This document shows, in pieces, positions 1-64,000 of a stretch of 64,000 nt of DNA (positions within the stretch are counted from its first letter, which is position 1; each line of letters opens with the position of its first letter). The position numbers were made by a program, and so were the translations under genes. The notes under the pieces are model-generated. The model had not been told where the DNA came from, did no database searches, and saw only the letters and a program-made list of their open reading frames with translations. This stretch comes from Schwartzia succinivorans DSM 10502 (GTDB lineage Bacteria; Bacillota; Negativicutes; Selenomonadales; Selenomonadaceae): positions 62,001 to 126,000 of the forward strand of contig NZ_FQUG01000007.1 of assembly GCF_900129225.1 (NCBI RefSeq), read 5' to 3'.

Positions 1-33
1 AAAGCCACACAGCAATCACACTGTGTGGCTTTA
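1..33 (-). terminator. Rho-independent terminator of the chelatase/ABC operon
   Basis: Perfect 12-bp arms (1-12 and 21-32) flank an 8-nt loop, and T-rich sequence follows on the minus strand. It lies just past the stop of the ABC permease, so it probably ends the minus-strand operon. The window edge cuts its flank. Confidence 0.75.
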
Positions 34-46
34 TTTATATGAAATT

Positions 47-787
47 TTATTCTCTCAGCTTCAAAAATGCCTTACTTCCGACAACAAACACAATTACGAG
101 ATAAAGAAGAAGCACTCCTACAGATAGCAGTGAAACCTCCTGATTCATGGCAATGCCCCGCAGAAGATAGCTGGTATGTGTAAGCGGAAGAAGCTCGATA
201 AACCAGCGAAGCGCGTCAGGCAAAGTATGTGTGGAGAAAAATGTTCCGCACAAAAATGACATTGGCAAAAGAGCATAGGTATTTACCTGTCCCATATGCT
301 CATAGGTTTTTATATACATTGCCGCGGCAAAGCCGATTTCGGCAAAGACCGCGCAGTTCAGTACAAGCACAAGTAAAAACAGCGGCGTAATTGTGAAATT
401 CGCACCGAAGGCATAGGCGAGGCATATTATGATCGCCGATGAAATCAGTCCTCTCAGCACCGCTGCAAGGGTTTTGCCTATTACGAAGGCATGGGGCCAA
501 ATCGGTGAGGTGAGATATTCCTCGATGCTTTTATGGTAAACCTTTTCAGCATGTACCTGTATAACGCTGTTAAAGCTGATGTTCATGGAGTTCAGCGCCA
601 TAATACCCGGCACAAGGAAATCAAGATACGAACCTCCGGCCGCAGTCTGAATGCTGCGTCCCAGTCCCCATCCAAAAGCGACAAGGTAAAGAATCGGGGC
701 GACCATGCGGCTCAGGATAAATGCCGTCATGCGATGCTTCAAAACAACCCAATCCCGCCAGAATACCGTCCAGATATCTCCCAGCAT
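47..787 (-). CDS. ABC-2 type transporter permease
   Basis: Predicted inner-membrane permease of 246 aa, the usual length for DrrB/ABC-2 (NodJ-like) permeases. About six hydrophobic segments are visible, starting near residues 22-45 and ending with one near 220-240, and the C-terminus is short and charged. The start codon overlaps the stop of the upstream ATPase gene by one base (TGATG), so translation is probably coupled and the two proteins form one transporter. The substrate cannot be read from sequence. Its position as last gene of an operon with a CobN/ChlI/ChlD-like chelatase suggests export or handling of a tetrapyrrole, a metal or a related toxic compound, which is inference only. Confidence 0.88.
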   Translation of the reverse strand: MLGDIWTVFWRDWVVLKHRMTAFILSRMVAPILYLVAFGWGLGRSIQTAAGGSYLDFLVPGIMALNSMNISFNSVIQVHAEKVYHKSIEEYLTSPIWPHAFVIGKTLAAVLRGLISSAIIICLAYAFGANFTITPLFLLVLVLNCAVFAEIGFAAAMYIKTYEHMGQVNTYALLPMSFLCGTFFSTHTLPDALRWFIELLPLTHTSYLLRGIAMNQEVSLLSVGVLLLYLVIVFVVGSKAFLKLRE

Positions 788-1662
788 CAGAGCCCCTCCT
801 TTCGTCCGGTCATTTCGATAAAGACATCCTCAAGATTTGATTTTCGTATTCCACCCGGAGCGTCGAGCTGTGTCAGATACTGACCTGCTTCCTCACGGCA
901 ATTGAAAAGCTTGAACTCCTTATGGGTGCCCTCCGTCCATTCCACGACATAGCGTCCAAGTCTGGAAATAAAGCCCTGCGGAGTGTCGATATCGAGAAGC
1001 TTTCCGTGATTTACTATTGCAACACGGTCGCAAAGCTCCTCAGCTTCCTCAATGTAATGAGTTGTAATAAGCACCGTCGTACCCTTATTGGCAAGCTGAC
1101 GTATAAGCTCCCATATACGCCGGCGTACCTGCGGGTCAAGGGCAACCGTGGGCTCGTCCATAAAGAGAATCCGCGGATTATGCATAAGCGCACGTGCAAT
1201 CAGAACGCGGCGCTTCATACCGCCTGACAGATTGCGTACCTTGTCGTTTATGACCTCCTCAACCCCTACATATTTCAAAAGCTCTGAAATGCGTTCTTCG
1301 CGGTCCTTGCGGTTCATATGGTAGAGCCGCCCGTGCAGCTCCATGTTTTCCCTGACAGTAAGGTCCATGTCAAAGTTAAGATTCTGCGGCACAATGCCAA
1401 ACATCTGCTTAACCTCGCGTACATCCTTATCATCAATGTCCACATGCCTTCCATCATAAAAAATCTCTCCTGTGGTAGGCTTTAACAGCATAGTGAGCAT
1501 TCGAATTGTCGTGGTTTTGCCGGAGCCGTTCGGACCCAAAAGGCCAAAGATTTCCCCCGCTTTAATATCAAGCGACAGGTTATCCACCGCGGTCTTTTCC
1601 GCCATCTGATTCTTTTTATCTTTATACTTAAAAACCTTTGAGAGATTTTTAACCTCTATCAT
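787..1662 (-). CDS. ABC transporter ATP-binding protein (DrrA/ABC-2 type)
   Basis: ATPase partner of the ABC-2 permease. It shows Walker A (GPNGSGKTT), Q-loop (VPQN), signature LSGGMKRR, Walker B (ILFMDEPT) and the H-loop (ITTHY), followed by the short C-terminal extension typical of DrrA-type ATPases. I place the start at the ATG at 1662, which overlaps the chlD-like stop (TGATG). A TTG 18 nt upstream is also possible, but the GGAGG there lies where it would serve the ATG. The gene is coupled to its neighbours on both sides, so chelatase and transporter are made together. Confidence 0.9.
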   Translation of the reverse strand: MIEVKNLSKVFKYKDKKNQMAEKTAVDNLSLDIKAGEIFGLLGPNGSGKTTTIRMLTMLLKPTTGEIFYDGRHVDIDDKDVREVKQMFGIVPQNLNFDMDLTVRENMELHGRLYHMNRKDREERISELLKYVGVEEVINDKVRNLSGGMKRRVLIARALMHNPRILFMDEPTVALDPQVRRRIWELIRQLANKGTTVLITTHYIEEAEELCDRVAIVNHGKLLDIDTPQGFISRLGRYVVEWTEGTHKEFKLFNCREEAGQYLTQLDAPGGIRKSNLEDVFIEMTGRKEGL

Positions 1663-3566
1663 CAGCTCATTTTCCTCCAAATATGCAGCAGGCTGTCCTC
1701 TGAAAGCTTATCCATGTGGAAATAAGATGCTTCAAGCTTTTTTGCAAGCTTCTTGGCCAGCCCAAGCTTTATGAAGCCGTTCTCCGTATCAATAACGGCA
1801 ATCGGGAGATTATGCTTCGCGACACGGGATGCCTCATGCATTGCTTCCTCTACCGGATCTCCGCCTTCATTCAACGATGCCGTAGCACGCCCGTCCGTAA
1901 TGAATATTACAACAGGGTCTTGGGCAGGGTCCTGTCGGTACATCATGTCCAGCAGGTCGGCCGTCTTTTCGATTCCCTTTGCCAGTGGTGTCTTGCCTCC
2001 CGTAGGCATTGATGCGAGCTTTTTCTGCGCGAAATCAACGCTCTTTGTAACAGGCAGCAGCACCTCCGCCTGCTTTTTGCGGAATGCAATCATGCCGACA
2101 CGGTCGCGCTTCTGATATGCTTCAAGAAGAATCTTTAAAATAACTCCCTTGACTGTTTTCATGCGTTCCCGCGCTCCCATTGAACCGCTGGCATCAACTA
2201 CGAAAAGAAAAATATTTCCGGTGCGCTTCTCGCGAATCTTAGTACGGATATCCTCCTTTTCAATAACGAGGGCGCAATCGGTCTTTTTACGCCATTTCTG
2301 GAACGGTGCAGCCGCGCGGAGCGTCGCATCAAAGGCAACATCCGTAACCTTTTTTCGCGGAAGTGCTGCACGGACATATCTTCCCTGTCGTTCGTCGGTT
2401 CTTGTTGCGCTGCGTTTTCCGCTGCCCTTCTTTTTCTCCCTGCCCTTTACAGGCTCTATCCATACAGGCGGCAGCACGACATTGAGGTCTGCAGCATCCA
2501 CGCGCTCATCGTTTCCCGCATTCGGGTTCTCCATGTGCTCGCGTTCGTCTTTATCCTGTTCATTATTGCCCTCGTGCTCTTCCGTGTCAATCTTATCGTT
2601 TTCAGGCGTTGGGGGCTGCTCGAACATTTCCTGCGGCGGTGGAGGCTCTTTTTGTGGCTGCTGCTCCTGCTGCTGCGGTTCCTGCTGAGTCTGCTGCTGA
2701 GGCTCCTCTGCCTGCGGAGGCTCAGGGCGCATGCGGTGCGGCAGGACAAATTCAGCAGCACGCTCGAGATCCTTCGGCAGTATATACGTACGTCCCGCAA
2801 GAGCCGCGATAGCACGGGCCGCTTCAATCATATAGATATCTGCACGATGACCTGCCACATTTGCCTTCAAGGTGTAGACAGCCGCAAGACGAATCATCGC
2901 ATCCGATGCTTCCACCTCGGGCAGAAGCGCTCTGGCATCCGCAATCTGTTTTTTCAGTTTCCCGGTTTCTTCAAGCCATTCCCTACGGAATGCTTCCCCG
3001 TTTTTCTCATAGGAAAGAACACGCTGCATAATCTCCATGCGCGCTTCTTCATCCGGTTCATCGTCAATGGATACAAACATACCAAAGCGGTCAAGGGCAG
3101 AAGCCCCAAGTGTCCCGCTCTCAGGTGTCATTACCGCGAGAACAGTGTACTTCGTATCGCACTGCTCCGAAAGCCCGTCACGCTCAAGGCGGTATCCGCC
3201 TGCCTCGCGTACTCCAAGAACAGAGGACAGAATGTCCTCACGCAGAAGATTTGCGTCATCAATATACATGATGCCGCCGTCAGCTTCATCAAGCAGTCCA
3301 GGCTGCAGCTTACGCTTGCCGAGGCGCACAGCTGCCTCTGCATCAATAGAGCCAAAAAGACGGTCCTCCGTCACGCTTACAGGAACCTCAACCCATGGCA
3401 TATCCGTAAGCTCACGGGCGGCGCGTCCAAGGGTAGATTTACCGCTTCCTTTTTCTCCGCTCACCAGGAGCCCCCCGGCATTTGGATTAACGAGCGCCAT
3501 CATCACGGCACTCTTTACCTTTTCCATGCGGCAGAGCGCGGCGAACGGGTATCCCTGCCGTCTCAT
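1662..3566 (-). CDS. ChlD/CobT-like chelatase AAA+ and VWA subunit
   Basis: Magnesium/cobalt-chelatase-type medium subunit of 634 aa. The N-terminal AAA+ domain (about 1-280) keeps a Walker A (GEKGSGKST). A low-complexity linker rich in Gln, Pro and Glu follows (about 285-345). The C-terminal von Willebrand A domain (about 450-630) has an intact MIDAS motif (DASGSMG). In the family, ChlI and ChlD form a ring that powers metal insertion by the large CobN/ChlH subunit. The start overlaps the chlI-like stop by four bases (ATGA). Which metal and tetrapyrrole it handles cannot be told from this subunit. Confidence 0.88.
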
Positions 3567-4585
3567 GCGTCAATCACCTTGTCAACATTTTCCCAATCAA
3601 GCTTCTGCTCCTCGAACGGACGACGGCGCATACGGTGCGGCAGCGCAAGTCGTGCAGCTGTTCTCAGGTCTTCCTTCGTAACCTCGGTATGACCGTCTAC
3701 AGCAGCAATTGTTTCTGCAGTCTTTATGAGAGTAATATCCGCACGGTGTCCCTCTACTCCAAGCGTTATGGAAATCTCTGCCGCCATGCGGAGGATTTCG
3801 TTTGTCACCGTAACCTGCGGCAGAAGCTTTATAGCACGCTCAATGCGATGGACTTCCTTTTCCTGCTCCTCTGCCCATTTTGCGTTAAAAGCCTCCGGGT
3901 CATCCTCATATTCAAGACGGCGCTTTATGACCTCGGCGCGCTTATCAAGATCCTTTTCTCCTGTTATGTAAACTGAAAGCGCAAAACGGTCAAGAAGCTG
4001 CGGACGAATATCGCCTTCCTCAGGGTTCATCGTTCCCACGAGGGAAAAACGTGCCGGATGGGAATAGGATATACCCTCACGTTCCACAGTATTGATTCCC
4101 ATTGCAGCCGAGTCCAGGAGAACATCGACAACATGGTCGTCCAAAAGATTGATTTCATCCACATAGAGGATGTTTCTGTTTGCGTCAGCAAGGATGCCCG
4201 GCTCAAAGGAGCGTTTTCCCTCGCGGATGGCAGCCTCGATGTCGAGAGTACCTACAACGCGGTCCTCCGTAGCACTTACCGGAAGCTCCGTAACGCGCAT
4301 GGGAAGAAGCTCTGTCTCAGGTTCAGCGTTATCATATTTTTCATGACATTCGTCGCACCAGTTCGACTTGTCATGCGGATCATCATGAAAACGGCAGCCG
4401 ACAATGCAGGGACGCGGCGGAAGCAGCTCGGCAAGAGCGCGCACCGTTGTGGATTTTGCCGTACCCTTTTCACCCTGAATCAGAACACCGCCAAGGCGCG
4501 GATTGACTACGTTCAGAATAAGGGCCTTTTTCATATCCTCCTGACCTATAATTGCCGTAAACGGAAATGTACTTACTCTTTTCAT
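3563..4585 (-). CDS. ChlI/BchI-like chelatase AAA+ ATPase subunit
   Basis: Chelatase motor subunit of 340 aa, about the usual length for BchI/ChlI. It has Walker A (GEKGTAKST), a cysteine-containing insertion near residues 60-85 with a CDEC pair, Walker B ([12 protein letters not shown]) and an arginine-finger region (LLDRFAL). The C-terminal lid resembles that of the ChlD-like partner. The gene lies 18 nt downstream of the cobN-like gene and overlaps chlD. Expected role: ATP-driven remodelling of the CobN-like subunit in the cytoplasm. The family assignment is firm; the physiological substrate is not. Confidence 0.92.
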
Positions 4586-4603
4586 ATATCTGCTCTTCCT
4601 TTC

Positions 4604-7600
4604 TTAATCCTCGTCATCTTCCTCAAGCTCTCCTTCAACAGAAAGATAGAGCTCCTGAAGCTTTTCCTTTGTTTCGTCCTTTGCATCCCACATACCGCGC
4701 TGCTCCGCTTCCAAAAGCGTCTCAGCGATATTCTGAAGTGCCCAGGGATTGACCTTTTTCATCCATTTCTGTACCTTTTCATCAAAGGCGTACTTCTTCG
4801 CGTAATCCTCATACATCCAGTCCTCCATGACACTGCTTGTCGCATCCCACTGGAAGCTGATGTTGAGACGGTTCGCCATATCCATGGCACCCTTGTAGCC
4901 ATGCTGCATGAGTCCTTCGATATATTTCGGATTAAGCGACTCCGAGCGCACAACCCTCTTCATTTCCTCGGCAACAGTCCGGATTTTCGGCTTGCCGCGG
5001 TTAGCGCTGTCGCCAACATATGAAATCGGAGCCTTGCCTCCAAAGCTCTTGATGGCCGCAACCATTCCCCCCTGGAAACCGTTGTAGTCATCGGAGCTCA
5101 AAATATTCATATCGTGGCTCTCAAGATTTTGGACCGTGAGCTCCGTCGTTGAAAGCCGTTTCTTGAAAAGCTCCGGCTGGAACTCGCCGCGTCGGCCGCC
5201 TCCAAATACATGTGCGCCCCAGCGTACATAGACGTCCGCCATATCCTTCTCGGATTCCCAGTTCTTCGAATCCAGCAGAAGATTAATGCCCGTGCCGTAG
5301 GTTCCCGGCGCATCGCCAAACACGCGGTACGCCGCGCTTCGCCACGCATCATCCGCAGACACTCCCGAAGCCTTCAAGGCCTCGCTGTCCTCGTTTATAT
5401 GCTTTCTTACGAAATTATCCTCATCACTTTCATCAAGCTTTGCCACCATAAGAACAGCATTATCCATAAGCTCAGCAATCTGCGGCAGCGTATCACGGAA
5501 CAGACCGCTTATGCGCGCTGTCACGTCTATGCGCGGGCGCTTAAGCTCATTCTTTGGAATGACCTCAAGTCCAATCACGCGAAGGCTGCCTCTCTGCCAT
5601 ACAGGGCGGACGCCCAGAAGATAGAAAAATTCCGCTATATCCTGTCCGCTGCTTCTCATGTTCGGGCCTGACCACAGCACCATTCCGATATTTTCCGGAT
5701 AATTTCCCTGTTCAGTAATGTAACGTTCAATCATCTTATCCGCAAGCTTTTTGCCCGTCAGCCAGCCTGCTTCCGACGGGAGCGCTCTTGGATCTGCCGC
5801 GTAGAAATTTTTGCCCGACGGCAAAAGGTCCACACCGCCGGCGCTGGGCGAACCGGACTGCCCGGCAGGAACATATCCACCTGCCAGCGCATCTATTGTA
5901 TGCTGCATTTCATCCGTGGCACGCATGAGCCGCGGCACAATTTCAGTAACAATAAACTCCGCAAGAGAGTGAAGCTTTTCCTTCCACTCTTCCTTTCCTT
6001 CGGAAACAATCGAAAGCTTCATTACATTTTCTGCCGCTTCCGGAGCGAAATCTTCCTCAGCAAGCGCAGCGACAAAAGCATGGCTTTCCGTACGGATGAT
6101 ATTCATGACCTCGCCTGCTGTCTTGCCAAGCGCATCAATGAATACATCGGGTGCTTTTTCAAGCTCCTCCTGCGTTGTCTCAAACTTCTCCGCCCAAAGA
6201 TCCATCAGAGCAGGAATCTTACCGTTGGAAAGACGGAGAAGATGCTCCACCTCACTTACGAGAATTTCACCCTTTGGCGGCTGCCCCAAAACATGCAGTC
6301 CGACGTGAATCTCACTGTCCTGCAGATCCTCAATATAGGAATGAAGCTCGCGCAGATATTTCTCAAAGTCCATGCCTTCCTCATAGGGGACGGACTCGTC
6401 CATTTCAGCCTTTTGGGCAAGCTCCCTGATTTTATCCTCAAGCTCTGCCGCCTGACCGTCCTGACGGCTTTTGAAATGTGCATACTCGTCCATGAGCTTT
6501 TCAAGCTCGGCGATTTCATCAAAGGCCCCGGCATCTGCCGTAGGAGCAGGAAGATAACCAACAAGGCAGGCTCCCGAACGGCGCTTTGCGATTATGCCCT
6601 CGCCCGCAATCGTCATAAGGTACGGATAGATATTCGGCATCTCACCCATGGCGATATCCGGGTAGCTAGCTTCGTCAAGACCTACAGCCTTGCCCGGAAG
6701 CCACTCCACGTTGCCGTGGGTACCGAAATGAATAACAGCATCCGCTTTGAACACATTTCTCAGCCAGTAATAAAATGCCAGATACTGATGTGTCGGAGAA
6801 ATCGACGGATCATGGTATACGCGCTGCGGGTCCATGCCATACTGGCGCGCAGGCTGCACAGTAAGGAAAACATTGCCATCCATAGTTCCCGGAATAAGAA
6901 CATTGCCTTCATCAGAAAGCATTATGCTTCCAGGAGCCTCTCCCCACTGCTCCGTCATTTTTTCTTTTGCTTCCTCAGGAAGCGTATTGAAATATGTAAT
7001 ATATTCCTCAGCAGAGAGTTTTTCACACTCCTCAGCCTGTCGGTCAGTCATAAGGCTCAAATCATTTGTCGCATGCGACGTCATGAGCTTTATAAACTCC
7101 TCTGCGCTCTCCGGAATAAAATCCAGAGAATACCCTTCCTCCTTCATACGCTCGAGAAGAAGCCGCGCACTCTCCATGGTGTCAAGTCCCGACGCACTTC
7201 CGATGTTGTAATTCTTCGGAGGATAGTTATGAAAAATAAGCGCAATCTTCTTGTCCTCATTTTTCATTCTGTGGAGATGCGCCCACTTTCCAGCCTTTTT
7301 TATCATAGCGCGGATACGTTCAGGTATCGGACGGTAATTGATTGCGCCGTCCGGCATGACATATTTTGCCGAAATAGGAACTCCGTGAATAACACCATCC
7401 AGCTCAGGAAGCGCAGCGCCTATGGAGGTTTCCACCGCACTCATGCCCTCGCTGTTTTCCCTCCAGCTTTCCTCCGTTGTTAAAAGCGTATACGCAGAGA
7501 GCCATGGAACCCCATATTTTTTGAAGTCCTCTGCGGTCAGATTACCATTCCCGGTATGAGAAAATTTCATTGTTGTGATGACCGTATCGATTACAGGCAC

Positions 7601-8317
7601 TCCATCCTTCATGAAATAAGAAGAAAGTACCTCGCGAAGCGTCATCATTCCGATTGAAGTATCCGCAACCTGATTCGTAAAGACAGGAATTACGTTATAT
7701 CCCTGCGCCTCTGCCTCAGCTGTCAGCGCGTCTATGTAATCCAGATCCTCCCATATCCATTCGTCACGGTAAAAAAGAATACCGAAAGTTGGACGGTCGT
7801 TCCTGCAATACTTGCTGCGGTATTCATCGAGGTTTGTCATGCACAGCTCTTCCATCCCTGCATGATAAATTCCCGCCCAGCATATAGGCTTTGGCTCAGA
7901 GGCAGTCTCCACGCCATCGCAGTAAAGCGAGGCCGCATAAAGCCAAAAATTATTAAAGTTCGTACGGCCGGCATAAAAAGTGTACTCCTTGAGCCGTCTT
8001 GCAATCTCAGGTTCAATTCCCCAGGAAATGTCTTCCTTTACCGAATCCAAAAGAAACGGAATATTGTGCGCTTTCATGAAGCTCATGCACGATTCCCAAA
8101 AATCGGACTTCGTTACACTGTTTAGAAAACGCGCCACCACGAGCTTTGCTCCTGAAAGCTTTTTCTCCCAGCCAAAGCTCCACTCACTTGATTTCTCCAT
8201 CTTGACCGGCATGCAGAGATCAGATATTTTCCCCTGCTCCTGCAGCATAAGACATGAATCCTTCATAGCCGCATATCTGCGTCCGTCATTTGTCAGATAA
8301 ATAATCTTTACGTCCAT
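4604..8317 (-). CDS. CobN-like cobaltochelatase/magnesium-chelatase large subunit
   Basis: Large porphyrin- or corrin-binding subunit of about 1237 aa, matching the usual CobN length. CobN/BchH hallmarks include HFGTHGNVEWLPGKAVGL in the middle and a conserved C-terminal region (YGTGINLLLDSKNWESE, then VRWGAHVFGGGRRG). I chose the ATG at 8317 because AGGAAAGGG lies 7 nt before it; the ORF stays open to 8353. It is first in an operon with chlI, chlD and an ABC transporter. Classical CobN acts in aerobic cobalamin synthesis, which is unexpected in an anaerobe-like genome. Some CobN homologues (HmuS in Bacteroides) act on haem instead. The Fur-like promoter upstream makes an iron or haem role worth considering. 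Confidence 0.85.
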   Translation of the reverse strand: MDVKIIYLTNDGRRYAAMKDSCLMLQEQGKISDLCMPVKMEKSSEWSFGWEKKLSGAKLVVARFLNSVTKSDFWESCMSFMKAHNIPFLLDSVKEDISWGIEPEIARRLKEYTFYAGRTNFNNFWLYAASLYCDGVETASEPKPICWAGIYHAGMEELCMTNLDEYRSKYCRNDRPTFGILFYRDEWIWEDLDYIDALTAEAEAQGYNVIPVFTNQVADTSIGMMTLREVLSSYFMKDGVPVIDTVITTMKFSHTGNGNLTAEDFKKYGVPWLSAYTLLTTEESWRENSEGMSAVETSIGAALPELDGVIHGVPISAKYVMPDGAINYRPIPERIRAMIKKAGKWAHLHRMKNEDKKIALIFHNYPPKNYNIGSASGLDTMESARLLLERMKEEGYSLDFIPESAEEFIKLMTSHATNDLSLMTDRQAEECEKLSAEEYITYFNTLPEEAKEKMTEQWGEAPGSIMLSDEGNVLIPGTMDGNVFLTVQPARQYGMDPQRVYHDPSISPTHQYLAFYYWLRNVFKADAVIHFGTHGNVEWLPGKAVGLDEASYPDIAMGEMPNIYPYLMTIAGEGIIAKRRSGACLVGYLPAPTADAGAFDEIAELEKLMDEYAHFKSRQDGQAAELEDKIRELAQKAEMDESVPYEEGMDFEKYLRELHSYIEDLQDSEIHVGLHVLGQPPKGEILVSEVEHLLRLSNGKIPALMDLWAEKFETTQEELEKAPDVFIDALGKTAGEVMNIIRTESHAFVAALAEEDFAPEAAENVMKLSIVSEGKEEWKEKLHSLAEFIVTEIVPRLMRATDEMQHTIDALAGGYVPAGQSGSPSAGGVDLLPSGKNFYAADPRALPSEAGWLTGKKLADKMIERYITEQGNYPENIGMVLWSGPNMRSSGQDIAEFFYLLGVRPVWQRGSLRVIGLEVIPKNELKRPRIDVTARISGLFRDTLPQIAELMDNAVLMVAKLDESDEDNFVRKHINEDSEALKASGVSADDAWRSAAYRVFGDAPGTYGTGINLLLDSKNWESEKDMADVYVRWGAHVFGGGRRGEFQPELFKKRLSTTELTVQNLESHDMNILSSDDYNGFQGGMVAAIKSFGGKAPISYVGDSANRGKPKIRTVAEEMKRVVRSESLNPKYIEGLMQHGYKGAMDMANRLNISFQWDATSSVMEDWMYEDYAKKYAFDEKVQKWMKKVNPWALQNIAETLLEAEQRGMWDAKDETKEKLQELYLSVEGELEEDDED

Positions 8318-8396
8318 ACGAAAACCCTTTCCTATAAACAGTTTTCCAATCATTTTCTAATACATATACTGGTATGCCCATATAACAGAAATATAA

Positions 8397-8425
8397 AATC
8401 CCTTCCTATTATTTAAGAAGGGATT
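8397..8425 (-). terminator. Terminator or attenuator hairpin in the cobN leader
   Basis: Nine-bp perfect arms (8397-8405 and 8417-8425) with an 11-nt loop, followed on the minus strand by TTATATTT. It lies between the predicted promoter (8576-8604) and the cobN-like start (8317), so transcripts of the operon would have to pass it. It could instead end transcription from the hydrolase gene upstream. Confidence 0.55.
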
Positions 8426-8575
8426 GAAAATTCATATTCATTTGTTTTATTACAATCGCGTTTCACTATAAAGCTCTTTTCTCTTGCAGACATAGCACAA
8501 AAGCAAATCCGCTCATTGGAAGTTTTAGTACCAATAAGCTTCAAAATATATCATATATGAAGGTTCTTCATTTTC

Positions 8576-8604
8576 ATCGTATCACGCATAATAATCATTG
8601 TCAA
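8576..8604 (-). promoter_or_regulatory. Sigma-A-like promoter overlapped by a Fur-box-like sequence
   Basis: On the minus strand a perfect -35 TTGACA (8599-8604) is followed by a 17-nt spacer and -10 TACGAT (8576-8581). Overlapping it, 8589-8603 reads TGACAATGATTATTA, which matches the 7-1-7 Fur consensus TGATAATNATTATCA at 12 of 14 defined positions. A repressor bound here would block the promoter. Transcription would start near 8569 and give a leader of about 250 nt before the cobN-like gene. I see no B12 box in that leader. The assignment to Fur rather than Zur, PerR or another paralogue is inference. Confidence 0.6.
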
Positions 8605-8678
8605 TTTTATCTATGCCTTTTATCCTAGATTATTTTGAAACACAAATAGATTTTTGACCTACCCTTTTAATACGCTTT

Positions 8679-9440
8679 TCATTCTTCCGGGGCAAAGAAT
8701 TCGATAATCGTATGTATCGCAAAATCCATTGATTTTGGATTTGTGAGTATATGGTCGCCATTTTCGACAGGAATCAGCTCAATGACATTCTTATCGGCAA
8801 AGCTCACAGAATCCTCGAAAGGAACCTTCTCGTCCTTTGTTCCGTGAATAATGATTATATCGTCCGCATAATCAAAGTATTCGTAATTGCGGACATCGCT
8901 CTTTTTGAGTCCTTCCATGAAATCCCTATCTATTTTCATTTTGCGGTCAAAGCCCACAAGGATTTCCTTGCCCTTCTCCAGCTTCACACGGTCAGGCTCC
9001 GATATGTTATGCCCCATGATTTCATACATATCAGTTCCGGGGGCACGAAGGGCAATTTTCCTGAATGGATTTCCTATTTCCGCGATATATTTCAGCCCGA
9101 GGTAGCCGCCAAAGCTGGTGGCATAGAGGTAGATATCCTCAGTGTTAAACTCCTTTTTTGCGTACTCTGTCACGATCGTCAGATAGGTCATGCACTCGTC
9201 CAGCACCAGCTTTTTTCGTGCATCGTCACCATGACACGGCCAGTCAAAACAGATAACTGCATACTCCTTGTACTTAGAAGTCAACCTCTCGGCAAATTTT
9301 GCCGTGGAGCGGTTTTCTTTGTTACCACCAAAGCCGTGTGCTGAAATTACAATATGTTTTATCAACGAGATATCTTTATGATAACAGAGCTTACACCGCA
9401 CGCTTAAACCCTGTTCATTGATATCAAAATGTTTTTCCAT
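8679..9440 (-). CDS. Alpha/beta hydrolase
   Basis: Cytoplasmic serine hydrolase-fold protein of 253 aa. The nucleophile elbow reads ATSFGG, a variant of GxSxG. A likely acid lies in HGTKDEKVP and a catalytic His in GDHIL near the C-terminus. No signal peptide is seen. It resembles small acyl-esterase/lipase-like hydrolases, but the substrate cannot be told. It is encoded on the same strand as ogt and lies 25 nt beyond it, so it is probably the last gene of that small cluster. Confidence 0.85.
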   Translation of the reverse strand: MEKHFDINEQGLSVRCKLCYHKDISLIKHIVISAHGFGGNKENRSTAKFAERLTSKYKEYAVICFDWPCHGDDARKKLVLDECMTYLTIVTEYAKKEFNTEDIYLYATSFGGYLGLKYIAEIGNPFRKIALRAPGTDMYEIMGHNISEPDRVKLEKGKEILVGFDRKMKIDRDFMEGLKKSDVRNYEYFDYADDIIIIHGTKDEKVPFEDSVSFADKNVIELIPVENGDHILTNPKSMDFAIHTIIEFFAPEE

Positions 9441-9465
9441 GTAGTTATCCTTCCAATTGTATATT

Positions 9466-9948
9466 TCAAATGCAGCCTGTCTGTTCCAGCCGCAGCAGTG
9501 CTTCCTTTCTCCATAGCCCTTCCGCGTATCCTGTAAGGCTTCCGTCCGAGCCTATGACACGATGGCACGGGATAATAAGACAGATGGGATTATGTCCGAC
9601 AGCGCCGCCCGCAGCCTGGGCAGACATTCTGGTCTTTCCCATGCGCCGCGCAGCCTCAGAAGCCACCGCTCCGTACGTAACCGTTTCCCCGTATGGGATT
9701 GTTCGCAGAATATTCCATACGATGTTTCGAAACTCAGTCCCCTGCAAACGCAGTTCAGGCATGAAATCGGGGCTCTTGCCGGCAAAATAATCCATCAGCC
9801 AGCGTTTTGTTTCATCAAAAATTTTAGAATCCGATTCCGTCATTTCCCTCTCACTGTCGCGGGTAAACCAAAGCCCGGTAAGCGCCCCTTCCTCTGCCTC
9901 CATGGTGATTTTGCCGAGTGGGGATTCATAATATGCGTATACCGTCAT
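9466..9948 (-). CDS. ogt: Methylated-DNA--protein-cysteine methyltransferase
   Basis: Suicide DNA-repair enzyme that moves alkyl groups from O6-alkylguanine to its own cysteine. The active-site motif IIPCHRVIGSDGSLTGY is intact, as is the wing/helix region before it (PYGETVTYGAVA). At 160 aa it is the usual length of Ogt-type proteins without an Ada regulatory domain. Its start overlaps the stop of the upstream VOC gene (ATGA), so the two are co-translated. Confidence 0.95.
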   Translation of the reverse strand: MTVYAYYESPLGKITMEAEEGALTGLWFTRDSEREMTESDSKIFDETKRWLMDYFAGKSPDFMPELRLQGTEFRNIVWNILRTIPYGETVTYGAVASEAARRMGKTRMSAQAAGGAVGHNPICLIIPCHRVIGSDGSLTGYAEGLWRKEALLRLEQTGCI

Positions 9949-10349
9949 TTTCCGTCTCCGGAATTTTCCCCATTTCCGTAAAAGCCAAGCTCAACGAGAT
10001 TTCCATCGGGATCACGGAGATAAATACTCTGCATCGGCCCCTGTGATCCGTATCTCTGTACAATGTCCCGTTCCAATACCGCACCACGTGCCAAAAGCTC
10101 CTTCTTCACCTCATGAATGTCCCCATCCACGTTAATGCAGAAATCAAGGCTTCCCGAAAGCGGATATGACGCCGCAGGCTCAAATTCTGCGGCACGTGTG
10201 TGAATATTGATTTTCGATGCGCCCAGCCGTATGCTGTAACGTCCCTCGTATTCATCCACCGTAAGCCCCAGTATATCCCGATAAAAGTGAAGACATCTTT
10301 GAGGTGCTGTCGTCGTAAGCACAATATGGTCGATTTTTACTGCGTTCAC
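9945..10349 (-). CDS. Glyoxalase/VOC-family protein
   Basis: Vicinal oxygen chelate fold protein of about 134 aa: KIDHIVLTT at the N-terminus, a central region with a His-containing strand, and a C-terminal YLRDPDGNLVELGFY motif typical of the fosfomycin-resistance/glyoxalase superfamily. I prefer the GTG at 10349, which has AGGGGAG 8 nt upstream, over the GTG at 10358. The superfamily is clear. Substrate is unknown; it could be a dioxygenase-like or lyase-like enzyme. It is coupled to ogt. Confidence 0.85.
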   Translation of the reverse strand: MNAVKIDHIVLTTTAPQRCLHFYRDILGLTVDEYEGRYSIRLGASKINIHTRAAEFEPAASYPLSGSLDFCINVDGDIHEVKKELLARGAVLERDIVQRYGSQGPMQSIYLRDPDGNLVELGFYGNGENSGDGK

Positions 10350-10370
10350 AGGAACCACTCCCCTCTGTTA

Positions 10371-10979
10371 TCACCGCTGCAATTCTATTTCTCCATTAGC
10401 CTGTCTGTCGGAAATATCATTCAACGAGTCCTGGAGAAAACCTAAAGTAAAAATATTTGTACGTAACAAAAACATAAGGACATATAAAATACGTGGACTT
10501 GGATTGCTTCGTTTATACACGAACCAAAGGAGCAGCGCCGCCAATCCTCCCTGAATTACGACATTGATAATGAAGGCCCAGAACAAAAGCATAAGTAAAA
10601 GATCAGGATTCATTTTGGCGTATTCATCATCAAATGACTGCAGGATAATCTGCAGCCCGGAAATGCCAATCGATACCAGTGTCATTATCACAATGACATT
10701 TCTATAGATTTTTTTCTCTACCACATCAAGAGCAAGCCCCATCCGATAACGCGCTTCTACAAGCTCGCCTCCGATTTTATAAATCCAGTAGTACATGTAA
10801 ATGGAGCATGTAAGCACTGAAAACAGTACCGCCTTTCCTCCGCCGGCACACTGAGGCTTTCCTGATACCGCATGCACATCGTTCGTCACCTGCGCCATCC
10901 AGTAAAGCCCGTAAAGCCCGCAGGTCAAAAACGTAAATAAAATACGCAGCGTAATATCGTGCCGTTCAATTTTTTGCAT
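10371..10979 (-). CDS. DUF4234-like membrane protein
   Basis: Integral membrane protein of 202 aa. Its N-terminal pattern (TLRILFTFLTCGLYGLYWM) is characteristic of DUF4234, and a second similar element (VLTCSIYMYYWIY) follows near residue 60. About four membrane segments are visible. No enzymatic motif is seen and the function of the family is not known. It lies about 20 nt upstream of the VOC gene on the same strand and may share its transcript. Confidence 0.75.
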   Translation of the reverse strand: MQKIERHDITLRILFTFLTCGLYGLYWMAQVTNDVHAVSGKPQCAGGGKAVLFSVLTCSIYMYYWIYKIGGELVEARYRMGLALDVVEKKIYRNVIVIMTLVSIGISGLQIILQSFDDEYAKMNPDLLLMLLFWAFIINVVIQGGLAALLLWFVYKRSNPSPRILYVLMFLLRTNIFTLGFLQDSLNDISDRQANGEIELQR

Positions 10980-11060
10980 TTATTTTCCTCCCGTCTGCTA
11001 TCATGCAAGTTCATAATATCACGATAGAAAATTTTTCTCTACCCGAATACAGCAAATTGA

Positions 11061-11103
11061 AAAAGAGAGCTGACAGGAGTTACCGCCTTTCATCTCTCTT
11101 AAA
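11061..11103 (-). terminator. Terminator of the hybrid histidine kinase gene
   Basis: Seven-bp stem AAGAGAG/CTCTCTT (11063-11069 and 11094-11100) with a 24-nt loop, followed on the minus strand by a T-run. It lies just beyond the kinase stop codon. Confidence 0.55.
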
Positions 11104-11132
11104 AATCAAAATGCCATACCGCTTAATAAGAC

Positions 11133-13970
11133 TTATCTGAACAATACCCTTGCGAGTTCACTCATTAGCAGCTTAACGTCTATTGGCTTTGCAATATGAC
11201 CGTTCATGCCTGCATCAAAGGCATTGCGTTTGTCCTCTTCAAAGGCATTGGCAGTCATCGCAAGTATAGGGATATTGGCCTTTTCCACGTCATCCATCGC
11301 GCGAATAGTTCTGGCGGCTTCATAGCCGTCCATATTCGGCATCTGGATATCCATCAAAATCACATCATAGGTATGTGCAGGAGCCTCAGCCAGCATATTT
11401 ACGCAAATATTTCCGTCTTCCGCACAGTCAATGTCGAATCCGGCTTCACCAAGAATTGCTTTTGCAATTTCCGCGTTAATCTCATTATCCTCAGCCAGCA
11501 GAATGCGTTTCCCCTTGAACTGCTCCGGGTTCACTTCAACTACTCCGGGCTGATGATCCGCTGCATTTTGCGCAATGCGGAGAGGAAACGTCACAATAAA
11601 GGTTGTGCCTACTCCTTTTTTGCTTTTGACCTCAATTGTTCCTTTCATGAACTCCACAAGCCGCTTTACAATAGGCATTCCCAGCCCGGTTCCCTCAATT
11701 TTATTGTGGGTGGTATTTTGCTCCCGTGAAAATTCCTCAAAAATATGTGGCAGGAAATCCTCCGACATTCCTATTCCGGTATCAGAAATTGTTGTACGGA
11801 AAACCGTCCAGCCTTCCTTTTCGGACGGAAGCTCATCCAGCTGAAAATGAACACTTCCTCCCACCCCGGTATATTTATTTGCATTTGAGAGGATATTGAT
11901 GAATACCGCGTTTGTTTTCGTCGCATCACAGTAAACGTACTTTGTCTTGTTATTAAGATGCATTGTGTATTTTATTTCTTTCTCATCCATCAATTCCTGA
12001 AAAACCGAGAATACATTGTTCGCGAATTTTTCAACTTCCAGAGGCATTTCATCAAGCACAATGGTACCCTTTTCGATTCTTGCCATTTCAAGCACGTTAT
12101 TTATGATGGACAGAAGAACACCGCTGGCATCTTTGATCTGCTCCAGATAATGGGCACGCATTTCAGGCTCGTCCTGATGTTTCTCCAAAAGGTCCCTGAA
12201 GCCCATGATTGCATTCATTGGCGTCCGGATATCATGAGACATATTGAAAAGGAAGGAAGTCTTTGCGCTGTTGGCCGCCTCAGCAGCTTCACGTGCTTTT
12301 TCAAGCTCCTTATTCAAAATCTGAGCTCTTTCTCTTGCCCTTACGCTGCGTATAAACATAATGCTTATAACAGCAATAATCGCAACCAGAATTGACAGCG
12401 TCAAAAGGAAATGCTCCCTGATATATCCCCACAGGCTGACCTTCCTGTCGACGTATGAATAACGACCAAGCCATGAGTATATATCCGCGTCCGAAAGTGT
12501 ATTTGTCATACGCCCAAGGATAGAATACAGCATCACATTATCCTTGCGAACAGCAAACGCCAAATTTACTGTTTTTCCTGTAGAAACCGGAACAAGTCCG
12601 TTTCTTCCCACGGCTCCCATAAGTCTGTTCAGGCGATAATTGCTCACTAGGAAGCAGTCCGCTTTCCCATCTATGACAGCCTTGATGCAATCCTCCTCGG
12701 AGTCGCAAACAACTGTTTCCCACGTTGGAAAATCTTCGCTTATGACAGACTGCATCCATATATTGCCGGACTCGACAGCTGCCCGCTTTACTCCCAGCGG
12801 ATTGAACTCCCCACGGCCCTTCATTCTGATAAGCGCTATAACCCCGGAGGTTCCAAAAGGCTCTGTTACGAGCGCCTTTTGTTCGTCGGCAGTGTGAAGA
12901 TCCAGCGTAATAGGAAACACGCAGTCAATCTCGCCGTTATGAAGACCTTCCATTGCTGCTTCAAGTGTTTTATATGGCACCGGTTCGAATTCTACATGAG
13001 CATTCCTCATGCTTGTCGAAATCCGCTTCAGGCATTCATCCAGGAATCCCGTCAATTCACCTGTATTCTCATCCCTGTCGCAAAACGGCAGATAGTGCTC
13101 CCAATACCCGACACGGATTTTCCCGTGATAATCCAGCCATTCCGCTTCCCTCACCGGAAGAAAGCGAAAAGCATTTTCACTGCTGAGGTATTTTTCATTC
13201 AGCTGCTTAGTGTAATAACGGTTAAGACTCTGTATCTGATTCATCGCGGAATCAAGTTCCATATAAAGGTCCGAACGATTATTGCTTAATACAAAGTAAA
13301 ACTGAGATGAGCCAACCATTGCTATCGGGTAGATGTTTTCGTTGTAAAGAGCAAAAGCCGGAACATTTACTATAGCATCAATTTCCCCATCAGAAAGCGC
13401 CTTAACGGCTTCCTTTCCTGTTCCATCAAGGTGAACGATTTCCGCATGAATATCATGCTCGTCAGCCCAGCTGATAAAGCATTTTTCCTGCACGCTTCCC
13501 CGGTTGATTCCGATTCGTTTTCCGTTAAGCGTGGAAAAATCATCCGGGTCTATATCCCTGCGGCCTGTATCAATATAGATAAAGTACTCCTCTATCCCCA
13601 TCGGCTGTGAGGAGAAAATCATATCCGCGGCGCGTTTTTCTGTGAAAGACACATCTGACATAAGATCTATTTCGCCGCGCCGCAGCATATCCATCAGCTC
13701 TACCCAGGAGCCTGTGACGTACTCATACGACCAGCCTGTATAAGCCGCTATTTTCTTCTGGTACTCATAGGCATATCCTGTACGCCTGCCATTATTATCA
13801 ATGTAGTTAAACGGAGAGTAATACCAGCCAACCCGTACCACCTTACCGGAGCCTTCGGAGGGCCGGTCCGGAGCTGCACACACACAAGTGCTTCCGAAAA
13901 TGCTCACATATATAAAAAACAGTAAGAAAACAGCGTATAAAAATTTATTCGTCCTAAAATTGCTGCGCAT
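11133..13970 (-). CDS. BvgS/EvgS-like hybrid sensor histidine kinase
   Basis: Membrane sensor of 945 aa. A signal/anchor helix comes first (about 12-32). Two tandem periplasmic solute-binding-protein-3 (venus flytrap) domains follow (about 43-265 and 283-500), then a transmembrane helix near 510-530. The HisKA domain has the phospho-acceptor His in FNMSHDIRTPMNAI. The ATPase domain has SNANKYT, DTGIGM and GTGLGM. A C-terminal receiver domain has the acceptor Asp in VILMDIQMPNMDG and the conserved Lys in IAKPID. It probably senses an amino-acid-like small molecule. No separate response regulator is adjacent, so the output partner is unknown. It ends at its own terminator. Confidence 0.93.
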   Translation of the reverse strand: MRSNFRTNKFLYAVFLLFFIYVSIFGSTCVCAAPDRPSEGSGKVVRVGWYYSPFNYIDNNGRRTGYAYEYQKKIAAYTGWSYEYVTGSWVELMDMLRRGEIDLMSDVSFTEKRAADMIFSSQPMGIEEYFIYIDTGRRDIDPDDFSTLNGKRIGINRGSVQEKCFISWADEHDIHAEIVHLDGTGKEAVKALSDGEIDAIVNVPAFALYNENIYPIAMVGSSQFYFVLSNNRSDLYMELDSAMNQIQSLNRYYTKQLNEKYLSSENAFRFLPVREAEWLDYHGKIRVGYWEHYLPFCDRDENTGELTGFLDECLKRISTSMRNAHVEFEPVPYKTLEAAMEGLHNGEIDCVFPITLDLHTADEQKALVTEPFGTSGVIALIRMKGRGEFNPLGVKRAAVESGNIWMQSVISEDFPTWETVVCDSEEDCIKAVIDGKADCFLVSNYRLNRLMGAVGRNGLVPVSTGKTVNLAFAVRKDNVMLYSILGRMTNTLSDADIYSWLGRYSYVDRKVSLWGYIREHFLLTLSILVAIIAVISIMFIRSVRARERAQILNKELEKAREAAEAANSAKTSFLFNMSHDIRTPMNAIMGFRDLLEKHQDEPEMRAHYLEQIKDASGVLLSIINNVLEMARIEKGTIVLDEMPLEVEKFANNVFSVFQELMDEKEIKYTMHLNNKTKYVYCDATKTNAVFINILSNANKYTGVGGSVHFQLDELPSEKEGWTVFRTTISDTGIGMSEDFLPHIFEEFSREQNTTHNKIEGTGLGMPIVKRLVEFMKGTIEVKSKKGVGTTFIVTFPLRIAQNAADHQPGVVEVNPEQFKGKRILLAEDNEINAEIAKAILGEAGFDIDCAEDGNICVNMLAEAPAHTYDVILMDIQMPNMDGYEAARTIRAMDDVEKANIPILAMTANAFEEDKRNAFDAGMNGHIAKPIDVKLLMSELARVLFR

Positions 13971-14097
13971 AACTTTTCACACCCTAAAATCAGCATCTGT
14001 TTAATTTCTGCCTTAAGGCATTCCCCACATGTCTACAATACAACTTTTTAGAAGAAAAATCCTGCTAAAACACAATTTTTTTTTCTTTGTAAGAAAA

Positions 14098-14142
14098 AAA
14101 CCGTTTTTCGCACTTCATTGTATTTAGTACGAAAAACGGTTT
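14098..14142 (-). terminator. Strong terminator downstream of the YvyF-like gene
   Basis: Thirteen-bp perfect arms (14098-14110 and 14130-14142) with a 19-nt loop. On the minus strand it is followed by a run of seven T. It starts 5 nt past the YvyF-like stop. Confidence 0.85.
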
Positions 14143-14146
14143 ACAG

Positions 14147-14602
14147 TCAGGTGTCATCATTCATATTGATAAAATGCATACGAAGCTTTACTTTTTTCTT
14201 TGGGCTGTTGTCCTTTTTCAGCTCCTTAGAAAGGTCAGACAGCCTCTCCGCCGACTGAACTCTCTGCTGAATCTTTTGATTTGCCTCTGCGAACTCACTG
14301 GTGCAGGCACGACAGTATGTACCCCTGTCAATCAAAGCCCCGCATTTTTTGCACGGGTATTTTATCGCCGCCCCAAGGTCAACAAGATCGCCATGCTCAC
14401 GGAGATATTTTATAAGCTTCATCGGAGCATTAAGTGCAGAGGCAATCTCTGCCACCGTGCAGCCGGGATGCTCCTGCACATATTGCAGAATCTTTTGCTT
14501 TGTTTCACTCTGCTCCTGCATGCAGTTGTTGCAGACGCCATAGCCTTTGTCGAGAAAAAGCTTATGACATACAGGGCAGTTTTTCAAAGTCGGTGCCGCC
14601 AC
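14147..14602 (-). CDS. YvyF-like zinc-ribbon regulatory protein
   Basis: Protein of 151 aa with two zinc-ribbon-like motifs: CPVCHKLF with CNNC at the N-terminus, and CKKCGALI with CRAC around residues 90-105. A helix-turn-helix-like segment lies between them (CTVAEIASALNAPMKLIKYLREHGDL). This layout matches the flagellar-region protein YvyF (TIGR03826-like) of Firmicutes. No flagellar genes lie nearby, so a role in motility gene control is by family resemblance only. The C-terminus is lysine-rich and probably disordered. Confidence 0.7.
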   Translation of the reverse strand: MAAPTLKNCPVCHKLFLDKGYGVCNNCMQEQSETKQKILQYVQEHPGCTVAEIASALNAPMKLIKYLREHGDLVDLGAAIKYPCKKCGALIDRGTYCRACTSEFAEANQKIQQRVQSAERLSDLSKELKKDNSPKKKVKLRMHFINMNDDT

Positions 14603-14805
14603 TTTTATCTCCTCCGAAATTCAGACTGACTTCTTCCGGTTATCCGAACCTCCGCTTTTCCTAATCCTGCTTAAACAAACGTTTTCTTTTTTATAGCACA
14701 TTTGCCTGCGTTTTGCAAATTACTTTTCAACACCAATGCGCATTTGCGGATTTTGTTTTATTATCCTTGACGGTGTAAAATATATATCAAAAGGAGACTG
14801 TCTAT

Positions 14806-15966
14806 ATGAACAAAAAATTCCTGTATTTCCTTGCGGCAGGACATCTCAGCGTCGATATAAATTCCGGCTCGCTCCCTGCTGTTCTGCCTTTTTTCGTAAC
14901 AGAATACGGAATGGATTATACCGCAATCGCAGGTCTTATGTTTGCGTCCTCATTTTTGTCCTCGGTCATTCAGCCGATTTTCGGTTGGCTGGCAGACAGG
15001 GGCTCACGTCAATGGTTCATGGGGCTTGGTATACTGATGTCGGGGCTTTCCATGGCACTGACAGGATTTCTCTCTGACTACTGGGCAATTTTTGCAGCAG
15101 TTACTATGATGGGAATAGGCGGCGCGATTTTTCACCCTGAAGCTGCCCGTATGGTCAATGCCGTTTCCGGGGAAAACCGTGGTCAGGGTATGAGTATTTT
15201 CAGCGTTGGCGGCAACGGTGGCTTTGGATTCGGCCCGCTCCTCGCCGTCTTTCTGCTCTCCACATTTGGAATGAAGGGCACTGCTTTCTACGGCATAACA
15301 AGCCTGATTATGGGACTCACAATGCTCGTCCTAGCTCCACGTATACGCGCCGCTGCTGAGGAAGATAAAAAAACTGCCGGCGCGGAATCCAAAGAAGCAG
15401 GTACAAACGACTGGAGCGCCTTTTCGAAGCTTACCCTCGTCATACTGTTCCGCTCCACAGTATTTACATCTATCAGCAGTTTCCTTCCGCTGTACTGCAT
15501 CATGGTTCTCGGCACATCTCATGCCGTCGGCAGCGCGACACTTTCAATAATTTCGATTTCCGGTGTTTTTGCCACTTTGGTCGGCGGCTGGTTCTCTGAC
15601 CGCAAAGGATATGTTAAAACTCTCAGATACGGCTGCTGTCTCCTTGTTCCCTGTCTTGCAGTCGCTGTTTTTTCAGGCCATATATGGGCAGTTTACGCTA
15701 TGCTGATTCCCATGAGCTTTGCAATGCAGGGTCCCTATGCGGCATTCGTTGTCCTTGGTCAGAGCTATCTCGCAAAAAGTATAGGCTTTGCCTCGGGCAT
15801 TACCCTGGGACTCTCCTTCAGCGTTGGCGGCATCATCGTTCCTGTCCTTGGAAAGTATGCAGATACATACGGCATTTATTCTGTCATGGTGCTGGTGGTC
15901 ATTATATCCGCAGCCGCGGCGGCTTCCACCTTTCTTCTTCCCAAACCCAAAAATACATGCAAATAG
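14806..15966 (+). CDS. MFS transporter, fosmidomycin-resistance (Fsr)-like
   Basis: Twelve-helix major facilitator of 386 aa. The N-terminus (AAGHLSVDINSGSLPAVLPFF) carries the pattern typical of the Fsr family. The loop-2/3 motif reads GWLADRGSRQW and its repeat in the second half reads GGWFSDRKGY. It is probably a proton-driven efflux pump in the inner membrane; the substrate is unproven. AAAAGGAGA lies 11 nt upstream of the ATG. It is a single-gene unit with its own terminator. Confidence 0.88.
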   Translation: MNKKFLYFLAAGHLSVDINSGSLPAVLPFFVTEYGMDYTAIAGLMFASSFLSSVIQPIFGWLADRGSRQWFMGLGILMSGLSMALTGFLSDYWAIFAAVTMMGIGGAIFHPEAARMVNAVSGENRGQGMSIFSVGGNGGFGFGPLLAVFLLSTFGMKGTAFYGITSLIMGLTMLVLAPRIRAAAEEDKKTAGAESKEAGTNDWSAFSKLTLVILFRSTVFTSISSFLPLYCIMVLGTSHAVGSATLSIISISGVFATLVGGWFSDRKGYVKTLRYGCCLLVPCLAVAVFSGHIWAVYAMLIPMSFAMQGPYAAFVVLGQSYLAKSIGFASGITLGLSFSVGGIIVPVLGKYADTYGIYSVMVLVVIISAAAAASTFLLPKPKNTCK

Positions 15967-15978
15967 GCAAACAACAAA

Positions 15979-16015
15979 GGCGCATCGGAAAATATCGCTC
16001 CGATGCGCCGTATTT
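15979..16015 (+). terminator. Bidirectional terminator between MFS and phosphatase genes
   Basis: Eleven-bp GC-rich perfect stem (15979-15989 and 15999-16009) with a 9-nt loop, then GTATTTTTATT on the plus strand. It separates two convergent genes and may serve both. Confidence 0.88.
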
Positions 16016-16798
16016 TTATTCCATTTTATCTTCGCTCTGCCAAAATTCCCCCGTCTTTACGTCCACGCAGCTGATGTGCCCGTCATACCGGAATGAACCG
16101 GTATCGCAGAGCCATATATGATTTTTCTGCAGTATCGGCGTCCCGTCGCTTTCCGCGCGGAGCCGCTGCACAGGAGTATGGCCCACTGCCACGGTCTGCT
16201 TCCCCGCATAACCGTTGTAAAAATCCCTGCGCACCCACAGCATTTCCTCTTTCTGCTTAAGATAAGGCTTTTTTAGGAATCCTGCATGTGTGAAAATAAA
16301 ATCCCTTCCAACCACAGCAATCCGTTTAAGGCCTTTCACAAAGCCGAGCATTGACTCAAACTCTGCCGGACTTTTTTCGTACAGTCGGCGCAGCTGGTAC
16401 AAAGTATCATCTCCGCCGTTCTCAAGCCATATTCCCTCCCTCGCTATAATATCCTCTATTCCATGCTCAACAAAGTGATCCAAAAGAAGGGATTCGTGAT
16501 TCCCCCTGAGTGTGATTACATTTTGATATGTCTCTGAAATCGACTTTACCTCTGCAAGGCAGCGAAGACTCTCAGCTCCCCTGTCAATGTAATCGCCGAG
16601 AAAAACGAGAAGGTCTTCCTCCGGACGGTAATCCATCGCGTCAAAAAGAGAGCGCATTCTTTGGTACTCGCCGTGAATATCCCCGACCGCCAAAATGCGT
16701 CTGAAGCGGGAAATATCCGAAACAAAAGCAACGCCATCAAAGGAAGAAGGGTTTTCCTTTCCGAAAAGAAGCTCTATGCTGTCATATCCGCCAAGCAT
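16016..16798 (-). CDS. Metallophosphoesterase (PP2A/PrpE-like)
   Basis: Dinuclear-metal phosphatase of 260 aa. The metal-ligand motifs are in order: GDIHGEY, GDYIDRG and RGNHE, followed by HAG and GHTPV near the C-terminus. This is the signature of bacterial Ser/Thr-type phosphatases and ApaH/PrpE relatives. It could act on phosphoproteins or dinucleoside polyphosphates; the sequence does not decide. AAGGAGAAGAGA precedes the ATG. The membrane-protein gene upstream is co-directional with a gap of about 29 nt. Confidence 0.88.
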   Translation of the reverse strand: MLGGYDSIELLFGKENPSSFDGVAFVSDISRFRRILAVGDIHGEYQRMRSLFDAMDYRPEEDLLVFLGDYIDRGAESLRCLAEVKSISETYQNVITLRGNHESLLLDHFVEHGIEDIIAREGIWLENGGDDTLYQLRRLYEKSPAEFESMLGFVKGLKRIAVVGRDFIFTHAGFLKKPYLKQKEEMLWVRRDFYNGYAGKQTVAVGHTPVQRLRAESDGTPILQKNHIWLCDTGSFRYDGHISCVDVKTGEFWQSEDKME

Positions 16799-16827
16799 TC
16801 TCTCTTCTCCTTTCTATCGGAATCCGG

Positions 16828-17310
16828 TTATCGTGGAAACACTGTCCAAAGCACAAGGGCTACAGAAACCAAAAACTTACCTCCAAGTGACAGGAAAGAA
16901 ATCCAGTTCAGTGATTCACCCGCCGAGCGAAGACTTTCTGCAAACTTCTCCTTGCTTTCCTTTGAATCCTTCGTATGGATTATATCATACAGGCTGTAAA
17001 GGTCGAGAACAGCATCCACAGCCAAAAATCCTACAGCCGCATAAAACAGCCAAAGCGTCCAGGGTGCAAATTCCACATGTCCTGCGGCAAGATAATATCC
17101 TCCAATATCCATAGCCAAAAAAACAGCAAAATATATAAGGAATTCCTTTCCGCTGAATTCATACGAGGTAAATTTTTCCATGAATTCAATTTCCTCAATT
17201 ATTTCCTCGGCTTTTTCAGCCGCACCTTTCTCCTCGGCCTCTGAATCACGCATCATATAAAGCCCAAACCCGTTTACGCACATCCAAATAACAGCATAAA
17301 GCTGAATCAT
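16828..17310 (-). CDS. Membrane protein of unknown function
   Basis: Protein of 160 aa that I do not recognise. One hydrophobic helix is at the extreme N-terminus, then an acidic stretch (EEKGAAEKAEEIIEEIEF, about 27-45). Two or three further hydrophobic segments lie around 57-76, 83-105 and 135-158. The C-terminal helix follows a charged region (KDSKESKEKF). It lies just upstream of the phosphatase gene and is probably co-transcribed. Candidate operator repeats sit upstream at 17375-17431. Confidence 0.6.
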   Translation of the reverse strand: MIQLYAVIWMCVNGFGLYMMRDSEAEEKGAAEKAEEIIEEIEFMEKFTSYEFSGKEFLIYFAVFLAMDIGGYYLAAGHVEFAPWTLWLFYAAVGFLAVDAVLDLYSLYDIIHTKDSKESKEKFAESLRSAGESLNWISFLSLGGKFLVSVALVLWTVFPR

Positions 17311-17374
17311 TCAACGTCCCTCTTTCGTTAACAAGACATTTGTCTTACATATCATCATTTTTTCCTATTCTTTC

Positions 17375-17431
17375 ACACATCCTGTAATATATTAACACAT
17401 CCTGTAAAAAATTTCCTTTCCTGAGGATGTA
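17375..17431. promoter_or_regulatory. Repeated ACATCCT motifs in the divergent intergenic region
   Basis: The 13-mer ACACATCCTGTAA occurs twice as a direct repeat at 17375-17387 and 17395-17407, a spacing of 20 bp or about two helical turns. A third ACATCCT is inverted near 17424-17430. This fits binding of a regulator to one DNA face in the space of about 300 bp between the divergent membrane-protein and small-protein genes. The rest of this space (17311-17608) is AT-rich with no other gene visible. Confidence 0.4.
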
Positions 17432-17575
17432 AAATATTATTTCAAAGATATTTTCGTAACATGTATCAGAAATAATGTCGACTCACATTTATTGCATCTT
17501 TTAAAGCTTATTATTATTAATCATATGGTATATAAAAAATATATTTTCAAATGGTGGTTTGCTTCATGAGATTTA

Positions 17576-17584
17576 TGGTATAAT
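17576..17584 (+). promoter_or_regulatory. Extended -10 promoter of the 58-aa protein gene
   Basis: TGG immediately precedes a perfect TATAAT (17579-17584), an extended -10 element. No good -35 is seen. The start codon at 17609 lies about 25 nt downstream, so the leader is short. Confidence 0.5.
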
Positions 17585-17608
17585 CATTGAAAAAGGGAGG
17601 TGAAACGC

Positions 17609-17785
17609 ATGGCAAACGAAATAACTCTTCGTGCACGCATCGCAACCCGCGTACACAACGCACTTAAAGAAGGCCCTATTACTATGATCGATAATACGGA
17701 AATCCAGGAAGCTATCTTCCAGGTCGCTATCGAAGCCGCTCTTGTCGCTGTTGAAGAATACGAAAAAGAGAAGGCACAGGCATGA
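17609..17785 (+). CDS. Small protein of unknown function (58 aa)
   Basis: Short ORF with a strong GGGAGGTG ribosome site 6 nt before the ATG at 17609, its own extended -10 promoter and its own strong terminator, so it is very likely a real gene. The product (MANEITLRARIATRV...) looks mainly helical and amphipathic. The N-terminal part is basic; the C-terminal part is rich in Ala and Glu and has no Cys. No family was recognised. It may be a small regulatory or structural protein. It precedes cydA but is separated from it by the terminator. Confidence 0.65.
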   Translation: MANEITLRARIATRVHNALKEGPITMIDNTEIQEAIFQVAIEAALVAVEEYEKEKAQA

Positions 17786-17814
17786 AATAATTATTCGGAT
17801 AAATACAAACGCGG

Positions 17815-17866
17815 CAGCGCCTGAGTACAAAAGATGAAAATGTTTTGCACTCAGGCGCTGTTTTTG
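17815..17866 (+). terminator. Terminator of the 58-aa protein gene
   Basis: Twelve-bp perfect GC-rich arms (17815-17826 and 17849-17860) followed by TTTTTGC. It isolates the small gene from the cyd operon. Confidence 0.88.
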
Positions 17867-17903
17867 CATATATGAGAAAATAAATTTCTATATAATTTAA
17901 TCT

Positions 17904-17953
17904 TCATAAATTTATGATAGTATTGAATTAATAATAAATTTAGTTTCATAAAT
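17904..17953 (+). promoter_or_regulatory. Candidate operator upstream of cydA
   Basis: A perfect 14-bp palindrome TCATAAATTTATGA (17904-17917) is followed by a matching half-site TTCATAAAT at 17945-17953, within the AT-rich space before cydA. It could bind an oxygen- or redox-responsive regulator; neither an FNR nor a Rex consensus is matched exactly. AT-rich DNA makes chance palindromes likelier. Confidence 0.35.
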
Positions 17954-17984
17954 GTGCGGGCACGTCTAAGAAGGGAGTGTTTTT

Positions 17985-19367
17985 ATGGACGTAGTATCCT
18001 TATCTCGATGGCAGTTTGCCATAACTACCGTCTACCACTTTTTGTTTGTTCCGGTTACCCTTGGACTGACTCTTTTTCTGGCACTTTTGGAAACATGTTA
18101 TGTAACGACAAACCGAAGTCACTGGAAGGATTCCTGCAGAAAGCTCATTAAATTCTTCGGAAATATTTTTCTGATTAATTTCGCCATGGGCGTTGTGACA
18201 GGAATTGTTCAGGAATTTCATTTCGGCATGAACTGGTCCGAATACTCACGCTTCATGGGGGATATCTTCGGCGCTCCGCTGGCTATGGAAGCTCTTACCG
18301 CCTTTTTCCTCGAATCCACCTTCCTTGGAATATGGGTGTTCGGCTGGGATAAGCTGCCCGAAAAGCTTCACTGTGCCTGCATATGGCTCGTTGCTATCGG
18401 AAGCAATCTTTCATCGTTCTGGATTCTTGTAGCCAATTCTTTTATGCAGCACCCTGTAGGATATTCGATAGAAAACGGACGTGCCGTTATGACGGATTTT
18501 ACTGCACTTATTACAAATCCGTACGTCATAGGTGAGCTCAGTCACACGATTTTTTCTGGAATAGCAACCGCCGGATTCCTGCTTCTTGTTATATGTGCCT
18601 GGAAGATTGCCCGTGATTATGCTTCACGCAATGCGTTCATGAAGATTTTAAAGGGTGTGTCCATATATTTATTTATCGGAATCATGGGAACTATGGGCAC
18701 AGGGCACATGCACACACAGTATCTTGCTGAAGCACAGCCAATGAAGCTGTCCAGTATGGAAGCTCTCTGGGAAACAGAAAATCCTGCCCCCTTTGCCGTT
18801 GTCGCGGATATAAATCAGGATGCACGCAAAAACGACATGGAAATCAAAATACCCGGTATGTTTTCCTTTATGCTGTACAATAAACCGGAAGGAGCTGTTC
18901 AAGGCATAAATCAACTGCAGAAAGCGGCTGAGGCACAATACGGTCCTGGAAATTATACTCCTGATGTCAGCGGTCTTTTCTGGAGCTTCCGTTTAATGAT
19001 TGCCTGTGGCAGTGCAATGGCAGGCATAGCTTTCATATTCGGAGGAATTTCCTTTGTAAAGCCGGAGCTTCTGGTTAGATTTAAGTGTCTTCTTGCAGCC
19101 ATGCCGCTGCTGCTGCCGCTTCCCTTCCTCGCAAATTCCGCGGGCTGGTTCATCGCGGAAGCAGGACGTCAGCCCTGGATTGTAGTAGGTCTTCAGAAAA
19201 CAGCAGATGCGGTTTCTCCTAATCTTACTCCCGGTAATGTACTTCTCACCATGACAGGCTTTACTCTTATTTACCTTATTTTGGCTGTAGCGGCATTTTA
19301 CGCTGCCTGCCGCGTCATAAGGACAACTACCGTTCAATCCGCCGACCAGGAAAGGGGGAATTTGTGA
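17985..19367 (+). CDS. cydA: Cytochrome bd quinol oxidase subunit I
   Basis: Haem-bearing subunit of the high-affinity terminal oxidase in the inner membrane. It oxidises quinol and reduces O2 to water. It is 460 aa, the short-Q-loop form. An early His (TTVYHFLF) is a likely haem ligand, and the conserved GRQPW motif is present (EAGRQPWIVVGL). AAGGGAG precedes the ATG. The gene overlaps cydB by four bases and begins the cydABDC operon. Its presence argues that this otherwise anaerobe-like organism meets and removes traces of oxygen. Confidence 0.96.
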   Translation: MDVVSLSRWQFAITTVYHFLFVPVTLGLTLFLALLETCYVTTNRSHWKDSCRKLIKFFGNIFLINFAMGVVTGIVQEFHFGMNWSEYSRFMGDIFGAPLAMEALTAFFLESTFLGIWVFGWDKLPEKLHCACIWLVAIGSNLSSFWILVANSFMQHPVGYSIENGRAVMTDFTALITNPYVIGELSHTIFSGIATAGFLLLVICAWKIARDYASRNAFMKILKGVSIYLFIGIMGTMGTGHMHTQYLAEAQPMKLSSMEALWETENPAPFAVVADINQDARKNDMEIKIPGMFSFMLYNKPEGAVQGINQLQKAAEAQYGPGNYTPDVSGLFWSFRLMIACGSAMAGIAFIFGGISFVKPELLVRFKCLLAAMPLLLPLPFLANSAGWFIAEAGRQPWIVVGLQKTADAVSPNLTPGNVLLTMTGFTLIYLILAVAAFYAACRVIRTTTVQSADQERGNL

Positions 19368-20380
19368 TGGATTACAATGTACTTTGGTTTATCCTCATAG
19401 CCGTTTTATTTACCGGTTTCTTCTTCCTTGAAGGGTTTGATTACGGTGTTGGAATACTTCTGCCATTTATAAGCGGCCGCGAAAAGGACCGCAGTCAGGT
19501 CATCTCCTCTATTGCTCCCGTATGGGACGGCAATGAGGTTTGGATGATAACCGCAGGCGGTGCCTTGTTTGCCGCGTTTCCTCATGTGTATGCCACCATG
19601 TTCAGCACATTTTATATTGCGCTGTTTCTCATGCTTATGGCGCTGATTCTTCGCGGCGCAGCCTTTGAGCTTCGTCATCACCATGAATCCCTGTTGTGGC
19701 AGCAGACATGGGACAAGGCTATTTTTATCGGGTCAGCGCTTCCCGCCCTGCTTTGGGGTGTGGCTATGACAGACCTTTTGATTGGTCTCCCTATAAGCAA
19801 GGATATGATTTATAAAGGAGCTTTTTTAGATTTACTCAGTCCGGCCTCAGTTGTTGGCGGCATCGCGTTTGTCAGCCTTTTCACCTTCCACGGGGCAAAT
19901 TTCCTTGCCTTAAAGCTTGAAAAGGACCGCCTTCACCTCACTATTCAGAAGCTCGGGCTTATGGGCGGTAAAATTGCATTTATCAGCCTTGCACTGCTGA
20001 CTTTGCTCATTCATCAAAAGGTAAATCTGGCACTCCACCCGATAACCGTGGTTCTTTTCCTGCTTGCACTTGTTTCGCTGCTTCTCGGGTACCTGAGCAT
20101 GAAGCATCGGAATGAACTGCGCGCGTTTATTTTGACCGGCCTGAGTATTGTCTGTATTTCAGCAGGATTTTTCTCGGCGCTGTTCCCACGGCTTATGGTA
20201 TCCAGCCTGAATCCTGACTGGAGCCTGACTATACGGAATGCCGCCTCTACTGAATACACCTTGTCCATAATGACGATAGCTGCGCTTTGTCTTGTCCCCG
20301 TTGTACTCATTTATCAGGGTTGGACATATTGGGTTTTCAGACATCGAATAAAGGCCGGCCAGGACCATGCGAATTACTGA
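19364..20380 (+). CDS. cydB: Cytochrome bd quinol oxidase subunit II
   Basis: Second subunit of cytochrome bd, 338 aa, with about eight membrane helices and the N-terminal motif FFLEGFDYGVG followed by PVWDGNEVW, both typical of CydB. Its start overlaps the cydA stop and its end overlaps the cydD start by 14 nt, so the operon is translated as a tight unit. Length and motifs are standard. Confidence 0.96.
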   Translation: MMDYNVLWFILIAVLFTGFFFLEGFDYGVGILLPFISGREKDRSQVISSIAPVWDGNEVWMITAGGALFAAFPHVYATMFSTFYIALFLMLMALILRGAAFELRHHHESLLWQQTWDKAIFIGSALPALLWGVAMTDLLIGLPISKDMIYKGAFLDLLSPASVVGGIAFVSLFTFHGANFLALKLEKDRLHLTIQKLGLMGGKIAFISLALLTLLIHQKVNLALHPITVVLFLLALVSLLLGYLSMKHRNELRAFILTGLSIVCISAGFFSALFPRLMVSSLNPDWSLTIRNAASTEYTLSIMTIAALCLVPVVLIYQGWTYWVFRHRIKAGQDHANY

Positions 20381-21992
20381 CGTTTTATACAATGAAAAGC
20401 AGGCAGTTTCCTTTCTCTGCCTGCTTCAGCTTTTTGTTTCCATATGCACCATAGGCGCAGCCTGGCAGCTCAGCCGGGTTGTTTGTGATGTATTCCTGCA
20501 GAATCTTTCACTGAACGCAGCAGCCCCCAATATAGGACTGCTGCTGTTTTTTCTGCTGACAAGGATTATTCTGCAGTATCTGCTCAACAACCGTCTGCAT
20601 TCTTTTGCTTCCAGGCTTCAACTAAAAATACGAAAAAAGCTCCACCGCTGCCTCATAATGCAGGCAATCCCCAGTGACAGGCTTCAGCTGCTGGCAGTTG
20701 AGACCACCGATGCTTTGGATAAAATAAGCAGCAGTATATTGCCACAGCTTCTTTCAATCCTTGTTTTAATGCCGCTGATTCTTATTCTTATCTTTGTTAC
20801 AGACCTGCAGTCTGCTGTGATTGTCCTGGTGACACTCCCCATTGCTCCAATACTTTTGGCTCTTATCGGGCATAAAACAAAATCCGCCACACTTGACCAG
20901 TGGAGAAAGCTTGCCCGGCTTACCGCATCCTTCAGGGATATGCTCGCAGGTATAATCACCATTAAAATCTTTCGTCAGGAAAAGACCAATGGCCAACGGC
21001 TCATGAAAAACAGCCGTGCATTTACCGATGCTTCAATGAAAGTGCTTCGAATAGCATTCATGTCAAGCTTTGCCCTTGAGCTCATCACTACTTTGACAAT
21101 TGCTATTCTTTCTGTAAGCATTGGTCTGCGTCTGCTTTATGGTGAAACAGATTTCACCACAGCCTTTTTCCTGCTGCTCCTTCTCCCGGAATTTTATCGG
21201 CCGCTGCGTCAGGGCGGCACAGCCTTTCATGCTGCCGCAGATGTAAGCACAGCCAGGAAAGCCCTTCAGGAAACAATTGATGTCTCTGACGTATCTTCAG
21301 GGCAGCACACTGATGATACCCTTCAAATCCCTCCTGATATAACAATTCAGGGGCTTTCCTTCACATACCCCGATGCGCCGCTTCCTGTACTGCATAATAT
21401 CAATCTTTTTTTCCCTGCCCAAAATATTACCTGTATCTGTGGAACAAGCGGCATCGGGAAAACTACCCTTCTGAAATTGCTCGCCGGGCTTCTGCCTGCA
21501 GATAATGGCTGCATATTGTTTAATGACAAAAATCTTGCCGGTTTCGCTCTTGAAAGCCGCCAAAAAATTATTACCTATGTCCCCCAGATGCCTCATATAT
21601 TTCAAGGAACTCTCTCAGACAATATAAGCATGTTTGAACACGCCTCGGATAACGTTACTAAAATAAAAGAGATTTTAGCGTACACGGGGCTTTCACTCCC
21701 GTATAATACCGTTCTTGGTGCCGGTGGGCAAGCACTTTCCAATGGTCAGTGCCAACGTCTCGGCCTCGCCCGGGCATTTTATCAGGACCGTCCTGTAGTC
21801 CTTCTGGACGAACCCACAGCAGGGCTGGAGCCCGCGGAGGAACAGGAGCTCCTGGAAAAGCTCTCTGAATTCGCCCGCCGTAAAACCCTGATTGTCATAT
21901 CGCACCGTGATGCGGTAAGAAAATGGGCAGACAGAGAAATACAACTTGAAGCTGTCATGTCTGCGCCCTCCTTGGAGGTGCGGTATGAGTAA
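20367..21992 (+). CDS. cydD: CydD-like ABC exporter half-transporter
   Basis: Half ABC exporter of 541 aa that pairs with CydC. In known systems CydDC exports cysteine/glutathione thiols or handles haem and is needed to assemble cytochrome bd. An N-terminal domain of about six helices (1-300) is followed by an ATPase domain with Walker A (CGTSGIGKTT), Walker B (VVLLDEPTAGLE) and H-loop (ISHRD). The signature is LSNGQ rather than LSGGQ, a conservative variant. It overlaps cydB and cydC. Confidence 0.9.
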   Translation: MRITDVLYNEKQAVSFLCLLQLFVSICTIGAAWQLSRVVCDVFLQNLSLNAAAPNIGLLLFFLLTRIILQYLLNNRLHSFASRLQLKIRKKLHRCLIMQAIPSDRLQLLAVETTDALDKISSSILPQLLSILVLMPLILILIFVTDLQSAVIVLVTLPIAPILLALIGHKTKSATLDQWRKLARLTASFRDMLAGIITIKIFRQEKTNGQRLMKNSRAFTDASMKVLRIAFMSSFALELITTLTIAILSVSIGLRLLYGETDFTTAFFLLLLLPEFYRPLRQGGTAFHAAADVSTARKALQETIDVSDVSSGQHTDDTLQIPPDITIQGLSFTYPDAPLPVLHNINLFFPAQNITCICGTSGIGKTTLLKLLAGLLPADNGCILFNDKNLAGFALESRQKIITYVPQMPHIFQGTLSDNISMFEHASDNVTKIKEILAYTGLSLPYNTVLGAGGQALSNGQCQRLGLARAFYQDRPVVLLDEPTAGLEPAEEQELLEKLSEFARRKTLIVISHRDAVRKWADREIQLEAVMSAPSLEVRYE

Positions 21993-23607
21993 TCTGCTTG
22001 CCATAAAAAAACTCATTTCGCTGGCAGGTCTGTCAAAGCTGCTGCTCATGCTTTTCCTGGGATTCATTTCCGGGCTTGCAGGAATCTGCCTCATGGGTTC
22101 TGCCGCCTGGATTATAAGCTATGCCGCTCTTCATCCTCCCCTTTACGCTCTGACACTCGGTATTACCTGTGTGCGCTTCTTCGGAATAAGCCGTGCAGCC
22201 GCAAGATACCTGATGCGCCTTTTCTCTCATAGGCTGGCTTTCAGATGCTTCGAAAAGCTGCAGCTTATGATTTATACAAAAATGTGCCGCGAACTGCCTC
22301 TGAAAACCTCTCTTGCAAAACAGGGACAGTATATGCAGCAGCTCAGTAAAGACGCAGAGCTGCTGCGCGATTTTTACCTGCGCTGGCTTTTGCCTGTCTT
22401 AAGTACAGGCATGCTCACCCTTTGTCTGTGCCTTTGGCTTCATGAAATCTCTCCTGCTTCATCTGCGCTTGTGTGCTTTGTTTATGGTATTCATATAATA
22501 TTACCTGTTATTAAAATAAATATGGTAAAGCGAAACGAGCCTGTAAATATTTACCGCGATACACTTACAGATGTCTCCGAAGGACGTGACGAGCTCATCA
22601 TGTCCGGACAGCAAAACAGCTTCATGGCAAAGCTTGATAACGGAGCCGTCAGCTATGGGGAAGCCGCTAATGCACAGCAGTCGCAGCAGGAAATTACTTC
22701 CGCATGTCTCGATATCATCAGACAGATTTCTTTTGTTGTATACCTTTCTCTTCTGATTCAGGCAATTGGAAACGGCACCCTTGAACCGCGTTGGCTTGGT
22801 GTATGGATACTGCTGCTTTTGGGCCTTTACATCGACTTCGCGGAATTAACGGCTGCAGCCTTCCCCTTGCTCAACGCTGTAGAATCTGCTATGCGTATCT
22901 TAGATAAACCGCAGCAGGCAGACATCGTAGAGAGTTCTCCCTTGGACAGTTCTTCCGAACATATTCTCTCCGCTGAAAATATATCCTTTTCATATTCGAA
23001 AGGGTATCCTGTTTTCTCTACCATTTCCTTTAACCTTTCAAAGGGTGAATCCATGGCTGTACGCGGAGACAGCGGAAGCGGGAAAACTACTCTTGCAGAG
23101 CTTCTGTTAAAGTTATATCCGACGGATCATGGAGAAATAGCTCTGTTCGGTACACCCTACAGCAATCTTTCGGCTGATATTATTCGCAGTTATTTTTCTG
23201 CTTCCATCCAGCAGTGCCACATATTTTCCGATTCCATCCGTGATAACTTCACACGTCTGCACCCCGGCATAACAGATGAAAAAATATGGCAGGCACTGGA
23301 TACTGCATGCCTTGGCAATGACGTAAGAATAATGCCGATGAAGCTGGACGAGCCAATGGGTGAAAACGGCAGCCGCCTTTCAGGCGGTCAGAGAAACCGC
23401 CTGCTGACGGCACTGGCAATAGCCAGTGATGCTCCCTGTCTTATTCTGGATGAACCAACTGACGGCCTCGATAAAATCACGGGTGCCCGGCTGATTGAAA
23501 ATGTTATTTCGCATATACAGCAAAACGGGAAAACTCTTATTCTGATAACCCATGACGTAGAAGCCGCCTCCAAATTACCACGGGAATTATTGCTGTCGCA
23601 GCCATAA
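21985..23607 (+). CDS. cydC: CydC-like ABC exporter half-transporter
   Basis: Partner of CydD, about 540 aa. I place the start at the ATG at 21985, preceded by TTGGAGG and overlapping the cydD stop by 8 nt. A TTG upstream at 21946 keeps the frame open but lacks a ribosome site. The membrane domain covers about 1-290. The ATPase has Walker A (GDSGSGKTT), canonical LSGGQRNR and Walker B (CLILDEPTDGLD). Order cydA-B-D-C is complete and ends in a terminator. Confidence 0.9.
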   Translation: MSNLLAIKKLISLAGLSKLLLMLFLGFISGLAGICLMGSAAWIISYAALHPPLYALTLGITCVRFFGISRAAARYLMRLFSHRLAFRCFEKLQLMIYTKMCRELPLKTSLAKQGQYMQQLSKDAELLRDFYLRWLLPVLSTGMLTLCLCLWLHEISPASSALVCFVYGIHIILPVIKINMVKRNEPVNIYRDTLTDVSEGRDELIMSGQQNSFMAKLDNGAVSYGEAANAQQSQQEITSACLDIIRQISFVVYLSLLIQAIGNGTLEPRWLGVWILLLLGLYIDFAELTAAAFPLLNAVESAMRILDKPQQADIVESSPLDSSSEHILSAENISFSYSKGYPVFSTISFNLSKGESMAVRGDSGSGKTTLAELLLKLYPTDHGEIALFGTPYSNLSADIIRSYFSASIQQCHIFSDSIRDNFTRLHPGITDEKIWQALDTACLGNDVRIMPMKLDEPMGENGSRLSGGQRNRLLTALAIASDAPCLILDEPTDGLDKITGARLIENVISHIQQNGKTLILITHDVEAASKLPRELLLSQP

Positions 23608-23648
23608 AAAACAGCCCTCCGCAGAAAATCTGCTTCAGGCTGTTTTTT
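23606..23648 (+). terminator. Terminator of the cydABDC operon
   Basis: Outer stem AAAAACAGCC/GGCTGTTTTT (23606-23615 and 23638-23647) with an inner hairpin GCAGA/TCTGC, followed by T. It overlaps the cydC stop codon region. Confidence 0.85.
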
Positions 23649-23676
23649 ATTTGCTCTCATTATAATGCCTTAAATC

Positions 23677-23798
23677 AAAGTTTGCCACAGGCAAACTTTC
23701 CTCTGCGGCATTTCAACGAGGCGGGAGATATGCTCACCGCCTGTTATTTGTCTTAACCCCCACTTACAGAAGTGGGGAACATCTTTGGGCCGAGTTAT
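23677..23798. repeat. Dispersed hairpin-rich repeat, copy 1
   Basis: About 122 bp closely similar to 51796-51932; a central 37-nt stretch (23711-23747) is identical. It contains three potential hairpins: TTTGCC/GGCAAA, a GGCGG/CCGCC stem and CCCCACTT/AAGTGGGG. It ends in CGAGTTAT. The form recalls non-autonomous IS200/IS605-type or REP-like elements, but no transposase is present. It runs into the 3' end of the GNAT gene and provides that gene's last codons and stop. Confidence 0.7.
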
Positions 23799-24354
23799 AT
23801 GATTTTATAGCAGGAGGATTTGGGACATGCTCACCCAAAAGCTTCTCCATCCATATAAGGTCATACCATCGTCCGAATTTCGAACCGATATCCTTGAAGT
23901 GACCTACCTCCCGAAATCCCAGATGTGTATGAAATCCCACACTGTCCTTCGTAAGATACGGATCCTCCTGCCCTTCATGTGGCCACGCTATACATGCCTC
24001 GAGGCTTATAATCCCCATCTTTTTCAACGCCGCCTCCAAAGCTTCATACAAACGCCGTCCAAGCCCTGCCTTCCTCTTTTCACGGTCGATATAAACCGAG
24101 CTCTCCACAGCCCAGGCGCATGCTGCTCTTACGTGAAAGGGGGCAGCATAGGCATAGCCGATTATTTTGCCGCCCTCCTCCGCCACCAGATACGGATATT
24201 TTTCGCTGATGTTTATGATACGATGCTGAAAATCCTCCACAGATGGCACATCGTACTCAAAGGTAATAGCAGTATCCCTGATATATGGCGCGTATATTGC
24301 CAAAAGCGCCTCTGCATCCTCAGGTACTGCATCGCGAATAATTATTTCTGCCAA
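23764..24354 (-). CDS. GNAT N-acetyltransferase, phosphinothricin acetyltransferase-like
   Basis: Acetyl-CoA-dependent transferase of 196 aa. The pattern IRDAVPEDAEALLAIYAPYI...TAITFEY is typical of the Pat/Bar/YncA subgroup, and the acetyl-CoA loop reads REKRKAGLGRRLYEAL. Homologues acetylate methionine sulfoximine, phosphinothricin or related amino acids. The last ten or so residues (NSAQRCSPLL) and the stop codon are encoded by the dispersed repeat, so the native C-terminus was probably replaced. The fold should end before this tail (WMEKLLG), so activity is likely kept. Confidence 0.88.
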   Translation of the reverse strand: MAEIIIRDAVPEDAEALLAIYAPYIRDTAITFEYDVPSVEDFQHRIINISEKYPYLVAEEGGKIIGYAYAAPFHVRAACAWAVESSVYIDREKRKAGLGRRLYEALEAALKKMGIISLEACIAWPHEGQEDPYLTKDSVGFHTHLGFREVGHFKDIGSKFGRWYDLIWMEKLLGEHVPNPPAIKSYNSAQRCSPLL

Positions 24355-24433
24355 AAAACTCCCTCAAATCAAATTAATATTAGGAAAAAATACTGCCGAA
24401 GATGCAATTACGCTTCTCCGGCAGTTCCTGATT

Positions 24434-24967
24434 TTACTTCACATAGTATACACGTCCCGGCAGACGCGGAGCAGCCTGCGGCTTTGCACCGTCCTCAGGA
24501 TATCCCAGAATGCAGTGGCCGATTCCTTCCCACTCGCCTTTTATTCCTATTTTTTTAAGAAGCTCCTTACCCCATTCGGACTCAAATTCTTCTCTTGCCC
24601 GGTTAATCCAGCAGCTTCCTATTCCCAGGGAATCTGCCGCCAGCATGAGATTCCCTATAACAAGGCTTCCATCGTATTTGTTGTTCGCCCAGTCCTTCGG
24701 CGCAAGAACAATAAGCACCACAGGCGCCCCGTAAAGCGGATCTACCTCGGGTGACCAGCCGCCTATTTCACAGTTCTTAACAGAAATTTCATCACGAAGC
24801 TCCTTGTTGGTAACGGCAACTATAATCGGCTTCTGCTCTCCGTGTCCGCTAGCCGCGTAAAGACCTGCATCTATGATTTCATCAATTATCTCCTGGGGTA
24901 CCATATCCGGCTTGTACCTGCGGATGCTGCGGCGCGTCTTCAGCGCTTCAATAATAGTATTACTCAT
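24434..24967 (-). CDS. Nitroreductase-family flavoprotein
   Basis: FMN-dependent oxidoreductase-like protein of about 177 aa. It has the N-terminal KTRRSIRRY motif, AASGHGEQKP and a central SLGIGSCWINRA region typical of the nitroreductase family. The ATG at 24967 is chosen because GAAGGGAGC precedes it; the frame is open to 25012. It probably reduces quinones or nitro compounds in the cytoplasm with NAD(P)H. The true substrate is unknown. Confidence 0.9.
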   Translation of the reverse strand: MSNTIIEALKTRRSIRRYKPDMVPQEIIDEIIDAGLYAASGHGEQKPIIVAVTNKELRDEISVKNCEIGGWSPEVDPLYGAPVVLIVLAPKDWANNKYDGSLVIGNLMLAADSLGIGSCWINRAREEFESEWGKELLKKIGIKGEWEGIGHCILGYPEDGAKPQAAPRLPGRVYYVK

Positions 24968-25086
24968 AACATAGCTCCCTTCTGCCTGCATCATCTGCAG
25001 ACCGCAAATCAAAGGATTACTCTTCTTTAATCATAGCGGATATGCTACGAAATTACTATGATATTTTGATGAAAATATTTGAACCG

Positions 25087-26889
25087 CTATTTCTTTAACA
25101 TATATTTTTCAAATCGGGCGATTTCAGCCTCAGGTATGCTTGCAGTAATTTTCGTCCCATCTTCGACATACTCCGTTTCCTTTACAGCATTCAGCGCGTG
25201 AAGCTCAGTGATTACGGCTCCATCACTGTATGGAACAAGCAGCTCCGCTTCTACAGACTGTGCCTTGAAAAAACATTCGATGCGGTTAAGAAGAATATCT
25301 ATATTCGCTCCTGTAGCTGCCGAAACGCATACCGCATCGCGATACCGCGTAAGCCGCTCAAGATCATATTCATTTTCAACACAATCTGTCTTATTGAACA
25401 CAAACAGCGTCGGCTTTTCGTCGGCACCAAGCTCCTTCAGCACCTCAATAACAGCTTCAATCTGCGGTTCTGCGTTGGAATTTCCTGCATCCACCACATG
25501 CAAAAGAAGATCTGCCTCCGTTACCTCCTCAAGAGTAGCCCGAAATGCAGTCACCAGCGTATGCGGAAGTTTTTGAATAAACCCGACAGTATCCGTCAAA
25601 AGGATTTCCTTTTTTTCTGGAAGCTCCAGCCGTCTTGTAGTCGGGTCAAGTGTTGCAAACAGCTTGTCCTCAGCAAATACATCTGCACCCGTAAGACGGT
25701 TCAAAAGAGTGGATTTGCCCGCATTTGTATAACCCACAAGCGCCACAAGAGGCATCCGCGATTTTTGACGGCGCGTGCGGTAGAGTGCCCGCGTCTTTTT
25801 CATGCCGTTAATCTGCTCTTCAATATCATGGATTCGCGTGTGAATACGCCGTCTGTCTACCTCAAGCTTTGTTTCTCCGGGGCCTCGGGTTCCTATTCCG
25901 CCTCCAAGACGTGAAAGCACAAGCCCCTGTCCGCCAAGGCGCGGAAGATTGTATTTCAGCTGAGCAAGCTCCACCTGCAGCCTTCCCTCGTGGGATCTGG
26001 CTCTTTGAGCAAAAATATCAAGGATAAGTGCCGTCCTGTCTATGACACGTATTCCAAGCATCCGTTCAAGATTATGCTGTTGGGAGGGGGTGAGCTCATC
26101 ATCAAGGATTAAAAGGTCAGCATCGAGATTTTGTATCTCCATGGCGATTTCGTTAACCTTGCCCTTTCCAAGAAAGAGCGCCGAATCAGGTCTTTCTCTC
26201 CGCTGTGAGAACCTCCCCACAACCACAGCCCCCGCAGTTTCCGCAAGGCGCTCAAGCTCATCCATGGACTCCTCAATTCCCCATATGCCGCGCTGCATGC
26301 GTTCAACACCTGCAAGAACTGCACGCTCAGGGCGGTCATCCGTGGTCTGTGTCGTCTCCTCGCTCAATTTTTTATTGACAGCTGTAACCATCATCGAAAG
26401 ATTGACCTGATGCAGCACCGTATCGGGAGCAGGCCCATAGACCAAAAGCCCGGGCGTCCCATCATCCTGTGTTTCTCCCGAAAATACTCCTATGCTGCCG
26501 AGAATCCTGCCGTCCCTTTTCCCGATGGCAGCCATGCAGTCAAAACGAAGCCGCCGAAGTGAAGACAAGTCAGGCTCACTCAGCCGCACATCACCCGTCG
26601 GATGCGTGTGTATGCAGCGAATTCCGGAAAGACGTTTATCTGAGCGTGTTTTCTGCTTCAGCTGCGGCAGGTCTACCGTTGCTGCATCGCCAAGGGCGAC
26701 CTGAAGAATACGTCCCTGTCTGGATATATAGACAGCTACCTCACGCCCAAGCTGCTCAGTAATCTCCAGCATTCTCTCGTTCAGCTCACGCGTCGAAAGC
26801 TGACCTATCGGCACCGTAAGCTCGTACAGTGCCATCAGCTTTTCCTGTATATGGGTTTTGACGTTGACAAGATCGCCCTTTATGTCCAT
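25087..26889 (-). CDS. hflX: Ribosome-associated GTPase HflX (long form)
   Basis: GTPase of 600 aa. The core (about 215-600) has the HflX glycine-rich N-domain (RLGGGIGTRGPGETKLE), G1 (GYTNAGKST), G3 (DTVGFIQKLP) and G4 (NKTD). The first 200 residues form an extra N-terminal domain with IHTHPTGDVRLSEPD, as in the longer HflX proteins of clostridia and Negativicutes; E. coli HflX is about 426 aa. HflX splits or rescues stalled 70S ribosomes under stress. GAGGA lies 4 nt before the ATG. Confidence 0.94.
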   Translation of the reverse strand: MDIKGDLVNVKTHIQEKLMALYELTVPIGQLSTRELNERMLEITEQLGREVAVYISRQGRILQVALGDAATVDLPQLKQKTRSDKRLSGIRCIHTHPTGDVRLSEPDLSSLRRLRFDCMAAIGKRDGRILGSIGVFSGETQDDGTPGLLVYGPAPDTVLHQVNLSMMVTAVNKKLSEETTQTTDDRPERAVLAGVERMQRGIWGIEESMDELERLAETAGAVVVGRFSQRRERPDSALFLGKGKVNEIAMEIQNLDADLLILDDELTPSQQHNLERMLGIRVIDRTALILDIFAQRARSHEGRLQVELAQLKYNLPRLGGQGLVLSRLGGGIGTRGPGETKLEVDRRRIHTRIHDIEEQINGMKKTRALYRTRRQKSRMPLVALVGYTNAGKSTLLNRLTGADVFAEDKLFATLDPTTRRLELPEKKEILLTDTVGFIQKLPHTLVTAFRATLEEVTEADLLLHVVDAGNSNAEPQIEAVIEVLKELGADEKPTLFVFNKTDCVENEYDLERLTRYRDAVCVSAATGANIDILLNRIECFFKAQSVEAELLVPYSDGAVITELHALNAVKETEYVEDGTKITASIPEAEIARFEKYMLKK

Positions 26890-26906
26890 AAAGTCCTCAT
26901 TTCATT

Positions 26907-27737
26907 TTACTCATTAATCCAGTAATACTGCTCCTTGAACATTCCTTCATCCATCTGCGCGTATTCCTGTACATATTTTTTGAAAAGATAATCATCATTC
27001 TCACAGAAGCTCAAGCCCATGTATATACGTGGAATAGACCAGCGCGTATCCTGCCCCATTGCTCCGCGGCGCTGTACGGAAAAAGCAGCCTTGTACCCTG
27101 CTTCACTTACCGCCCAGATAACCGACTCGTCATAATTTCCGCATGGATATGCAAGCGCATTACAATCCTGTCCCGTGACACGCCTCAGGAAACCCCTTGA
27201 ACCCATAAATTCATGAAGATTTTCCCTGTATGTTCCCAGCCTGAGGTCTGACGGATGTGTCACAGAGTGGGAGCCGATGGAAACATACGGATTTTTTGAA
27301 ATTTCCTTAAGCTCCTTGGCTGTGATATACGGATAACCGTTCAGTGCGGTATCAACTGCGTCGGTGATGATGAAAAAAACCGCCTTCATCTCACGCTTCG
27401 TGAGCGCAGGTACCGCATAATCATAAATTCCCTGATATCCGTCATCAAATGTAATCAGCACAGATTTTTCGGGGAATGCGCCCTTATCTATACATTCAAT
27501 GTATTCATCTATGGAAAGCGTACGGTATCCATTTGATTTCAGCCAGTCAAGCTGCCGTTCAAATGCCTCAGGCGTCACATCAAAGCCGTTCAGAGGAACA
27601 GGCTTTAAATCATGATACATAAGCACAGGGGCATATGAGCTGTAAGGCAGTCCATGTTCGCATCGGCCCACGGACGGAAGCATCAGCGATACAGCCAAAA
27701 CAAACATAAACATAAAACGAAACATACTCTTTTTCAT
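26907..27737 (-). CDS. Secreted polysaccharide deacetylase
   Basis: NodB-homology deacetylase of 276 aa with an N-terminal signal peptide (about 1-26). Metal and catalytic motifs are visible: TFDDGYQG with the Asp pair, and SHSVTHP with the His-x3-His ligands; a later ALAYPCGNYDES motif completes the fold. It probably removes acetyl groups from peptidoglycan or another envelope polysaccharide outside the cytoplasmic membrane. It lies 17 nt upstream of hflX on the same strand. Confidence 0.9.
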   Translation of the reverse strand: MKKSMFRFMFMFVLAVSLMLPSVGRCEHGLPYSSYAPVLMYHDLKPVPLNGFDVTPEAFERQLDWLKSNGYRTLSIDEYIECIDKGAFPEKSVLITFDDGYQGIYDYAVPALTKREMKAVFFIITDAVDTALNGYPYITAKELKEISKNPYVSIGSHSVTHPSDLRLGTYRENLHEFMGSRGFLRRVTGQDCNALAYPCGNYDESVIWAVSEAGYKAAFSVQRRGAMGQDTRWSIPRIYMGLSFCENDDYLFKKYVQEYAQMDEGMFKEQYYWINE

Positions 27738-27783
27738 AATTACATTATCTCCTTCCCATCTTCTTCATTCTACCACACAAAAA

Positions 27784-27812
27784 CAGGCTATGGGGAAATT
27801 TCCCATAGCCTG
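27784..27812 (-). terminator. Terminator downstream of the first chemoreceptor gene
   Basis: Eleven-bp perfect stem (27784-27794 and 27802-27812) with a 7-nt loop and TTTTTG on the minus strand. Confidence 0.88.
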
Positions 27813-27829
27813 CTTTAATTCGATCAGCT

Positions 27830-29554
27830 TTAGAAACGGAATTTGCTGAGAGAATTTTGCAAATCCTGAGCCAGCTTCGCCAGCGAATTGCTTGCATCAG
27901 CAATCTCACTTGCGGATGCGGACTGCTCCTCGGATGCAGCCGAGACATTTTCCATCTCGCCGGATACCTGCGTACCTTTTTCGAGGATATTAGCGGATTT
28001 CTCCTTAACATTTGCAGTCTGGTCTGCAACGGCACGAACCTCTGCCGTAATCGTGTCTGCCTGTTCGGAAACACCAAGAGCTGCAGCCTGAATCCTGTCA
28101 AAGGCTTCTTTAAGCTTGCTGACAGACTCTGTTCCTGCTTTTACGGCGCTGCTGCCTTCCTGCATGGACTGAACAGCCTCATTTGTATCAGACTGAATGC
28201 CTCCGATAAGATTTGTAATGCGCTGAGCAGCCTCCTGGGACTGCTCGGCAAGCTTTCTGACCTCTTCTGCAACAACGGAGAAGCCTCTGCCGTTTTCACC
28301 TGCACGGGCAGCCTCAATCGCGGCGTTAAGCGCAAGGAGATTTGTCTGCTCGGCAATTTCTGAAATGTCACTGACAATCTGACCGATTTCCTGAGAGCTC
28401 TTGCCAAGCTTATCTACCGTCGCGGCAGAACTCTGCACGATTGTTTCAACGCTCATAATCTGCTCGACAGCCTGCTGGATAGCCTTGCTTCCTGCCTCAG
28501 CCTCATCCTTGGACTCGGATGCATGCTGGGATACAGTCTCAGCTGTCTGATTCAGACGCTCAACAGACTCTGCAGTATTATTGATGGATTCCATTGCATC
28601 ATTGACGTAGGTCTGCTGCTCAGCGGTAGCACCTGCCGCATCGGTAACGGAATTTGCAACCATGCTGGATGCCTGCGCTGCCTGCTGAGAGCTTGCTGTA
28701 AGCTCCTCAGATGCGGCCGCCAGCTGCTCAGCCGACGCATTGGTGTCTCTCATGAGCCTGTTCAAGGATTTACGTACATCCGCAACCATATTTGCGAGAG
28801 CGCCGAATTCATCATCGCGCTGAATAGTGCGCTGAGTAATGATAAAATCACCGTCACGCAGCTTCACAAGCGCGTTTGTCATAAGCTCCAGTGGAGTTGT
28901 AATTTTTTTGGTAATAATGAGAACAGCAACAACTGAAATAGCGAGAACAACAATAAGCTCAACAACCATGAACCGGATTGTGCGCTCAGTATCAGCATCA
29001 TTCTGTTCGTTCAGCTGTTTTGCAATATCCGCCTGCAGCTGTGTGAGCTGGGCCAGCTCCTTGCCGATTGCAGAAGCGCGGCTTGCTCCGTTCTTGGTAT
29101 AGTACTCTCCGGCAGACTGTGACTGCCCTGCTGCAACGTATTCAAGCGTCCTTTCTAGAATTGGCTTGAGTTCATTATAATCCTTCTTGATTTTTTCCAG
29201 CAGTGCAACAGCATCCGCATTCTTTCCCGGGATTTCATCCAGCTTCTTTATGCTGGCTTCCACGGCTTTCAGGCTTTCCTGAAGGCTGTTTGTAAGCTTT
29301 TTCACACGTGCCGGATCATTTGCCGAAACAATTGCCGAAGCCGCCATAGCCTGCGCACGGCGCATATCTCCGTTTGCAGCTCCAATATACACCAGTGTCT
29401 GAACCGACGAAGCATACATCGTCTCCATATCCGCCTGAGCTTTCTTGATGGCAAAATAGCCCGAGCCTCCGATAATCATCATGCCGACAACCGTGACCAC
29501 GGCTAAAATCGCCAGCTTGTAGGCAACACGTATATCATCCAACCATTTCATCAT
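27830..29554 (-). CDS. Methyl-accepting chemotaxis protein
   Basis: Chemoreceptor of 574 aa. A transmembrane helix (about 12-33), a periplasmic four-helix-bundle domain (about 34-188), a second helix (about 190-211), HAMP and a long cytoplasmic coiled-coil follow in order. The signalling tip has [22 protein letters not shown] with the CheA/CheW-contact pattern. It is nearly identical over its signalling half to the receptor at 49953-51674. Single gene with its own terminator. The ligand is unknown. Confidence 0.95.
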
Positions 29555-29718
29555 AAAATACCCCCTAACGTTTCATCTATTTACATCTACATAATAACAT
29601 ATATCGTATTAATTGTATTCTACACAGCTATAAAAATTCCTTCTAGCAGTTATTACAATTTTATTACAATTTAATAAAAAATTTTTACAAAAAAGGGGAA
29701 CCATCGCCTATATACAGA

Positions 29719-29757
29719 GCCCCCATAAGTTAGACCTTTGGGCTAACTTACGGGGGC
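29719..29757. terminator. Hairpin downstream of the STAS gene
   Basis: Fifteen-bp stem with one mismatch (29719-29733 and 29743-29757) and a 9-nt loop. On the minus strand no long T-run follows, so it may act as a weak terminator or an RNA-stabilising 3' end of the secretion locus. Confidence 0.5.
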
Positions 29758-29787
29758 CTTTCATCATCCATCCTTCGCTGTTTCTCC

Positions 29788-30129
29788 TTAGTACAGCGGC
29801 AATTCATCAACTGTAGCATAAACTGTGGCAAACATATCCATACGGGACTCGGCCAGTACAACCTTCACCATTCCGGACGGCGCCACAAGCGCGAACTCCT
29901 TGCCTTCGGTCTTTGCCTGCTTCGTCAGCCTCAGCAGCACACGAATCCCCGCGCTGGAAAGATATTCAAGCCCGCTCATATCGACAGCGAACCTCTGTGC
30001 CGCCGGGAAAACCTGATCTGCCCGTTCTCCCGCCTCCTGTGCCGTCATCCTGTCCAGCCGCCCACGAACAGCCCAAAGGGTCCACCCGTTTTTCTCGCTT
30101 GTCTGAAATGTAATCGTTTCTTCAGCCAT
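29788..30129 (-). CDS. STAS-domain anti-sigma factor antagonist-like protein
   Basis: Single STAS domain of 113 aa resembling SpoIIAA/RsbV. The phospho-acceptor region reads DMSGLEYLSSAGIRVLL, with Ser residues at the usual site. I chose the ATG at 30129, which has GGAGG 8 nt upstream; the frame continues to a TTG at 30144. It follows the SpoIIE-type phosphatase gene by about 20 nt and is its likely substrate. In partner switching, the dephosphorylated form binds an RsbW-like kinase; the only such domain nearby is fused to the symporter at 34563-36191. Confidence 0.9.
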   Translation of the reverse strand: MAEETITFQTSEKNGWTLWAVRGRLDRMTAQEAGERADQVFPAAQRFAVDMSGLEYLSSAGIRVLLRLTKQAKTEGKEFALVAPSGMVKVVLAESRMDMFATVYATVDELPLY

Positions 30130-30150
30130 TTGTGTTTCCTCCAAAATATA

Positions 30151-32376
30151 TCATGGACCTTTGTACGCCAGTCCCAGCATCGTAATGTCATCGGAAGGCT
30201 CTGTACCATCCGCGTGTTCTTCCACCGCACCGCGCACCGCCGTGAGGATTTCTTCTACCGTGCCTGCTTCCGACAACTGAGATATTTTTTCCTGCAGCCT
30301 CGATTCTCCGAACATGTCCAGCTCTCCGTTCATAGCCTCAGTCACACCGTCGGTGTAAAGGAAAAGCAAATCACCCGGGGAAAGTATCAGACGCTCCGCG
30401 GGAAATTCCATTCCTTCCATCACGCCGAGCATCGGCCCCTTTGCCACCGGCATAAATGCAAAGCTTCCGTTTCGCCGCACCAATGGAGGTTTGTGCCCCG
30501 CGTTCACATAGACAAATTCTCCCGTTTCGACGTCCAGTACACCTGTAAACACCGTCACGAACATCCCCTCCTCGTTGGCCTCCACGAGGCGGTCGTTGGT
30601 TCGGGCCACGACCTCCGACAGCCATGGATGGCTTAGTGTCAGCGGGGCGGCAGGACGTCGCTGCTTCCCGTTGACCGACAGTTTGTCTCCCGTGCCGTAG
30701 GTAAGCGCACAGTCCTTGAGAAGCGTCTTCACTGCCACCATGAAAAGCGCGGCAGGCACGCCTTTGTCCGAAACGTCCGCCACCGTGACCATCAAATGTT
30801 TCTCATCAAGGAAATAAAAATCGTAAAAGTCACCGCCGACCACCTTCGCCGGCTCCATAGACGCGAAAAGGTCAAACTCGCTCCGCGTGGGGAATTTTTT
30901 AGGCAGGATGCTCGCCTGTATGCGTGCCGCCACCGAAAGCTCCGTCTCGATGCGCTCGTTCTCCGCCGTCGTTTTTGCGAGATTTTCGATATACGATTTC
31001 AGCTCGTCCGTCATCTGATTGAAGCTGTCTGCCAATGTTTCGATCTCGTCGCCGGTCTTGACGTCAAGCTTCTTGTCGAGGTTACCGCCCGAAATTTCGC
31101 GCACCCCCGCCGTCAGAGCAAGGATAGGACGTACGAAGCGGTCCGAGACCTTTCGGCTCGCGAAAAAGAGCGCCGCCAAAAGCACCAGAAGCAGAACCGC
31201 CGTCCGCAAGAGGTTATCCCAGAAAAAGGAACGCAGTGACGCGGAATAAGTCTCCGCCTGTGTCAAAAGGTACGATTTAGCGTCCCGCGCCGGCTGCACT
31301 ACGACGTCACGCTCAATCAAAGTGCCAAAGCTCCAGCCGACGTCTGGAATCGGCGCGTAAGCAAGATAATATTCCCTGCCTCCCATCGTGATCCGCGCCA
31401 CGTCGGACAGTCCCCGGGTCATGCACGCCGCTTCCAGCGCAAGGGACATCTCTCCGTACTTTTGAAAATCCTTCGGCGTCGCTGAAGCGGCCAACGGTCC
31501 TTCCTTTTCCGAGGAAAGAATGACCTCTCCCTTCTCGTTCAAGATAAAGTTAACGCCCCTGTCCCCGATTGTATTAATCGAGATTTGCCGATACAATGTG
31601 GCGATATTATTGGAAATACCGGCCACACCCGCAAAACCGTTTTCGTCGTAATAGGGCGCGACGCAGGAAATACAGGGATACCCCTCCACCCCGACATAAA
31701 CGCCTGTGAACACAGCCTTCCCGGTCGCCTTGACTTCCTGATACCATGGGCGTTCTCTCGGATCGAAGGCAGGCGAGTACCAAGTATCAAAAAACTCTAC
31801 AAAATCCTTCCCCTCCGCCATAACGTCCGCGCTGATGATATATCCGCGCTCAGAGGCATAAAAGCAAGTCATCTCGTACCCGTCGTCATAACTCTGCGTC
31901 CAAAGCGCCAAATTGTCCGCCGCGTTGGCCGCAATCCGCGCTTCGGACAAGACGTCATCGATCCCACCGCTTTCGCGAAGCGCAGGGATGAAAAAAAGAT
32001 ATGGTTCCTTGGACCTTACGGGAACTTCGCCACCAAACGGCAGCTCACGCGGCAGGTAAAGCTCCTTATGTGTCAAAATCTGCGTCATCGTCTTGGCAAG
32101 AAGATTCGCATCCTCTCGAAGTCGGCCTATCTCGTTATTGACGCCGCGCGCCTTTTCTTCCGCCATGAGGGCGAACCGCTTTTTCGCCTGCTCGTCAGTA
32201 GTTTCCTCTGCAAAGGCCGCGGCGGAATTTCCCATTTCCCGGCCGTTCTCGAGAGCGTATTCCTGCGCGCCATACAGGCCTATGAAGGAAACTGCCTCAA
32301 AGGCAGCAAAACACGCAAGCCCTGTAAAAAACAGCAGCAGGAAAATCCGCCGCTCAATGCTCATCCTGCCGGTCAA
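30151..32376 (-). CDS. SpoIIE/RsbU-like PP2C phosphatase with Cache-type sensor and HAMP
   Basis: Membrane phosphatase of about 741 aa. A transmembrane helix near the N-terminus is followed by a large periplasmic sensor resembling a double Cache domain (about 50-370, with WYQEVKATGKAVFTGVY). A second helix near 400-420, HAMP (VREISGGNLDKKLDV) and a C-terminal PP2C/SpoIIE domain (about 490-740) complete it. The PP2C domain has metal motifs VGGDFYDFY and SPGDLLFLYTDGVTEA. The TTG at 32376 is preferred, with AAGGGGGGCG before it; an ATG at 32364 is possible. It probably dephosphorylates the adjacent STAS protein in response to an external signal. Confidence 0.9.
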   Translation of the reverse strand: MTGRMSIERRIFLLLFFTGLACFAAFEAVSFIGLYGAQEYALENGREMGNSAAAFAEETTDEQAKKRFALMAEEKARGVNNEIGRLREDANLLAKTMTQILTHKELYLPRELPFGGEVPVRSKEPYLFFIPALRESGGIDDVLSEARIAANAADNLALWTQSYDDGYEMTCFYASERGYIISADVMAEGKDFVEFFDTWYSPAFDPRERPWYQEVKATGKAVFTGVYVGVEGYPCISCVAPYYDENGFAGVAGISNNIATLYRQISINTIGDRGVNFILNEKGEVILSSEKEGPLAASATPKDFQKYGEMSLALEAACMTRGLSDVARITMGGREYYLAYAPIPDVGWSFGTLIERDVVVQPARDAKSYLLTQAETYSASLRSFFWDNLLRTAVLLLVLLAALFFASRKVSDRFVRPILALTAGVREISGGNLDKKLDVKTGDEIETLADSFNQMTDELKSYIENLAKTTAENERIETELSVAARIQASILPKKFPTRSEFDLFASMEPAKVVGGDFYDFYFLDEKHLMVTVADVSDKGVPAALFMVAVKTLLKDCALTYGTGDKLSVNGKQRRPAAPLTLSHPWLSEVVARTNDRLVEANEEGMFVTVFTGVLDVETGEFVYVNAGHKPPLVRRNGSFAFMPVAKGPMLGVMEGMEFPAERLILSPGDLLFLYTDGVTEAMNGELDMFGESRLQEKISQLSEAGTVEEILTAVRGAVEEHADGTEPSDDITMLGLAYKGP

Positions 32377-32421
32377 ATGAACGCCCCCCTTCTTCGCAAT
32401 ATTGCTTCGACAACCAAAAGA

Positions 32422-32463
32422 CACTAAACATGCCTTCTCCCCGCAGGTAAAGCATGTTTAGTG
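32422..32463 (-). terminator. Hairpin between a precursor gene and the phosphatase gene
   Basis: Twelve-bp perfect stem CACTAAACATGC/GCATGTTTAGTG (32422-32433 and 32452-32463) with an 18-nt loop; TCTTTT follows on the minus strand. It lies between the last precursor gene and the phosphatase start, so it may terminate or weaken read-through. Confidence 0.6.
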
Positions 32464-32512
32464 ATATTTATTGAACGAATCAGTAGAATCCCGATGATTT
32501 TTATTAGTTTCC

Positions 32513-32812
32513 TTAAAGGTGCTGGAACCTGCAGCCTTTATATACCCTGTCCAGATTAACCTTGAGCTCGCCCAGCTTATCCGCCCGGATTCCCCCAAAG
32601 AAGTGGGTATGAACGCCTCTCTCGATTCCCAGGCTCATGAGAGATTTCCCCGCCATAATCCCTTTGACCTGTTCGGGGGTCAATCTGTCGTTGGCGCTGA
32701 CGACGTTGTATTTTCCGTCCTTGCGCTTCACAAAGTACGCGTACCCGACGCCGCCCGCCACGTTATCCAGTTCCATGTCGGTCATCACTTTATCTAACAA
32801 TTCGTCCGTCAT
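32513..32812 (-). CDS. Double-glycine leader bacteriocin-like precursor A
   Basis: Protein of 99 aa with a leader ending in MTDMELDNVAGG (about residues 10-21), the pattern cleaved by C39 peptidase-ABC transporters such as the one at 41164-43380. The mature part would be about 78 residues: basic, with several Gly, three His and one Cys near the end, and no dense Cys/Ser/Thr pattern of a lanthipeptide. GGGAGGAG precedes the ATG. Terminator-like hairpins lie on both sides, so its expression may be uncoupled from its neighbours. Export is well supported; antibacterial or signalling activity is inference. Confidence 0.8.
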   Translation of the reverse strand: MTDELLDKVMTDMELDNVAGGVGYAYFVKRKDGKYNVVSANDRLTPEQVKGIMAGKSLMSLGIERGVHTHFFGGIRADKLGELKVNLDRVYKGCRFQHL

Positions 32813-32856
32813 CGTCTTCTCCTCCCTTCATTTCCCGAGCCGCCTTTCTTTCTGTG

Positions 32857-32884
32857 AAAAAGCCCGCGTTTTGCGGGCTTTTTT
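32857..32884 (-). terminator. Strong terminator between precursor genes
   Basis: Stem AAAAAGCCCGC/GCGGGCTTTTT (32857-32867 and 32873-32883) with a 5-nt loop and T-run. It separates the CFI-box-like precursor from precursor A. Confidence 0.85.
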
Positions 32885-32899
32885 GTTACATAGCCGCAC

Positions 32900-33451
32900 T
32901 TACGCCGCCGCGCTCACCAGTCCTTCAGCGTAACGCACCATTGCGATATAGAGCCGCTTGCATTCCTCATTTCTGCCCTCGGCAATCAGTGCGAGACAGG
33001 GGCGGATATAACGGCTGAGAAGCTCTTCGCAAAGCTCGCTGTAGTTCGGAGATTCCTTCATTGCGCGGACAATGCCGGGAGCAATCTCGTAGTATTCATC
33101 GATCAGCTCCTTGCCGCCCGGCTGCTTCGCCAGCCACTCGTCACGATAGGCCCGCAGCGTCGTCAGCTCCTCGCAGTCATCCGCCTTGCCCAGATATTCG
33201 CAGACTGCCGTGGTGAGGAAACAGCCCTTATGCTTTCCGCCGGGTTTCATAACTTTGTGGCCTCCTGCCACAGCGTCCAGCTCCTCACCGGTGAGCTTAC
33301 CCTTCTCCTGATTTGCCAGATACGCCTCCGCCTCTTCTACGGTCAGTTCGACGCCGTTCTCCTTCGCGAGGGCTGCGAGTTCCTCTGCCGTCTTGCAAGC
33401 CGAAGCCTTTTCCAGCATTTCCTTCGTAATCTCTTTGTCTCCGATTTTCAT
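32900..33451 (-). CDS. Leader-bearing protein with a folded CFI-box-like domain (precursor B)
   Basis: Protein of about 183 aa; the start at 33451 has AAGGAGG 8 nt upstream. Residues 1-68 form a helical leader resembling Nif11/NHLP-type leaders (ITKEMLEKASACKTAEELAA) and end in LTGEELDAVAGG. The following 115 residues are not peptide-like. They contain KGCFLTTAVCEYLGKADDC, which resembles the CFI-box domain, and a long helical region ending in Ala-rich sequence. A globular domain behind an export leader is unusual. It could be an exported small enzyme or a carrier protein. Its 5' neighbour is precursor C. Confidence 0.72.
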   Translation of the reverse strand: MKIGDKEITKEMLEKASACKTAEELAALAKENGVELTVEEAEAYLANQEKGKLTGEELDAVAGGHKVMKPGGKHKGCFLTTAVCEYLGKADDCEELTTLRAYRDEWLAKQPGGKELIDEYYEIAPGIVRAMKESPNYSELCEELLSRYIRPCLALIAEGRNEECKRLYIAMVRYAEGLVSAAA

Positions 33452-33500
33452 GATGTTTTCCTCCTTCTTGAATTCAAGATTATTCAAGATGAACTCACTA

Positions 33501-33806
33501 CTACTTTATGTCGTGCACAATCACTTCGTAGCCGCGTTTTTCCCATCGCTCCTTCAATTTGTCGATATACTGCGGATTCACGTGATGCCAGACCTTATAG
33601 CCCTTGCTGTTTTTCATGAGCTGGTCCACATATTGGAAATTTCCCTGTTTGGTGAACTTAATGAGCTCGTCCATATCTCCCTGATAATCCCCGCCGATCG
33701 CGAAATTCGGCCAGACATTCCGGAACAGGACGACTACCTTTTTGCCTCCCACCACATTCTCCAGTTCATCGTCCGTCATCTGCTTGTTCATCAATTCGTT
33801 TGCCAT
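33501..33806 (-). CDS. Double-glycine leader bacteriocin-like precursor C
   Basis: Protein of 101 aa with the leader MANELMNKQMTDDELENVVGG, cleaved after GG by family precedent. The mature segment of about 80 residues is rich in Lys, Tyr, Val and Trp, lacks Cys, and ends in a likely helix and strand (RWEKRGYEVIVHD). AAGGAGG precedes the ATG and a promoter-like repeat lies upstream at 33846-33902. No modification signature is seen. It is probably secreted through the NHLM exporter. Confidence 0.82.
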   Translation of the reverse strand: MANELMNKQMTDDELENVVGGKKVVVLFRNVWPNFAIGGDYQGDMDELIKFTKQGNFQYVDQLMKNSKGYKVWHHVNPQYIDKLKERWEKRGYEVIVHDIK

Positions 33807-33845
33807 TTTCGTTACCTCCTTTTTGAATTACATCATTGTTTCTCT

Positions 33846-33902
33846 TTTTCCTTTCATCTGTATATGTGCTTGAGCCGAAAAATCCTGACAGGTTTTTGAA
33901 AA
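33846..33902 (-). promoter_or_regulatory. Repeated promoter-like sequence, copy 2
   Basis: About 57 bp that match 34490-34546 with about seven differences. On the minus strand the order is CCTGTCAGGATTTTTC, then about 10 variable bases, then ATATACAG and GAAAGGAAAA. It sits upstream of precursor C. The spacing suits a -35/-10 pair for an ECF-type sigma factor, and one is encoded at 37694-38266. TCCTGTCAGGA in copy 1 is a perfect palindrome; here it is interrupted by one base. Confidence 0.5.
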
Positions 33903-33915
33903 TGCAGTGATTCTT

Positions 33916-34221
33916 TTATTTCCCATACTTTTTATGAAGCATATCCATGATTTCTGCATGAGAATATTTCTTATTCCTGTCATAGTAGCTGTTTTTTGAA
34001 TCTTCGCTGTTATCTTGAATATTCAAGGCAACGCTGATGTTCAGATCACGATTCACCAGAATACACGCCTGCCTCGCTGCAGCCTCCAAGTTGCTCGGCA
34101 TCTTAACCCCTTTAGACTTGTAGAATTTGATAAGCTCATAGGTTTCTATTCTCGTCCCGCCGGTCACCTGCGCCAGCTCATCCTCATTCATCGTTTTTGC
34201 CATGATTTCTTCATTTGCCAT
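33916..34221 (-). CDS. Double-glycine leader bacteriocin-like precursor D
   Basis: Protein of 101 aa with a leader ending in MNEDELAQVTGG (about 11-22). The mature part of 79 residues is basic, has one Cys, two predicted helices (LEAAARQACILVNRDL and HAEIMDMLHKKY) and an Asn/Ser/Asp-rich middle. It is unrelated in sequence to precursors A and C beyond the leader. AGGGAGG precedes the ATG. It lies 17 nt downstream of the 77-aa accessory gene and probably shares its promoter. Confidence 0.8.
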   Translation of the reverse strand: MANEEIMAKTMNEDELAQVTGGTRIETYELIKFYKSKGVKMPSNLEAAARQACILVNRDLNISVALNIQDNSEDSKNSYYDRNKKYSHAEIMDMLHKKYGK

Positions 34222-34237
34222 TTTGCCTGCCTCCCTC

Positions 34238-34471
34238 TTATCGTTTATTTTTATCCTTTGATTTTTCCGTCACAATCGGATTACCTGCCGCTGCCACCAT
34301 GTCCAGTGCCTCGTCGTCCAGCTGCCGCGTCCAGAGGCTTCCGCTTCCCTCCGCGATACTCCCCTGTGAACGTCGCATGGAGAGGAGCTTGTGCAGCAAC
34401 GGGACGCGCACCGGGCTAAGAAGGGAAAAATCAAATTCCCCGAGCTTCCGTTCCAGTTCTTTACCATCCAT
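34238..34471 (-). CDS. Small accessory protein of the secretion locus
   Basis: Protein of 77 aa; the ATG at 34471 has GGAGGGCGG upstream, while the frame stays open to 34501. The N-terminal half (FDFSLLSPVRVPLLHKLLSMRR) is amphipathic and basic. The C-terminal half has LDDEALDMVAAAGNP, which resembles a degenerate double-glycine leader site in which GG is replaced by AG. I do not recognise a named family. It may be a precursor with an atypical site or a leader-like chaperone for export. It is first behind promoter-like copy 1. Confidence 0.65.
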   Translation of the reverse strand: MDGKELERKLGEFDFSLLSPVRVPLLHKLLSMRRSQGSIAEGSGSLWTRQLDDEALDMVAAAGNPIVTEKSKDKNKR

Positions 34472-34489
34472 CTGCGCCGCCCTCCTTTC

Positions 34490-34547
34490 TTTTCCTTTCA
34501 CCTGTATATATGCGTCAGCTGAAAAATCCTGACAGGATTTTGAAAAA
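34490..34547 (-). promoter_or_regulatory. Repeated promoter-like sequence, copy 1
   Basis: Partner of 33846-33902. On the minus strand it carries the palindrome TCCTGTCAGGA followed by TTTTTC, then GCATATATACAGG and GAAAGGAAAAG, and ends just before the Shine-Dalgarno of the 77-aa gene. Conservation over the whole unit while the flanks diverge points to function as promoter or operator. Confidence 0.55.
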
Positions 34548-34562
34548 ATATTGAAAAAAATA

Positions 34563-36191
34563 TTACAACCGATTCCGTGGCGCGTCTCCGTTTTCCTTCG
34601 TACGTGCCAAAAGGAGCGTGCTTGTGATATTTGAGGTCACGTTGCCGACCGTGTTAATCATGCTCACGATTGGATCAATACACAGAAATAACATAACCGC
34701 TCCCATCGGTATGCCTACGGCAGCAAAAACCGTAGAAAGACCGATAAGCACCGCCCCCGGACATCCAGGCAGCGTAAAGGAAACGATGAACAGTGATATG
34801 AACATAGAAAGCATGGTGTCCGTATCCAACGCAATGCCGCAGGTCCGGGCCATCAATACCGTGACGATGGCGATATAAAATCCTGTGCTGTTCATGTTGA
34901 GCTGTATGCCCACGGGCAGCGCGAACATGGAAAGCTTTCGGTCGACACCGAATTTTTCCGCGCAAAAGGAGATAGTCTGCGGCAGGCAGGCATTGGAGCT
35001 GTTCAACGCAAAGGGAACGGGGGCAAAGCACGCGAGCTGCTTTAGAAAATGTCCGGGAGCCATACCCCCGAAGGCCGCAGCGAAAGCCGCGCAGACAAGA
35101 AACACAAGTCCGAGTCCGATAACGTCGCCAATCAGGACTTTCCCCAAGGGGAGCAATGCCTCAAGCCCGGTGGACAGCATCAGATGCGCCATAGACGCAA
35201 AGACAAGCAGCGGAATGAACTGCACTACGACGTCAATCATGTCCATGCACAGGCGATTCAAAAACTCTATGGCCTCCTTTACCGGCATTGCCCGATCGCC
35301 AGCCCGGTTAATCATCACCCCGACAAAGCAGGCAAGAAAAAGTACCTGAAGGATACTTCCTCCCAAAAAAGGCTTCATAAGACTGTTGGGAATAATACCT
35401 ACAATCATGTCCCTCAAAGAAAATTCCGCCGCTTTGCCCCCCTCCGGGATTGTCGCAAGAAGCTCAGGCGATGCGTCCGGAAACAAAAGAACACCGGCCG
35501 TTATGCCAATGAGGGCAGTGACAAGAAGCTTTGTGAGAGAAACGGCAACGAGTTTTCCGCCGAGCCGCCCCACGTCCTCCGCATCTGAAATTCCGGTGAT
35601 GCCTGACAGCACAGCAAAAAACACCATCGGCGCCACCATCATCAGAAGGGCATTCATGAACATCTCCTGAACTGAATCAAGAATCATATGATCAATCCAT
35701 CGAAGCGGGACCTCTCCGAGAAAGGCCTTCATCAGAAGCCCTGAAGCAACCCCCAATACAAGAGCCGCGACAACCTTTCCCGTCTGCTTGCCGTCAGCTT
35801 CATGCACTTTGACTGAGATGACGTTCTCACCGTTTTTACGGCTATAGCCAATCCTGTTCTTATACGACAGCAGGATGGCAAGGCCGTATGAGTCTACCCC
35901 GTCGTGTTCCAATATCTCATTAGTTCCTGACAACGGATTGTACGCTTCCCCCTTTGCCGACAGGCGGAAGGATATATCTCCCCACCGCTGCCGCACAACT
36001 AGCAGTGCGGAAAAATCTTCGGTCGGGGAAAAAGCCGCTTCCATCCGTGAAAAACATTCTTCAAAAAGAAGCTGCGCCGTTCGTTGCTCTTCTTCCGTTG
36101 CTTTCGTCTTTGCCAGTTCCGCATCCAGCCACGCCACAGCCTCACTGAAATTTAGTCCGGATACCCGGAATGTGTTGCTTTTCAAAAACAT
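34563..36191 (-). CDS. Dicarboxylate/amino-acid:cation symporter with N-terminal RsbW-like domain
   Basis: Fusion protein of about 542 aa. Residues 1-130 resemble a SpoIIAB/RsbW HATPase: FEECFSRM at the N-box position, AKGEAYNPL at the DxGxG position, SYGLAIL, and the C-terminal YSRKNGENVISVKV. The N-box Asn and the G1 Asp appear to be replaced (Ser, Ala), so kinase activity is doubtful. Residues 135-530 form a DAACS/GltP-like sodium or proton symporter (ANLTP-like region LNSSNACLPQT; MNSTGFY). Fusion to a transporter is unusual. It lies between TolC and precursor genes, with a SpoIIE phosphatase and a STAS protein in the same locus. The GTG at 36194 is an alternative start. Confidence 0.8.
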   Translation of the reverse strand: MFLKSNTFRVSGLNFSEAVAWLDAELAKTKATEEEQRTAQLLFEECFSRMEAAFSPTEDFSALLVVRQRWGDISFRLSAKGEAYNPLSGTNEILEHDGVDSYGLAILLSYKNRIGYSRKNGENVISVKVHEADGKQTGKVVAALVLGVASGLLMKAFLGEVPLRWIDHMILDSVQEMFMNALLMMVAPMVFFAVLSGITGISDAEDVGRLGGKLVAVSLTKLLVTALIGITAGVLLFPDASPELLATIPEGGKAAEFSLRDMIVGIIPNSLMKPFLGGSILQVLFLACFVGVMINRAGDRAMPVKEAIEFLNRLCMDMIDVVVQFIPLLVFASMAHLMLSTGLEALLPLGKVLIGDVIGLGLVFLVCAAFAAAFGGMAPGHFLKQLACFAPVPFALNSSNACLPQTISFCAEKFGVDRKLSMFALPVGIQLNMNSTGFYIAIVTVLMARTCGIALDTDTMLSMFISLFIVSFTLPGCPGAVLIGLSTVFAAVGIPMGAVMLFLCIDPIVSMINTVGNVTSNITSTLLLARTKENGDAPRNRL

Positions 36192-36260
36192 CACCCTTGC
36201 TCAGTTTTTTGGTACAGGGTTGAAAATCCTGCACCCTGCTGCAATTTTTGTCCTCCGCCT

Positions 36261-37697
36261 TTACTTTTTGTCTCCAGTTTTTTCCATGTCCGCCGAAACG
36301 GCAGGATGAAGCGAAGCTTCGTCGAAGGCCCTCGGTTCTGACTTTCCTTCATCTCTTGCGGCTACATAACGCGGCACATCAATGTCCACAGGGACGCCCA
36401 TAGCCTTTGCAAGCGCCGCTTTGTTCAGATTGTACTCGTAAAGCGCCGTATAATAATTTGTGCGGGCCTGGGTTAACTTTTCCTGCGCATCCGTCACTGC
36501 AAGCAGAATATCAACGCCCTCCTCATAGCGGACCTTAGCAATCTCATAACGATTCTCGGCATACTTAATCGCTTCAGCTGTAGTTTGTATATTGGCTTCC
36601 GCCGCCTTCATCCGAATATAGGCGCTCTCTGTCTGCAGCCTGACGTTCCGCAGCAAAAGCTCCGCTTCAGCCTGCGCACGCTCAGCTGTATACTTTGCCG
36701 CGTTGACGTTAGCCGCAGTCACCATATTGTCAAAAACATTCCACGAAAGAGTAACTCCCGCTTCCCACGCTTCGCTTCGCTCATGGCGAAAAGCTTTTTC
36801 ATCGGCAATGCTTTTTGAGGCGACGGCGGAGAGGGTAGGCCGATAGCCTGACTTCGCCGCTTGCTTCTGCGCCTCCGCAGATTTCACCGTATATTGCGCC
36901 GCCGCCGCATCCGGGCGGTTTTCCAACGCATAGTCCAAACACTCGGAAAGCTCCAAACCAAACGGTTCATAGGAAAAGCTGTCCGTCGTCTCAAACTCCG
37001 TATCTGCTGGCAGCCCGATGCAGGCAAGCAAAGATTTCTTCGCGACGGAGAGAGTTCCCTCCGCGCTTACCAGGCTCTGCTGATAGTTCGCGAGCTGCAC
37101 CTGCATCTGGAGCACATCTGACTTTGCCACCGCACCTTCACTAAACTGCGCTTCAATCAGGGCAAGCTGCGTACCTGACATCCGTACCGCGCTTTCGGCT
37201 ACCTGCACAAGATTTTTCCGCTGCAGCACGTTGTAATAGGCTTCGGTAGTTTGATATTTCACAGTCTGCTTTGTGTTTTCCAGCGTAAGGTCAGCGGAAG
37301 AAAGACCGTGATGGCGCGCCTCGATATTGTTCTCTACGCGTCCCCCCGTGTAGAGCGGAAACTCGGCAGAAACGCTATTCGTAAATCTGTGCTCATATGG
37401 GTCGTCACTTAATCCAATCCTGTACCGCTGCCGATACCCTTCATAGTCCGAACCCCCGATACGATTTGCACCGGAACGCCAATTGATATTGAAGCCGGAG
37501 GCACGGCGGGCAGCGGAAAGCTGCCATTTCGCCGTTTGCTTTCCTGCCTCAGCAGCCGCAATGCTCTCGTCACTTTCGAGGGCCATCTCGACACTCTCAG
37601 ACAGGGAAAGCGGTATCGCGGCCTCGCAGAATGCGCAGCTCGTCGCGAAAAACATCGCCGCCGCAAGGCGTCCCGCCTGTTTCATCAGTATCCTCAT
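36261..37697 (-). CDS. TolC-family outer-membrane efflux protein
   Basis: Outer-membrane channel of 478 aa with a signal peptide (about 1-26) and the two repeated coiled-coil halves of the OEP family (for example LSLSESVEMALESDESIAAAEAG and LELSECLDYALENRPDAAAAQ). It should form a trimeric conduit for the ABC transporters and HlyD adaptors of this locus, giving one-step type I secretion across both membranes. Its presence is the clearest sign of an outer membrane. The start overlaps the sigma gene stop (ATGA). Confidence 0.93.
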   Translation of the reverse strand: MRILMKQAGRLAAAMFFATSCAFCEAAIPLSLSESVEMALESDESIAAAEAGKQTAKWQLSAARRASGFNINWRSGANRIGGSDYEGYRQRYRIGLSDDPYEHRFTNSVSAEFPLYTGGRVENNIEARHHGLSSADLTLENTKQTVKYQTTEAYYNVLQRKNLVQVAESAVRMSGTQLALIEAQFSEGAVAKSDVLQMQVQLANYQQSLVSAEGTLSVAKKSLLACIGLPADTEFETTDSFSYEPFGLELSECLDYALENRPDAAAAQYTVKSAEAQKQAAKSGYRPTLSAVASKSIADEKAFRHERSEAWEAGVTLSWNVFDNMVTAANVNAAKYTAERAQAEAELLLRNVRLQTESAYIRMKAAEANIQTTAEAIKYAENRYEIAKVRYEEGVDILLAVTDAQEKLTQARTNYYTALYEYNLNKAALAKAMGVPVDIDVPRYVAARDEGKSEPRAFDEASLHPAVSADMEKTGDKK

Positions 37698-38266
37698 TGA
37701 TTTTCCTCCAAATATTTTTTCAGCATCTTCCTACTCCGTGAAAGGGATGCCCATACGGCCTCCGCCGTCATACCGAGCTCTTTCGCTATTTCTTCCGCCG
37801 ACATATCCAGCCAATAGGTCATAGTGAGGATCTTTTGCTCCCTCTCCGAAAGCTTTTGCAGCGCACCGTGAAGCTCTTTTTCCTGCTCCCGTTTTACAAT
37901 CCGCGTCTCGGGGCTTTCCTTTTCCGGCGCCGGCGGGTCGAACCCCTCATCCCATGACTTATCCAACGAGCTTCGATTCCCCCGTAATATCATGCGAAAC
38001 TCATTGACTGCAATCCGGAACAGCCACGTAGAAAAAGCTCCCCTGCGCTCGTCGTATTCGGCAAGATGGACGTACATATTGAGGAACGTGCGGCTGATTG
38101 ACTCGTCAGCCATTTCCACATTCCGACATTTCGACAGCAGGAATTTATAGACCACCGGAAAAAATTCATTGTAAAGCTCCACGAACGCGCCTTCGTCCGC
38201 GACGGCGAGAGCCGCAGTTTTATTCCAATATAAGCGTCGTTCTTCAATTGAAGGTTGTTGTATCAT
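37694..38266 (-). CDS. ECF-like RNA polymerase sigma factor
   Basis: Sigma-70 family protein of about 190 aa with region 2 (FVELYNEFFPVVYKFL...FSTWLFRIAVNEFRMI) and region 4 (LSEREQKILTMTYWLDMSAEEIAKELGMTAEAVWASLSRSRKML). It lacks regions 1 and 3. The ATG at 38266 is chosen because AAGGGA lies 7 nt upstream; the longer frame to 38365 runs through repeat DNA. No classical anti-sigma gene follows. It probably directs transcription of this locus; the repeated sequences at 33846 and 34490 are candidate targets. Confidence 0.88.
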   Translation of the reverse strand: MIQQPSIEERRLYWNKTAALAVADEGAFVELYNEFFPVVYKFLLSKCRNVEMADESISRTFLNMYVHLAEYDERRGAFSTWLFRIAVNEFRMILRGNRSSLDKSWDEGFDPPAPEKESPETRIVKREQEKELHGALQKLSEREQKILTMTYWLDMSAEEIAKELGMTAEAVWASLSRSRKMLKKYLEENQ

Positions 38267-38289
38267 AATGGATTCCCTTAAAAATTGTT

Positions 38290-38465
38290 TAGTACTCCCT
38301 CCGGCACTTCGTGCCAAGCGACATGCCACCGGCATGTCGCTCCTCAAAGAGGGAGGCTTAACCACGAGTCTATCTGTTCAGCCTGCCACCTCCCTCAAGG
38401 AGAGAGGCTTAACCAAAGTCCCTCTCTTTGAGGAGGATGTCAGCACAGCTGACAGGGGGAGTCTT
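38290..38465. repeat. Cluster of REP-like palindromic units
   Basis: Nested hairpins fill the gap between the ABC gene and the sigma gene: CTCCCTC/GAGGGAG (38295-38301 and 38349-38355) encloses GGCAC/GTGCC and a 10-bp stem GCGACATGCC/GGCATGTCGC (38318-38340). A second related unit has the direct repeat GAGGCTTAACCA and ends in GTCAGC/GCTGAC. Such units are common between genes in gut Firmicutes. They could stabilise or end the upstream mRNA. Confidence 0.7.
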
Positions 38466-38470
38466 CCAAA

Positions 38471-41167
38471 TTACGCGACTTGCCGTTTCACAAGCTCGGC
38501 GAAAATGCCACCCTTTTTCATCAGCTCGTCAAAGCCGCCCACCTCTGCAACGCGCCCTTCATCCAACACAATCACGCGGTCGCACCCACGTATCGTTGAA
38601 AGACGATGGGCAATAACAATTCGCGTGGCTTTCAGTCGGTCGAGACTCTCGGTGACTATAGCCTGAGAGCGGTTGTCAAGGGCGCTGGTCGCTTCGTCGA
38701 AAATCAGGATTGCCGGTTTCCCCACGAGGGCGCGGGCAATCAGGAGGCGCTGCCGCTGACCGCCTGAAATATTAGAGCTGCCTTCGCTGATGACGGTCTG
38801 CATTCCCATGGGCATTTCCGAGATGTCCTGGGCAATGCCCGCCGCTTCCGCAGCCTCCCAGGCATCGTCCTGCGTGAGCAGTCGCGTGCCTACAATATTG
38901 GTATAAATGTCGCCTGTCATCAGCTGACCATTTTGCAGCACCACGCCCATCTGCGTGCGAACCGAAGGCAGAGAAAGCTCCGAAAGATCCTGTCCGTCGT
39001 AATGAACCGACCCCTTCGTCGGCTTTTCGAATCCCAATAGACAGCGAACCAACGTGGATTTCCCGCAGCCGGATTTTCCGACAATTGCGACATTCTCCCC
39101 GGCACGGACGCGAAAACTAACGTCGTGCAACACCTCTTCGCCGCCCTCATAGGCGAAGGAAAGGTGGCGGACCTCCATCGCGCCTGTCAGCGTCTCGGCA
39201 TCCGCCTTGTCTCCGGCGCTCTCCGGTACTTCCTGCAAAATCGGGCGCAAATTTTCAAGCTGTGGCTGGATGCCAAAGAAGGTTCCGATGAAGCCCATGA
39301 CCTGCCCCAGCGTCCCGTTGAAGGACGAATACGCCGCGCTGAACGCCATGAATTGCGCATAGCTGATTCCCTGCTGCACGGCTTTTCCGCCGGTGCCTGC
39401 ATCGCCGTTGCCGTTTACCGCGATATAGTAAAGCAGCATCGTCAGGATAAAGGGCTGGATGCTCGAAATAATCGATGTATAGTTGTTCTGCCAACGGAGC
39501 TTGAGTTCCCAGTTCCACTGATTACCGAAATCACGGCTCCACAAGTGGTATGCATGTTCCTCGGCACCCTGTACGCGGAACTTCGCCAATCCGGCGAAAA
39601 TCTGCTGCACCGTTCCTGCCGTCTTGTTACTTGCCTCAATAATCTTTCGCTGAAATTCCAGTACCCGGCGAAAAACAAAAAAAACGAACAGGGAATAAAC
39701 TATCCAGACTCCTATCGCTGCAGCCGTCAGCTTCAAGCTGTAGTAGCACATCAGGAAAATGCTCCAAAAGGAAAAAATGAAGCTGAATACGGTTCCGACA
39801 AAGTTGCCGGAAACGAGTCCCTTGACAGCGCCGAGGCCGCCCATGCGTCCTGCCAGCTCGCCCACAGTGTAACGGCGAAAGAAATTGGGTGGAAGCGATA
39901 AAAGCCGCCCCCAAAGTGCTGACTCAGAGGTGATTTCGATTTTCGTCGCAATACGCATGATTGCAATAGAACGCACTATAGACAGTGCCGCTGTCGTAAA
40001 GCTTGTAACCATCAGCGCCTGCGTGACGGTGGCAAGTCCCTGTCTGTCGAGGATGGGAATGATATCCTGGAAAATCGTCTCGGTGATGATGGGCGTAGCC
40101 AGCGGAATCAATCCCGCAACTAAACTCGTAATGATAATTGTGCGGTAATCGGCTTTCCAGCACTGCCTGAACATGAATTTCAGGAGATCCATGACCTTCA
40201 GTGCCCTTGCCGGAAATCCTGCGTAGCAGGCAAACGCGTCCTTCGCGATTTGCTCAGCCGTCTCGTCGTCGATGGGAATCCCCTGAGGATGTCCGGGCGT
40301 CACCGCCCGATAATGCTCCGGCGAACTCGGAAGCAGCGCGGCTAGTTGCTTTTCTTCTCCCCAATAACCAATCATGATGCCGATATCCTGCTTGTGCCAC
40401 CCATCCGGAAGCGACACAAGACGAAGCTGCATATTCCCTTTTTGCGTGAGGCGGCGCAGTATCCCCACCTGATCAAGCCGAGCCGCCGTATCGGCGGAAA
40501 GTCTGATATTTTCTACAGGCATTCCCATAGCCTTTGCGACTTCAGTGACGACAAACACCGCCTCACCAACAACCTCTCCGCCATCCCCGAAGCTCTCATA
40601 CGGAAGCGGCTCCTCGCCCAAAAGATTCCGAATGGAATTTTCGACGAGCATCCTTTTGCCCCAGGCGCGAAGCTTTATGCGGCGAGAGAGGCGTTTGTCC
40701 TCAGAACCGAACTGCATTCCGAGGAACATCGCGAAAATCTGCTCGTTCTCGGTAAACTCCGTCATCAACGCATCGCTTTCGACGGCACCCTCCAGTACCG
40801 TATCATCCCGCCACGACCGGAGAATATCGTCACCCTTGTCCGCCATGAGACGCAGCCACGGAATCTCCCCGAGATTCTTGAACCACGTTTTCATCAGCGG
40901 TTTCAAAGTTTCTGGCGTCAGGCCGTCAAAAGGAATTTCCTCCAGCTCGATATCGGAGGCAGCCGAAACCACCACCTCAATCTCGCCAAACTCGTCCAAA
41001 GCCGGAAACGCCGCGTCGCCCTCACCCAGAGTCATCAGGTAAAACTGGCGGAAGGAAGCGTCACCCGTTGTCACGGCATAGACTTCTGCACTGCCGGAAA
41101 CGATTTTAGCGAATTTATTTTCTTCCGTTAATTCGAATCGTTCCCCGACGTTCATCTTCACTTTCAT
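38471..41167 (-). CDS. NHLM bacteriocin-system ABC transporter, ATP-binding protein
   Basis: Large ABC exporter of 898 aa (TIGR03797-like). An N-terminal region of about 380 residues, partly resembling a cyclic-nucleotide-binding fold, precedes a six-helix membrane domain (about 340-620). The ATPase has Walker A (GKSGCGKST), signature NISGGQRQR and Walker B (ILIFDEATSALD). It lacks a C39 peptidase, which its neighbour provides. The two probably act as a pair in export of leader peptides. Its start overlaps the neighbour's stop by four bases. Confidence 0.92.
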   Translation of the reverse strand: MKVKMNVGERFELTEENKFAKIVSGSAEVYAVTTGDASFRQFYLMTLGEGDAAFPALDEFGEIEVVVSAASDIELEEIPFDGLTPETLKPLMKTWFKNLGEIPWLRLMADKGDDILRSWRDDTVLEGAVESDALMTEFTENEQIFAMFLGMQFGSEDKRLSRRIKLRAWGKRMLVENSIRNLLGEEPLPYESFGDGGEVVGEAVFVVTEVAKAMGMPVENIRLSADTAARLDQVGILRRLTQKGNMQLRLVSLPDGWHKQDIGIMIGYWGEEKQLAALLPSSPEHYRAVTPGHPQGIPIDDETAEQIAKDAFACYAGFPARALKVMDLLKFMFRQCWKADYRTIIITSLVAGLIPLATPIITETIFQDIIPILDRQGLATVTQALMVTSFTTAALSIVRSIAIMRIATKIEITSESALWGRLLSLPPNFFRRYTVGELAGRMGGLGAVKGLVSGNFVGTVFSFIFSFWSIFLMCYYSLKLTAAAIGVWIVYSLFVFFVFRRVLEFQRKIIEASNKTAGTVQQIFAGLAKFRVQGAEEHAYHLWSRDFGNQWNWELKLRWQNNYTSIISSIQPFILTMLLYYIAVNGNGDAGTGGKAVQQGISYAQFMAFSAAYSSFNGTLGQVMGFIGTFFGIQPQLENLRPILQEVPESAGDKADAETLTGAMEVRHLSFAYEGGEEVLHDVSFRVRAGENVAIVGKSGCGKSTLVRCLLGFEKPTKGSVHYDGQDLSELSLPSVRTQMGVVLQNGQLMTGDIYTNIVGTRLLTQDDAWEAAEAAGIAQDISEMPMGMQTVISEGSSNISGGQRQRLLIARALVGKPAILIFDEATSALDNRSQAIVTESLDRLKATRIVIAHRLSTIRGCDRVIVLDEGRVAEVGGFDELMKKGGIFAELVKRQVA

Positions 41168-43380
41168 TCCTCCGCCTCCCGTTCCTCAATCAAATGCCGG
41201 TAAGGCCCGTCATGCTGCATCATTTCCCTATGGGTCCCCCGTTCCACCACATTGCCACGCTCCAGTACGATAATCTCGTCGCAGTCACGGATGGTGGAAA
41301 GACGATGGGCGACAATCAGGCAGGAGCATCCACGATGCCTTATATTTTCCAGCACGGCCTTTTCCGTAATCGGGTCGAGAGCACTGGTAGCTTCATCCAG
41401 CACAAGAAGCGACGGGTTCACCGCAAGCGCGCGGGCAATCTCCAGCCGCTGCCGTTGGCCTCCTGAGAAATTCAGCCCGCCCTCGGCGACATTCGCTTCA
41501 TATCCGCCCTCCAGCTTCATGATATCCTCGTGAATACAGGCATCCTCCGCCGCCTGTACGATGTCACTCCGTGACACCGAAGCGTCAAACAGCGCGATAT
41601 TTTCCGCAACTGTACCCGTAATCAGAAAAATATCCTGATCCACTGCCGCCACGGAATTCAAAATCACGCTTCGGGGGAGCTTTTCCCTGGGCACGCCGTC
41701 AAAGGCCACCGTGCCGCCCCACTCCATGTACAACCCTGTGATGATTTTCGCCAGTGTCGACTTGCCGCTGCCGGATGCCCCCACCACAGCCACCCATCCG
41801 CCGGGGCGAAGGTGCATATTGAACCCCGCCAATAACGGTTTTTCCAAAGGACTGTACCCGAAGCTCACATCCGAAAGTGTCAATTCCCCGGACAGCCTCT
41901 CCCGCGGAAATGTCCGCTGTGCATCGTCTTCCGGAAAGTTCAGTTCATCTACCTTATAGCGGCGCACATCGTTCAGCCGCTGCATCTGCATTTCCGTCGT
42001 CTGGAGCGCCGAGCCAAGCCCAACCAGCGTGTTCACCGGAGCCTGGAAGCTTCCCATCAGATTCTGGAACGCCATGAACATACCGGCAGTCATCGCACCG
42101 TCCATGATTGAGAATCCTCCGAAGGTCATTATCAGCGCTCCGTTGATACCGCCGAGGAGCGTCGGCAGAAGCGTCACCGATAACTGCCACATGGCCGTTT
42201 CCTGCGAAGCGGTCAGAACCTTCGTCTGGTAGCCCGCCCATTTTGTGAAGAAATCCGCCTCGTCGCCGTTGGCCTTGATGGTCTCAATCATGCGAAGACC
42301 GTTCATCGCAACGCCGTAGGCCTTGCCCGCGTCCTGCTGAATACGCATATTGAGATCGGTCAGATGACGGCGCATGGCGAAGAAAAGAATAATCCCCACC
42401 GAGCTGAAGGCTATGCCGATGAGAGTCAGCGTCACGTTGTACTGCAACAGCAAAAGCAGATAGAAAACCGCAACAACGAGATCCAGCGCCGCCGTCGCCG
42501 CGGGGCCGGACAAGACACCCGCAATCGCTTCGTTGAATCCCACACGTCCGGCAACCTCCGCAGCGTACCGCTGATGAAAGAACTGCATCGGCAGCCGCAG
42601 AAGGTGCCAAAAATATCCGGAAGAATCTGCCAGCGTCAGCTTCCTCTGCCACGCAGTTAATACCACGGCACGTAGAAAAGAAATCGCGCCCGTAACGATG
42701 AAAGAAACCGTCATGGCAAGACAGAAATTGAACATCCAGTCAGGATGCTTGCGCGTCAAAATGTCATCCATGAAAATCTGGCTCATGACCGGGGCCGCAA
42801 GACCCGGGATAATCGCGCAAAGCTCCAGAATCAGGATGAAAACCATTGCCCATTTGTCCGCTTTGAGCTTGTTCCAGATGTCGCCATACACGCTATATCG
42901 TTTTCCCTCTTTGACGAATCCTTCTCCGGGCTCAACCTTGAGGGCAACACCCGTATAAGAGGTGCGAAACTCCTCCCACGGCACGGTGCGCCGCCCCATG
43001 CCCGGGTCGTTCAGATACGCGATGCCGTCAACAACACCCTCCAGGACGACGAAATGATTAAATTCCCAATGAATAATCAATGGAAAGGGATTCTTCGGCA
43101 CCAGCTCCAAAATATCGCCTGCCGTCCAACGGTAGCCGTCGGCTTTGCAATGGCGCGCCCTCGCCGCGCGGAGTACGCAGCTCGCTTTCGAGCCATCGCG
43201 GTTCACGCCGCATTCCTGCCGAAGCATTTCCAGCGGAATCCAAAGACCGTAATGAGCGAGCACCATGCCAAGAGCCGCCGCGCCACATTCCGTGGCCTCC
43301 ATCTGAAGCACCGTCGGCACTTTTACCCGCGATCCGTCACCGTGGGAGAACATCCCCGAAATTTTATCCATTACGCTCAT
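41164..43380 (-). CDS. NHLM bacteriocin-system ABC transporter with C39 peptidase
   Basis: Peptidase-containing exporter of 738 aa (TIGR03796-like). The N-terminal C39 domain (about 20-150) has the catalytic Cys32 in QMEATECGAAALGMV, a His in HFVVLEG and Asp in YLNDPGMGR. A membrane domain and an ATPase with GASGSGKST, NFSGGQRQR and LLVLDEATSALD follow. It should cleave the double-glycine leaders of the four precursors during export. It lies 4 nt from the adaptor gene. Confidence 0.95.
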   Translation of the reverse strand: MSVMDKISGMFSHGDGSRVKVPTVLQMEATECGAAALGMVLAHYGLWIPLEMLRQECGVNRDGSKASCVLRAARARHCKADGYRWTAGDILELVPKNPFPLIIHWEFNHFVVLEGVVDGIAYLNDPGMGRRTVPWEEFRTSYTGVALKVEPGEGFVKEGKRYSVYGDIWNKLKADKWAMVFILILELCAIIPGLAAPVMSQIFMDDILTRKHPDWMFNFCLAMTVSFIVTGAISFLRAVVLTAWQRKLTLADSSGYFWHLLRLPMQFFHQRYAAEVAGRVGFNEAIAGVLSGPAATAALDLVVAVFYLLLLLQYNVTLTLIGIAFSSVGIILFFAMRRHLTDLNMRIQQDAGKAYGVAMNGLRMIETIKANGDEADFFTKWAGYQTKVLTASQETAMWQLSVTLLPTLLGGINGALIMTFGGFSIMDGAMTAGMFMAFQNLMGSFQAPVNTLVGLGSALQTTEMQMQRLNDVRRYKVDELNFPEDDAQRTFPRERLSGELTLSDVSFGYSPLEKPLLAGFNMHLRPGGWVAVVGASGSGKSTLAKIITGLYMEWGGTVAFDGVPREKLPRSVILNSVAAVDQDIFLITGTVAENIALFDASVSRSDIVQAAEDACIHEDIMKLEGGYEANVAEGGLNFSGGQRQRLEIARALAVNPSLLVLDEATSALDPITEKAVLENIRHRGCSCLIVAHRLSTIRDCDEIIVLERGNVVERGTHREMMQHDGPYRHLIEEREAEE

Positions 43381-43384
43381 AGAT

Positions 43385-44389
43385 TCACCTGTTCCTCAAC
43401 CATTGAGAGAGCTTTTGAAAGACCTTTTCGATGGGAGGCTTGCGCTCGATGATGATGCTTCCCGTACAAAAACTGCCGGCTGTGACAGGCTTATGAGTAC
43501 CAACAGAGGAAGTCCAAAGATAGCCGGATTCGGAGCTTTCATCCTTCACAAGATCAAAAGTGACCTCCATCACCGCGCTCTGCTGCGTCTGTACAATCCA
43601 CCGTGCCAGCTGGTCATTGCCAAGCCGCTTTTGCATGGCCTGCAGCGTAGTCGGGTATTGTGAAACGGAGCGCACTGTGCCCAAGAGACTGCCCGACTGT
43701 GAAACGTCCACGCCGTTCGGCGCAAGCTGGATGGTCATGCCGGGCTTGATACGCTTGCCCTTATCCACGGGCACGTAAAGAACCCCCTTGAGGTCTTTTC
43801 GCCCGCCTGCCAGCCGCAGACTGCATACCGGAAGCCCCGCCGAAATGGTGCTCCCCTCCTCCACAAGGATTTCATCAACTGTCCCATCATGACTGCTGTA
43901 AATATATTCGGAAGCATTCTTCTGACTGCGGCGCATATCGTATTCCTGCACGCGATTCATCGCGTCACGCCCGCTGGTGGCCAGCTCCGGCCCGTACTGA
44001 GCCATCCGCGTTGCCGCGTTTTCCTGCACCAGCTCGATATGTGCAATACGCTCGCCCTTTTCCACGGTATCACCGGAATGAACATAGATTTTATCCAGCC
44101 TGCCGCCGATAATCGAGGTCACATTCACGACGCCGTTCGGATCCATAATCAGCCCCATACCGGTAGCCTTTACCGTAAACGCCCCAAAAATCGACCAGAG
44201 CACCACCGCGGCCATCATCACCGCCACGGCAATCAGCCCCATCCAACTGATGGGAGAGGTAATCGGCAGCACAGTATCGAGTTTTTCAGGGGAGCGCATC
44301 TTATCCAGCGCCTCTTGGCTGAAGATTGCCTCGCTTTTCTTGTTATACCTCGCTGCTGCGCCTGTATTCGCGACGTTTTCCTCCGCCAT
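43385..44389 (-). CDS. NHLM secretion adaptor, HlyD family
   Basis: Membrane-fusion protein of 334 aa (TIGR03794-like). A cytoplasmic N-terminus of about 50 residues is followed by one transmembrane helix (about 50-72). A periplasmic barrel/lipoyl region follows (GGRLDKIYVHSGDTVEKGERIAHIEL and DGTVDEILVEEGSTISAGLPV). It links the ABC exporter to TolC. The coiled-coil hairpin is short compared with HlyD. The start overlaps the upstream adaptor's stop by one base. Confidence 0.9.
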   Translation of the reverse strand: MAEENVANTGAAARYNKKSEAIFSQEALDKMRSPEKLDTVLPITSPISWMGLIAVAVMMAAVVLWSIFGAFTVKATGMGLIMDPNGVVNVTSIIGGRLDKIYVHSGDTVEKGERIAHIELVQENAATRMAQYGPELATSGRDAMNRVQEYDMRRSQKNASEYIYSSHDGTVDEILVEEGSTISAGLPVCSLRLAGGRKDLKGVLYVPVDKGKRIKPGMTIQLAPNGVDVSQSGSLLGTVRSVSQYPTTLQAMQKRLGNDQLARWIVQTQQSAVMEVTFDLVKDESSESGYLWTSSVGTHKPVTAGSFCTGSIIIERKPPIEKVFQKLSQWLRNR

Positions 44390-45576
44390 CAGCCCTTGCC
44401 CCCCTTGTTGTTCGCAGTCTTTTCTTCGATGGAGACATCCACCTTCATTCCATCCTCCAGGCCGTCAAAACTCTCAACGACTACTGCTTCGCCTTCGGTC
44501 AGTCCGGACAGAATCTCTATATACCTTCCGTCATTTGCTCCCGCCTTGACCTCCCGACGATTAACCGTCCCGTCGGGATTGACCACAAAAACTTCCTCAT
44601 GGGAAGCATCCACCATAGCTGACAGCGGCACAGAAAGACATTCATAGCTATCCCGCATCCGCAGAGAAACACCGTTGTAAGTCAGCGGCTCCAAAACCCT
44701 CGCCCGGTTGTCAACAGAGCATACCACGCGCCGGATGCCCGCCGGCTCGGAAAGAGGCGGCGTAATTTCCGTGATGGTTGCGAAGATTTTTTCCGCTTTG
44801 CCCTGATTACCTGCTGCGTACTCGGTATCGTAAGCCTTGTTCATAGCCTGTGCCGGGAAATGCAGCTCCGCCGTCTCCCCGACAGAAAAATGCCGCGTGT
44901 ACTTGTCGTCCAGTGTTACTGAGAACAGCAACCGATTGAAATCCCCAACGAGAGCCAACGGCGTCCCCCCCTGCACATAAGAGCCCTCTCGCTGATAAAT
45001 CAATAGTACGTTTCCGTCCACGGGAGCGACAACATTTTGACGTTCTTCCTGCACCAGATACTGCGCGCGCTGCGCCTCCGCCTCGGCAAGTGCCTCCTGC
45101 GCCGCCAAGTACTGCGCCTCGGCTTCCTCATATTTTTCCTTCGAGGTGGCTTCCTTTGCCATCAGCCGCTGCTGGCGATGATAGGCGTTCGTAGCTTGTG
45201 CGAGAGCCGCCTCCATGCGGCGGACGTTGGCTGCAGCCTGTTGAATCTGCAACGGAATCTGGTCGTTCGCAAGACGCATCAGCACGTCACCCTTGCGAAC
45301 CGGGCTGTTTTTCGTAACATACATTTCGATTATGCGCCCGTCCACGAGAGCAACGGTGTCAGCCATATTTTCGCTATAGAGCCGTACCGCGTCCATCTCC
45401 ACCATAGGGCGCAGGGAACGCTTCTGCGCTTGCGCTCCCGTCAGCATCAGAGTGCGCTCGTCCATGCGCCGCGCAATCTGCTTCTCGTCACTGACGTTCA
45501 GCCATGTGCCGTAAGCGACCAGCGCCAACGCCAACGTCAAAATCACTGCTATTCCTATGAAAAAGTAGCGTTTCAT
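44389..45576 (-). CDS. HlyD/RND-type periplasmic adaptor protein
   Basis: Second adaptor of about 395 aa, and the first gene of the export operon. The start at 45576 has GGAGAGGGG upstream; the frame is open to 45654. A signal/anchor helix (about 3-22) precedes a lipoyl half, an alpha-hairpin rich in Ala, Glu and Gln (AALAQATNAYHRQQRL...AEAEAQRAQYL), the second lipoyl half (VVAPVDGNVLLIYQREGSYV) and beta-barrel domains. It resembles adaptors of MacA/RND pumps. Two adaptors with one TolC in one operon are unusual. Confidence 0.88.
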   Translation of the reverse strand: MKRYFFIGIAVILTLALALVAYGTWLNVSDEKQIARRMDERTLMLTGAQAQKRSLRPMVEMDAVRLYSENMADTVALVDGRIIEMYVTKNSPVRKGDVLMRLANDQIPLQIQQAAANVRRMEAALAQATNAYHRQQRLMAKEATSKEKYEEAEAQYLAAQEALAEAEAQRAQYLVQEERQNVVAPVDGNVLLIYQREGSYVQGGTPLALVGDFNRLLFSVTLDDKYTRHFSVGETAELHFPAQAMNKAYDTEYAAGNQGKAEKIFATITEITPPLSEPAGIRRVVCSVDNRARVLEPLTYNGVSLRMRDSYECLSVPLSAMVDASHEEVFVVNPDGTVNRREVKAGANDGRYIEILSGLTEGEAVVVESFDGLEDGMKVDVSIEEKTANNKGGKG

Positions 45577-45786
45577 CCCAATCCCCTCTCCCTGCGATGG
45601 GGAGCGAAGCCCCGCTGCGCAAACAATCGGATGCAAAAAAAGGAGAGCGGACATAGTCCGCCCTCCAAGGCATTACCATATAACAACGCGCACGAAATCA
45701 GCCGGACATGTCCCCCCCAAAGGACATTTCTCAGCATATCGTCCACGCTCCAATCTGTGCAAACCAAAGATAAGAATCACTTTATA

Positions 45787-45799
45787 TTGTATCATACAA
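45787..45799. promoter_or_regulatory. Palindrome in the promoter region of the export operon
   Basis: TTGTATCATACAA is a perfect 6-1-6 inverted repeat about 210 nt upstream of the first adaptor start. On the minus strand its right half yields TACAAT, a plausible -10. It may be an operator; no known consensus was matched. The rest of 45577-45890 shows no gene. Confidence 0.35.
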
Positions 45800-45889
45800 A
45801 GCCCTATAAATCCAGCGCGAAATCAGGCAGGTATGTGCCCGGGCTGCCCCCTTTGAATATATAGAGCAGCCTCCATCTGTCCAAGCGCA

Positions 45890-45938
45890 ATTTAACAATA
45901 CACTTTTTGCAGAAACGTCAAAAAGTGTATTGTTAAAT
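45890..45938. repeat. Long perfect inverted repeat
   Basis: Twenty-bp perfect arms (45890-45909 and 45919-45938) around a 9-nt loop. The stem is AT-rich (TTTAACAATACACTTTTTG type). It lies between the divergent export operon and the small plus-strand gene, next to a partial dispersed repeat. It could be a bidirectional terminator, an operator or a mobile-element relic. Confidence 0.8.
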
Positions 45939-45945
45939 CACATTT

Positions 45946-45998
45946 ATAACGCCTTTGTTCCAGTTTTGCCAAAGGCAAAACTTCCTCTGTCAGCGTTT
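45946..45998. repeat. Dispersed repeat, partial copy
   Basis: Fifty-three bases identical to 51796-51848, including the TTTTGCC/GGCAAAA hairpin and TTCCTCTGTCAGCGTTT. The GGCGG/CCGCC and CCCACTT/AAGTGGG hairpins of the full copies are missing, so this is a truncated copy. It ends about 30 nt before a small plus-strand ORF. Confidence 0.8.
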
Positions 45999-46028
45999 TG
46001 CCAACGGCACTAGGCATGGCAGGAGCCA

Positions 46029-46202
46029 ATGTCCAACACAATCTATTTCAAGAGACCTCCCGAAGCAATCATGAAAAAATACGACCTTGCGCCTGATTAT
46101 GATGACAGACTTGGAGGCGACCTTGCACATATCATCGTCATGCAGCACGTGACGAAGGAACGCATGCAGAACTTCCTGAATGACCTCGCTGCAGCTAAAT
46201 AA
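46029..46202 (+). CDS. Putative small protein (57 aa)
   Basis: Short ORF from ATG (46029) to TAA, with AGGAG 4 nt upstream and a strong bidirectional terminator just beyond. The product (MSNTIYFKRPPEAIMKKYDL...) is soluble and slightly charged. It has a DYDDRLGGDLAHI segment and a likely C-terminal helix (TKERMQNFLNDLAAA). No Cys and no membrane helix. No family recognised. Codon usage resembles the neighbouring genes. The position of its 5' flank against a truncated repeat leaves room for it being a remnant of a longer gene. Confidence 0.5.
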   Translation: MSNTIYFKRPPEAIMKKYDLAPDYDDRLGGDLAHIIVMQHVTKERMQNFLNDLAAAK

Positions 46203-46236
46203 CACGCTTTGCTCATACAAAGGCAGACACCAATAA

Positions 46237-46273
46237 AAAACCACCTTCCGAAGATTTCCTGGAAGGTGGTTTT
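46237..46273 (-). terminator. Bidirectional terminator between the small ORF and the TRAP gene
   Basis: Stem AAAACCACCTTCC/GGAAGGTGGTTTT (46237-46249 and 46261-46273) with an 11-nt loop and A/T-rich tails on both sides. It can serve both convergent genes. Confidence 0.88.
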
Positions 46274-46284
46274 ATTTATGCATC

Positions 46285-48255
46285 TTACGCAGCGACGGCC
46301 TTTGCCGCTTTCTTCTTTTGCCAGAACAAAACTACAAGCAATACGGCAAGCCCTATTGCATCAGTTTCAAAACCGGGTTTAATCAGGAGCAGTGCTCCTG
46401 CCGCAGCCACTACGCGGAGCCAAGCTGCCATGCGTGTAAAGAGATATCCCTCTACGGATACGGCAATCAGGAATACGCCAACGCAGGCGCTGGCCGCAAC
46501 CCACGCTCCCTCTGCCAAGGTTGTATTTATCAGCATGAGCTGAGGCGCGTAAACGAACATGAACGGCACTATAAAGCCCGCTATCGCCAGTTTCACCGAT
46601 GCAACGCCTGTCTTCATGGGATTTCCGCCCGAGAGTCCTGCCGCGGCAAAGGATGCCAGCGCTACAGGCGGTGTCAGATTCGCAAACATCGCATAGTAGA
46701 AGGAGAACATGTGGGCCGCGCCTGCTGGTATCCCAAGCTTCGCCAATGCCGGAGCTGCAATCGTCGCAGTGATGATATATGCAGGAATCGAAGGCAGTCC
46801 CATGCCGAGAATCATACAGGTAATCATCGTGAAGAACAACGTGAACAGCAAGCTTGTAGAGCCTAACGCGATAATTGTGTTAGCCATGGTCAGGCCGAAT
46901 CCCGTTTTTGAGCAGACACCTATGATGATACCTACGCAGGCGCAGGCAACAGCAACAGAGACAGTCTGCTTTGCGCCGTTTGCAAGCGCGTCAAGAAAGC
47001 CTGAAAGGCTCATGCGTGTCTCTTTTCTGAACATCGATACCACGATGGTAACAAGGATTGTCATTACCGCCGAGAAAATTACCGTTGTTCCGGAGAAGAA
47101 CAGCATATAAAGCAGGAAGAGAACCGGCAGCAGCAAATGACTGCGGCACTTCATAACATCGCTTGTCTTCGGAAGCTGCTCCTTCGGAAGACCAATAAGA
47201 CCGTCCTTTGACGCTCTGAGATGCACCTGCAGGACAATACTCAAATAATATAGAAGTGCAGGAATCGCAGCCCATGTAATGATTGTCGAATACGGAACGC
47301 TTATCATTTCTGCCATGATGAATGCCGCCGCGCCCATAATAGGCGGTAAAAGCTGTCCGCCTACCGAGGCAGCCGCTTCAACGGCACCTGAGAACTCCTT
47401 TGAGTACCCTGTCTTTTTCATCAGCGGAATCGTAAATGCACCCGTCGTAACTACGTTTGCTACCGCTGAACCATTAATCGAACCCAAAAAGCCCGAGGCA
47501 ATAACAGATACTTTTGCAGGGCCGCCCTTTGTATGTCCCGCGAGGGCCAGTGCAATATCATTAAAGAACTGCCCCATGCCGCACTTCGACATTACCGTGC
47601 CGAAGAGGATAAACAGGAAGATATAGCTGGCTGCTACGCTTACGGACGTACCATAAATACCCTCTGTGTTCGCGAAGAAGTGATTAGAAAGAGATGCCCA
47701 GTCATATCCCCTGTGCATGAACATTCCCGGGAATTCACGCCCGAAGAGTCCATAGATGATAAACACCACAGAAAGAATAGTCAGCGCATTTCCCGTGACT
47801 CTGCGCGAGCATTCCAGAACCAGCACCACAAGAAGCGTTGCCATGGCAAGGTCCGTGTTATTCGGATTGCCTGCACGCTGCACCACGCCCATGTAATCAG
47901 ACCAGATATAAATCGGTGCAGCAAAGGAAAGCAGCGACAGAATCCAGTCGAGAACAGACGGTTTCGTCATGTCCGAGGATTTCCCGGCAGGATACATCAA
48001 AAAACCCAGTGCCATAATCATCGCCACATGCAGCGAACGGTGTACAAGCGTCACCGGAGGACCGAAGGCCGCCGTATAAAGATGATACCCTGAAACCAGG
48101 AGACATGCGATAAAGAATATTTTCTTCATCAGCGGATTTTTGAATGAACGCGTTGCCGACTCCTTGTCCAGCTTTCGTATAATTTCTTTTGATTTTTCTT
48201 CCAGCTTCTCAGCTTCCTCGCTTTGAAGCAGCTTATTTTCCGGTTCCTTTGCCAT
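46285..48255 (-). CDS. TRAP transporter permease, fused DctQ-DctM (TAXI type)
   Basis: Inner-membrane permease of about 656 aa with 16 or more hydrophobic segments, matching the fused 4TM/12TM permeases that work with TAXI-type binding proteins. Characteristic stretches include GSINGSAVANVVTTGAFTIPLMKK and GGQLLPPIMGAAAFIMAE. The ATG at 48255 is chosen because AAGGAGA lies 8 nt upstream. It overlaps the DUF1850 gene by 23 nt. Substrate is probably an organic acid or amino acid such as glutamate, taken up with sodium; this is family knowledge. Confidence 0.93.
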   Translation of the reverse strand: MAKEPENKLLQSEEAEKLEEKSKEIIRKLDKESATRSFKNPLMKKIFFIACLLVSGYHLYTAAFGPPVTLVHRSLHVAMIMALGFLMYPAGKSSDMTKPSVLDWILSLLSFAAPIYIWSDYMGVVQRAGNPNNTDLAMATLLVVLVLECSRRVTGNALTILSVVFIIYGLFGREFPGMFMHRGYDWASLSNHFFANTEGIYGTSVSVAASYIFLFILFGTVMSKCGMGQFFNDIALALAGHTKGGPAKVSVIASGFLGSINGSAVANVVTTGAFTIPLMKKTGYSKEFSGAVEAAASVGGQLLPPIMGAAAFIMAEMISVPYSTIITWAAIPALLYYLSIVLQVHLRASKDGLIGLPKEQLPKTSDVMKCRSHLLLPVLFLLYMLFFSGTTVIFSAVMTILVTIVVSMFRKETRMSLSGFLDALANGAKQTVSVAVACACVGIIIGVCSKTGFGLTMANTIIALGSTSLLFTLFFTMITCMILGMGLPSIPAYIITATIAAPALAKLGIPAGAAHMFSFYYAMFANLTPPVALASFAAAGLSGGNPMKTGVASVKLAIAGFIVPFMFVYAPQLMLINTTLAEGAWVAASACVGVFLIAVSVEGYLFTRMAAWLRVVAAAGALLLIKPGFETDAIGLAVLLVVLFWQKKKAAKAVAA

Positions 48256-48736
48256 CAAAGAATCTCCTTTTTGTAACCACGAGATTAACCCGCGTATGCT
48301 CGGGCAGCGTTTCGCCAGTCGCAATCACGACGTCGTTCAGCGCGATGTCCCGAGTGGCAAAGTGCGAATTAATCCATGTGAATTCGTGAAAAACCTGTCC
48401 GATATTGTTCATATAAATCATGCCGTCGTCATCAATCCATACCTCAGTGCCCTTATTTTCCGGGATACCTGCGCCAAAGGCAGGATAAGCAATCATATCG
48501 AGTATAAGATCGCCATTCGCATCAATATGGTAATACTCATGCCACGGAATTTTCTCCCAAGAATGAATCCAGCCAAAGAAAAGCTTATCGCCTTCTTTGG
48601 CCGGAACTTCAACATAGATTTCTTTCGTTTCGTAGTCGTAAATCCGAAGCACGGTCTGTGCCGAAAGCTCGTTCAGCACCCACAGCCCCGCGATGAGGAC
48701 GACGGCCGCGCAAAGCGCAGCAGCCGTTTTTTTCAT
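48233..48736 (-). CDS. DUF1850-domain protein
   Basis: Protein of 167 aa with an N-terminal signal or anchor helix (about 5-22). The DUF1850 pattern follows (FFGWIHSWEKIPWHEYYHID, then AYPAFGAGIPEN). Members of this family are regularly encoded between TAXI-TRAP binding proteins and permeases, as here, so it is probably an accessory part of the uptake system at the periplasmic side. Its biochemical role is not known. Confidence 0.85.
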   Translation of the reverse strand: MKKTAAALCAAVVLIAGLWVLNELSAQTVLRIYDYETKEIYVEVPAKEGDKLFFGWIHSWEKIPWHEYYHIDANGDLILDMIAYPAFGAGIPENKGTEVWIDDDGMIYMNNIGQVFHEFTWINSHFATRDIALNDVVIATGETLPEHTRVNLVVTKRRFFDGKGTGK

Positions 48737-48742
48737 GTCGGC

Positions 48743-49750
48743 TTATTTCAGGATGCCTTTATCCTTATAGAATTTCTCCGCACCCGGATGCAGCTTCACG
48801 CTGGTACCCTGAATTCCGCGAAGAGCGGTCTCCAGTTTGATTTCACGCTTAGCTGTTGCATGGGATGCGCCGATGGTCTCAAGGCCCTTATCGGAGTAAA
48901 TTCCCTCAAGGAGGTCATATACTACATCATCAGAGAGATTCTTCGATACGAGCATAATATTCATGACAGCCGCAGTTACCGTATCATTTGCTGTTCCATA
49001 GGTATCCTTAGGAATCTTCCACTCAACGTAGAACGGATATTTTGCAGTGAGCTTTTTCAAAGCCTCACCCTCTACCGGAACAAATACAATCTTCTTTGAA
49101 GTGCCCAGCTCTTTAATCGTTGCATTGCCAAGGCCGGATGTTACAAAAGCTACATCGCACTGACCGTTCTTCATCTGGTCAATAGCTTCACCGTAGGAAA
49201 GGTAGTCTACCTTCGCATCATCATAGCTCATACCGTTTGCCTCAAAAATCATGCGGGCATTCAGCTCAACACCGGAGTTCGGTGCACCGACTCCGACGCG
49301 TTTGCCTTTGATATCGGCAAATGTCTTGATTCCCGAGTCCTCAGTAGTAACAATCTGTACTACATTCGGCCACAGGCCCATCATAGCACGGAGATCAGTA
49401 GCCTTAGGTTTGCCCTCATACGCTCCAAAGCCTTCCACAGCCTGAATAACGGAGTCGGACATTGCGATGGCAAGCTCGCCCTTGCCTGTAAGAATTGCAT
49501 TGATGTTCTCACCTGTCGCGCCTGTTGCAGTCGCCGAAGTCTTATACCCCATCTCGCCGATAACCTTTGAGAAAGCACCGCCTATCGGGAAATAAATACC
49601 ACTGGTCGGACCTGTCAGCACCGTAACAAATTCCTTGCTGCGGTCAACCTTGCCGTCCTTCTTCGCAGTGTCAGAGCCGCCACCTCCGCAGGCCGCCGTC
49701 ATAAGGGCGATTGCCGCGATAAGAACCATACTCATCAATCTCTTTAACAT
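48743..49750 (-). CDS. TAXI-family TRAP transporter solute-binding lipoprotein
   Basis: Binding protein of 335 aa with a lipoprotein signal (lipobox MTAAC, Cys near 21) followed by a Gly/Ser/Asp linker. The TAXI pattern VLTGPTSGIYFPIGGAFSKVI and GKRVGVGAPNSGVELNARMIFE is clear. It should capture the substrate outside the cytoplasmic membrane and hand it to the fused permease. First gene of a three-gene uptake operon. Confidence 0.94.
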   Translation of the reverse strand: MLKRLMSMVLIAAIALMTAACGGGGSDTAKKDGKVDRSKEFVTVLTGPTSGIYFPIGGAFSKVIGEMGYKTSATATGATGENINAILTGKGELAIAMSDSVIQAVEGFGAYEGKPKATDLRAMMGLWPNVVQIVTTEDSGIKTFADIKGKRVGVGAPNSGVELNARMIFEANGMSYDDAKVDYLSYGEAIDQMKNGQCDVAFVTSGLGNATIKELGTSKKIVFVPVEGEALKKLTAKYPFYVEWKIPKDTYGTANDTVTAAVMNIMLVSKNLSDDVVYDLLEGIYSDKGLETIGASHATAKREIKLETALRGIQGTSVKLHPGAEKFYKDKGILK

Positions 49751-49903
49751 TCCATATCCTCTCCTTTATTTTGAAATGCATATACTTTCAGCTTATGGCT
49801 ATTATATCATTTAGATAATAGCACAGTAAATATATTTTTCTGACAATTTATTAGATTTCCATAATTATTTTTCGCAGATGAAAGTACGAATTTAAACAAA
49901 AAA

Positions 49904-49928
49904 GAGGACTGCAGAACGCAGTCCCCTC
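49904..49928 (-). terminator. Terminator of the second chemoreceptor gene
   Basis: Stem GGACTGC/GCAGTCC with a 5-nt loop, followed by a T-run (TTTTTTG) on the minus strand. Confidence 0.8.
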
Positions 49929-49952
49929 ATCAATATTACCTTTTTCCGAAAA

Positions 49953-51674
49953 TCAGAACTTAAATTTATGCAGCGAGTTCTGAAGTCCCTGAGCAAGCTC
50001 CGAAAGAGAGTTGCTTGCCGAAGCAATTTCGCTTGCGGAAGCCGACTGCTCCTCAGATGCCGCAGAAACATTTTCCATCTCGCCGGATACCTGCGAACCC
50101 TTCTCGAGGATACGTGAGGATTTTTCTTTGACGTTCGTTGTCTCCTGTGCAACTGCATGAACCTCTGCCGTGATAGCATCTGCCTGCTCGGAAACACCGA
50201 GAGCTGCAGTCTGAATACGGTCGAAGGCCTCCTTCAGCTTGCTTACGGATTCAGTACCGGCCTTAACAGCACTGCTGCCTTCCTGCATAGACTGAACAGC
50301 CTCGTTTGTATCCGCCTGAATACCACCGATAAGAGTCGTGATGCGCTGTGCAGCCTCCTGAGACTGCTCGGCGAGCTTTCTTACCTCTTCAGCGACTACC
50401 GAGAAGCCGCGGCCGTTTTCGCCTGCGCGGGCTGCTTCAATAGCGGCATTAAGTGCGAGAAGATTCGTCTGCTCAGCAATTTCGGAGATGTCGCTGACAA
50501 TCTGACCAATCTCCTGAGAGCTCTTGCCAAGCTTATCAACAGTTGCGGCAGAATTATTTACAATCTTTTCAACGCTCATAATCTGCTCAACAGCCTGCTG
50601 GATTGCCTTGCTTCCTTCTTCCGCTTCATTCTTGGATTCAGCAGCATGATGCGATACCGTCTCTGCCGTGCGGTTCAGACGATCAATGGACTCAGCAGTA
50701 TGATTGATAGATTCCATAGCGTCATTGACATAGGTCTGCTGCTCAGCGGTAGCACCTGCAGCATCAGTAACCGAGTTCGCAACCATACTGGATGCCTGCG
50801 CTGCCTGCTGAGAGCTTGCTGTAAGCTCTTCGGAAGCCGCAGCGAGATGCTCGGCGGACTCATTTGTCTGACGCATAAGAGTATTGAGTGACTTGCGGAC
50901 ATCTACAACCATGTCTGCCAGTTCTCCGAACTCATCCTCGCGGTCAATGGTACGATTGGTGACAACGAAATCACCGTCACGCATTTTAGCAAGAGCTGCC
51001 ATCGTAACATCAAGAGGATTCGTGATTTTCTTGGAAATAACGAGAACACAGAAAATAGCAACAGCAAGAATGACAATAAGCTCAATGACCATGAAGCGGA
51101 TAGTCTGCTCCATTTCTGCCTTATTTTCATCTGCAAGACGTTTTGCATTTGCTGTTTCCAAAGCCAGAAGCTCGTTTAAATTTTTACCTATGGATGCCGC
51201 GTGCGTAGCACCGTTCTTGGTGTAATACTCGAATGCTTCTGCCTGTTTTCCGTCTGCAGCAAGCTGACAGGTTTTCTCAAAAATCGGCTTCTGTTCTGCC
51301 CATTCTGCTGCAATTTTTTTCATAAGCGCCGTTCCGGCTTCGTTCTTGTACGGAAGCGCATCATAATCCTTAATACTCTTATCAACAATACCTGCGGCAC
51401 GATGGAAGTTATCGGTAAGCATTTTCACACGCTCATGATTGCCGACAGACGTCGTAGTCGTTACCGCCATTGCCTGGGAATAACGCATCTGTGTATTTGC
51501 CTCTCCGACAATCCCAAGAGCAACAACGGACGAACCGTAAATCTCATCAAGAGCCTCTTCAGCAGACCGGATTGCAGAATATCCGGAGAAGCCTACAAGA
51601 CCCATTCCAAAAATTGCGATCACGGCAAGTATTGCCAGTTTATACGCCACGCGTATATTGTCCAACCATTTCAT
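49953..51674 (-). CDS. Methyl-accepting chemotaxis protein (paralogue of 27830-29554)
   Basis: Chemoreceptor of about 573 aa with the same architecture as the first: helix (about 12-33), four-helix-bundle sensor, helix, HAMP and signalling coiled coil with [24 protein letters not shown]. The ATG at 51674 follows AAGGAAGGGG; the frame opens at 51713. The signalling half is almost identical to the paralogue at protein and largely at DNA level, while the sensor domains differ clearly. This suggests duplication with a changed ligand or gene conversion. Confidence 0.95.
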
Positions 51675-51795
51675 AAAAAGTACCCCTTCCTTGTCATTAG
51701 CATTTAACTCCATTTTCTCCTATGTCTTGATAATATACTATACAGAATTACAAAATCCTTCTGAATTTTCTGTTTTTAATTAAATTTTAACCATC

Positions 51796-51932
51796 ATAAC
51801 GCCTTTGTTCCAGTTTTGCCAAAGGCAAAACTTCCTCTGTCAGCGTTTCAACGAGGCGGGAGATATGCTCACCGCCTGTTATTAGTCCCAGCCCCCACTT
51901 CCAGAAGTGGGAGACATCTTTTACCGAGTTAT
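51796..51932. repeat. Dispersed hairpin-rich repeat, copy 3 (longest)
   Basis: About 137 bp with three hairpins: TTTTGCC/GGCAAAA, AGGCGG/CCGCCT and CCCACTT/AAGTGGG, ending in CGAGTTAT. It shares 53 nt exactly with 45946-45998 and most of its remainder with 23677-23798. The helicase stop codon (51929-51931) lies inside its last bases, so the element abuts the gene end exactly. Confidence 0.75.
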
Positions 51933-54520
51933 AAACAATAAACAATGCAGTTTTTCGGTATTGACGCAATGAACGTACTCTCCATCTGTTCTTTATGATT
52001 TTTCACATACTGACACCACGACAGGAAAAGCTGTTTTCTTGCCCGTGTAACAGCCGTATAGAACAGCCGCTGCTCCTCCGCACGGTTTCCGTCCTTTACT
52101 GCGCGGTAGCTGGGAAATCCATTCTCATGAAGACCTGCAATAAAGACGTAATCAAACTCCATGCCCTTTGCCTGATGCACCGTAATAATCGGCACCTTCT
52201 CTTGTCTTTGTGTACCTGCATCGAGCGGGTTTGTTGAAAGCGCTGCCGTACGTATAAACCGTATGAGCGTATCATGTGTACTCTGCTCTCCCGTATCATA
52301 CTTACGCATTGCACGGTAGAGCTCACGAAGATGCTCCATCCTTCGCTCTTCTTTTCTATAGTAGGCAAGCAGATGATTTTTGATAATGCACTCCAGGAAT
52401 TCAATCGGACGCTTTCGCATAATTTCCCTATGCAGCTCCGCAATAGACCCCGCAATCTGCTCAAAGAAATGCCCGTATTTTGCGATACACTGACGGCGGA
52501 TATCCTGCGTCGGGCGAATATTTTCCCTGACTGCATATGAAAGAAGCTCCGCGGTAGCACATATATCGTCGAACGCGTCGTGTGTGGACGGATGGCTGAC
52601 CTTTATGTACGCGCCAAGAGATTCAAGCTTGTGATTTGTGAGCCTTGGATAAAAACGTCTGTATATGTCAAGAGTATCATACCAGCCTGCAAAATCAGGC
52701 CGTGAAAGCCCCAATCTTTCCGTTTCACTGAGCAGGATACTGAGGTCAAAGGACACATTATGCCCGACAATAAGACTTCCCCGTATGAATTCAAGGAACT
52801 CTGTTATGACCTCCCTCGGATCGCCGCCTTCCTTTGCCAGCTTTTCGTCGGATATGTGGTGCACTGTCTCCGACATCCCGACCGGCTTTGTATTCCGCAA
52901 AAGACGGTTAAACTTTCCGGTTATGCCTCCATCTGCGCCAAGGCGCACTCCGGCAATCTGTATTATCTCATCCTCCGTTGTATCTACGCCTGTGGACTCA
53001 ACATCAAATACCACTACATTCCCTGCATCGTACTCACGGATGAGCCGTGCGTAGCTGTCCCCATCCTGAAGAATGCTCTCATCGAGGAAATCTGTCAGGC
53101 GAAGCCCCGATTCACGCATTTTCTCAGACTCAATTTTATCTATCGTCTTTTGACCGATACCCGTCACAAACCGCTTCAGAATACGCTTCATACTCGCCGC
53201 ATCGTATTTATTCAACGTAAGCTTCACGAACGCCAGCGCATCCTTTACCTCCTGCCTGCGGAAAAGCTTCATCTCATCCGCCAGGAAAAAATCCACCCTG
53301 CGTTCCACAGGCGTTACACGCTGCAAATACTGACAGAGCTGTTTGTTGTATGCGTTGCTCCGTGTAAGAATACAGACCTTCGAAGGGTCGTCACAGGGAA
53401 GATTTTCTATGCAGTGATAAATCCACTCCGCTTCCTCATTCATTGACATACAGGCTTTAAGCATTATAGGCTTCCCCTTTTCAGGTGAAGCCGCCCTTAT
53501 TTTCCCTTCCCATTCAGCTGCCCTGCCGCCGAAAAAAGAATCAAGACACGCGTATGAAGCCTGCACCAATGTCCTTGTGGCACGATAATTTTCCTCGAGA
53601 ATTATGCGAACAGGACTGCATTCCCTTTCAAACCGTTCAAAAATCCGTGACGGTCTGGAACCCCGCCATTCATAAATAGTCTGATAGTAGTCTCCGCTGA
53701 GCAGGATATGATTATCGCCAAACAGCTTCGAAAGGATATCATACTCAAGCTCGTTGGTATCCTGCACCTCATCTATATTTATAAAGCGGAATTTTTCACG
53801 CCAGCGCATACAGACCTCCTCCTGCCTGAAAAGGTCATATGTGCCCAAAATCAAATCATTGAAATCCAGTCCGTGCTCATCATGCATAAGGCGATTATAG
53901 AGCAGCACATATTCTTCCCCGCGCGCTGCCATCTCTGAAGCCATCTCCGCACGAAATTCGAATTTGCTGTCCATGAAAAAGTTATATACGCCCTCATCTC
54001 CCAGCTCATCAAACAGCCTGCGGACAGTATCCCTGTAATCGTCTCTTGCATCCCCGGAAAAAATACCGTACTCCGTCCGCTTTACCTTTACCGTATTGAT
54101 AAAATTCTGCAGTGTCCCAACAGGCAGACGGTTCGGATTTATCTGCGCAATCAGTTCCGCGCAGTCCTCCTCATCAAAAATCATAAAATCCGTAAAGAAA
54201 TCCGTCTTTCTTTTTGCCTCCTGCCGAATCACATCAAAGCAGAAGCTGTGTATCGTACGCACCACTACCTTATGCCCCGGTGAGCCAACGTATTTTACGA
54301 TACGTTCCTTCATCTCCTGACATGCTTTGTTGGTGAAGGTAAGACAAAGTATTTCCTCAGGCTCTGCCAGCTTTTTATCAAGTATCTTCGCGATTCGCCG
54401 CGCCAGAGTCCCCGTTTTCCCTGTTCCTGCCGATGCCAAAAGCAAAACATTGCGGTCAAGGGTGTCTATTACCTGTCTCTGCTTTTCATTAACCTGTTCA
54501 AAAACGTCCTTATTTTCCAA
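51929..54520 (-). CDS. UvrD/Rep-like helicase with embedded DEDDh 3'-5' exonuclease
   Basis: Protein of 863 aa. Superfamily 1 helicase motifs frame it: Walker A ASAGTGKTGTLARR, DEVQD with NTNELEY context, TVHQAKGMEFDYVF and FYTAVTRARKQLF. Between them (about 510-670) lies a DnaQ/PolC-epsilon-like exonuclease with VVFDVESTG, GHNVSFDLSIL and HDAFDDICATAEL, matching the DEDDh catalytic residues. UvrD-type helicases with an internal exonuclease exist but are uncommon. It probably acts in DNA repair. The stop codon lies in the dispersed repeat, so the last residues may be altered. Confidence 0.9.
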   Translation of the reverse strand: MENKDVFEQVNEKQRQVIDTLDRNVLLLASAGTGKTGTLARRIAKILDKKLAEPEEILCLTFTNKACQEMKERIVKYVGSPGHKVVVRTIHSFCFDVIRQEAKRKTDFFTDFMIFDEEDCAELIAQINPNRLPVGTLQNFINTVKVKRTEYGIFSGDARDDYRDTVRRLFDELGDEGVYNFFMDSKFEFRAEMASEMAARGEEYVLLYNRLMHDEHGLDFNDLILGTYDLFRQEEVCMRWREKFRFINIDEVQDTNELEYDILSKLFGDNHILLSGDYYQTIYEWRGSRPSRIFERFERECSPVRIILEENYRATRTLVQASYACLDSFFGGRAAEWEGKIRAASPEKGKPIMLKACMSMNEEAEWIYHCIENLPCDDPSKVCILTRSNAYNKQLCQYLQRVTPVERRVDFFLADEMKLFRRQEVKDALAFVKLTLNKYDAASMKRILKRFVTGIGQKTIDKIESEKMRESGLRLTDFLDESILQDGDSYARLIREYDAGNVVVFDVESTGVDTTEDEIIQIAGVRLGADGGITGKFNRLLRNTKPVGMSETVHHISDEKLAKEGGDPREVITEFLEFIRGSLIVGHNVSFDLSILLSETERLGLSRPDFAGWYDTLDIYRRFYPRLTNHKLESLGAYIKVSHPSTHDAFDDICATAELLSYAVRENIRPTQDIRRQCIAKYGHFFEQIAGSIAELHREIMRKRPIEFLECIIKNHLLAYYRKEERRMEHLRELYRAMRKYDTGEQSTHDTLIRFIRTAALSTNPLDAGTQRQEKVPIITVHQAKGMEFDYVFIAGLHENGFPSYRAVKDGNRAEEQRLFYTAVTRARKQLFLSWCQYVKNHKEQMESTFIASIPKNCIVYCL

Positions 54521-54538
54521 TCTGCTTTCCCTGCTCCC

Positions 54539-55954
54539 CTACCGTGATTTTTCCCTGCTCAGCAAATCCCCATAAATCCACCGTGGAACAAAGCCCAGCC
54601 TGCCGGAAACATACCTGCCTCCGGAAAAGCCGTTGGCGTCAGCCGCGGGATCTTCAATGGGTGTGTTTATTTTATTGGTGAGATATACAATCACCATATC
54701 ATGCTCCGGGTCTATAACGGTCAATGTCCCTGTCCAGCCCTGATGCCCGAAAACCGTGGCCGGTGCATTCTCCCCGAAAAAGCTGTCCCACTCATGGTCT
54801 CCCTGCACCCACCAGCCAAGACCGTAGCCGGTTCCGCTGTTCTCAGTAAACTCAGCAATCACCTCAGGTGAAAAATACTCCTCGCCGCCGTATTTACCGG
54901 TGAGCATAAGCTCTGCAAGCCGTGCAAGATCTCCTGCATTTGCAAAAAGCCCCGCGTGCCCCGATATTCCAGCCATACAGTACCAGCAAAGCTCATCATG
55001 CGCCTCTCCCTGAAGCGTTCCCGTACGCACCCCCGGGAAATACACCGCACCATCACGGGTATTGCCGTTCAGCTCAGTTGCCGCGCAGTCATGCTTTTCA
55101 TATCCGTTGTCCAGTGGGCGGTAAGTGATATGCTTTAACCCCATAGGTCTCCAGAAAATCTCAGACAAATACTCCTGAAGCCCCTTTCCCGTTAATTTTT
55201 CAACGACAAGGCCAAGCACCATATAATCCACATCCGAGTACAATGTTTTTGTTCCCGGTTCATAAAGGAGAGGCGTTTGACATATCCGCTTCCAGGTGCG
55301 TTCCTTTGTTGCACTGTCCGCCCCTGCCCCTGCGTAAAGCACATTCTCCCTGTCTGTCTGCCACTCCTGAGTTTCCTGGTCATACTTCAACTTATGGTAA
55401 GCAGGGCCTGCAGGGAATCCCCCCTGATGCTCCAAAAGATTCCGCACAGTGAGTCCGGCCTTCCATCGTCTCTGCTGCAAAAGAGGAACATTATCCCCTT
55501 CTTTATAGGCAATGTAAGTTACATCATCGGAAAATTCCCTGCCCAGTATATCTGATATCCTTGTGTCCAGATCAAAGCCCTCATGAGAGACAAGATACTG
55601 CAGCGCATAATTCACCGCGTACATCTTCGTATTTGAAGCCAAATCATAAAGCGTATCATTAGTCACAGCAGGCGCAGAAGCAATCCTCTCACCATTCTTC
55701 GCGTACGAGTTTACCCTGCCCCAGGCATTTTGATACACAAGCCTGCCGTGCCGCCTTACAACAAGCTGTGCCGACGTAAATCCGTCAGCAATATCCGACT
55801 CTATCTGTTCCTCAATCCTTCTAAATACCCCTTCTGACAGTCCTGAGCCATCAAGCGCCAAAAAACGATTCGAAGCCTCTCCGGCAGAAGCATATAACGT
55901 CAAAAAGGCCATAAAAAAAATGAAAAAACGGTCTCTAATTACGTTCATGTTCAA
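54539..55954 (-). CDS. Class C beta-lactamase-fold serine hydrolase
   Basis: Exported hydrolase of 471 aa with a signal peptide (about 1-26). The active-site SxxK reads SNTK, the tyrosine motif is YSDVDY (YxN variant), and HQGWTG occupies the KTG/HxG position. This is typical of PBP4*/esterase EstB-like enzymes rather than true resistance beta-lactamases. It may trim peptidoglycan or hydrolyse esters. It lies 18 nt upstream of the helicase gene on the same strand. Confidence 0.88.
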   Translation of the reverse strand: MNMNVIRDRFFIFFMAFLTLYASAGEASNRFLALDGSGLSEGVFRRIEEQIESDIADGFTSAQLVVRRHGRLVYQNAWGRVNSYAKNGERIASAPAVTNDTLYDLASNTKMYAVNYALQYLVSHEGFDLDTRISDILGREFSDDVTYIAYKEGDNVPLLQQRRWKAGLTVRNLLEHQGGFPAGPAYHKLKYDQETQEWQTDRENVLYAGAGADSATKERTWKRICQTPLLYEPGTKTLYSDVDYMVLGLVVEKLTGKGLQEYLSEIFWRPMGLKHITYRPLDNGYEKHDCAATELNGNTRDGAVYFPGVRTGTLQGEAHDELCWYCMAGISGHAGLFANAGDLARLAELMLTGKYGGEEYFSPEVIAEFTENSGTGYGLGWWVQGDHEWDSFFGENAPATVFGHQGWTGTLTVIDPEHDMVIVYLTNKINTPIEDPAADANGFSGGRYVSGRLGFVPRWIYGDLLSREKSR

Positions 55955-56206
55955 GCACCTTCTTCCAAAGTCTTAATGAATCCTGCCATCATCAAATTCA
56001 GTATAACATAATTTTTCTACTTGACTCCTACTTATGATTATAAATCAAACGATATTCTCACACTTATGTTAATCAAACTCAAAGCCCATAATGCCACAAG
56101 AATCTTCTTTGAACAGACAGGTGCTGAAATCTTTTATAGATTCAATTTGTTATCTAAATGTTTTATAATATGGTTGACTGTTTTTATACCATAAAGGAGG
56201 CTTAAA

Positions 56207-58297
56207 ATGAACCTTAAATTCTCGTTAGTGCTAGATGAAAGTGGCAACTTCAAAGAGCAGTACTCTAAAGCAAAACCTTCCATGGTTGGAGGGTATCTCA
56301 TCCCCACGCAAAATATCGGCGAAAATGATGCACAAGCATTATTTTTAGAAGTCAAAAAAAGCAACCCAAAATATTCAAATATAAAGACTAATCCATTTCA
56401 TGCAATGCACTCCAAAGATTCAGAGATTCCTGCCTATATTTCATATTTACTGCAAACTCTTTGTAAAAGCGGTGCAGTACTTGTAGATTTTCGAAATCAA
56501 AAGGGCAATATCATAGTCGATAGTGACACAACATACTTGAACATTTTTGCGGAAGGTGTTCTGGCTCTTTTAAAGGAATTACTGAAAAAACATCCCTCAG
56601 ACAACATTGCGTTAAATATTGTTTATGCACATCGACAGCAGGATAAACTTCGTGAGGTAACAGCGCAAAAGATACGTATTCCCGAACCAGAATACATACA
56701 AAGAATCAAAGAGCGTGTAGCTCTGCTAATCGCAAAACTGCCAAGCTTTGAGCAAAAACGTATTAAACCAATTTCATATCAAACAGGAAATGCTGAAAAA
56801 AATTACTTATTGATGCTTGCAGATGCATGTTGTTTCGCACTTAGGGGAGGCAAGAGCAGCTTTAAAGCCCCGGAGTTAACTATCGTAAGAGCTTTACCAT
56901 GTTTGCATTACTCTGTACCTGAAAAAGATGCATGGACTAGAGTGCAAGACTGCTTTTTGCAAAACCACTATGCAGAAGGAATTTTCCTCTGGTATGGCGG
57001 ACTGAAGCAGGAGTTGGTAAGTTACACAGATGATTTCAAGAGATGGGTAAGAAACTTTTTCTTAAATTCCGATGCATCCGAAAGAAAAATAGTCACATCC
57101 GTTCTATCGCAATACTTGCATGATTTAGTTACCAAAAGGCAGTATGACGTGGCAAATCGTTATATGGAAGCCATTGATAACGAATTCATTCCATTTCTGA
57201 AAGAATTGGGCATTGATGTATATGAATATTATTTCGACTTGCATTTTTTCCGGCTGACAACTGCAACACATGCCGGAGATACCCTAACCGAGATATCCGA
57301 AAAAGAAAAATGCCTCTGTGCCCTAAAGGAAATTCCACCTTCCACAGACAAGCTAAATACTTTATTACGTTATAAATTACGTGAGATCGAACACTTAAAA
57401 AACATTTTTGCATTTGAAGAAGCGCTGACGGAATTAAATAAACTCAAAAAAATATTAACATCCGTTGTTGAACTTTTGAAACTGGTTGATGAGTTAAAAG
57501 ATTATTCATCAGACATCAAATCCCAAACACTTGGTTCTGTATACGGATCATCTATAACAACAAGATGCTTTTTAGGGGCAAATAATCCCTCAGAATATGA
57601 ATATGCACGCGGTGATTACACGCTGGCATGTAAACAGTTCACATCCTCAAGTGACATACAAAGGGATGCCCTATACTTAGCTCAAGTCGAGTATAGGGAT
57701 CGGAAATATGACGCTGCTGTACGTGCATTAGCAAAATCTGTAGGCCTGGAAGATAATTCAAATCTAAATGAACTTATGCATAGTATACTTGAGCAGAAAG
57801 GTGCCTCAAAACTATTCGCAATGATGCATTATTCAAATATCATGGCATTATCTATGCTTTCTGACGTTCCGCTGGGGAAAGAATTGGCGAAAGTATTTGA
57901 TCAATCAAGCAAAGATATCCGTATCGAAGACGGATATCCAAATAACATTATTTTTTGGCGAATGGCAACCTGTGGAGCCTTGACTAAAAAAAGCCAGGCT
58001 AAAGACTGGTATCAGAAAGCGATTGATGCATCAATGAAATTCCCGGAACGATACACCTCCCGTGCCGCAGGACTTGTCATGGAGCTTGAACGCATTATAC
58101 TGCTTGGAACAAACTCAAAAGAAAATATAACAAGATTAAAAGCTGACTTTTCTGCCTTCATGAAGCCTGAAACTCCTGAATCAATGCGACGCTACTTCCG
58201 TCCGTTTACTGAATTTGTAAATCAGTTGGACTGTGGTGCTCCCATCCCCGATAAACAGGCTAAACTCTGGCAAATAGAATATATCCCCGTTTTATAA
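56207..58297 (+). CDS. DUF3800-like protein with helical (TPR-like) C-terminus
   Basis: Protein of 696 aa with a perfect AAAGGAGG site before the ATG. The N-terminal 230 residues resemble DUF3800, an RNase H-like fold: LVLDESGNF near residue 10, FHAMHSKDSE in the middle, and YLLMLADACCFAL near 210 with the late Asp. The remaining 460 residues are helical with TPR-like pairs (ALYLAQVEYRDRKYDAAVRALAK). DUF3800 genes recur in defence islands. It is AT-rich, unlike the region to its left, and convergent with the membrane protein/NTPase pair. A nuclease role is inference. Confidence 0.7.
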   Translation: MNLKFSLVLDESGNFKEQYSKAKPSMVGGYLIPTQNIGENDAQALFLEVKKSNPKYSNIKTNPFHAMHSKDSEIPAYISYLLQTLCKSGAVLVDFRNQKGNIIVDSDTTYLNIFAEGVLALLKELLKKHPSDNIALNIVYAHRQQDKLREVTAQKIRIPEPEYIQRIKERVALLIAKLPSFEQKRIKPISYQTGNAEKNYLLMLADACCFALRGGKSSFKAPELTIVRALPCLHYSVPEKDAWTRVQDCFLQNHYAEGIFLWYGGLKQELVSYTDDFKRWVRNFFLNSDASERKIVTSVLSQYLHDLVTKRQYDVANRYMEAIDNEFIPFLKELGIDVYEYYFDLHFFRLTTATHAGDTLTEISEKEKCLCALKEIPPSTDKLNTLLRYKLREIEHLKNIFAFEEALTELNKLKKILTSVVELLKLVDELKDYSSDIKSQTLGSVYGSSITTRCFLGANNPSEYEYARGDYTLACKQFTSSSDIQRDALYLAQVEYRDRKYDAAVRALAKSVGLEDNSNLNELMHSILEQKGASKLFAMMHYSNIMALSMLSDVPLGKELAKVFDQSSKDIRIEDGYPNNIIFWRMATCGALTKKSQAKDWYQKAIDASMKFPERYTSRAAGLVMELERIILLGTNSKENITRLKADFSAFMKPETPESMRRYFRPFTEFVNQLDCGAPIPDKQAKLWQIEYIPVL

Positions 58298-58343
58298 AGA
58301 TCATTGCCACATTATTTACGAACTGCACATACGCAAAGCAACT

Positions 58344-58385
58344 AAGCTCTATAGAAATTGGTATATAACCCTTTCTATAGAGCTT
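58344..58385. terminator. Bidirectional terminator between convergent genes
   Basis: Fourteen-bp perfect stem AAGCTCTATAGAAA/TTTCTATAGAGCTT (58344-58357 and 58372-58385) with a 14-nt loop, placed between the DUF3800-like and the membrane protein genes. Confidence 0.85.
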
Positions 58386-58426
58386 AATTGTTTTTGCATG
58401 AAAAAATATTTTATTCAATTTATATA

Positions 58427-59242
58427 TTAACCTTCAGGAAATTTCCCCTTTAATGCATCCAGCAAGGCCTCCGCTTCTATCCTTCTATTTCGTTCATTCC
58501 TCAACACATCATAATACCAATCGTTATGCCCCCATCCCATAAGCTCCTGTACTACAAAAAAGATACAAATAATCGTTGCCAGTAACCATATGTAAATGAA
58601 ACCGATAAAATAATAAATTAATAATAAACTTCCACCAGCATATTCAGTACAAAAGTGATATAATTCTTTGATTTCTTCTCTAATTGTATTTACCTTAACG
58701 CCAATTACGATTACGTATTCCCCCCTATCAAGTTCATTTGTACTTAACGCAGCGCGCGTATACAATTCCCCTGACAATTGAGCTTGTTGAAATCCATCAA
58801 ATAATACTTCATCCCCTGAATATATCGTTACTCCTGTATTTCCCGTACTTAAATCAAATTTATTTTGTATTTTTTGTATTTTCGTTTCCATATCAGCCTC
58901 TTCCGACAAAATTGTTCTCACCTCGTAATCAATTTTCTCGATGTTCTCGACTAAATTCTTGTAAGCGCCACAAGCAGTATTATCCAAAAAGAGGACAGCC
59001 CACAGACACGCAACCATAAAACCCATGAACAAGGTAAGAACCGCCATCCATATAGTATGGGATAGCCCTGACCTATTTTCTCGCCCAAATCTCAAGAAAA
59101 AAAGAATTAACGCGCATACAAGGGAAAAAACACATACACCTCTAATCAACAAACAAACGTATATATTAAGTACTAGCACTAAATTTGCTATAACCCAAAT
59201 TATCAGTGAACCCCCAGCAACATACCTTAACATTCCTGTCAC
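58427..59242 (-). CDS. Four-helix membrane protein of unknown function
   Basis: Protein of 271 aa not assigned to a family. Three hydrophobic helices come first (about 8-28, 32-52 and 64-88). An extracytoplasmic domain (about 90-200) contains a predicted coiled coil and a strand-rich part resembling a small sensor fold. A fourth helix (about 203-232) and a basic cytoplasmic tail (RNERNRRIEAEALLDAL) follow. The GTG at 59242 is used because AGGAGG lies 8 nt upstream. It follows the STAND-like gene by 115 nt on the same strand; it may be a membrane effector or anchor for that protein. Confidence 0.65.
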   Translation of the reverse strand: MTGMLRYVAGGSLIIWVIANLVLVLNIYVCLLIRGVCVFSLVCALILFFLRFGRENRSGLSHTIWMAVLTLFMGFMVACLWAVLFLDNTACGAYKNLVENIEKIDYEVRTILSEEADMETKIQKIQNKFDLSTGNTGVTIYSGDEVLFDGFQQAQLSGELYTRAALSTNELDRGEYVIVIGVKVNTIREEIKELYHFCTEYAGGSLLLIYYFIGFIYIWLLATIICIFFVVQELMGWGHNDWYYDVLRNERNRRIEAEALLDALKGKFPEG

Positions 59243-59357
59243 TTCGTTTTCCTCCTTTTTTTGAAAAGCTCGGTTTTAATTGTTTAGATTATCCGCGCCA
59301 CAATTTTTCAGCACTAATTCAAACCACGATATTTTTTTTAAATTATTTTCTCTCTTT

Positions 59358-62300
59358 TTATTCCTCATCAAACAACTGATTCCTATACTCTTGGTGCTGC
59401 TTAAGTATATCATCCAATTCTCCATATTCATTTTCATGAAAGATGTTCTCCCAAAAATGGATAGTTATCTTTTTCTTTAAGTAAAAATACACAGGAAAAT
59501 TCATAGCACCCTTCCCTATATTGTCTATTTTTAAAACATTATTTTTCTTATCGCGCTCATTAATCAATTCTCTATCTGAATACTCTAATACATACTTGCG
59601 AATCTCAGGTGTCAACAGTTCATCACTGACAAAGTCCAAATAAGCACTAACAATTTTATTGTCAAAACGCATCATAGCAAATATCATTTCCCCTATTTGT
59701 GTTACCTCATTGCAAAAATAATCATTCTCATCAAAATACAGGTACTTTCTGTTGTTCATTAACCTATTGATGTTTAATTTTATACTGCCATAAAAATCAG
59801 TTGATTGTATAGTGTGATAAAAATCAGTTTTATGCATTCCTTTTTCGAAAAAAATCCGACAGGCTGCACCAAACGGCAAATACTTTTTTTGCGTGCAATT
59901 GCGAAAATATGCTACCAGGTTAACAAATCTCTCAATAATTTTAATTATCAATAGATCTCCTTCTGAATCTTCCTTATGTTTAATTTTATCAGCTATCACT
60001 CTAATTTGATGTAAAATAGCCTTAGTTTCCCCATAATCCTGCATTAAATCTGCCAGTATAAATTTGAAAAACAAAAGGTCCACCGCATAGCGAAGACTGG
60101 ATATATCTTCTTTATGTAAAAGATTTTTTAACACATCATCCACAAAAACATATGAATTGTACCTGACTCCTGACCCATTAAACCGAATTAACCAACATTG
60201 TGTATATTTTATTTGCAATTCATGCCAAAAATCCTCATTATATTTTTCTGCTGCTTTTATATATTCTTTGTTTTCATGACAAAATCTTAAAACCTCCTCT
60301 GCGTACTCAGCAGCCTTATCCTTGTCCCCCATTTTATAAGCATATCCTGCAAGCCAAGTTACAGCAGCTGCATAAAAATATAATACCAAAACCGCCTTTT
60401 CATCGAAATAATCTTCAATTTCAAATCCCAGTTCTTCAATATTCATATAACCAATATCCATATATTGCCAGCTCAAATCAAATATCTTTTTGACCTTATT
60501 CAGCTTTCCTTCTTGCTCATATTGGAGTACCAACCCTATGGCCACAGCAAAAAACAAAATGATAGTATTGTCATTAACAGCTTCTGAAAAGCGCTTGTTC
60601 GTTCTAAATCCTTCCAAAAATTTTTCCCGTTCTTTCCTATACTGTCTCGCCTGAATATAACCCAAAGGGTTTAAATATTTTAAATATGTACCTTCAAAAG
60701 GCCAAAATAAACTGGAACAGTTTACTGGGCTTTCTAAAAAAATTTCCATCGGAGATAATTCCGGATCATCAATTTTCATATGATACTCTGCGTGCCGTAT
60801 GTAATCTTTTATGCGCTCTTCCCTATCGTATTCTTTTAACCTATTATCTCTGTCAGATTTAGGGAATAAATAAAAAATATCTTTCATATATTCCCGTATA
60901 TCTGAAAAAAAGTCTATAGGTCGTTCCCTCTGAAGCTGTTCAATATTTTCAACTATTTTTCGATATTTGCCATCATCAGAGAAACGCATCTTATAGGCAG
61001 CAAAGTTCTTAATTAAACGCAACATCCATCTATCAATCAGAATAATCGGTCTTTTTTCTAACCATTTAAACAACCATTCAAAACTGTCATTTTTCTGGTC
61101 AGCCATACTTAAAATTTTGTTGTAAGAAAAATATATTTGCTGAACTTTCTTTTCATCTTCCTGTGTCATTTCACTTCCCAAAAGATAACATACCCCACCT
61201 ACTCTACCCGAGAACATAAACGCTTCGATATTTTCCGTTAACAAACAAAATATCTGGTAATAATTATTTTTCTCACTACAGGACAAAAACTCCACTACTG
61301 CAGTCATAAACAGTGAAAAAAGCTGCTCCTTCTTTTCTTCAGGTATGATTTTCCTGTACTTCTCCCCTATAATCAAAAGCGCATATAAATCATATACTGT
61401 CCACAGATGTTTCTTTTCATGCTCAAGACTATTTAAATATGCAAGCACTCCTTGCCTAGCATCATTACCAACTTCCAGAGTCTCTAAATATGCAAATACT
61501 TCTTGTCTTGTAACATTATAAGAAATAAAATCATTTGATTCATAAATTCGGAAAAGTGTAATGAGGTATTTCGCCCAAAAAAGAGCATCGGATTTCTCCG
61601 CAGCTATATTTTGTAATTGATCATTTATACACCGAAATTTTTCGTATTCGAATCCTTTTTTTCTCCAAAATTCCCCATATCCAATCTTCAATTCGTATAT
61701 CGACTTTAAACAATTATCATCCGAAGCAGCTGCGTCGCTTATTGTCTCTAAACCCTCTATTTCCTTAAATCCTACTATTTCTTTGAATTCTTCCAACAGC
61801 CTGTCTTTTTTTTCTTTAATATTTTCCCCATATTTTTCTTCAAGGAAATCAAAATAGGCTATATTTGCCAGGCGATATATTGCTCCCGATCCAGCTTGCG
61901 TATCTTTTGATAAAATAGGTTCTAAATCATATAACACTCCTAAAAAGCTTAATCTATCCCCGTTACTTACCTCCTCTATTACGCATACATCTTTAAAACT
62001 TATTCCGTCTTTAAATATTGCAAACAAAATCAAATACGGAACTATTTTTTTGTCAAATTCCCATTTCCCATAAGATTTTTCCAAAGCATCAATGTATCTC
62101 AAAAACAACTCTCTTAAATTATCAGTTCCTGATACATCTATGGAGGACACTAAATAAAACTTCGCAACAAGAAAGTTTTGGCATTGCATTGCCAGCGGTT
62201 CTAAATCCACACCTGCAGCTTTTTTTAGAAATTTTTTAATACAGTTAACATGTTCCTCGTTACTGGTATGGACACACTTTATTCTATTTTCGTCTTTTGG

Positions 62301-63863
62301 CAGCAGCGGGCCAATATAATCCCATAAAGCGGGAATTTCTTCTTTTGTTCTGGCAGTATAGAGTACGTATACTCCATCTGATAATTCTTCCTCTGTCGGA
62401 AAAACATCAAAAATACGAAAATCCTTTATTTCATCCAGTCCATCAATTATCAGCAGTAGTTTATCTTTATCTCTTTTCGCATATTCCTCTTGGTAATATC
62501 TTAACAACTCTGCAATTTTATTTTTCTCTCCCATTTCAATGTCTTCGGAGCACAACAAATAATCGTATACGTCTTTTAAATATGAATCATCTTTTGCCTG
62601 CTTTTGCTCACGAAACATTTCATTAATCTGAATAATAAAATCATCTGCCGTAAACAGATTTTGCCTCGAACAATGATAAGTCCTGATAACATAATTATCC
62701 AGTGAACAATCCTTATCCAACCGGACACTGTCAGAATACCTTTGATCCAGTTTAGCTGAAAACGCGCTTTTACCCATACCACGTTCCATAATTAATGCAA
62801 AACAGCCACTTTTAACCGAGTCCCCAACAAACCATGACTTAACCCAATTATTTATATACTCAGGTTCTACATAATCTTTTTCCATTTCTTTGTTAAAATT
62901 GTTTACAAGATCACTTAATTCTCTGTTTTGAGGAATTTCATCACCCATAGAAACTTGCGTATACCGTATTTTTTCATTCCTATCTGCAATTTGGTTGCGC
63001 AATCTCTCAAAATATTCTGACTTCTCATCATGATAATCAGCATGCAAATAATCAAGACATTTTATCCTTTGTTCCTTATGCGCGTCCTTACGCAAAAAAT
63101 GATCAAACAAAAATAAATGCCTGTCCCGTATATAAATGTATCTTATTTCATCATCTTTTTTAAAATAATCAGACTCTGTCAGTTCTAGCTTCAATTCCCC
63201 TCCATTTTCTAATTTATCAAGCTTTTCTACACCCCGCATCAATGTATTATCTATATACAGCTTGGCATTTTTATATTGTTCGCTTAAACCGTCTACAAAT
63301 TTTCCATTATTAATTTTTTCTGCATAAAATATTATTTCGTTACAAAACTCGAGGTCATATTCTGCTTTCAATGCCCCGTGACCAATCTTCTCATTCCGCC
63401 AATTCACAAAATCATGCTTATTCGTTTGTTTATATAGTGTTTCAACAGTAGTCTTCAAAACATTCTTAAGGCACTCCGGCAATTGTTCATTTTTTAAAAA
63501 GTGATCACGCGTAAACTTTACCCAACTACCTAAAGTAAGCCCATTTTTCCCATCAAACAAATCCCGCATTGCCTTTATATACACATCATCTGCAGCTATA
63601 TTTCCATCTGCACTTGAATCCAGATAAGACAAAGCAAGCACCAGCGGATATCTAAGCATCAACTCGTAAATATCTTTAATCTTGAGCATTGCGCCATAAG
63701 TATTTTTCTGCTGAAATAATTTTCGCAATTCGACATACTCAACCGCAATAACAGTAGGAAAATCAGATAATACCTTTGCGTTCCAAAACTTGTCATCCTC
63801 TCCAATCGCCTGTAATCTTTTTTTCATTTTCTCACTCTGTTGGTTCTGTTGATTATTTTCCAT
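59358..63863 (-). CDS. HEPN-like/STAND (NACHT-like) NTPase with large helical C-terminus
   Basis: Protein of 1501 aa. The N-terminal helical region (about 1-200) holds WRNEKIGHGAL with R156-N157 and H162, matching the Rx4-6H pattern of HEPN ribonucleases. A P-loop at about 359-366 (MERGMGKS), Walker B LLLIIDGLDE (about 469-478) and a sensor Arg (YTARTKEE, about 505) define a STAND/NACHT-type NTPase. About 900 helical residues follow, as in ligand-sensing repeat domains. No tetratricopeptide consensus is obvious. AAAGGA lies 11 nt before the ATG. By analogy to Avs and NACHT defence proteins it could sense a phage component and degrade RNA. That is inference. Confidence 0.72.
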   Translation of the reverse strand: MENNQQNQQSEKMKKRLQAIGEDDKFWNAKVLSDFPTVIAVEYVELRKLFQQKNTYGAMLKIKDIYELMLRYPLVLALSYLDSSADGNIAADDVYIKAMRDLFDGKNGLTLGSWVKFTRDHFLKNEQLPECLKNVLKTTVETLYKQTNKHDFVNWRNEKIGHGALKAEYDLEFCNEIIFYAEKINNGKFVDGLSEQYKNAKLYIDNTLMRGVEKLDKLENGGELKLELTESDYFKKDDEIRYIYIRDRHLFLFDHFLRKDAHKEQRIKCLDYLHADYHDEKSEYFERLRNQIADRNEKIRYTQVSMGDEIPQNRELSDLVNNFNKEMEKDYVEPEYINNWVKSWFVGDSVKSGCFALIMERGMGKSAFSAKLDQRYSDSVRLDKDCSLDNYVIRTYHCSRQNLFTADDFIIQINEMFREQKQAKDDSYLKDVYDYLLCSEDIEMGEKNKIAELLRYYQEEYAKRDKDKLLLIIDGLDEIKDFRIFDVFPTEEELSDGVYVLYTARTKEEIPALWDYIGPLLPKDENRIKCVHTSNEEHVNCIKKFLKKAAGVDLEPLAMQCQNFLVAKFYLVSSIDVSGTDNLRELFLRYIDALEKSYGKWEFDKKIVPYLILFAIFKDGISFKDVCVIEEVSNGDRLSFLGVLYDLEPILSKDTQAGSGAIYRLANIAYFDFLEEKYGENIKEKKDRLLEEFKEIVGFKEIEGLETISDAAASDDNCLKSIYELKIGYGEFWRKKGFEYEKFRCINDQLQNIAAEKSDALFWAKYLITLFRIYESNDFISYNVTRQEVFAYLETLEVGNDARQGVLAYLNSLEHEKKHLWTVYDLYALLIIGEKYRKIIPEEKKEQLFSLFMTAVVEFLSCSEKNNYYQIFCLLTENIEAFMFSGRVGGVCYLLGSEMTQEDEKKVQQIYFSYNKILSMADQKNDSFEWLFKWLEKRPIILIDRWMLRLIKNFAAYKMRFSDDGKYRKIVENIEQLQRERPIDFFSDIREYMKDIFYLFPKSDRDNRLKEYDREERIKDYIRHAEYHMKIDDPELSPMEIFLESPVNCSSLFWPFEGTYLKYLNPLGYIQARQYRKEREKFLEGFRTNKRFSEAVNDNTIILFFAVAIGLVLQYEQEGKLNKVKKIFDLSWQYMDIGYMNIEELGFEIEDYFDEKAVLVLYFYAAAVTWLAGYAYKMGDKDKAAEYAEEVLRFCHENKEYIKAAEKYNEDFWHELQIKYTQCWLIRFNGSGVRYNSYVFVDDVLKNLLHKEDISSLRYAVDLLFFKFILADLMQDYGETKAILHQIRVIADKIKHKEDSEGDLLIIKIIERFVNLVAYFRNCTQKKYLPFGAACRIFFEKGMHKTDFYHTIQSTDFYGSIKLNINRLMNNRKYLYFDENDYFCNEVTQIGEMIFAMMRFDNKIVSAYLDFVSDELLTPEIRKYVLEYSDRELINERDKKNNVLKIDNIGKGAMNFPVYFYLKKKITIHFWENIFHENEYGELDDILKQHQEYRNQLFDEE

Positions 63864-64000
63864 CGGCTTTTCATTCCTTTCCGCAAAGGCATATAAAAAT
63901 TTTAATGTTCCAGTTCAGTATAACACAGCTTTTACCTATTAGTTATCTTCATATATTTAATGTTTTCCCCTCTCGCTTCGGCCCACGGTCTTGTTTGCAA

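Follow-up and report, generated by a model that had tools for sequence, protein, structure and literature searches.

Genes of the locus

The window, that is, the whole 64,000-nucleotide stretch of Schwartzia succinivorans DSM 10502 that was analysed, carries on its minus strand a gene (34563-36191, stop codon included) that starts with an ATG at 36191 and encodes a 542-residue protein in which an RsbW-like domain is fused to an SDF transporter. An alternative GTG start lies at 36194, one codon upstream of the ATG, and the plus strand across the same interval is interrupted by stops. The fusion gene is located within an NHLM peptide-export cluster that also contains a TolC-family gene, leader-bearing open reading frames and, two genes upstream of the fusion, the gene for an ECF-type sigma factor. 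Downstream of it on the same strand are genes for a SpoIIE-type phosphatase and a STAS protein, whose presence at the locus had been noted in the initial annotation. The features of the locus, with the evidence for each, are:

29788-30129, minus strand: STAS protein (TIGR00377, anti-sigma antagonist) with an acceptor-type serine in LSSAG; domain search and alignment
30151-32424, minus strand: dCache-HAMP-SpoIIE (PP2C) phosphatase of 757 aa; open reading frame and Pfam
32513-34501, minus strand: five small, leader-like open reading frames (32513-32812, 32900-33487, 33501-33806, 33916-34221 and 34238-34501) with GG-type leader-like ends; partly by eye
34563-36191, minus strand: RsbW-like/SDF fusion gene; open reading frame and Pfam
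34602-35777, minus strand: residues 139-530 of the fusion, SDF (DAACS) transporter domain; Pfam and comparison with GltPh
35802-36191, minus strand: residues 1-130 of the fusion, degenerate SpoIIAB/RsbW-like GHKL domain; predicted structure, profiles and motif alignment
36261-37697, minus strand: TolC-family outer membrane protein, in one gene run with the fusion; domain search
37694-38365, minus strand: ECF-type sigma factor, a possible alternative partner; domain search and neighbour search
38471-41167, minus strand: NHLM_micro_ABC2 peptide exporter (TIGR03797); NCBIfam
41164-43380, minus strand: NHLM_micro_ABC1 peptidase/exporter (TIGR03796); NCBIfam
43385-44389, minus strand: NHLM HlyD-type secretion protein (TIGR03794); NCBIfam

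Among the small open reading frames, 32900-33487 encodes a Nif11-leader/CFI-box protein, and 34238-34501 had no NCBIfam match. By eye, the product of the latter and that of L080:13044-13343 both have a start resembling EFDFSLL-P-R and a leader end of the GG type; the two genes lie in NHLM-type clusters.

A degenerate RsbW-like domain on a DAACS transporter

It had been proposed from the sequence that residues 1-130 are an anti-sigma-kinase-like HATPase domain joined directly to a full DAACS transporter, and both parts of this proposal are borne out. Residues 1-138 have no Pfam match at E<=1, so the N-terminal domain of the window protein is invisible to Pfam, and the curated cut-off of PF13581 (HATPase_c_2) is not reached; the evidence linking it to RsbW comes from the predicted structure, a profile-profile comparison and relatives of the protein. 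The AlphaFold2 model of the first 138 residues, made from an alignment of 36 N-terminal domains, has a pLDDT of 84.5 and a pTM of 0.80. Its best PDB match by E value is SpoIIAB (1tid_A, E 3.8e-6), and its Z scores are 13.0 with UsfX (8jzt_B), 12.7 with RsbW (6m37_C) and 12.5 with SpoIIAB (1th8_A), the first histidine kinases following at 7.7. The profile of the domain aligned over 126 columns with that of six stand-alone RsbW-type proteins (probability 97.9, E 4.6e-13), two of which had originally been found with this same profile. Nothing was found when it was compared with the sequences of solved structures, the best E value being 0.25 for an unrelated protein. In L174, from another family of the phylum, PF13581 covers the full length of the fused domain with an E of 8e-5, at a score of 23.1 bits that is under the curated cut-off of 27.4. 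The SpoIIAB/RsbW (GHKL) fold is thus predicted for residues 1-130 with good confidence.

The SDF domain (PF00375) occupies residues 139-530 and passes the cut-off (E 5.7e-71, 240 bits). In the model of the whole protein (pLDDT 82.6, pTM 0.72), the last strand of the N-terminal domain ends at residue 130 and the first long helix begins at 135, leaving a linker of about 4 residues. A chance joining or an assembly artefact was ruled out, given that the fusion is kept in many genomes, mostly at about 530-545 aa; in a second genome it is 93% identical and of equal length.

The N-box Asn and the G1 Asp, which take part in ATP/Mg binding, are replaced by R and A in the window protein, and GGxG has become DSYG. 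The loss of the first two had been pointed out for this protein, and it extends to the whole family. Compared with RsbW-type domains whose motifs are intact, the Asn is lost in 63 of 63 distinct fusions, 45 of which have R there, the Asp is lost in 63 of 63, and the G2 glycines are mostly missing. These counts, like the tree below, use 63 distinct rows (77 minus 14 second copies or exact-core repeats), the outcome being the same as with all 77. Other positions are retained, namely the Glu preceding the N-box (63/63), the N-box Glu itself (48/63), the G1 Gly (62/63) and the Pro of the NPL motif (62/63). With the Asn, the Asp and most of the G2 glycines gone, the fused domain is unlikely to bind ATP. 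Judged by the roles of these motifs, its fold is apparently under selection.

The transporter domain has also changed. In GltPh, D312, D394, R397 and D405 are substrate and sodium residues; their counterparts in the window protein are N, S, N and N. Since the residues differ, the window transporter probably has a substrate other than aspartate or glutamate, typical symport of these amino acids was not assumed, and transport by this protein, with its altered substrate and cation sites, is putative. Of the 63 distinct fused proteins, 27 retain D394 and 33 retain R397; a near-standard GltPh site is present in other members of the family. The HP2 loop bears a family mark, with Pro in 61 of 63 fused proteins (the other two having gaps) where GltPh has Ala.

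Relatives and their genetic neighbours

Further HATPase-SDF fusions, a search for which had been suggested with the initial annotation, were found. The SDF fusion is conserved across the Selenomonadaceae, and a few other families have it too. The N-terminal domain was matched at E<=1e-3 in 123 of 380 genomes of the class and was also matched in 13 of 398 genomes of a phylum sample, which are upper counts for the SDF fusion, as the weaker matches include stand-alone HATPases and ABC fusions. In a tree of SDF domains, 63 fused and 8 plain, one switch between fused and plain is enough; this fits a single old fusion, followed by much duplication. Several independent SDF fusions were considered and rejected on this one change, in a tree with 8 plain sequences only. 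Tandem pairs of fused genes are found in L106-L109.

Genes for SpoIIE proteins are enriched near the fused transporters. In 20 genomes picked for holding fusions and having few contigs (SpoIIE and SDF genes at E<=1e-10), 14 of the 37 fused SDFs, spread over 9 of these genomes, have a SpoIIE gene within 10 kb, versus 1 of 83 plain SDFs (Fisher p 1.1e-7). The p value overstates independence because the genomes are related. Fused refers here to the fusions among the matches listed, so that any fusion absent from them was scored as plain, and neighbours can be hidden by contig ends. The 23 of 37 fused SDFs that have no SpoIIE gene within 10 kb count against control of the transporter through a STAS protein.

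Neighbours were also surveyed by an all-frame search around 49 fused genes. These come from the window and 45 other stretches, 46 in all, which are not a random sample because they were partly picked for tandem copies; L194, a repeat of L079, was left aside, and L110 yielded no fused gene. A STAS gene is found within 5 kb of 22 of the 49 fused genes (on the same strand in 19 cases), a SpoIIE gene within 5 kb of 15 (always on the same strand), and both within this distance of 13. The acceptor-type serine, which we take to be the residue phosphorylated in SpoIIAA and RsbV, is kept in 17 of 17 distinct same-strand STAS neighbours. An intact stand-alone RsbW lies within 5 kb of four fused genes, at two loci, and an ABC ATPase fusion of the GlnQ type lies within 5 kb of 4 of the 49. 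The 22 fused genes with neither STAS, SpoIIE nor GlnQ-type fusion within 5 kb, among them the clade L083/L084/L085, again count against STAS control.

The most complete arrangement is that of L107, on the minus strand: STAS (9738-9319), RsbW (9322-8864), two fusions (8839-7232 and 7195-5609) and SpoIIE (5590-3374), separated in this order by -4, 24, 36 and 18 nt. The N-box, G1 and G2 motifs of this RsbW are intact and it scores above the PF13581 cut-off (E 1.2e-18); for the two fused transporters Pfam reports SDF alone at E<=0.01. L106 has the same gene set, and no homolog of the window sigma factor was found within 6 kb of the fusions of either locus. As read from its genes, L107 encodes a complete kinase/STAS/phosphatase switch together with two putative pseudokinase-tagged transporters. 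Beside this operon, on the same strand (L107:9875-12846), are two adjacent genes that by eye are SLH-type outer-membrane/porin-like.

At the window locus itself, the all-frame neighbour search found no RsbW kinase within 5 kb of the fusion, which also counts against the STAS reading. The source genome does have an intact RsbW adjoining SpoIIE and STAS on its contig C13, and this kinase could act in trans on the window locus.

Domains of this kind also occur C-terminally in two other sorts of transporter protein, amino-acid ABC ATPases of the GlnQ type and MATE exporters, the two fusions sharing a like build. In the 151 genomes of the family, the domain of the ABC fusions gave 48 matches at E<=2.3e-15, and all 20 of these that were examined are such fusions; the MATE fusions gave 18 matches in 17 of the 151 genomes, with 9 of the 18 examined. 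STAS or SpoIIE lies within 6 kb of 7 of 12 MATE fusions examined, one of them with RsbW, but of only 1 of 23 ABC fusions, which counts against STAS control; three of these 23 are beside an SDF fusion. Because the linkage is so rare, the ABC fusions support RsbW-like appendages on transporters and not their control by STAS. One gene run of L035 combines an ABC-ATPase fusion and an SDF fusion with SpoIIE and STAS, and in L173 a single protein combines binding protein, permease, ATPase and RsbW-like domain.

Several other arrangements were seen. The GlnQ-type ATPases with a degenerate RsbW-like domain at the C-terminus come from L035:3026-4144, L180-L183 and L193-L205, those of L195, L197 and L198 lying in gene runs that include several binding-protein genes in tandem. 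The MATE fusions of L166 and L168 are above the PF13581 cut-off; together with that of L170 (L166:4906-6669, L168:3289-4509, L170:3898-5661) they have kept the N-box Asn and G1 Asp and lost the GGxG glycines, perhaps an intermediate or still nucleotide-binding form. In L171:3602-8976 a MATE fusion is followed on the same strand by SpoIIE and an intact RsbW, making it a MATE counterpart of L107. The source genome has, on contig C15 (L104:4443-10247), SpoIIE, a fusion of STAS with an NRPS-type condensation domain (PF00668) and a MATE/RsbW-like fusion, and STAS-condensation fusions adjoin MATE fusions also in L186-L189. L167:16-6421 carries TolC, STAS, SpoIIE, a SpoIIE-RsbW fusion and an ECF-type sigma factor of the family of that in the window, in an apparent partner-switch circuit acting on this sigma factor. 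In L172:1854-2849 an HATPase_c_2 domain is fused to a DJ-1/PfpI domain.

A candidate switch for transporters and its alternatives

We propose, with a probability of about 0.58, that the N-terminal domain is a STAS-binding pseudokinase through which a Cache-SpoIIE/RsbW switch controls the transporter; binding and gating are what we infer from the observations above. The domain would have kept the RsbW/SpoIIAB fold, would probably neither bind ATP nor phosphorylate STAS, and would probably remain able to bind STAS in its unphosphorylated form. An extracellular compound would be sensed by the Cache domain of the SpoIIE protein, which would set the phosphatase, and an intact RsbW kinase would phosphorylate the STAS serine; L106 and L107 encode such a kinase within the operon, the source genome at another locus. 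Unphosphorylated STAS could then dock on the cytoplasmic RsbW-like domain, which is some 4 residues away from the transporter's first long helix, and switch the transporter on or off. The initial annotation had suggested a transporter that is gated by, or sequesters, a STAS protein. This idea is well supported by the context, that is, by the SpoIIE enrichment, the STAS/RsbW/fusion/fusion/SpoIIE operons and the domains on ABC and MATE proteins, while an anti-sigma role stays in view with the ECF sigma factor. A wider form of the proposal is that pseudokinase RsbW-like domains on SDF, amino-acid ABC and MATE proteins constitute a general and so far undescribed post-translational control of uptake or export by extracellular compounds, through STAS, Cache-SpoIIE and RsbW. 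We advance this tentatively, at slightly less than even odds.

The anti-sigma role would make the fusion a membrane-anchored protein whose RsbW-like domain holds the sigma factor of the NHLM cluster (37694-38365) until it is displaced by STAS that SpoIIE has released, with the SDF domain as an anchor or sensor. A sigma factor of the same family is indeed encoded within 6 kb of 3 of the 49 fused genes, those of the window, of its near relative L074 and of L080, the last of which also has SpoIIE and Nif11-type peptides. Moreover, in L167 this family follows TolC-STAS-SpoIIE-SpoIIE/RsbW in what resembles a real sigma circuit, and for this reason a membrane-held anti-sigma role is possible for the window copy. 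However, the remaining 46 fused genes, including those of the complete operons of L106 and L107, have no such sigma gene within 6 kb, parallel domains are found on ABC and MATE transporters, and RsbW-type proteins classically bind sigma factors of the B/F type and not ECF factors. On balance we consider this explanation unlikely. Information could also flow in the reverse direction, from SDF to STAS, if the SDF domain were a transporter-like sensor that binds a ligand without much transport and thereby alters the hold of the RsbW-like domain on STAS. The D312N, D394S, R397N and D405N replacements of the window protein, and the partial retention of D394 and R397 in the family, would agree with such a sensor. 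The near-standard site of other members would not, a dedicated Cache sensor is already supplied by the SpoIIE protein and, to our knowledge, ABC ATPases and MATE proteins, which carry the domain as well, are not among the kinds of protein known as sensors; we regard a sensor as rather improbable.

A purely structural or assembly module, serving oligomerisation, stability or membrane targeting after STAS binding was lost, would account for the 22 of 49 copies without signalling genes or ABC fusions nearby, but hardly for the strong enrichment of SpoIIE near fused and not plain SDFs, or for neighbours that are on the same strand in all cases for SpoIIE and in most for STAS, and we give it a slightly lower chance than the sensor. 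As to the domain still being active as a STAS kinase, with an ATP site of a non-standard type, by which the transporter would report its state through phosphorylation of STAS, there are compact loci (e.g. L089 and L093) where STAS, SpoIIE and a fusion were found with no separate kinase nearby, and the N-box Glu is mostly kept; the universal loss of the N-box Asn and G1 Asp and the loss of most G2 glycines make this highly improbable.

Partner switching is known chiefly from the regulation of sigma factors; its few other outputs include a diguanylate cyclase. We found no description of RsbW-like/transporter fusions in the open-access literature, preprints being outside the scope of the search. 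Where HATPase_c_2 is named in papers that were checked for MATE fusions, it figures in domain lists only. The text of PMC11418112 has no transporter or fusion terms, and the available part of a review of STAS-only proteins (PMC8256260) describes no transporter output via an RsbW-like domain. On the proposed reading, the fused transporters would be a case of the familiar partner switching with a new class of output, unless gating through domains of this kind should turn out to be general. If the proposed pseudokinase switch is true, its transporter output would couple the sensing of outside compounds to uptake in a single rapid step after translation, and in rumen Selenomonadaceae outside signals may switch transport directly and not via gene expression. 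Since compact operons such as that of L107 hold phosphatase, kinase, STAS and transporters together, the idea is testable with five proteins.

The fused domain is like the anti-sigma kinases SpoIIAB, RsbW and UsfX (GHKL, PF13581) in its fold, in the order of strands and helices, in the NPL and G-x-N motifs and in the STAS and PP2C genes nearby. Unlike them, it has no ATP-binding residues, is carried on a transporter and rarely has a sigma gene of the window's kind nearby. The transporter part is like the DAACS proteins GltPh, GltTk and the EAATs (PF00375) in having a complete SDF domain, and differs from them in the extra N-terminal cytoplasmic domain and the altered substrate and cation residues. 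The SpoIIE protein of the window resembles SiaA of the SiaABCD system of Pseudomonas aeruginosa (NF038263, E 7e-23, far under the cut-off). SiaABCD is a partner switch whose output, as proposed here, is not a sigma factor; it differs in acting on a diguanylate cyclase and in having its kinase as a protein of its own (PMC7647112).

In MlaFEDB, the STAS protein MlaB is bound to the ABC ATPase MlaF and control of the transporter has been proposed, the control of active MlaB being an open question according to the authors (PMC7367683). There, MlaB binds the ATPase directly, and the accessible portion of that paper mentions no RsbW-like domain, phosphatase or kinase for MlaFEDB (PMC7367683). If our proposal holds, it would also have consequences for the question of how transporters are controlled by STAS proteins, as the fusion would mirror the MlaB arrangement, with the partner of STAS, and not STAS, built into the transporter. 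SLC26/SulP proteins also join a transporter to a partner-switch domain, and there it is STAS itself that is fused (PMC8256260). In the SDF fusions it is the putative partner of STAS that is fused, so STAS could come and go.
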